Source: a virus. From it: a stretch of 25,273 bases of DNA. Location: positions 1-25,273 of the IMG/VR virus record IMGVR_UViG_3300030388_000434; one strand, given 5' to 3'. Numbering within the stretch: position 1 is the stretch's first letter; every line of letters starts with the position of its first letter. The translations under genes were made by a program, and so were the position numbers. Below are positions 1-25,273 of the stretch, in pieces. The notes beneath the pieces are model-generated. The model was not told the DNA's origin. It saw only the letters and a list, made by a program, of their open reading frames with translations, and did not search any database.

Positions 1-1283
1 TTACAACTAAAACCGCTGCAAGTGGATCTTCTGGATTAACTGAAAGAATGCGTATTGACGCAGCTGGAAGCGTTGGTATTGGTATTAATCCTACTATAGG
101 TAAACTTCAAGTGCAAGGTAGTTATTATGGCTCCGATCAAGTCCAATCCGAAAATACTTTAATAGGTAATGCTAAAATTAACCAAGGAGCTAGTACAATT
201 AATACAGCGACCCTCGGTTCTAATTCTGCCAGTGTTGGAATTGCTATAGCTAGAGATTTTTCACCTATTAATTATCCAGACATTATAATTAAACCTGATG
301 GTAAAATAGGTATAAAAATAGATGAGCCTACTCAGGGTTTTCATGTTAATAGTACTTCTCTTTTTAATGGAGCAATGTATTTTGGCTCTTCATCTACACC
401 TTCTGTTCAGATTTTTAATTATGGAAATTCATTACATTTATATAGTGCAGCAGCGGCAACAATAAATTTAGGAGGTGGAATTGGTAGTAGACAAAACAAT
501 GTTTCTGTAGGTAATGGTTATTTAACAGTGTCTGAACGCGTAAAAACCCCTATTGTTACATCTATAACATCAGGTTTAATTCTAGCGGCAGTTACTGGGG
601 CTATAACAATAAGACCAAAAGGCTATTCAACTTCTAGTGGTGAATCTACATTTGATTCCAGCGGTAACTTTGCAACACCTGGTCAAATTCAAGCAAGTCA
701 GTATTCTGGCACAGTATATTCTGCCACAGGAGGAGCGCTTAATCCAGGTTTATCAAATCCAGGAGGAACGCAAAACGGCACGCTACAAGGATCAGGTAGT
801 GATACCCTTTCTCAATTAGCCGTTGACTCTAGCGGTTATGTTGCAAGGGGAAGTCAAGAAGCAACATGGAAGTTTACTGCTGCTCAAATGAATGTTAATA
901 GCACAACTGTAGCGTCAACTTTGCTATCGGCTCCAGGTGCCGGCAAATCTATTATAGTAGAAGATGTATGGTTTATGGTAAATTATACTTATAATAATGC
1001 TGCAATGAACGCAAAGCAAGTCTACAATGTAAATATAACGAATCAGTCTGGGACAAACAAAGTTGGTTCATTGAGTGGTACTGAAATAAACAACCTAACG
1101 AGAGGAACAGCTGCATCAACTCAATCAGTTGCCTTTAATTCAGATTTTAGAGCTTTCAAAAATTCTATGCCTAATCAAAAGCTTTCATTTGAAAAAACTT
1201 TAGCTAATTCTTCTTTAGCTTCATCTGTTACATCTGTAAGTGTTAAGGTTAGATATAGAGTTATGGATGTAAATACTTTTTAA
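1..1283 (+). CDS. Tail fibre / receptor-binding-type structural protein, 3' part (5' end outside window)
   Basis: The reading frame is open from base 3, upstream of the first ATG at 48, so this is the C-terminal part of a longer gene and the ATG is probably internal. The visible N-terminal stretch has the pattern L-T-E-R-M-R-I-D-A-A-G-S-V-G-I-G, a repeat element I recognise from many marine phage tail fibres and hydrolase-like fibre proteins. What follows is rich in Gly, Ser, Thr, Asn and Val with few charged residues, as expected for beta-structured fibre shafts. The last 130 residues or so look like a separate beta-rich C-terminal domain, possibly a trimerisation or attachment domain. It probably recognises the host surface on the virion. 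The family assignment is confident; the receptor is unknown. Confidence 0.75.
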   Translation, partial: TTKTAASGSSGLTERMRIDAAGSVGIGINPTIGKLQVQGSYYGSDQVQSENTLIGNAKINQGASTINTATLGSNSASVGIAIARDFSPINYPDIIIKPDGKIGIKIDEPTQGFHVNSTSLFNGAMYFGSSSTPSVQIFNYGNSLHLYSAAAATINLGGGIGSRQNNVSVGNGYLTVSERVKTPIVTSITSGLILAAVTGAITIRPKGYSTSSGESTFDSSGNFATPGQIQASQYSGTVYSATGGALNPGLSNPGGTQNGTLQGSGSDTLSQLAVDSSGYVARGSQEATWKFTAAQMNVNSTTVASTLLSAPGAGKSIIVEDVWFMVNYTYNNAAMNAKQVYNVNITNQSGTNKVGSLSGTEINNLTRGTAASTQSVAFNSDFRAFKNSMPNQKLSFEKTLANSSLASSVTSVSVKVRYRVMDVNTF

Positions 1284-1293
1284 AAAATAATAT

Positions 1294-1680
1294 ATGGAAA
1301 TTAAATATAATTGGGAATGTAAAAATGTTGCAGTAACTAAATATGATGGCAAAAATATACATTCCATTCATGAAGTTAATTGGGCTTTGGTAGGTAAGTC
1401 AGGAAAATCAACTGGCTTTGCAATAGGAGTAGAAAAGCTTAATACTTCTAAAATAAAGAAATTTAGAAAATTTAATAGCATAACTCATAAACAAATAATA
1501 GAATGGGTTATTAATTCTATGGGTGAAGAAAAAGTAGAAGAAATTAAAGCCGATATAACAGATCAAATAAAAAATCAAGAACAAACAGATACTTATCCTC
1601 TTACTATAGGAGAAACTCCGCCTAATGTTACTATAAAGAAAACAAAAAAGAAGAAATTAACGAAGAAGAAAAAGGCGTAA
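1294..1680 (+). CDS. Small conserved phage protein with Lys-rich C-terminal tail (DUF7936-like)
   Basis: This encodes 128 residues and begins 10 bases after the tail-fibre stop, so it is probably co-transcribed. The N-terminal 90 residues (Y-N-W-E-C-K near the start, then an E-V-N-W segment, and I-I-E-W-V-I-N-S-M-G-E-E-K-V before residue 85) resemble a small protein family common in marine cyanophages and pelagic phages, which I recall as the DUF7936 type; no function is known to me. The C-terminus ends in a strongly basic Lys/Thr run (roughly residues 114-128), perhaps for nucleic-acid or surface contact. There is no signal peptide or membrane segment. The family match is from memory and not verified. 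Confidence 0.6.
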   Translation: MEIKYNWECKNVAVTKYDGKNIHSIHEVNWALVGKSGKSTGFAIGVEKLNTSKIKKFRKFNSITHKQIIEWVINSMGEEKVEEIKADITDQIKNQEQTDTYPLTIGETPPNVTIKKTKKKKLTKKKKA

Positions 1681-1732
1681 TAATATAATCAAGAAACACT
1701 AAAGTAAAATTTAATTTAATAAAATCAAATAA

Positions 1733-3337
1733 ATGGAGTTTAATTTACCAAGTCAGATTGTCAAAGATTTGAATTTCGGCGAAAATGCACGAAATAAAAT
1801 AATGTCCGGTGTCTATAAGTTATCAGACGCAGTGAAGTCAACATTAGGAGCTTCTGGAAAATGCGTTATATACGAAGACGGGATGGGCAGACCGGTGATT
1901 ACAAAAGACGGAGTAACCGTTGCAGAAAGCGTAGTCTTAATCGATCCGGTCGAGAATATAGGAGCTACCTTAATAAAGGAAGCTGCTAGTAATACAGTGA
2001 GGGAAGCAGGAGACGGTACCACGACGGCTATCGTTCTTGCTCATTCATTATTAAACAAACTAAACGAATACGAAGGTGAAGAAAAGATTAGAGACATTAA
2101 AGAAAGCATTTCAGAATGCGCTAAAGAAATTGTGGTTTATCTTAACGAAACCAGTACAGAGGTGGAAGGTGATATGCTGCAACAAGTGGCTTATATTAGC
2201 TGTAACAACGACAAAGATCTTGGAGAAAAGATTGGCGAAGCATATCAAAAAGTTGGAAGAAATGGAGTTGTTCTAATGGAAGACTCCCCTACTAATGAAA
2301 CTTATGTTGAATTTGTAGAAGGAACACAATTTTCATCAGCAATAAAATCACAGCATTTATTAACTGATAAAGAAAAAGGTACTGCGGTGTTAGATAATCC
2401 TTACGTTTTAATAGTAAGTTCTACAATACCCAATGTACGAAGAATACAAAATATATTAGAGCATGTAGTAAAGAGTAAACGTTCTTTATTAATAGTAGCT
2501 CCAATGGATCAGCAACCGTATGCTACATTATTAGCAAACAAAGTTAAAGGAAATATAAAAGTCAATATAGTTGATTTGCCAGGTTTTGGCCCAACTAAAG
2601 AAGATGCTATTCAAGATCTAGCTATATTAACCGGTGCTACAGTTGTTAACGAGGAGTTAGGGGATGATTTAGATTTAATTAGTCCTGATGCATTAGGAGA
2701 GGTTATAAAGTCTGTTACAGACGCTAAAAACACTACATTACAAATTAATGAAATTACTGAAGAAATATCAGAAAGAATTAAAGATGTAGAAAAGAAAATT
2801 GAAAAAGAGCAAAACTCTTGGATTAAAACAAAACTACAAGAAAGACTATCAATGCTTACAGGTAAGGTTGGTGTTTTATTTATAGGTGCTAATTCAGCCG
2901 TAGAGTTAAAAGAAAAAAAAGATAGAGTGGATGATGCTCTTCATGCGACAAAAGCTGCTTTAGCTGAAGGTATCGTGCCAGGCGGAGGCGTTGCTTTATT
3001 GAATGCTGCTCAAACAATAGAAGTAAAAGATGATGGATATCGTATATTATTAGAAGCTATACAAGCTCCTTACTATACAATATTAGATAATGCAGGATAT
3101 CACGATTTAGAAAATCCTAAAGAACATCTTGAAAATAATAAAGAAATAACAGACAGAGAATGGCAAGGAGTTGGAATTGATGCAACTTGTGGATGTTATA
3201 AGCATATGTTAACAGCTGGTATTATAGATCCAATATTAGTTACAAAATCTGCATTAAAAAATGCAATTAGTGTAGCTACAACTATAATTTCAACTGATTG
3301 TATAATCTCAAATGTAAGATCTCTTGAAAGCAATTAA
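1733..3337 (+). CDS. groEL: Phage-encoded chaperonin GroEL (Cpn60)
   Basis: A full-length group I chaperonin of 534 residues (E. coli GroEL has 548). ATP-site elements are intact: T-K-D-G with D59, G-D-G-T-T-T with D94 (GroEL D87), the catalytic D401 (GroEL D398) in D-D-A-L-H-A-T, then G-G-G-V-A-L, and I-I-D-P near the end. The apical P-G-F-G is kept. Several residues that bind substrate and GroES differ in a by-eye alignment: Y199, Y203 and F204 become I, H and L, and L234 becomes Q. The four positions altered in the single-ring mutant SR1 (R452, E461, S463, V464) are Y448, H457, L459 and E460 here. There is no Gly-Gly-Met tail. The gene overlaps a GroES-like gene, and its first 300 bases have distinct codon use. 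It probably folds phage proteins. Identity is near certain; single-ring behaviour is inferred. Confidence 0.97.
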   Translation: MEFNLPSQIVKDLNFGENARNKIMSGVYKLSDAVKSTLGASGKCVIYEDGMGRPVITKDGVTVAESVVLIDPVENIGATLIKEAASNTVREAGDGTTTAIVLAHSLLNKLNEYEGEEKIRDIKESISECAKEIVVYLNETSTEVEGDMLQQVAYISCNNDKDLGEKIGEAYQKVGRNGVVLMEDSPTNETYVEFVEGTQFSSAIKSQHLLTDKEKGTAVLDNPYVLIVSSTIPNVRRIQNILEHVVKSKRSLLIVAPMDQQPYATLLANKVKGNIKVNIVDLPGFGPTKEDAIQDLAILTGATVVNEELGDDLDLISPDALGEVIKSVTDAKNTTLQINEITEEISERIKDVEKKIEKEQNSWIKTKLQERLSMLTGKVGVLFIGANSAVELKEKKDRVDDALHATKAALAEGIVPGGGVALLNAAQTIEVKDDGYRILLEAIQAPYYTILDNAGYHDLENPKEHLENNKEITDREWQGVGIDATCGCYKHMLTAGIIDPILVTKSALKNAISVATTIISTDCIISNVRSLESN

Positions 3338-3581
3338 TTTTTACATCGTAATAGATAAAATAAAAGAGGCTCCGAAGACAGTAGGAGGACTTGAAATAAC
3401 AGAAACACAAAATACTGACATTAGGTATCTAAAGGCTAAAGTTATAAGCTCAGGTGATAAGGTTGATTATATAAAAGAAGGTAGCACAATAAGATATGAT
3501 AAGCATGCTGGTCATGGCATTGAGTGGAATGATAAAATGTATTATGTTATAACTATTAATGATGTTGTTCTTGTTGAATGA
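3324..3581 (+). CDS. groES: GroES-like co-chaperonin (Cpn10)
   Basis: This 85-residue protein fits the GroES pattern in order: a short first strand (F-Y-I-V-I-D), a mobile-loop-like segment with G-G-L-E-I at residues 21-25 (G-G-I-V-L in GroES), then A-K-V-I-S-S-G, an I-K-E-G-S-T-I-R-Y segment, and a closing I-N-D-V-V-L-V-E. GroES usually has about 97 residues, so this is a short version. It should cap the GroEL encoded just upstream. The only plausible start is TTG at 3324: an in-frame stop lies at 3315 and no ATG occurs before residue 72. The start sits 14 bases inside the end of groEL, so the two are likely translationally coupled. The order groEL then groES is opposite to the usual bacterial operon. 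Confidence 0.85.
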   Translation: MKAINFYIVIDKIKEAPKTVGGLEITETQNTDIRYLKAKVISSGDKVDYIKEGSTIRYDKHAGHGIEWNDKMYYVITINDVVLVE

Positions 3582-4018
3582 GACTAACGTCGAAAGACTT
3601 AAGGGATATAAATTTATTTAAGTATTATAGGCTTGTTAGAAAATGGGCTTGTAAAACTTACGACTTAAAAGATGCTGACCTTGAGTTATTGGTTTATTTA
3701 GATTGTAAAAAGCATTTTACACGTAATGATTTTATTGAAGGTGTATATACATACTCTTGGGATAAAGCTAGATGGGAACGATTAAGAACAGCGGGGTGGA
3801 TTGATGTATGGAGTAAAAGAAACAGGACAACAAAAAAGTTTAATGTTTACACAACTTCCTTTAGATGTAAAAATTTAATAAATAGAATATATAGAATACT
3901 ATTAGGTGAAGAAGATTTACCTACATCGGAAAGAAGTAAGTTTTATAAAAACAAAACATATACGGACAAAGTTTATAATAAAGCTATTGACGATATGATA
4001 AAAGATAAAGATAGATAA
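3578..4018 (+). CDS. Winged-helix (MarR-like) DNA-binding protein
   Basis: The start codon shares four bases (ATGA) with the GroES-like stop, indicating coupled expression. The 146 residues are basic. After about residue 30 they show a helix (D-L-E-L-L-V-Y-L-D), a second unit (F-T-R-N-D-F), a recognition-helix-like segment (W-D-K-A-R-W-E-R-L-R-T-A-G-W-I) and then a wing-like stretch (R-N-R-T-T-K-K-F-N-V-Y). That is the layout of a winged helix-turn-helix. Similar proteins are widespread in marine phages, where I recall them being described as MarR-like. The role could be late-gene regulation or packaging. No operator is recognisable. The fold is a moderately confident reading; the function is unknown. 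Confidence 0.6.
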   Translation: MRLTSKDLRDINLFKYYRLVRKWACKTYDLKDADLELLVYLDCKKHFTRNDFIEGVYTYSWDKARWERLRTAGWIDVWSKRNRTTKKFNVYTTSFRCKNLINRIYRILLGEEDLPTSERSKFYKNKTYTDKVYNKAIDDMIKDKDR

Positions 4019-4020
4019 TT

Positions 4021-4485
4021 ATGGCATTTAAAATGAAACCAAAGTTCCACGCCTTAGCAGAATCGCCTAGGTACGCGCAACAAGAAAGACAAGATTTAGG
4101 CAAGTATAACGTTATAGACGATATCGCAGGCAAATCTCCAGCTAAAAAAGTACCAGGTCCTGGACCAGTATCAAGCCCGGCTAAACAGGTTAATAGAGAC
4201 GACGGTGTACAAGTAGATGAAGTACCTGCGGTTGTAGGTGAAGAGGTTAAAAAAGCAGCTAAGTTTGTTAAGAAGAAAGGAAAAAGAATAGGCAAGTGGT
4301 TTAAAAAACAAATTAAAAAAGTTGGTGATGTTACTTTAACAAAAACTAAAAAAGAAAAAATTGAAAAGCAAAAGAAAAAGCTTAAAGATTTAGAAGCTCC
4401 AACTAAACAAACATCTAAACAAAGAAAAAATTTACCAGACGCAATAGTTAAAGCTATTGAAAAGAAAAAAAATAAAACAAAATAA
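4021..4485 (+). CDS. Basic SPAK-motif protein, N-terminal Met-Ala-Phe-Lys
   Basis: This is an unrecognised 154-residue protein that begins M-A-F-K-M-K, a start shared in near-identical form with the genes at 4767 and 6489. It carries S-P-A-K twice (residues 39-42 and 52-55) and a related E-S-P-R at 14-17. From residue 78 on it is very Lys-rich and predicted helical (repeats of K-K and E-K), with no membrane segment or signal peptide. It begins two bases after the previous stop and is followed within two bases by the next gene. The basic character suggests contact with DNA or another acidic partner inside the virion, but that is inference. A reverse ORF opposite this gene is only its hydrophobic shadow. 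Confidence 0.7.
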   Translation: MAFKMKPKFHALAESPRYAQQERQDLGKYNVIDDIAGKSPAKKVPGPGPVSSPAKQVNRDDGVQVDEVPAVVGEEVKKAAKFVKKKGKRIGKWFKKQIKKVGDVTLTKTKKEKIEKQKKKLKDLEAPTKQTSKQRKNLPDAIVKAIEKKKNKTK

Positions 4486-4486
4486 A

Positions 4487-4765
4487 ATGGCAAACAACGG
4501 AAAAGGTATTGGACCAAACAAATTAGGGGCAAGTAAGCAAGGTAATATGGGAGCAGGATCTGTTCACGCTTGGGATGTGTCTGACAATTCAAGTAAAAAG
4601 AATCAAAGAGATAACTTCGCTTCTAAAGACGGGCTAAATAGTCCAGCAAAAAAGAATGGTATGAAATACGATATCAAAGAAGCTAGTGATCAAAATCTTA
4701 CTGCAAGCGCTAGAAAGCATTTCGCTGAAAACGCTCAACACGATTCTAAAAAAGGATATAGATAA
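4487..4765 (+). CDS. Small polar SPAK-motif protein
   Basis: This is a 92-residue hydrophilic protein with no recognised family. An upstream in-frame ATG at 4457 exists, but the ATG at 4487 is preferred because it begins one base after the previous stop, follows an A-rich leader, and gives a Met-Ala start like its neighbours. The N-terminal half is rich in Gly, Asn, Ser and Lys and probably disordered. N-S-P-A-K-K lies at residues 51-56, then a short charged helical segment (A-S-A-R-K-H-F-A-E-N-A). It is part of a tight run of S-P-x-K motif genes. A structural or virion-internal role is possible but not shown. Confidence 0.65.
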   Translation: MANNGKGIGPNKLGASKQGNMGAGSVHAWDVSDNSSKKNQRDNFASKDGLNSPAKKNGMKYDIKEASDQNLTASARKHFAENAQHDSKKGYR

Positions 4766-4766
4766 T

Positions 4767-5120
4767 ATGGCTTTTAAGCTTAGACCGCATTCTGATATAT
4801 TTGGAATACACGAAAAGACTTCCCAGTTTGGAACTCCCGTTATTCTAAAAGATGATTTAGAAGAAGGTATTGAGGCTGAAGCTAATAGAGATGGCACAAT
4901 ATTTGTTGACAGTAAATTGTCTGATAAAAAAATAGAAGATGCTGTTAGTCACGAAAAAGTTCATTTAGATCAATTAGCTCAAGGTAGATTACAGTATTCA
5001 GAAGATTCTGTAACTTGGAAAAGAGACACTAAAAGCCCTGCTAGAGTATACAAAAGAGCTACAATGAATGAAGGTCATCCGGATTTTGAGTGGGAAGACG
5101 AAGCATATAAACAATCATAA
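4767..5120 (+). CDS. Small HExxH zinc-metalloprotease-like protein with SPAR motif
   Basis: This is a 117-residue protein beginning M-A-F-K-L-R, starting at ATG 4767 just after the previous stop (an earlier in-frame ATG at 4686 lies inside the upstream gene and is disfavoured). Residues 62-66 are H-E-K-V-H, the HExxH signature of zinc metallopeptidases; it follows an alternating segment (T-I-F-V-D-S) and a helix (I-E-D-A-V-S), as is usual before that motif. A possible third zinc ligand is a Glu in E-W-E-D-E-A-Y (108-114), the gluzincin-like arrangement. Between them is K-S-P-A-R (89-93), placing it in the same motif family as its neighbours. It might process phage structural proteins, or might be an inactive scaffold fold. 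Catalysis is inferred. Confidence 0.6.
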   Translation: MAFKLRPHSDIFGIHEKTSQFGTPVILKDDLEEGIEAEANRDGTIFVDSKLSDKKIEDAVSHEKVHLDQLAQGRLQYSEDSVTWKRDTKSPARVYKRATMNEGHPDFEWEDEAYKQS

Positions 5121-5122
5121 CT

Positions 5123-5527
5123 ATGGCAATAACATTTAGAGGTAGAGCAAGCGAGCTTAATGAAAAAGTATCAAAGCAAAACGCTAGCGGCTTTCAAGAA
5201 AAATCAGATCCAGGACCAAGACAAGGTGTAGGAGGAAGTAACTCATTGAGTAATGCTCAAGCTTCTTTTGATAAAAGAAATGCGCCAACTCCATTAAAAA
5301 AGAAAAACTTTTATGGAGGTTCAGCTTATTTCCAAGATGGATACGGAGGTGACTTAGCTAATCCTATAACTCAAAAATCAAGATCTCCTTTAAAAATTAA
5401 TAATACATTAGTTAGCGGGGCAGGTCAAGCAGCATCAAGGTTTGTAGACGCGGGAGCTGAAGCAGGTAAAGCAGGAGAAAGACTTTACCCACAAATCGAA
5501 AAAGACAAAACTAAAACTAACAAATAA
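5123..5527 (+). CDS. Basic Gly/Ser-rich SPLK-motif protein
   Basis: This 134-residue protein is unrecognised. It starts M-A-I-T-F-R-G-R, a variant of the Met-Ala-Phe-Lys start of its neighbours. It carries T-P-L-K-K at residues 56-60 and S-P-L-K at 88-91, then a small Ala/Gly-rich helical stretch (about 98-118) and a Lys-rich end. The middle (F-Y-G-G-S-A-Y-F) is aromatic and Gly-rich. Low-complexity composition suggests much disorder. It begins two bases after the HExxH gene and ends five bases before the next, so it is in the same transcript. A virion-associated role is a guess. Confidence 0.65.
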   Translation: MAITFRGRASELNEKVSKQNASGFQEKSDPGPRQGVGGSNSLSNAQASFDKRNAPTPLKKKNFYGGSAYFQDGYGGDLANPITQKSRSPLKINNTLVSGAGQAASRFVDAGAEAGKAGERLYPQIEKDKTKTNK

Positions 5528-5532
5528 TTACA

Positions 5533-6489
5533 ATGGGAACAAAAGGAAGTAAAAACACACCGATAACAGCAAGAGTAAATGCTGGTCTCTTTAATCAAAA
5601 AGGAGGTATAACAGAACCTTTATTAAACGTTGGTCCCGCGGGAGTTTACGGAAATGCAGAAACTAGAGATATACCTTCTCCTAGCAAGCAGAAAAAAGGC
5701 TATTCAATGGCTAAAAAAAAAGTCCCTTCCCCCGCTAAACAACAAGTAGGTGTTAATGTATTAGAATCCAGTTCAACAGGAGACAAAATTATTAAAGGTA
5801 AAAAAATAACTAAAAAGGTAGAAGGCGATAAGCCCACCTCAATAGTAAAACCGGGAGATCCTGGATATGATAAATGGTTAGCGGCTGTAACAAAAGATCC
5901 TAGTATAGAGGATAGATTTAAAGATAGAGAAGTTGAGACTGGTGAAAGCGAACCTGACACAGTAATACCGGGTAAAACTACTGAATCAAATCAATTTACT
6001 CCTACTTTGACTAATGATAAGAATGACGCTATGTCACCTTGGAGAGTTAGACAGCAAAGCAGATCAATTAAAAAATCCGGTAAAGATGTTCGCCAATCTC
6101 AAAATAAGTTGGATAAGACTAATAGGAGACTAGCTAAGATGGACAAAGAAGACAAGGTGGTTGGTAACAGAAAGTATGACAGGCTAATGTCTAAGTTTAA
6201 TGAAAACACTACAGAGCTAGAGGCGTTTAAGAAAAACATGACCGCAAGAACTAGACAAACTGAAATGAGTTCTGATCCTTTAGGCAAAACGGGTACATTT
6301 AATTCAAAGGATAGAAATATGACTTTAAATGATGCTAGTACAACTTATGATGGTCAAAAAGCTATTATCGAAGCAGGAGGTGTTGAGTCTAAGTCTGATC
6401 CTAATATGTTTAAGCAGTTCCTTGGAAAAGATTTCGGAAGTGGTATATTCAAAAAGAAAGCTCCTTTAAAAAAATCATACTATAAATAA
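5533..6489 (+). CDS. Large basic SPSK/SPAK-motif protein
   Basis: This 318-residue protein is the longest of the S-P-x-K group. P-S-P-S-K-Q is at 48-53 and P-S-P-A-K-Q at 65-70. The last residues are again a Lys-flanked A-P-L-K-K (311 onward). The middle (about 170-250) is charged and predicted helical, with many Arg, Lys, Asp and Asn, possibly coiled-coil. Its stop overlaps the ATG of the next gene (T-A-A-T-G). I recognise no enzymatic motif. The paired S-P-x-K at the N-terminus and basic C-terminal tail make it a candidate virion-internal or DNA-associated protein, which is inference only. Confidence 0.65.
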   Translation: MGTKGSKNTPITARVNAGLFNQKGGITEPLLNVGPAGVYGNAETRDIPSPSKQKKGYSMAKKKVPSPAKQQVGVNVLESSSTGDKIIKGKKITKKVEGDKPTSIVKPGDPGYDKWLAAVTKDPSIEDRFKDREVETGESEPDTVIPGKTTESNQFTPTLTNDKNDAMSPWRVRQQSRSIKKSGKDVRQSQNKLDKTNRRLAKMDKEDKVVGNRKYDRLMSKFNENTTELEAFKKNMTARTRQTEMSSDPLGKTGTFNSKDRNMTLNDASTTYDGQKAIIEAGGVESKSDPNMFKQFLGKDFGSGIFKKKAPLKKSYYK

Positions 6490-6743
6490 TGGCATTTAAA
6501 ATGAGAGGCTCCTGCTTAACGAGCCCAGCTAAAAGGACTAAGGCTTATACTGCAGGTATGAGTGCGGCTGAAAGAAAAACATATAATAATAAAACTGGAG
6601 GTAATCTAAAAGCACCTCAACCAGGTGGAGGCTCAAGAAAGAAATCTTATTGTGCTAGATCTGCAGGTATTAAAAAATGTAAAGATCCAGATAAAAATGG
6701 CGATTGTCCAAACGACATAGCTAGAAGAAATTGGAAATGTTAA
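6489..6743 (+). CDS. Small Cys-containing SPAK-motif protein (DUF6321-like)
   Basis: This 84-residue protein starts M-A-F-K-M-R, with 16 bases from the ATG identical to the start of the gene at 4021. S-P-A-K is at 12-15. The C-terminal half has a K-K-S-Y-C-A-R-S segment, then K-K-C-K-D, G-D-C-P-N-D and a closing W-K-C, giving four Cys after residue 50 and a fifth near residue 9. The S-Y-C-A-R-S and terminal R-R-N-W-K-C pattern resembles short phage proteins I know as the DUF6321 type. A zinc-binding knuckle is plausible. Its end overlaps the next small gene by 7 bases. Confidence 0.65.
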   Translation: MAFKMRGSCLTSPAKRTKAYTAGMSAAERKTYNNKTGGNLKAPQPGGGSRKKSYCARSAGIKKCKDPDKNGDCPNDIARRNWKC

Positions 6744-6883
6744 AGTCAAGAGGATTAGGGGATACAATAGAAAAAATAACTATAGCAACTGGAATCAAAA
6801 AACTAGTGGATAAAATCCCTGGAGATTGCGGTTGCAAAAACAGAAAAGAAATGCTAAATAAGGCGTTTCCATATAAACAGTAA
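6737..6883 (+). CDS. 48-residue conserved phage mini-protein with Cys-Gly-Cys motif
   Basis: This ORF is below usual length cut-offs. It begins at ATG 6737, 7 bases inside the end of the previous gene, and runs to TAA 6881-6883. Its sequence reads G-L-G-D-T-I-E-K-I-T-I-A-T-G-I-K-K-L near the start, then D-C-G-C-K-N-R-K and L-N-K-A-F-P-Y at the end. I recall this pattern (an amphipathic helix, a C-G-C-x-x-R-K segment, then L-N-x-x-x-P-Y) as recurring in many marine and Bacteroidota phages, with no function known to me. Its codon use matches the neighbours and it fills an otherwise empty 155-base gap. The two Cys could bind metal. Confidence 0.65.
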   Translation: MLKSRGLGDTIEKITIATGIKKLVDKIPGDCGCKNRKEMLNKAFPYKQ

Positions 6884-6898
6884 TTAAATTAAATCATT

Positions 6899-7171
6899 AT
6901 GAGTAAAGTAAAAACATTAGACGTGGATCACAAAGAAGTAAAATCAATTTCTGAAAAAGAATTAGCATTGTTGCAGGAAACTGTAAGCAAGCAAAACAAA
7001 ATTCAAATGCAAATCGGTGGATTAGAAGGCCACAAAGCTACTATGCTTGATCAATTAAAAGTAATAGTTTCGGATTTAACAGAAATACAAAAAGGACTAG
7101 AAGAGGTCTATGGAGCCGTTAACATCGATCTAACTTCAGGAGAAATTAGCGATGCCCCAGCAAGTAATTAG
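6899..7171 (+). CDS. Small helical coiled-coil protein
   Basis: A 90-residue, mostly helical protein with no recognised catalytic motif. The Glu/Lys/Gln-rich region from about residue 15 to 70 (S-E-K-E-L-A-L-L-Q-E, later L-T-E-I-Q-K-G-L-E-E) has spaced hydrophobic residues suggesting a coiled coil, and the C-terminus is acidic (L-T-S-G-E-I-S-D). Small helical proteins of this kind just upstream of packaging genes are common in marine phages. The next gene overlaps its 3' end by 20 bases. Function is unknown. Confidence 0.6.
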   Translation: MSKVKTLDVDHKEVKSISEKELALLQETVSKQNKIQMQIGGLEGHKATMLDQLKVIVSDLTEIQKGLEEVYGAVNIDLTSGEISDAPASN

Positions 7172-7376
7172 AAAGCTTAGCATTGGGAAAGACTATAAGA
7201 ATGACGCTATGCACTATGCTGTTGGACAGGAAGTGTATGGCGGTCATACTATAGCCAATATTGTAGAGGAAGAAGAAAAGTACTCTATCTACATTACTAA
7301 AAAAGACATGATTATGCCTTGGAAAGATTTCAACAAGAACATGTCAATATCCGTAGAGTATGATCTTTCATGGTAA
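7152..7376 (+). CDS. Conserved 74-residue phage protein
   Basis: It starts at ATG 7152, overlapping the previous gene by 20 bases in another frame, and ends at TAA 7374-7376, directly against the next ATG. Visible pattern: S-I-G-K-D-Y-K-N-D-A-M-H-Y-A-V-G-Q-E-V, then I-V-E-E-E-E-K-Y-S-I-Y-I and a W-K-D-F segment. I recall similar small proteins in marine phages but know no function. Beta-strand-like alternation in the second half suggests a small beta fold. There are no membrane or signal segments. Confidence 0.6.
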   Translation: MPQQVIRKLSIGKDYKNDAMHYAVGQEVYGGHTIANIVEEEEKYSIYITKKDMIMPWKDFNKNMSISVEYDLSW

Positions 7377-7970
7377 ATGCACAGCGTATTTAATTATTTA
7401 GTTGAACCGAAGGGTAGTAGGACAACTGGGAAAAAAGAAATAGACGGACAAGAGTTATTATTAAATACTGACTTACAAAATCACGAGTACACTAATAGAC
7501 AAGGTGTAGTGTTAAGTTTACCATTAGTTAATAAATACAGAGAAATAAAGCAAGGTGACGAAGTTATTGTTCATCACAATATATTTAGACGTTTTAGAGA
7601 CATAAAAGGTAAAGAAAAAAATAGTAAGAACTATTTAAGTGAAGATGTGTATTTGGTTCAGCCTGATCAAGTATATGCTTATAAAAGAAATAATGAATGG
7701 AAAGCTTTAGAAGGTTTTGTATTTGTTATGCCAATTAAAGAAACAAAATTGTTTTCTGTAGATTTTGAAAGACCACTAATAGGTATTGTTAAATACTCAA
7801 ATGGTGAATTTAAAAAGAATCAACTTATTGGTTTCAGGCCAAATTCAGAATATGAATTTATAATAGACGGGCAAAGGTTATACCGAGTTCCCACCAATTC
7901 AATTACAATCAAATATGAATATCAAGGAAACGAAGAAGAGTATAATCCAGGCTGGGCACAAAGCAGTTGA
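7377..7970 (+). CDS. Putative two-domain GroES-like (Cpn10-fold) protein
   Basis: This 197-residue protein reads as two copies of the GroES pattern. Copy A (about 8-103) has G-V-V-L-S-L-P, then I-K-Q-G-D-E-V-I-V-H-H, a linker, and D-V-Y-L-V-Q-P-D-Q-V-Y-A-Y at its end. Copy B (about 111-181) has I-G-I-V-K-Y-S, then F-K-K-N-Q-L-I-G-F and L-Y-R-V-P-T-N-S-I-T-I-K-Y. Each matches the order G-x-V, G-D-x-V, and closing strand seen in GroES and in the protein at 3324. Neither copy has an evident G-G-(hydrophobic) mobile loop, so GroEL docking is uncertain. It could be a second co-chaperonin, a fold-only virion protein, or a scaffold for capsid assembly. The fold is a by-eye call. Confidence 0.5.
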   Translation: MHSVFNYLVEPKGSRTTGKKEIDGQELLLNTDLQNHEYTNRQGVVLSLPLVNKYREIKQGDEVIVHHNIFRRFRDIKGKEKNSKNYLSEDVYLVQPDQVYAYKRNNEWKALEGFVFVMPIKETKLFSVDFERPLIGIVKYSNGEFKKNQLIGFRPNSEYEFIIDGQRLYRVPTNSITIKYEYQGNEEEYNPGWAQSS

Positions 7971-8190
7971 AGAACTTATTAAGGTCGCTAAAGAAGCTAT
8001 TGTGGATTCAGACGATGATATTTCGGCTGATAGACTTAAGAATGCTGCTGCTACCAAAAAGCTAGCAATTTTTGATGCTTTTGAAATACTTAACCGCATT
8101 GAGGAAGAAGAAAGAATATTAGATAATAAACCTAAGAAAGAAATTGAAACAACTTCTTTTGGCGGGTTTGCTGAAAACAGATCCAAGTAA
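7915..8190 (+). CDS. Putative terminase small subunit
   Basis: A 91-residue, charged, mostly helical protein lying directly upstream of the large terminase, with its stop overlapping the terminase ATG (T-A-A-T-G). Helical segments are I-I-Q-A-G-H-K-A-V-E-E-L (about 10-21) and A-A-A-T-K-K-L-A-I-F-D-A-F-E-I-L (about 44-59), typical of small terminase subunits, which bind DNA and start packaging. The 5' end overlaps the preceding gene by 56 bases in a different frame. A later start would cut away the first helix, so ATG 7915 is preferred. The call rests mainly on position and size; no characteristic motif is visible. Confidence 0.45.
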   Translation: MNIKETKKSIIQAGHKAVEELIKVAKEAIVDSDDDISADRLKNAAATKKLAIFDAFEILNRIEEEERILDNKPKKEIETTSFGGFAENRSK

Positions 8191-10400
8191 TGTACGATCA
8201 AACTCTATACTCAGTTATAGAACCTATAAAGCGTACTACTATTGCTAGGATGAATAAAGGTAAAAAATGGGAATATGGTTATAACAAAGAGCATGATGTT
8301 GTTGTTATAAGTAAAACCGGTCAGATTGGTGATATATATAAGATACAAAATCTTAATATAGCCTTACCAAAAGCACCTGGAAAAATAAGTACAATTAACG
8401 ATAAATGGACTCCGGAAGAATATCCAAAACAATTAAAAGGTATTAAAAGTATCTTTGATTGGAGGGATTATCCAGAGGGATTTAAAAACACTTGGGGTAA
8501 CTATATTGATGAAAACTTTAACAAAAGAGAAAACGGTTACTGGTTCAATAATCAGGGCATGGATACTTACATTACTGGTACTCACTTTATGTACTTGCAG
8601 TGGTCCAAGATTGATGTTGGGAAACCAGATTTTAGAGAATCAAATAGATTATTCTATATATTCTGGGAAGCTTGCAAAGCAGATAGAAGATGCTACGGTA
8701 TGTGCTATCTTAAAAACAGACGTTCAGGATTCTCATTTATGGCTTCAGGAGAAACGGTTAATATGGCCACTATATCAAGTGACTCAAGATTTGGTATATT
8801 ATCCAAGTCTGGTTCTGATGCAAAAAAAATGTTTACCGATAAAGTTGTACCCATCAGTGTTAACTTCCCATTCTTCTTTAAACCTATACAAGACGGTATG
8901 GACAGGCCAAAAACAGAACTTGCCTACCGAGTACCCGCTTCTAAATTTACACGTAGAAGACTTGATAGTAACAAAGCCACAGAAACACTTGCTGGCTTGG
9001 ACACAACAATCGATTGGAAAAACACAGGTGACAATGCCTATGATGGTGAAAAATTAAAACTTCTTGTTCATGATGAGAGTGGAAAATGGGAAAGACCAAA
9101 TAACATTCTTAACAATTGGAGAGTTACAAAAACAACATTAAGGTTAGGGTCTAGGATTATTGGAAAGTGTATGATGGGATCAACATCAAATGCTTTAGAC
9201 AAAGGAGGAGACAATTTTAAAAAACTATATAATAGTTCAGATGTTACAAAAAGAAACGCCAACGGACAGACTCGTTCAGGACTCTATTCTTTGTTCATTC
9301 CTATGGAATGGAACTACGAAGGATTCATTGATTCTTATGGGCTACCTGTCTTCAATAAACCAAATGAGGGCACTACAGGTCCTCAAGGCGACGAAATAGA
9401 TGTAGGTGTAATAGAACATTGGAATAATGAAGTTGATGGCTTAAAGGGTGATCAAGATGCTTTAAACGAATTTTACAGACAATTTCCAAGAACTGAAGAG
9501 CATGCGTTTAGGGATGAAACAAAAAATAGTATATTTAACTTAGCAAAAATATACGAACAAATAGATTATAACGAAGACTTAGGTAATAGTAACGTTTTAA
9601 CAAGAGGTAGTTTTCAATGGGAAAAAGGAATTAAAGACTCTAAAGTAGAGTTTAGTCCAAATCCCAATGGAAGGTTTCTAATAAGCTGGACACCTAATTA
9701 TAATATACAGAATAGACAAGTAATAAAAGGAGGCGTTAGATGGCCCGGTAATGAGCATATGGGTGCTTTTGGTTGTGATAGTTATGATATATCAGGAACA
9801 ACAGACGGAAGAGGATCCAAGGGAGCTTTGCATGGGTTAACTAAATTCAGTATGGAAGACGCGCCGCCTAGCACATTTTTTTTAGAATATGTTGCAAGAC
9901 CACAGACAGCAGAAATGTTTTTTGAAGACGTACTTATGGCTTGTGTGTTTTACGGAATGCCTTTATTATGTGAAAACAATAAGCCTAGACTTTTATATTA
10001 TTTTAAAAGAAGAGGGTATAGGGGTTATTCAATGAATAGGCCTGATAAATTGTGGAATAAATTATCTGTTACAGAAAGAGAAATCGGTGGTATACCTAAC
10101 TCAAGTGAAGATATAAAGCAAGCTCACGCTGCTGCAATTGAAATGTATATAGATAAACACGTAGGCTTATCACCTGAAGGCGAATATGGAACCATGTATT
10201 TTAATGAAACATTAAGCGACTGGTCCAAGTTCGATATAAACAATAGAACGAAATTTGATGCAGCAATTAGCTCGGGATTAGCTATCATGGCCTGTCATAA
10301 AGATTTATATAGACCATCAAACAAAATGCAAAGAGCACCAGTTAGTTTAAGATTTGCGAAATACCAAATCGAAGGATCAAGTTCAAAAATAATAAAATAG
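8190..10400 (+). CDS. terL: Terminase large subunit (packaging ATPase and nuclease)
   Basis: 736 residues, at the upper size range for large terminases but consistent with crAss-like and marine phage forms. Walker-A-like region: Y-L-K-N-R-R-S-G-F-S at about 173-182. Walker B: K-L-L-V-H-D-E-S with D295 and E296. Nuclease domain: G-C-D-S-Y-D with D530 as first acidic ligand, then G-S-K-G-A. The acidic residue of K-F-D-A-A near the C-terminus is D690. It drives DNA into the procapsid via the portal encoded next (a 4-base gap). The Walker A departs from the usual G-x-x-x-x-G-K-[TS], so the ATPase role rests on context and Walker B. Identity is confident. Confidence 0.9.
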   Translation: MYDQTLYSVIEPIKRTTIARMNKGKKWEYGYNKEHDVVVISKTGQIGDIYKIQNLNIALPKAPGKISTINDKWTPEEYPKQLKGIKSIFDWRDYPEGFKNTWGNYIDENFNKRENGYWFNNQGMDTYITGTHFMYLQWSKIDVGKPDFRESNRLFYIFWEACKADRRCYGMCYLKNRRSGFSFMASGETVNMATISSDSRFGILSKSGSDAKKMFTDKVVPISVNFPFFFKPIQDGMDRPKTELAYRVPASKFTRRRLDSNKATETLAGLDTTIDWKNTGDNAYDGEKLKLLVHDESGKWERPNNILNNWRVTKTTLRLGSRIIGKCMMGSTSNALDKGGDNFKKLYNSSDVTKRNANGQTRSGLYSLFIPMEWNYEGFIDSYGLPVFNKPNEGTTGPQGDEIDVGVIEHWNNEVDGLKGDQDALNEFYRQFPRTEEHAFRDETKNSIFNLAKIYEQIDYNEDLGNSNVLTRGSFQWEKGIKDSKVEFSPNPNGRFLISWTPNYNIQNRQVIKGGVRWPGNEHMGAFGCDSYDISGTTDGRGSKGALHGLTKFSMEDAPPSTFFLEYVARPQTAEMFFEDVLMACVFYGMPLLCENNKPRLLYYFKRRGYRGYSMNRPDKLWNKLSVTEREIGGIPNSSEDIKQAHAAAIEMYIDKHVGLSPEGEYGTMYFNETLSDWSKFDINNRTKFDAAISSGLAIMACHKDLYRPSNKMQRAPVSLRFAKYQIEGSSSKIIK

Positions 10401-10404
10401 TAAT

Positions 10405-12831
10405 ATGAGCGGAGTAGTAAATAGTTTTTTTCCAAGTCAAGTTGCGAGTGATGCAGAGAAAATGTCACGAGACTACGGGCTTCAGGTTGGACGAGCAATT
10501 CAAAACGAATGGTTCTCAAACAATTCTGGTGTAACTAGATTTAGAAGTAATCAAAACACATTCCATAGCTTAAGGCTATACGCGAGAGGTGAACAGCCGA
10601 TCCAAAAATATAAAGATGAAATGTCTATTAACGGTGATTTGTCTTATCTTAATTTAGATTGGAAACCTGTTCCTATACTTTCAAAGTTTGTAGATATAGT
10701 GGTTAATGGAATTGCTGATAGGTCTTTTGATTTAACAGCATATTCTCAGGATCCGTACGGAGTTAGTAAAAGAACTAAGTACATGGAATCTATTATTAGA
10801 GACATGCAAACGGAAGAGCTTAATAACTTTGCTCAAGAGCAATTTGGTATTAATTTATTTGAAAACAATCCAGATAAATTACCAGACTCCCAGGAAGAAT
10901 TAGACATACACATGCAACTTAGCTATAAGCAAGGTATTGAAATTGCGGAAGAAGAAGCAATCAACACTATGTTTGCAGAAAACAAATATGATTTAACTAA
11001 AAAAAGATATTATTACGATATTACTACATTAGGAATTGGTTGTGTTAAAAATAATTTTACAGAATCAGAAGGCGTTACTGTTGAATATGTAGATCCAGCT
11101 TATTTAATTTACTCTTACACAGAGGACCCTTATTTTCAAGATATATATTATGCAGGGGAAGTTAAATTCGTTCCTTTAAACGAGCTTAAAAAGCAGTTTC
11201 CAGACCTAACTGAAGCACAGATGGAGCGCGTTCAGCAGCAAGGTTCTCAAAATTATGGTGTTTGGAATAACAATGTACAAAATTCAAACAACAATAGGGA
11301 TTCTAATATAATACAAGTGCTTTACTTTAATTATAAAACCTACATGAACGAGGTGTATAAAGTTAAAGAAACAGCAACAGGAGCTACGAAAATTATAGCA
11401 AGAGACGATCAATTTGATCCTCCTATAGAAATGTATGAGGAGCAATTTGGTAAAATGTCAAGATCTTTAGAAGTGTTATATGAAGGAGTAATGATTCTCG
11501 GTACAGACATAGTCCTTAAGTGGGAAATGGCTAAGAATATGATGCGTCCTAAAAGTGATGCTACTAAAGTTAAAATGAATTACGCTATTACAGCTCCAAG
11601 AATGTATCAAGGAAGAATTGAATCAATAGTAAGTCGTTGTACTGCTTTTGCTGATATGATTCAATTAACGCATTTGAAGCTACAACAAGTATTACAAAGA
11701 ATGATACCTGATGGTGTTTATCTAGATGCTGATGGTATAAACGAAGTTGATCTTGGTAACGGTACAAATTACAATCCGCAAGAAGCATTAAATATGTTTT
11801 TTCAAACAGGTTCTATTATAGGTAGATCTTTTACTCAAGAGGGTGATATGAATCCTGGTAAAGTGCCTATACAAGAAGTACAAACCGGAAGTGGTGGGCA
11901 GAAATTGCAAACATTAATAAGCACTTACAATTATTATCTACAAATGATAAGAGATGTGACAGGGCTTAATGAAGCAAGAGACGGAAGTACTCCGGATGCA
12001 AGAGCACTAGTAGGTGTTCAAAAGCTAGCGGCTGCTAATTCAAATACAGCAACAAGACACATATTAGACGCTGGTTTGTTTTTAACTAAAGAAACTGCTG
12101 AATGTTTATCATTAAGGATATCAGATATATTAGAATATCATCCTGCTAAAGAATCTTTTATACAAAAAATAGGAGGATTCAATGTAGCAACATTAGGGGA
12201 AATGAAAGATCTTTATATGCATGACTTTGGTATATTCTTAGAATTAACTCCAGATGATGAGCAAAAACAATTACTTGAAAATAATGTTCAAGCAGCATTA
12301 GCAGGAGGTCTTATAGATCTTTCAGATGCTATAGATATACGTGAAGTTAAAAATCTTAAGTTAGCTAATCAATTGCTAAAAGTAAGACAAAAGAAACGCC
12401 AAGAAAGATTACAACAAGAACAACAAGCAAATATACAAGCACAAGCCCAGGCTAATGCTCAAGCGCAGCAAGTAGCTGCTCAAGCAGAGGTACAAAAAGA
12501 TCAAGCGTTATTTCAAACTAAATCTCAATTAGAACAATTAAAAGGTCAAATAGAACAACAAAGAATACAAGTTGAAGTCGTTGCTAAGAAAGAATTAATG
12601 GAATTAGAGTTTAGCTACAACATGAGATTAAAAGGAATAGAAGTTGATAATGCAAGGGCTAAAGAAAAAGAAATAGAAGATCGTAAAGACGAACGAACAA
12701 GAATACAAGGAACTCAACAAAGTGAAATGATTTCCCAAAGAAAAAATGATTCACCACCAACAAACTTCGAATCTGGAGGAAATGATACAATGGGTGGAGG
12801 ATTTGGCTTAGGAGCGTTTGATCCTAGGTAA
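10405..12831 (+). CDS. Portal protein
   Basis: 808 residues, starting 4 bases after terL. Its position (terminase, then this, scaffold, major capsid) and length fit the portal of podovirus-like and crAss-like phages, which forms the dodecameric ring at the packaging vertex. The N-terminal 600 residues are a mixed alpha/beta body. From about residue 660 to 775 it turns into a Gln-, Glu- and Ala-rich long helix with many charged residues, consistent with the portal barrel or a coiled coil. The end is a Gly-rich, probably disordered tail (G-G-G-F-G). No single signature residue is visible; the assignment is from order, size and composition. Confidence 0.75.
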   Translation: MSGVVNSFFPSQVASDAEKMSRDYGLQVGRAIQNEWFSNNSGVTRFRSNQNTFHSLRLYARGEQPIQKYKDEMSINGDLSYLNLDWKPVPILSKFVDIVVNGIADRSFDLTAYSQDPYGVSKRTKYMESIIRDMQTEELNNFAQEQFGINLFENNPDKLPDSQEELDIHMQLSYKQGIEIAEEEAINTMFAENKYDLTKKRYYYDITTLGIGCVKNNFTESEGVTVEYVDPAYLIYSYTEDPYFQDIYYAGEVKFVPLNELKKQFPDLTEAQMERVQQQGSQNYGVWNNNVQNSNNNRDSNIIQVLYFNYKTYMNEVYKVKETATGATKIIARDDQFDPPIEMYEEQFGKMSRSLEVLYEGVMILGTDIVLKWEMAKNMMRPKSDATKVKMNYAITAPRMYQGRIESIVSRCTAFADMIQLTHLKLQQVLQRMIPDGVYLDADGINEVDLGNGTNYNPQEALNMFFQTGSIIGRSFTQEGDMNPGKVPIQEVQTGSGGQKLQTLISTYNYYLQMIRDVTGLNEARDGSTPDARALVGVQKLAAANSNTATRHILDAGLFLTKETAECLSLRISDILEYHPAKESFIQKIGGFNVATLGEMKDLYMHDFGIFLELTPDDEQKQLLENNVQAALAGGLIDLSDAIDIREVKNLKLANQLLKVRQKKRQERLQQEQQANIQAQAQANAQAQQVAAQAEVQKDQALFQTKSQLEQLKGQIEQQRIQVEVVAKKELMELEFSYNMRLKGIEVDNARAKEKEIEDRKDERTRIQGTQQSEMISQRKNDSPPTNFESGGNDTMGGGFGLGAFDPR

Positions 12832-12863
12832 TAATAGTAATAACAATCATATAATATTTTATC

Positions 12864-14087
12864 ATGTCAGAATTAAAAAAAGAAGGGGACTTTAAGATTA
12901 AAGCACCTGAAACAAAAACAGCGGAAGTAGAAACTCCAGTTGAAACAGTAAGTCCTGATACAGGCGTTTCAATTAGCGATGAGGGAAACATTAAGTTAGA
13001 CCTTGCTCAATTAAATAAACCGCAAGAAAATGCCGATACAGAGCAAAAAGCAGCAGACGTGGTTGCAGATCAACCAACCGAACCTGTACAAGAAGTGGAA
13101 AAAGAAATACCACAACAACCAGAGCCCGTTCAAAATGAGCCAGAGTCTTTTCTTGAAGAAATAACAGACGAAGAAGTTGTAGAAAAAACAGATGTATTAA
13201 CAGAAGAAATTAAAGAAGCTGTTGTCGAAGCTCAAGAAACTGGAACACCTTTACCTGAAAACATTCAGAAAGTTGTAAACTTTATTGATGAAACAGGCGG
13301 TAGCTTAGAAGATTACGTAAAGCTTAATCAAGATTATAGTCAATTAAATGAAACTCAATTATTAAGAGAGTATTATGAAAACACTAAACCTCATTTAGAA
13401 AGAGAGGATATTGATTTTATGATGGAAGACAACTTTGATTTTGACGAAGATGTTGATGATGAAAGAGATGTAAGACGTAAGAAATTAGGAAAAAGAGAAG
13501 AGCTTGCAAAAGCTAAAAATCATTTAGACGGAATGAAGTCTAAATATTACGAAGAAATAAAAGGGGGTTCTAGATTAGCTCCTGAACAAAAAAAAGCGGT
13601 AGACTTTTTCAATCGCTATACAAAAGAAAACGAAGTAGCAACTCAATTAGCTGAGAAGCAAACAAAAACGTTTTTAAATAAAACGGACAACGTTTTCAAT
13701 GATGATTTCAAAGGTTTTGATTATCAAGTTGGAGACAAAAAATACCGTTTTAAAGTTAAAGACGCTCCAGCAGTTAAGGAAACTCAAAGCGACATTAATA
13801 ATTTTATCAAGAAGTTCTTGGATAAAGATAATCAAATGTCAGATGCTAAAGGTTACCACAAAGGAATATTCACAGCTATGAATGCAGACTCTATTGCAAA
13901 TCATTTTTATGAGCAAGGAAAATCCGATGCCATGAAGACAAGCATATCCAAATCTAAAAACGTACAAATGGGAGCGAGAGGCACTCATCAGGAAGTTAAG
14001 ACTAGTAATGGATGGGCAGTGCGTTCAGTCGATTCAGGAGGATCTGATTCAAAATTAAAAATCAAAAGTTTTAAACACATTAAATAA
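12864..14087 (+). CDS. Acidic scaffold-like protein
   Basis: 407 residues lying between portal and major capsid genes, the usual position of a scaffold. The first 130 residues are strongly acidic and low-complexity (repeats of E, P, V, T and Q), probably disordered; the middle (about 150-330) has helical charged blocks, and the C-terminus is basic (K-S-F-K-H-I-K at the very end). Scaffolds often have this acidic-to-basic layout, the basic end binding the capsid protein. The start follows an A/T-rich leader with no Shine-Dalgarno. It could also be a protease-scaffold fusion, but I see no protease motif. Confidence 0.6.
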   Translation: MSELKKEGDFKIKAPETKTAEVETPVETVSPDTGVSISDEGNIKLDLAQLNKPQENADTEQKAADVVADQPTEPVQEVEKEIPQQPEPVQNEPESFLEEITDEEVVEKTDVLTEEIKEAVVEAQETGTPLPENIQKVVNFIDETGGSLEDYVKLNQDYSQLNETQLLREYYENTKPHLEREDIDFMMEDNFDFDEDVDDERDVRRKKLGKREELAKAKNHLDGMKSKYYEEIKGGSRLAPEQKKAVDFFNRYTKENEVATQLAEKQTKTFLNKTDNVFNDDFKGFDYQVGDKKYRFKVKDAPAVKETQSDINNFIKKFLDKDNQMSDAKGYHKGIFTAMNADSIANHFYEQGKSDAMKTSISKSKNVQMGARGTHQEVKTSNGWAVRSVDSGGSDSKLKIKSFKHIK

Positions 14088-14095
14088 CAAAAACA

Positions 14096-15592
14096 ATGGC
14101 AGCACCAGGATTTGCTACAGCCCCAGCTACGCTGGCTAACTTAGCACACTTAACACCAAGACCTGTAAAAGGTTTATTCGGAGACAATTATTTGGCTCTT
14201 GCGGATATGACTTGGACACAACAATTTTTACCCGAAGTTTACGAAAAGGAAATAGAGCGTTATGGAAACAGAACAATCACAGGCTTTTTAAGAATGGTCG
14301 GAGCAGAGATGCCTATGGCATCAGATCAAGTAGTTTGGTCAGAACAAGGAAGATTACATATTGCTTATGATACTTTTACTTCAAATGGAGGAGCTGCGGC
14401 GCCAATTGCAGCAGGAGGTCAAACAATCGGATTACCTTCACCAGGAGCGGATGGAAAAATTCCACTTTTAGGCCCAGGTATGACTTTAGTTATTGCATTA
14501 GGTAATGTAACTAACAAAATTTTTATTAAGTCTTTAGCAGGAGCAGTTGCGGGTGGCGTTCAAACATACAATGTTGAATGTTACGATAATGCGAATAGAA
14601 ACTTAACACTAGCTCTTCAAGGAGCAGTTGCAGGAGCGGCGACAGCATTAAGCGGTTTCGTTTTTGGTTCTGAATATGGTAAAGGATCTGTATTAGCTGG
14701 TAATTCAGTTGACGCATCTTTCACTACTTACAGTAATAAACCAATCATCTTAAGAGACAAGTATGAGGTTAACGGTTCAGACGTTGCTCAAATTGGATGG
14801 GTTGAAGTTACTACTGAAATAGGAACAGGCGGATATTTATGGTACTTAAAATCTGAGCATGAATCAAGAATTAGATTTGAGGATTACTTAGAAATGAGTA
14901 TGGTTGAAGCAGAAAATTCTCAAGCAGTAGCGGGCACAATGGTCGATGCAGCAGGAGCAAATATCGCAGGTATGCAAGGGCTATTTGCATCACTAGAAGA
15001 AAGAGGATTAGTATTTAACGATCCAAACTTTGATAGCGTTGCAGCAGGAGCAACAGGTATTGATCAATTTGATACTATATTACAAGAGCTAGATAAGCAG
15101 GGTGCTATTGAAGAAAACATGATGTTCTTAGACAGATCAACATCGCTTTCAATTGATAACATGTTAGCTGTTCAAAATTCTTACGGAGCAGGAGGTACAT
15201 CTTACGGTGTGTTTGATAACTCTGAAGATATGGCTTTAAATTTAGGATTCTCTGGATTTAGACGTGGAGCTTATGACTTCTACAAAACTGATTGGAAATA
15301 TTTAAATGATTCTACAACTCGTGGACTTATTGACGATATTAAAGGTGTAATCGTTCCAGCAGGAACTTCTACAGTTTACGATCAGCAACTTGGACAAAAT
15401 ATTTCAAGACCTTTCTTACACATCCGTTATAGAGCTTCAGAAGCTGATGACAGACGTTTGAAATCTTGGGTTACTGGTTCAGTTGGTGGAAATTATACAA
15501 GTGACGCCGATGTTATGAATGTTCACTTCTTATCAGAAAGAACACTTTGTACACAAGCAGCGAATAACTTCGTATTATTAAAAGCGACATAG
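14096..15592 (+). CDS. Major capsid protein
   Basis: 498 residues, following the scaffold-like gene after 8 bases and closed by a strong terminator, as expected for the most highly expressed structural gene. Ala/Gly-rich, with no signal peptide. The N-terminal 100 residues contain F-L-P-E-V-Y-E-K-E-I-E-R-Y and a helix-plus-strand body. A beta-rich, Gly/Ala-rich insertion is visible at about 105-210 (G-P-G-M-T-L-V-I, later F-V-F-G-S-E-Y-G-K-G-S), resembling inserted domains on HK97-fold capsids. It probably forms the icosahedral shell. The HK97 fold is inferred from family knowledge, not from a visible motif. Confidence 0.75.
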   Translation: MAAPGFATAPATLANLAHLTPRPVKGLFGDNYLALADMTWTQQFLPEVYEKEIERYGNRTITGFLRMVGAEMPMASDQVVWSEQGRLHIAYDTFTSNGGAAAPIAAGGQTIGLPSPGADGKIPLLGPGMTLVIALGNVTNKIFIKSLAGAVAGGVQTYNVECYDNANRNLTLALQGAVAGAATALSGFVFGSEYGKGSVLAGNSVDASFTTYSNKPIILRDKYEVNGSDVAQIGWVEVTTEIGTGGYLWYLKSEHESRIRFEDYLEMSMVEAENSQAVAGTMVDAAGANIAGMQGLFASLEERGLVFNDPNFDSVAAGATGIDQFDTILQELDKQGAIEENMMFLDRSTSLSIDNMLAVQNSYGAGGTSYGVFDNSEDMALNLGFSGFRRGAYDFYKTDWKYLNDSTTRGLIDDIKGVIVPAGTSTVYDQQLGQNISRPFLHIRYRASEADDRRLKSWVTGSVGGNYTSDADVMNVHFLSERTLCTQAANNFVLLKAT

Positions 15593-15605
15593 TAGTCAAT
15601 TTATT

Positions 15606-15653
15606 GTAATGGTTACCCCTGTATATACTACGGGGGTAGTTATTACTTTTATT
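15606..15653 (+). terminator. Strong rho-independent terminator after the major capsid gene
   Basis: An 18-base left arm (15606-15623) pairs with 15629-15646 around a 5-base loop (15624-15628), with only four G-U wobbles (three in the outer half, one near the loop) and otherwise Watson-Crick pairs. Four T and an A-T-T follow (15647-15653). It lies 14 bases after the capsid stop and 23 before the next ATG. Confidence 0.85.
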
Positions 15654-15675
15654 AACATTTATATTATATTATATC

Positions 15676-16431
15676 ATGGCTGAAAAAGCAAAAGATGACT
15701 GGGTCATCAAAGACAGGTTATATGAATTAACTACGGGTAAAGAACCTTTAGTATTTACATTAGCAACAACTCATAGCAGAACAAAAAGTATGTTATGGTT
15801 TGATCCAATAAAAAATCAACAAAGAGAATTAAGATACGCAACAAATCAACACTCGCCTTTCGTAGACGAACAAAATGGCCAATGCATTATGGGCCGAATT
15901 GTTTTTAGAAACGGAAAGCTTAATGTTAAAAAAGAAGAAGTTGCCTTACAAAAATTATTATCATTATATCATCCTTGTTTAGGAATGTTTTATGAAGAAT
16001 ACAAACCTCTAGAAATAGCTACTAATGAAGTAGAATGGATTGAGTATGAAATGCAAGCAATGAATATGGCAAAAGCTTTATCAGTAGAAGAAGCAGAGGC
16101 TATCATGCGTGTAGAAATTGGAGAAAAAGTAAATGACTTATCTTCAACAGAATTAAAAAGAGATGTATTAATATTTTCTAGAAAACAACCAATATTGTTT
16201 TTAGAATTAGCAACTGACGAAAACACTCAACTTAGAAGTTTTGGAGCAAGAGCAGTTGAACAAGGAATATTAAAACTATCACAAGATCAAAGAACTTTTA
16301 CTTACGGTAAAAATGGTCGAAAAGTAATGACTGTACCATTTGATGAGCATCCATATTCGGCATTAGCCTCATGGTTTAAAACAGATGAAGGTATGGAAGT
16401 TTACAAAGCAATTGAAAAAAGACTAAAATAG
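15676..16431 (+). CDS. Unrecognised 251-residue protein after the capsid gene
   Basis: I do not recognise the family. The protein is soluble, 251 residues, with no membrane or signal segment. It has a beta-rich first third (including L-V-F-T-L-A-T-T-H-S), a helical acidic centre (V-E-E-A-E-A-I-M-R-V-E at about 137-147) and a C-terminus with a Y-G-K-N-G-R-K segment and D-E-H-P-Y, ending in a helix. Being directly after the capsid gene, it may be a head-completion or decoration protein; this is position-based only. It sits between a terminator and a region of interlocking inverted repeats, so it may be controlled separately. Confidence 0.55.
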   Translation: MAEKAKDDWVIKDRLYELTTGKEPLVFTLATTHSRTKSMLWFDPIKNQQRELRYATNQHSPFVDEQNGQCIMGRIVFRNGKLNVKKEEVALQKLLSLYHPCLGMFYEEYKPLEIATNEVEWIEYEMQAMNMAKALSVEEAEAIMRVEIGEKVNDLSSTELKRDVLIFSRKQPILFLELATDENTQLRSFGARAVEQGILKLSQDQRTFTYGKNGRKVMTVPFDEHPYSALASWFKTDEGMEVYKAIEKRLK

Positions 16432-16432
16432 T

Positions 16433-16470
16433 CACCTTATAGCGATAGGCTGCTGAAAGGTGGCCTATAA
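16433..16470 (+). promoter_or_regulatory. Interlocking inverted repeats between genes
   Basis: C-A-C-C-T-T (16433-16438) pairs with A-A-G-G-T-G (16457-16462), and A-T-A-G-G-C (16445-16450) pairs with G-C-C-T-A-T (16463-16468). A third pair is T-T-A-T-A-G (16437-16442) with C-T-A-T-A-A (16465-16470). These cannot all form together, so the RNA may switch between hairpins. It has no T-run, so it is not an obvious terminator. Confidence 0.45.
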
Positions 16471-16493
16471 CTATATTAAATAAAAAATAAATT

Positions 16494-17261
16494 ATGGCTG
16501 TAAGCGTAGATACTGTTTATCAAAGAGTATTAGCAATACTTAACAAAGAACAAAGAGGTTTTGTTACTCCACAAGAGTTTAACTTATTTGCTAATCAAGC
16601 TCAATTAGATATATTTGAACAATATTTTTATGACATTAACCAATATGGCAGAGTGCCCGGTAATGACACACAATATTCAGATATGCTTAACATCCTTAAT
16701 GAAAAAATAAACTTGTTTGAAACAAATGCAGCAATGGTTTACAATGCTGTGACAAACTATTGGTCAACTCCGGCTAATTTATATCGATTAGGAACAGTAG
16801 TGTATGGTAACGAAGTAACTTCACTATCACTATATCCAACACCTAACACATCGGTAACAACCACTAATTATGTGGAAGCAGAGCGAACAAGCTATAACGC
16901 TTATTTATCTATTGCTCAATCAGAATATTTAAAACCCACAAATTCAAGACCAGTATTTGTAGCTAATCAATCAGGCTATAGAATATATGGATCTGAAGTA
17001 GCAAATAATGCTGAAAAAATAACAAACGTATCAACAAATTATATAAGAGTACCTTTAGAAGCGGCTTGGGGCTATCAAATGGTTTATGGAGAAGCTTTAT
17101 ATGATCCAACCACTTCTGTAAACTTTGAATTGCATGATTCAGAAGAAACTGAATTAGTAATAAAAGTATTAGAATTTGCTGGGCTAGCTATTAAAGATAT
17201 ACAAATGTATCAAATTGCTAACAGTATAGAAACGCAAACTAATCAACAAGAAAAACAATAA
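16494..17261 (+). CDS. Probable head-tail connector / tail accessory protein 1
   Basis: 255 residues. The N-terminal helix (V-Y-Q-R-V-L-A-I-L-N-K-E-Q-R-G-F, then F-N-L-F-A-N-Q-A-Q-L-D-I-F) recurs in proteins of marine phages that lie between capsid and tail genes and are placed as P22 gp4-like or ring-type connectors. The rest is mixed and soluble. Position and the following gene (three bases later) agree with a role joining portal and tail. The assignment is from family memory and position, with no diagnostic active residue. It could also be another structural protein. Confidence 0.55.
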   Translation: MAVSVDTVYQRVLAILNKEQRGFVTPQEFNLFANQAQLDIFEQYFYDINQYGRVPGNDTQYSDMLNILNEKINLFETNAAMVYNAVTNYWSTPANLYRLGTVVYGNEVTSLSLYPTPNTSVTTTNYVEAERTSYNAYLSIAQSEYLKPTNSRPVFVANQSGYRIYGSEVANNAEKITNVSTNYIRVPLEAAWGYQMVYGEALYDPTTSVNFELHDSEETELVIKVLEFAGLAIKDIQMYQIANSIETQTNQQEKQ

Positions 17262-17264
17262 TAG

Positions 17265-18188
17265 ATGGCTTTAATAAATCAAACACAAGAAGAATATTAC
17301 TTAGGTCCCGATGGATTATGGGATAGTAATGACGAGAATTACGGTGGCTATCAATTTGTTAGTATTTCTGATATTATAAATAACTTCATGGTTGTTTATG
17401 TTGGCGAAGATAAAATAATAAGTAAAGTTAAAAGAACAGATGTTGCGTTTTATGCTCAAAGAGCTATACAGGAATTTAGTTTTGATACTTTACCTCAAAC
17501 CAAATCTGTTGAAATAGAATGTCCTCCGGGCTTGTATATGGTCATGCCACAAGATTATGTTAACTACACTAAGTTATCATGGGTTGATAGCGCAGGGGTT
17601 GAAAGAATACTATATAGAACCGATTTAACAAGCAATCCTTTACCATATGCTCAAGATAGCAATTATCAATATGTATTTGATGAAAACGGTGAAGTAGCAT
17701 ATCCTCAGCCTTCCGAAACTTTAGAAAGATGGAATAAAAATTCAGAATTTCCTTTAAGTGGATCTGAGAACGGATGGAATGCATGGGAAAACAATCCAGA
17801 CTTATTAAATTTATTTGCTTACGGCGGAAGATTTGGATTAAATCCAGAACAATCACAAGCAAATGGTGTATTTTATGTAGATCATACTAAAGGTATGATT
17901 AGGTTTAGCTCTAATGTAAGAGGTAAAATTGTAACAATGAGATACATAAGCGACGGATTGGGTACTGAAGAAGATATGACCGTTCATAAATTTGCAATTG
18001 ACGCTATATATAAATATATAACCCACGCCATATTGTCTACTAGATCGAACGTGCAAGAATACGCTATTCAAAGATTTAAAAAAGAAATGGTAGCAGCAAG
18101 AAGAAATGCAAAAATTCGTTTGTCAGAACTTAAAAATGATTTGATGGCGCAAGTAATGAGAAACCAATCCAAATGGATTAAATCGTAA
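17265..18188 (+). CDS. Probable head-tail connector / tail accessory protein 2
   Basis: 307 residues, beginning three bases after the previous stop. Recognisable elements: I-I-N-N-F-M-V-V-Y-V-G, an R-T-D-V-A-F-Y-A-Q-R-A-I-Q-E-F helix (about 63-77), then P-P-G-L-Y-M-V-M-P-Q-D-Y-V-N and a Trp/Asn/Glu-rich middle. The C-terminus is basic and helical (E-M-V-A-A-R-R-N-A-K-I-R-L-S-E-L). This matches a type of protein preceding the giant tail protein in marine podo-like phages. A ring or tail-accessory role is inferred from that context. No membrane segments are visible. Confidence 0.55.
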   Translation: MALINQTQEEYYLGPDGLWDSNDENYGGYQFVSISDIINNFMVVYVGEDKIISKVKRTDVAFYAQRAIQEFSFDTLPQTKSVEIECPPGLYMVMPQDYVNYTKLSWVDSAGVERILYRTDLTSNPLPYAQDSNYQYVFDENGEVAYPQPSETLERWNKNSEFPLSGSENGWNAWENNPDLLNLFAYGGRFGLNPEQSQANGVFYVDHTKGMIRFSSNVRGKIVTMRYISDGLGTEEDMTVHKFAIDAIYKYITHAILSTRSNVQEYAIQRFKKEMVAARRNAKIRLSELKNDLMAQVMRNQSKWIKS

Positions 18189-18193
18189 ACTGA

Positions 18194-21100
18194 ATGGCAG
18201 AGTTAATACACAATTTCACCGGAGCAAAAATGAACAAGGATTTTGATGAAAGACTTGTTCCTAACGGTGAATACCGAGATGCTTTAAATTTAGAAATTGC
18301 TTCTTCTGAAAACTCTCAGGTTGGTGCATTTCAAAATATAAAAGGTAATTTAGAATTACTTAATAAATCTTATAACCCCACTACCGGATCTTACGTAGAA
18401 TGGGGCAATTCGGAATATATTACTTTTTTAGATAATCCTATTTGCATAGGTGCAAAATCTGACGAAAACTCTGATGAGGTGTATTGGTTTATAGCTTCTG
18501 ATACGGTTAGTGTTATAGCTTCTTATAATACAAAAACAAAACTAACAAGTCCTTTGTTGGTAGACACACAAAACATTTTAAAATTTAGCTCTAGTAGTTT
18601 AATTACTGGGATTAATATATTGGAAGGTATGTTAATATGGACAGACAATCAAACTGAGCCTAAAAAAATAACAATAAAAGATTGGACAAGCTCTACAGCA
18701 GATTTTGTAACTCATTCAAAAATTTATGGTAGAAATTTTGTTGAATCTGACTTAACAGTAATAAAAAGATATCCTTTACAACCGCCTACTATAACTTCTT
18801 TCTCTTCAGAAGGAGGAATTAATGTGGACACTACTGCTAGTTATTGTTTTGCTGAAACGCCTACGGGTGCTCCTGCCGGAACAATTGAGCCAATGACTCC
18901 TGAGAGCGGCCCTCAAAGTATAACTTGGTTGTCAAATACCTTACCTGTATATATAGTTGGAAATATATTATTGTTTACTAATTCAGAAAATGATCCTTTA
19001 GATGCTGACGGTATAATACGAGTTGAAGTATTAAGTATTATAGGAAATCAAAACGGAGCTATAGTTCAAGTATTGTCTGTTGGACAAGGCGCTGAAAATC
19101 AAACTTTAGATAACACTTCTTTTGATGTTACCTTAGAGCAAGATACCCCTTTCTTTGAAATGGTTTTTGCTAGATTTGGGTACAGATATAAATATAAAAA
19201 TAACGAAGTATCAGCATTTTCACCGTTTACTAATCCAGCTTTTATACCAGGGCAATTTAACTATTCTCCTAGCCAAGGCTATAATTTAGGTATGGTTAAC
19301 AATGTAAGAGAGCTAGTTATATCTAATTTTAGACCAGACGCAACCGCATACCCTGATGTTGTATCTGTTGACATATTATACAAAGCAACAAACAATTCTA
19401 ATGTATATGTTGTAGATACTTTTGAACCTAACGATCCCGAGTGGATTGCAGGTGCCGGAGAAAATGGTTCTTTTACAATAGAAAGTGAAATAATAACTTC
19501 TGTAGTAAATGCAAATCAATTACTTAGACCTTATGATAATGTGCCTAGAAAAGCTTTAGCTCAAGAAATTACAGCTAATAGATTAATATACGGTAATTAT
19601 ACACAAAACTTTAATTTATTTAGTATTGGCGGACAGCCTTTTAAAACTATATTAACAGTTGGACAATCAACAAGCACTGTATCTGCAGAATTAGATGATT
19701 TCGGAAATTCTTTAGGTACAAGTATAGACGGTGAAAATGTAGCTTCTTCTGTAAAATCAATAAGAACATATCAAATAGGTGTTGCTTATATAGATAAGTA
19801 CGGCAGAACTACTCCTGTATTTACTAGCAAGCAAGCCTCTGTTACTATTCCAAAAGCAAACGCTTTATTTTCTACAAAGCTTACAGCTCAATTAACTTAT
19901 GACCCAAATGGAAATTCTACAATAGTTCCTTATTATGAGGGTAATACACAATTTCCTTATTTTAAATATTACGTAAAAGAAACATCTCAAGAGTATTACA
20001 ATCTAGCATTGGATAGGTTTTACGATGCCGAAGACGGAAATCTCTGGTTGTCTTTTCCTTCTGCTGAAAGAAACAAAGTAGATGAAGAAACTTTTATAAT
20101 ATTAAAAAAAGAACACGACAACAGCACTCCTGTTACTCAAAACGCAAGATATAAAATTATTGCAATTGAAAATGAAGCACCTACTTACTTAAAAGAAACA
20201 AAGCTTTCTATGGGTAAGCTGTCTACGACATTTACTATTGCAGGATTTCCTATACAAGGAACAAATGAAATAGAAGTTAATCAAGAAGATTTTGATGAGC
20301 AATTTGGTATTACTGCTAGATCAACATCAGGTCTTATATTGCGAGTTACAAGTGGTGCTGATGCTAGTAATTATTATAAAATAAGTACTTTTGGATTAAA
20401 TACTCAAGTAACCCCTAATTTAGTTAGAATAACGGTTTCTAAAGCTTTTGGTGCAGATATGAATTTCACCTCTACAGAACCTTATGGTTTTAATAATAAA
20501 GTACAAGATTTAAAATTAGAATTAGCTTCGGTAGAATTACAAAACAAACCTGAGTTTACTGGTAGATTTTTTGTAAAAGTTTTTCAAGATGCTTTACTAG
20601 AATCAAAAATAGCAAGTGCTAGAAGTTCTGTTAACGCTACTTATATTAGAAAAGCTTTAGGTTATTTATACTATTTAACGGGAAATCATAGCTCAAAGAG
20701 TTTTTGGGGACAAGGTAATTTTGGCGGAAACAATTGGACTAAGCCAGATTCTCAAGGTGAGGGTGAAAGATTATTTATAGACGAAATTCGAACTGATGGA
20801 TTAAGTGCCCTGGGTACAGGTTTTAATAGCGCTAATAAAATGCAAGTTAGTTTTGCTGGAGGATATGGAGAATATAAAAGTGCTGGACTATTCAATAGTA
20901 ATCCAGCTTTATTAGAGCAATTAAATAGCGGACGTGGTTTATTCAGATTTATAAACGCAGGTAATGGAAAATCAGATCCAGACGGAACCATATATCAAAT
21001 GACCAATTCTAAGGAACAAAGAAGTTATACGTACAAAAAACGAAACTTTTTTACTGATTTCGGAGAGGCTGACAATACTACTAATCAAATTACTAGATGG

Positions 21101-24046
21101 ACAATAGACTTTAGAGTAGCAGATTCTACTTGGCAAGGTATTCAATGGGATCCTAGCTCTGATGACGGATCTGTTGATGAATGGAATGTAAACACTAGTA
21201 ACTATGACAACTCTTATATAGGCTTAGAGTTTATAGAAATTTCATCAGAGGATGGTAGTTTTACTACAAATGACCCAGCTATATTTGAAACTGAACCTAA
21301 AGAAGCTGCGGAGTTAGATATATATTATGAAATTCCAAAAATATATGAAAAAGCTGAAGCAGGGAATATACATGCATTAGATTTTTTTAATTGTTATTCT
21401 TTTGGTAACGGTGTAGAGTCTGATAGAATACGTGATGATTTTAATCAACCTACTATTGAAAACGGTGTTAAAGCTTCAGCAACTTTAGACGAACCATACC
21501 AGGAAGAGCATCGAAGCAATGGATTAATATTTTCACAAATATTTAATTCTGTCTCAGGGGTTAATGGATTAAATCAATTTATACAAGCAGAAGCTATAAC
21601 TAAAGACGTGAATCCTGAATACGGTAGCATACAAAAGCTACACGGAAGAGATACTAATTTAGTAACTTTGTGTGAAAATAAATCACTTAAAATATTAGCA
21701 AATAAAGATGCTTTATTTAATGCTGATGGCAGTAGCAATGTAACTTCTAATAATGCTGTTTTAGGGTCAAGCGTTACTTTTCAGGGAGAATTTGGTATTG
21801 CAACTAATCCAGAATCATTTGCTGAGTTTGGATTTAGAATGTATTACACAGATGCTAACAGAGGTACCGTAATAAGACTTTCAAATGATGGTATTACGGA
21901 AGTATCTGATTATGGAATGCATGGCTTTTTCTCGGACAATCTTAAGTTAAATAAAAAGATTGTGGGTACATGGGACATGGAAAAAAAGAACTACAACGTT
22001 AGTCTTTCTGCTTTAACTCCATACTGGCAACAAACTTTAGGTGCTGGAAAATTTGATAGAACAAATCCAGATCCAGCGTGTGGACAATTTTTAAATACAA
22101 AACCTACTTTAAGCACGACTATATCTTATAAAGAAGATGTAAACGGATGGACTTCAAGAAAAGTTTTTATTCCAGAGGCTGGGGTTTATTTAAATAACAT
22201 CTATTACACTTTTAAAAATGGTAGAGTTTGGGAGCACAACTCAAATCCTCTATACAATAATTTTTACGATAGAGGGCCAAGCGATAATAGATTTGCGGCT
22301 TTTTATGAAAGCTCGTTTACTACAATTTTTAACGAACAACCTCAAATGGTTAAAGGTTTTAAAACTGTAAATTATAGTGGTACAGAATCTAAAGACTATG
22401 TATATAGAGTGGGAGCAAGTTTACAAACTTATTCCTTAGAGCAGATTCAAGCTCAAAGATTAATTCCTACTTCTTTTGCAACAACTAAAGGATGGTATGT
22501 AAATTCAATTGTAACAGATCTTCAAGAAGGAGAGGTTAAAAGCTTTATTGATAAAGAAGGTAAATATTATAATTATATTAAAGGACTTAACACATTTTTT
22601 ACTACTAACTGTGACAACAATGTAGACTCACAGGAATTTAATGTTCAAGGTATTGGTAGAGCAACAACTATTGTAGCACCTCCAGTTGAAGATTTCACAG
22701 TTACAAATCAATTGGATCCTGCGTGTTTTAATGATCTTGTACCTCCAGTTTTACAGAATCAAAGTTTCCAAGGTGTAGAAGATCTTGTAGGTAATTTTAG
22801 TGTTACTGAAACAAATTTTTGTTCTTCAACTATAACTTTTGCTTTAATAACTGATTCAACTACTGGTGGTGATTTAATATTTAACGCTAATGGTAGCTTT
22901 ACTTTTACTCCTAGTTTAAATTACAATGGTGATGCTGGCTCTTTTACCGCGGTAGCTTGTTGCAATAATCTTTGCAGCGATCCAGCTCAAATGAGTATTA
23001 ATATAGCGCCTGTTGCAGAAGATCCATACTTTACAACAACTCCACCTAACACCACTGGGTTAACTATTGGTGAGGTTTGGACTTATAATCCTATAGGTAT
23101 TGCAGATCCTGATCATGCTTCTACTCTTTTAAGTATAAATACCGTTGTTGGTATGCCAAGTTGGATGAGCCAACCTGTTGCCTTAAATGATGGCACTGGA
23201 AATTGGTATATTCCTAATAGTACAGTAACTTCTGGAGGCGAAAGCATAGACTTTACAATGACTGTTGTTGATCCTGACGGAAACACAGGTACGCAACAAG
23301 TGGTTGGGGATACTATTGTAGATGCTTTAAATGGTTTTGAATTTCTAATTACGACTAGGGTAGCTCAAAGCGCTAGAACTTACACAGATCCTAGCACAGG
23401 CGTTGTAACATCAATGACTTCTACAGCTGGGAGCGAGCATGGTTGTAATAGAGGAACTTATAAAATTTTAGGTAACAATGTATTTGTTAGTAGAGTATAT
23501 GTGGGTAACGGGTATGAAACTAAAGATTACCAGTTTACCGCACCTAAAGGATTTAATGGAGCTGATTTATTTGATACTTTTACAGTTGATAGCAATGGAA
23601 ATGCGAATAGCACTACAGGTGATGTAGAGGGACCAACTACTGTACCATCTGCTGTAAGTCAAGGTACAACGTCTACTTTGTTAATAGATTGTTCTGTAGC
23701 AGGAGTAGCTTGCCAGAAATACATAACTAATCAAGATACTTTTACATATTACTCAGATCCGCTTCCTGCAGCTCCTTTAGTAGCAGGTTTAGCTTCAGAT
23801 AGATATAATCTTATAACAATAACAGAGGCAATAGCTCAAGCAATTATAAATGGATCGACTGGGCCAAATCCTGAAATTGTTACTTTTGGAATTGAAAGTG
23901 ATACGTATGAGGCCAACGGAGTTAGCAATACTCATGTTGATGGAGTATACATGCAAGTTTTCAAAAATGGTGCAGAAATATATTCAGCAGCGCAACCTAA
24001 TAATTCAGCGGTTACCGTTAATGTTTTAACAGGAGAAATATACTAG
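18194..24046 (+). CDS. Giant tail protein, P22 gp10-like propeller type with Ig/cadherin-like C-terminus
   Basis: 1950 residues. The start (M-N-K-D-F-D-E-R-L-V-P-N-G-E-Y-R-D-A-L-N, residues 13-32) is a signature I know from phage stabilisation-type tail proteins of marine phages, related in concept to P22 gp10. The centre is beta-rich; around residues 1140-1260 the pattern K-L-H-G-R-D-T-N-L-V-T-L-C-E recurs in that family and probably belongs to a propeller. From about residue 1514 it switches to extracellular-type Ig/cadherin-like domains (G-S-F-T-F-T-P-S-L-N-Y-N-G, then D-P-D and W-M-S segments). It probably closes the tail and contributes to host contact. A tail location is confident; domain boundaries are by eye. 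Confidence 0.75.
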   Translation: MAELIHNFTGAKMNKDFDERLVPNGEYRDALNLEIASSENSQVGAFQNIKGNLELLNKSYNPTTGSYVEWGNSEYITFLDNPICIGAKSDENSDEVYWFIASDTVSVIASYNTKTKLTSPLLVDTQNILKFSSSSLITGINILEGMLIWTDNQTEPKKITIKDWTSSTADFVTHSKIYGRNFVESDLTVIKRYPLQPPTITSFSSEGGINVDTTASYCFAETPTGAPAGTIEPMTPESGPQSITWLSNTLPVYIVGNILLFTNSENDPLDADGIIRVEVLSIIGNQNGAIVQVLSVGQGAENQTLDNTSFDVTLEQDTPFFEMVFARFGYRYKYKNNEVSAFSPFTNPAFIPGQFNYSPSQGYNLGMVNNVRELVISNFRPDATAYPDVVSVDILYKATNNSNVYVVDTFEPNDPEWIAGAGENGSFTIESEIITSVVNANQLLRPYDNVPRKALAQEITANRLIYGNYTQNFNLFSIGGQPFKTILTVGQSTSTVSAELDDFGNSLGTSIDGENVASSVKSIRTYQIGVAYIDKYGRTTPVFTSKQASVTIPKANALFSTKLTAQLTYDPNGNSTIVPYYEGNTQFPYFKYYVKETSQEYYNLALDRFYDAEDGNLWLSFPSAERNKVDEETFIILKKEHDNSTPVTQNARYKIIAIENEAPTYLKETKLSMGKLSTTFTIAGFPIQGTNEIEVNQEDFDEQFGITARSTSGLILRVTSGADASNYYKISTFGLNTQVTPNLVRITVSKAFGADMNFTSTEPYGFNNKVQDLKLELASVELQNKPEFTGRFFVKVFQDALLESKIASARSSVNATYIRKALGYLYYLTGNHSSKSFWGQGNFGGNNWTKPDSQGEGERLFIDEIRTDGLSALGTGFNSANKMQVSFAGGYGEYKSAGLFNSNPALLEQLNSGRGLFRFINAGNGKSDPDGTIYQMTNSKEQRSYTYKKRNFFTDFGEADNTTNQITRWTIDFRVADSTWQGIQWDPSSDDGSVDEWNVNTSNYDNSYIGLEFIEISSEDGSFTTNDPAIFETEPKEAAELDIYYEIPKIYEKAEAGNIHALDFFNCYSFGNGVESDRIRDDFNQPTIENGVKASATLDEPYQEEHRSNGLIFSQIFNSVSGVNGLNQFIQAEAITKDVNPEYGSIQKLHGRDTNLVTLCENKSLKILANKDALFNADGSSNVTSNNAVLGSSVTFQGEFGIATNPESFAEFGFRMYYTDANRGTVIRLSNDGITEVSDYGMHGFFSDNLKLNKKIVGTWDMEKKNYNVSLSALTPYWQQTLGAGKFDRTNPDPACGQFLNTKPTLSTTISYKEDVNGWTSRKVFIPEAGVYLNNIYYTFKNGRVWEHNSNPLYNNFYDRGPSDNRFAAFYESSFTTIFNEQPQMVKGFKTVNYSGTESKDYVYRVGASLQTYSLEQIQAQRLIPTSFATTKGWYVNSIVTDLQEGEVKSFIDKEGKYYNYIKGLNTFFTTNCDNNVDSQEFNVQGIGRATTIVAPPVEDFTVTNQLDPACFNDLVPPVLQNQSFQGVEDLVGNFSVTETNFCSSTITFALITDSTTGGDLIFNANGSFTFTPSLNYNGDAGSFTAVACCNNLCSDPAQMSINIAPVAEDPYFTTTPPNTTGLTIGEVWTYNPIGIADPDHASTLLSINTVVGMPSWMSQPVALNDGTGNWYIPNSTVTSGGESIDFTMTVVDPDGNTGTQQVVGDTIVDALNGFEFLITTRVAQSARTYTDPSTGVVTSMTSTAGSEHGCNRGTYKILGNNVFVSRVYVGNGYETKDYQFTAPKGFNGADLFDTFTVDSNGNANSTTGDVEGPTTVPSAVSQGTTSTLLIDCSVAGVACQKYITNQDTFTYYSDPLPAAPLVAGLASDRYNLITITEAIAQAIINGSTGPNPEIVTFGIESDTYEANGVSNTHVDGVYMQVFKNGAEIYSAAQPNNSAVTVNVLTGEIY

Positions 24047-24058
24047 AAAAAAAACGAT

Positions 24059-25273
24059 ATGGCATTTAATAATTTTACAGTAAATATAGTAAGCTTCGAT
24101 GAAACAGCCGGTGTTGATTGGACAATGGATAATCCTTCTGTTGTTTTAACATTAACACCAGACCCAGGTTACTCTATATCTGCTTTTAATTTTGCGCCCA
24201 CCTCTCCCTTACCTACATATGTAAGTAGTGTGACGTTTACTCAGAATGGCAGTAACATTGATTGTGTTATTAATTACACGGTTCCAAGTGTAATGCCTAG
24301 TGCCGATGTGCTTATTTCATTATGTGCAACTGGTTATGCTGAAGCTATAACTATAAGTGTTAGCGGTACAATAAAAGATTGCGGTATAACTAATACTAAA
24401 ATACCTAAAGTAGGAAATTTACCTATTAGTTATAGTGGCAGTGGAGACTGGAATACTACATCAACAGTTTTTACACAAGCAGTTGAAGCTTCTACAGGTT
24501 TTTTCTTTCAAACAGAACCTATTCTAGCTTTAAGTATAGGTATTGCAAGTGATTATACTATAACAAGCATTAAAACTTATAATCTTAACAATCAATTAAC
24601 ACAAATTGTATTTACAGTTACTTATACTTTTCCAGTAGCAACCGTTACTGGAGATGAATTTTGTTTAATAGCAAATGCTATTTCAATTTATAACCCTGCT
24701 GTAAAAATCACTTCTTATAAATTTAATTTAACCTCTATATTTGCGGGATCTATAACTAGATCTTTTGTAATAAACGGAATAGAGGGAGCTAATTGGGCTT
24801 TGCAATGTAATTACACGCCTGGAAATATTAATATAGTAAACACGTCGGGAGTTATAGGCGTTGATGGGTTATCTGTTGTAACAGTTATTTTTCCAGCAAG
24901 CGCAGTAAATAGAACTTATACTTTTGCTTTAACAGGAGATTTAGCTGCTAGCTTTGATACTTCTTTGGGACAAACATCCACTCCGATTGTTTATCAATAC
25001 GTGCAGTCTACCTTAGGTTTTCAATTCTCAAGTACAAACGCAAGTATTACAGTGGGAGCGGCAGCTACAAGAAATTACTTACCTACAACCCAAAATCAAA
25101 ATAATCAGTTTGTAATAACTGCATCGTCAACAAGTGACTTTGTTTTAGTTTCAACGCCTCCTTCTGGAAATTGGTCAAATCAAGCTCTTGCAAACCAACC
25201 AGCGGATTATGATCTTTCAGTTCTTAGTCAAGCTTTTGTTATAGATAATACACCTGCTGCTAAAACATTAACA
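24059..25273 (+). CDS. Beta-rich tail protein, 5' part (3' end outside window)
   Basis: The frame is open for 405 codons from ATG 24059 to the last base, starting 12 bases after the giant tail gene. It begins M-A-F-N-N-F-T-V. The sequence is Thr-, Ser-, Val- and Ile-rich with regular strand-like alternation, no Lys-rich runs, and repeated domain-like units separated by short linkers (an F-V-I-N-G-I segment at about residue 237 resembles the F-T-V-N-I-V at the start). This looks like tandem beta-sandwich domains of a tail or adhesin protein. A carbohydrate-binding domain is possible but I cannot show one. The true length is unknown. Confidence 0.65.
   Translation, partial: MAFNNFTVNIVSFDETAGVDWTMDNPSVVLTLTPDPGYSISAFNFAPTSPLPTYVSSVTFTQNGSNIDCVINYTVPSVMPSADVLISLCATGYAEAITISVSGTIKDCGITNTKIPKVGNLPISYSGSGDWNTTSTVFTQAVEASTGFFFQTEPILALSIGIASDYTITSIKTYNLNNQLTQIVFTVTYTFPVATVTGDEFCLIANAISIYNPAVKITSYKFNLTSIFAGSITRSFVINGIEGANWALQCNYTPGNINIVNTSGVIGVDGLSVVTVIFPASAVNRTYTFALTGDLAASFDTSLGQTSTPIVYQYVQSTLGFQFSSTNASITVGAAATRNYLPTTQNQNNQFVITASSTSDFVLVSTPPSGNWSNQALANQPADYDLSVLSQAFVIDNTPAAKTLT

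Follow-up and report, generated by a model that had tools for sequence, protein, structure and literature searches.

An S-P-[A/F/L/M]-K motif recurs on small late proteins of one phage clade and may be a docking tag for head assembly

Results

A four-residue motif in six consecutive late genes

Many small late proteins of one clade of phages carry a four-residue motif, S-P-[A/F/L/M]-K, that is specific at each position, selected at the protein level, confined to the clade, and present or absent between orthologues. It appears to be a short linear motif on many unrelated proteins that are mostly basic and disordered. We suggest that it is a docking motif read by a common partner in head assembly, for loading into the virion, and we give this reading a probability of about 0.45.

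The window is the whole stretch of DNA that was analysed, a viral record of 25,273 bases (IMG/VR IMGVR_UViG_3300030388_000434). For its terminase, portal, major capsid protein (MCP) and tail genes, the matching families are those for head and packaging in flavobacterial podovirus-like phages. The six tagged genes (4021-6743) are flanked on one side by a phage-encoded GroEL gene and on the other by a GroES-like gene, which is followed by the terminase gene TerL. The features are as follows.

1733-3337: GroEL, phage-encoded (Pfam, 188 bits)
4021..4485, + strand: tagged protein A (ORF), 154 aa, Lys-rich, MAFKM start, two SPAK
4135..4146, + strand: SPAK, protein A residues 39-42
4174..4185, + strand: SPAK, protein A residues 52-55
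4487..4765, + strand: tagged protein B, 92 aa
4640..4651, + strand: SPAK, protein B residues 52-55
4767..5120, + strand: protein C, 117 aa, MAFKL start, probable SprT/IrrE-like mini-zincin (alignment, AlphaFold2, Foldseek viral matches)
5034..5045, + strand: SPAR, protein C residues 90-93, in a six-residue loop insertion
5123..5527, + strand: tagged protein D, 134 aa
5288..5299, + strand: TPLK, protein D residues 56-59, a weak variant
5384..5395, + strand: SPLK, protein D residues 88-91
5533..6489, + strand: tagged protein E, 318 aa; among homologues a conserved N-terminal island, a variable middle and a conserved C-terminus
5677..5688, + strand: SPSK, protein E residues 49-52 (SPSK or SPAK in 10/10 homologues)
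5728..5739, + strand: SPAK, protein E residues 66-69 (SPFK, SPLK or SPAK in 10/10 homologues)
6460..6471, + strand: APLK, protein E residues 310-313, a third, C-terminal site (9/10 homologue rows)
6489..6743, + strand: tagged protein F, 84 aa, MAFKM start, DUF6321 domain (PF19846, 42.2 bits)
6522..6533, + strand: SPAK, protein F residues 12-15
6899..7171, + strand: 90-aa Lys/Glu-rich protein without the tag, a candidate partner
7377-7970: GroES-like protein (PHROG 13932)
8190-10400: TerL

An earlier note on this DNA had listed motifs in these six genes and a MAFK start in three of them. Every listed motif was found at its residues, and the MAFK starts are those of genes 4021, 4767 and 6489. 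Gene 4487 starts at the ATG at 4487 and not at the TTG upstream of it. Some of the listed sites needed qualification. The site in gene 4767 has the form SPAR, and arginine shows no overall enrichment in position 4, but the position is genuine because orthologues show SPAK, SPMK or SPSR there. TPLK (gene 5123) and SPSK (gene 5533) are present but belong to weakly enriched classes; the SPSK column is nevertheless kept in 10/10 rows, and the counterpart of TPLK is SPFK or SPAK in loci L249 and L256. The two sites given for gene 5533 stand, while the third, APLK, had been overlooked. SPWR at residue 168 of protein E is probably a chance match.

The motif is enriched position by position

In the six proteins SP[AL][KR] occurs 7 times, against 0.08 expected from per-protein shuffles, and SPAK 5 times, against 0.04 expected (P<=5e-5 for both), while the other 18 window proteins have no SP[AL][KR]. 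The earlier note had proposed such a count against shuffled proteins for this genome and its relatives, and in both the motif is present far above expectation. For the relatives we assembled about 250 loci. The protein queries were TerL, DUF6321, zincin C and E, and the DNA pattern MAFKMK..SPxK was used as well; the set also took in pieces of 11 long genomes. The sequence is mostly metagenomic and the ORFs were called mechanically. A de novo search for enriched tripeptides in all ORFs under strict redundancy removal gave mostly noise, and position-by-position tests on unique sequence contexts were used instead, in 3,184 proteins no longer than 450 aa. Ratios, not P values, are given for these counts because the contexts are not phylogenetically independent.

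The consensus, S-P-[A/F/L/M]-K, was found in 338 distinct contexts against 23.5 expected. When position 1 was swapped the enrichment fell to 1.7x for TP (28 vs 16.7 expected), 0.9x for AP and 0.6x for NP; swaps of position 2 gave 1.0x for SA and 0.8x for SS, and SP[AFLM] followed by any residue other than K gave 1.2x. In position 3, serine is weakly enriched (13 vs 8.9 expected) and basic residues are depleted in SP[KR]K (7 vs 17.6 expected, 0.4x), with SP[KR]R at 5 vs 6.3. The residues favoured next are Q, K, M or I in position 5 and N, K or T in position 6. All six Ser codons and all four Pro codons are used at the motif, and the Ala codons are diverse too; therefore selection acts on the protein, and a DNA or RNA element does not account for the motif.

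Among 523 motifs, 112 are no more than 25 aa from the N-terminus and 65 no more than 25 aa from the C-terminus, and one protein may have up to 6. The tag is set in an N-terminal extension, in a loop insertion or in a conserved island within disordered sequence. Tagged proteins are basic (K+R 21% vs 13% in untagged proteins). The start M-[AGSP]-[FY]-[KNQ], found in 33% of tagged but 2.7% of untagged small proteins, is a second shared feature which could reflect ancestry or initiation context. We claim no number of independent tagged families, since BLAST clustering with the motif masked put the Lys-rich proteins together in a single large cluster.

The tag is confined to one clade

The first 16 records checked all encode the terminase type of the window (74-90% identity), and four of these came solely via the MAFKMK..SPxK pattern. 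Among the sequences examined, phages with this terminase type are the only ones that bear the tag above chance. These are podovirus-like marine phages, probably with Bacteroidota hosts, as deduced from related cultured phages. In the 11 long clade genomes there are 46 genes with a strict SP[AFLM]K against 7.0 expected in sum; two of these genomes have one strict-tag gene each, which is about chance. The tagged genes form two late clusters, one in the interval from GroEL to GroES and TerL, while the other follows the gene of a giant late protein and adjoins holin-like and endolysin genes.

Seven outgroup stretches (elemovirus, Callevirus, Pachyviridae, Maribacter phage Panino and a spring metagenome phage), which cover the genomes in part, have 0-1 SP[AFLM]K each, the level of chance. 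The Elemovirus, Pervagoviridae (Callevirus) and Pachyviridae phages of Flavobacteriia have related head genes, among them those for terminase, portal and MCP, but their stretches have no tag above chance, and neither zincin C nor the 6899-type protein was found in them. Among DUF6321 proteins of the clade, 26/52 are tagged by the strict definition and 43/52 by the broad one, against 0/9 outside the clade. The nine outsiders came from 14 records of the DUF6321 search without a detectable TerL of the window type; they are mostly close to each other and some records are fragments, so that Fisher values for this contrast are overstated. No tag was found in the cyanophage and pelagiphage DUF6321 proteins examined. 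The idea of a shared signal on otherwise unrelated proteins, also put forward in the earlier note, is thus well supported by the position-specific enrichment, by presence and absence among orthologues and by the restriction to one clade.

Two peculiarities of the records were seen. In one locus (L274, G006:C1:114-2329) TerL lies in three overlapping frames, owing to frameshifts or sequencing error. Contigs with a window-type TerL (L306, L313, L314, L318 and L321) had been binned in metagenome-assembled genomes of archaea, Aliivibrio, Maricaulis and also Bacteroidota, and they are probably mis-binned free phage.

Gain and loss of the tag between orthologues

The tag is an add-on that some orthologues have and others lack, as seen for the mini-zincin, the DUF6321 protein, a relative of phi38:1 gp080 and an inner-virion-like protein. 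In the alignment of the zincin C family, six residues are inserted in the tagged members relative to untagged homologues. In most genomes no extension precedes the inner-virion-like protein (GGIIGSGKRKREQR...DTSN), while in three it has a tagged N-terminal extension (MAQGLYKKSPLK, MSNSPAK and MAYKKSPAK). Since the members in most genomes are untagged, the tag is not required for this class. The protein is syntenic with phi38:1 gp099, which is annotated as structural; the case for homology is based on synteny, as the sequence similarity is not significant (E=0.016), and no PHROG family was found for these proteins. In L109 and L136, members of the family homologous to phi38:1 gp080, a "structural protein" by its GenBank note, carry a tagged extension at the N-terminus. 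Neighbouring genes also share modules such as GPQGLG and PITARV.

In protein E, the three tag columns are kept in 10/10, 10/10 and 9/10 rows, where the mean column conservation is 0.48, and the tag sites evolve more slowly than their flanks. The third site, APLK in the window, is SPMK, TPLK or GPMK in homologues.

Proteins C and F and the 6899 protein

Protein C is probably an SprT/IrrE-like mini-zincin and a protease. It has HEKVH at residues 62-66, an HExxH motif, and in the alignment E63, H66 and E110 are invariant and H62 is conserved in at least 90%. In the AlphaFold2 model (pLDDT 78) a helix at residues 53-72 carries the HExxH, and with E110 the protein has the HExxH on a helix and the third acidic ligand of zincin metallopeptidases. 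The loop insertion with SPAR falls between two predicted strands. Foldseek against viral predictions gave SprT-like proteins (E about 5e-4). Against PDB folds the best match, abylysin (E=0.26), is not confident, and DUF6782 in Pfam, at 14.1 bits, is under the cutoff of 27. No sequence relative of protein C or F was found in the PDB.

The genes for zincin C and the 6899-type protein are each present in 11/11 long clade genomes and in 0/7 outgroup stretches, and neither had a match in 50,697 phage records (by tblastn for zincin C). Among the cultured phages searched, proteins C and E, the DUF5872 protein and the 6899 protein had no relatives. Because they are the clade's own genes, in every long clade genome and in no outgroup, zincin C and the 6899 protein are the first candidates for the partner.

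Protein F matches DUF6321 at 42.2 bits, above the Pfam gathering cutoff of 28.5. Its residues 1-21, the tag region, have pLDDT <50 and are probably disordered, as far as the model tells. Cyanophage gp114 (PHROG 727; e.g. P-SSM2 gp114), whose gene adjoins the terminase genes gp16/gp17, is a single chain of CW, KDACY and DUF6321 modules. The tagged clade shares these modules, but there they are separate small proteins, many of them tagged, and the fused chain has no SP[AFLM]K. The tag may replace the covalent link of gp114, gathering the modules in one place. In two loci (L260:4656-5471 and L265:3077-4195) gp114 is such a mosaic, while the same modules are single small proteins in other marine phages. 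Nothing usable was found on gp114 as a virion protein. By eye the N-terminus of gp114 looked DUF5872-like, which a comparison did not confirm.

The earlier note had stated that no function was described, and our search of the literature and of PHROGs agrees for the families involved: none for DUF6321 in the literature searched, a mere listing for DUF5872 and no function named in PHROGs.

Discussion

The hydrophobic residue and the lysine of the tag would dock the proteins onto one common partner during head assembly, and the tagged proteins would be co-loaded into or onto the virion. We infer that they belong to the virion, that a single partner serves them all and that the tag exists for loading. 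No tagged phage with a virion proteome was found. Of the three proposals in the earlier note (a procapsid docking tag, a processing site, a minor-groove binder), the first fits the sequence data best. Speaking against docking are the varying place of the tag (N-terminal, internal or C-terminal) and the inner-virion-like protein, which is mostly untagged.

According to the main rival explanation, the phage's own mini-zincin recognises or cuts the motif, and tagged precursors are trimmed in head maturation; this is the main rival because one of the clade-specific candidates is a probable protease. The confinement of the zincin to the clade and its occurrence throughout it fit this explanation as well as they fit docking. 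Moreover, the zincin has a conserved HExxH and third acidic residue and a fold resembling SprT/IrrE-like phage proteins, its gene lies inside the tagged cluster, and an exposed Pro-hydrophobic-Lys would be a plausible protease site. A maturation site usually marks one pro-peptide boundary, whereas here there are up to six motifs per protein, some of them within the fold of the zincin itself. Furthermore, the motifs of protein E are conserved along with their flanks, and no site lies in the window's portal, scaffold-like or major capsid protein. We regard recognition or cleavage by the zincin as the unlikely but serious alternative, and targeting by the tag and its later removal may also be combined, as in T4. 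Rather improbable is a functionless relic, left by duplication and module shuffling among paralogues with a MAFK...SPxK N-terminus, although the shared start and modules such as GPQGLG and PITARV common to neighbours speak for it: in protein E all four positions are exactly conserved against divergent flanks, and this, together with the internal and C-terminal sites and the loop insertion of the zincin, points to selection.

Very improbable is that the motif binds DNA and that the Lys-rich tagged proteins coat or condense the genome like SPKK-rich histone tails. SPK(K/R) motifs are described in the tails of sperm-specific histone H2B (PMC9903204), and both motifs have Ser-Pro and then Lys, in basic disordered proteins. 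However, the histone motif is basic in positions 3 and 4, whereas position 3 of the tag is A, F, L or M, and the basic residue that defines SPKK is depleted there; therefore the tag is not the histone SPKK motif, and the minor-groove proposal is not supported. The motif also occurs in a folded enzyme (zincin C) and on the inner-virion-like protein.

For the docking reading, the capsid targeting sequence (CTS) of the internal proteins of T4 is the closest functional comparison. The T4 CTS is N-terminal, longer than the tag and cut off by the gp21 protease. The tag has four residues, may be internal or C-terminal and can recur within a protein, and the head genes belong to a different type; we propose a functional likeness, without claiming homology (PMC3012670). 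The signal is not N-terminal in every tagged protein, as 112 of the 523 motifs are near the N-terminus, while the tagged proteins do form a diverse set that shares the signal alone. As for a counterpart to the prohead protease, the mini-zincin is universal in the long genomes of the clade. Among Bacteroidota phages, crassvirus phicrAss001 carries much protein in its capsid and tail, with one cargo protein bound to the portal, but its cargo proteins are far larger than the tagged proteins and no cargo tag was described (PMC10172136).

Among tailed phages, cargo-loading signals have been worked out in detail for few systems. Tentatively, the tag could be an undescribed four-residue assembly code by which any late protein that bears it is brought into the virion. 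The recruiter would be a clade-specific partner, either a head protein, the 6899-type protein or the mini-zincin, and the phage could exchange its cargo freely, while in cyanophages several of these modules stay fused in gp114. The tag marks families that are otherwise unannotated (DUF6321, DUF5872, KDACY and CW modules, the mini-zincin) and gives a testable context to DUF6321, which occurs in cyanophages too, and to DUF5872, which occurs in an algal virus (PMC12085832). If the docking reading is true, the virion cargo of uncultured marine phages could be predicted by a rule read from sequence, and foreign proteins could be loaded into phage heads with a short tag.
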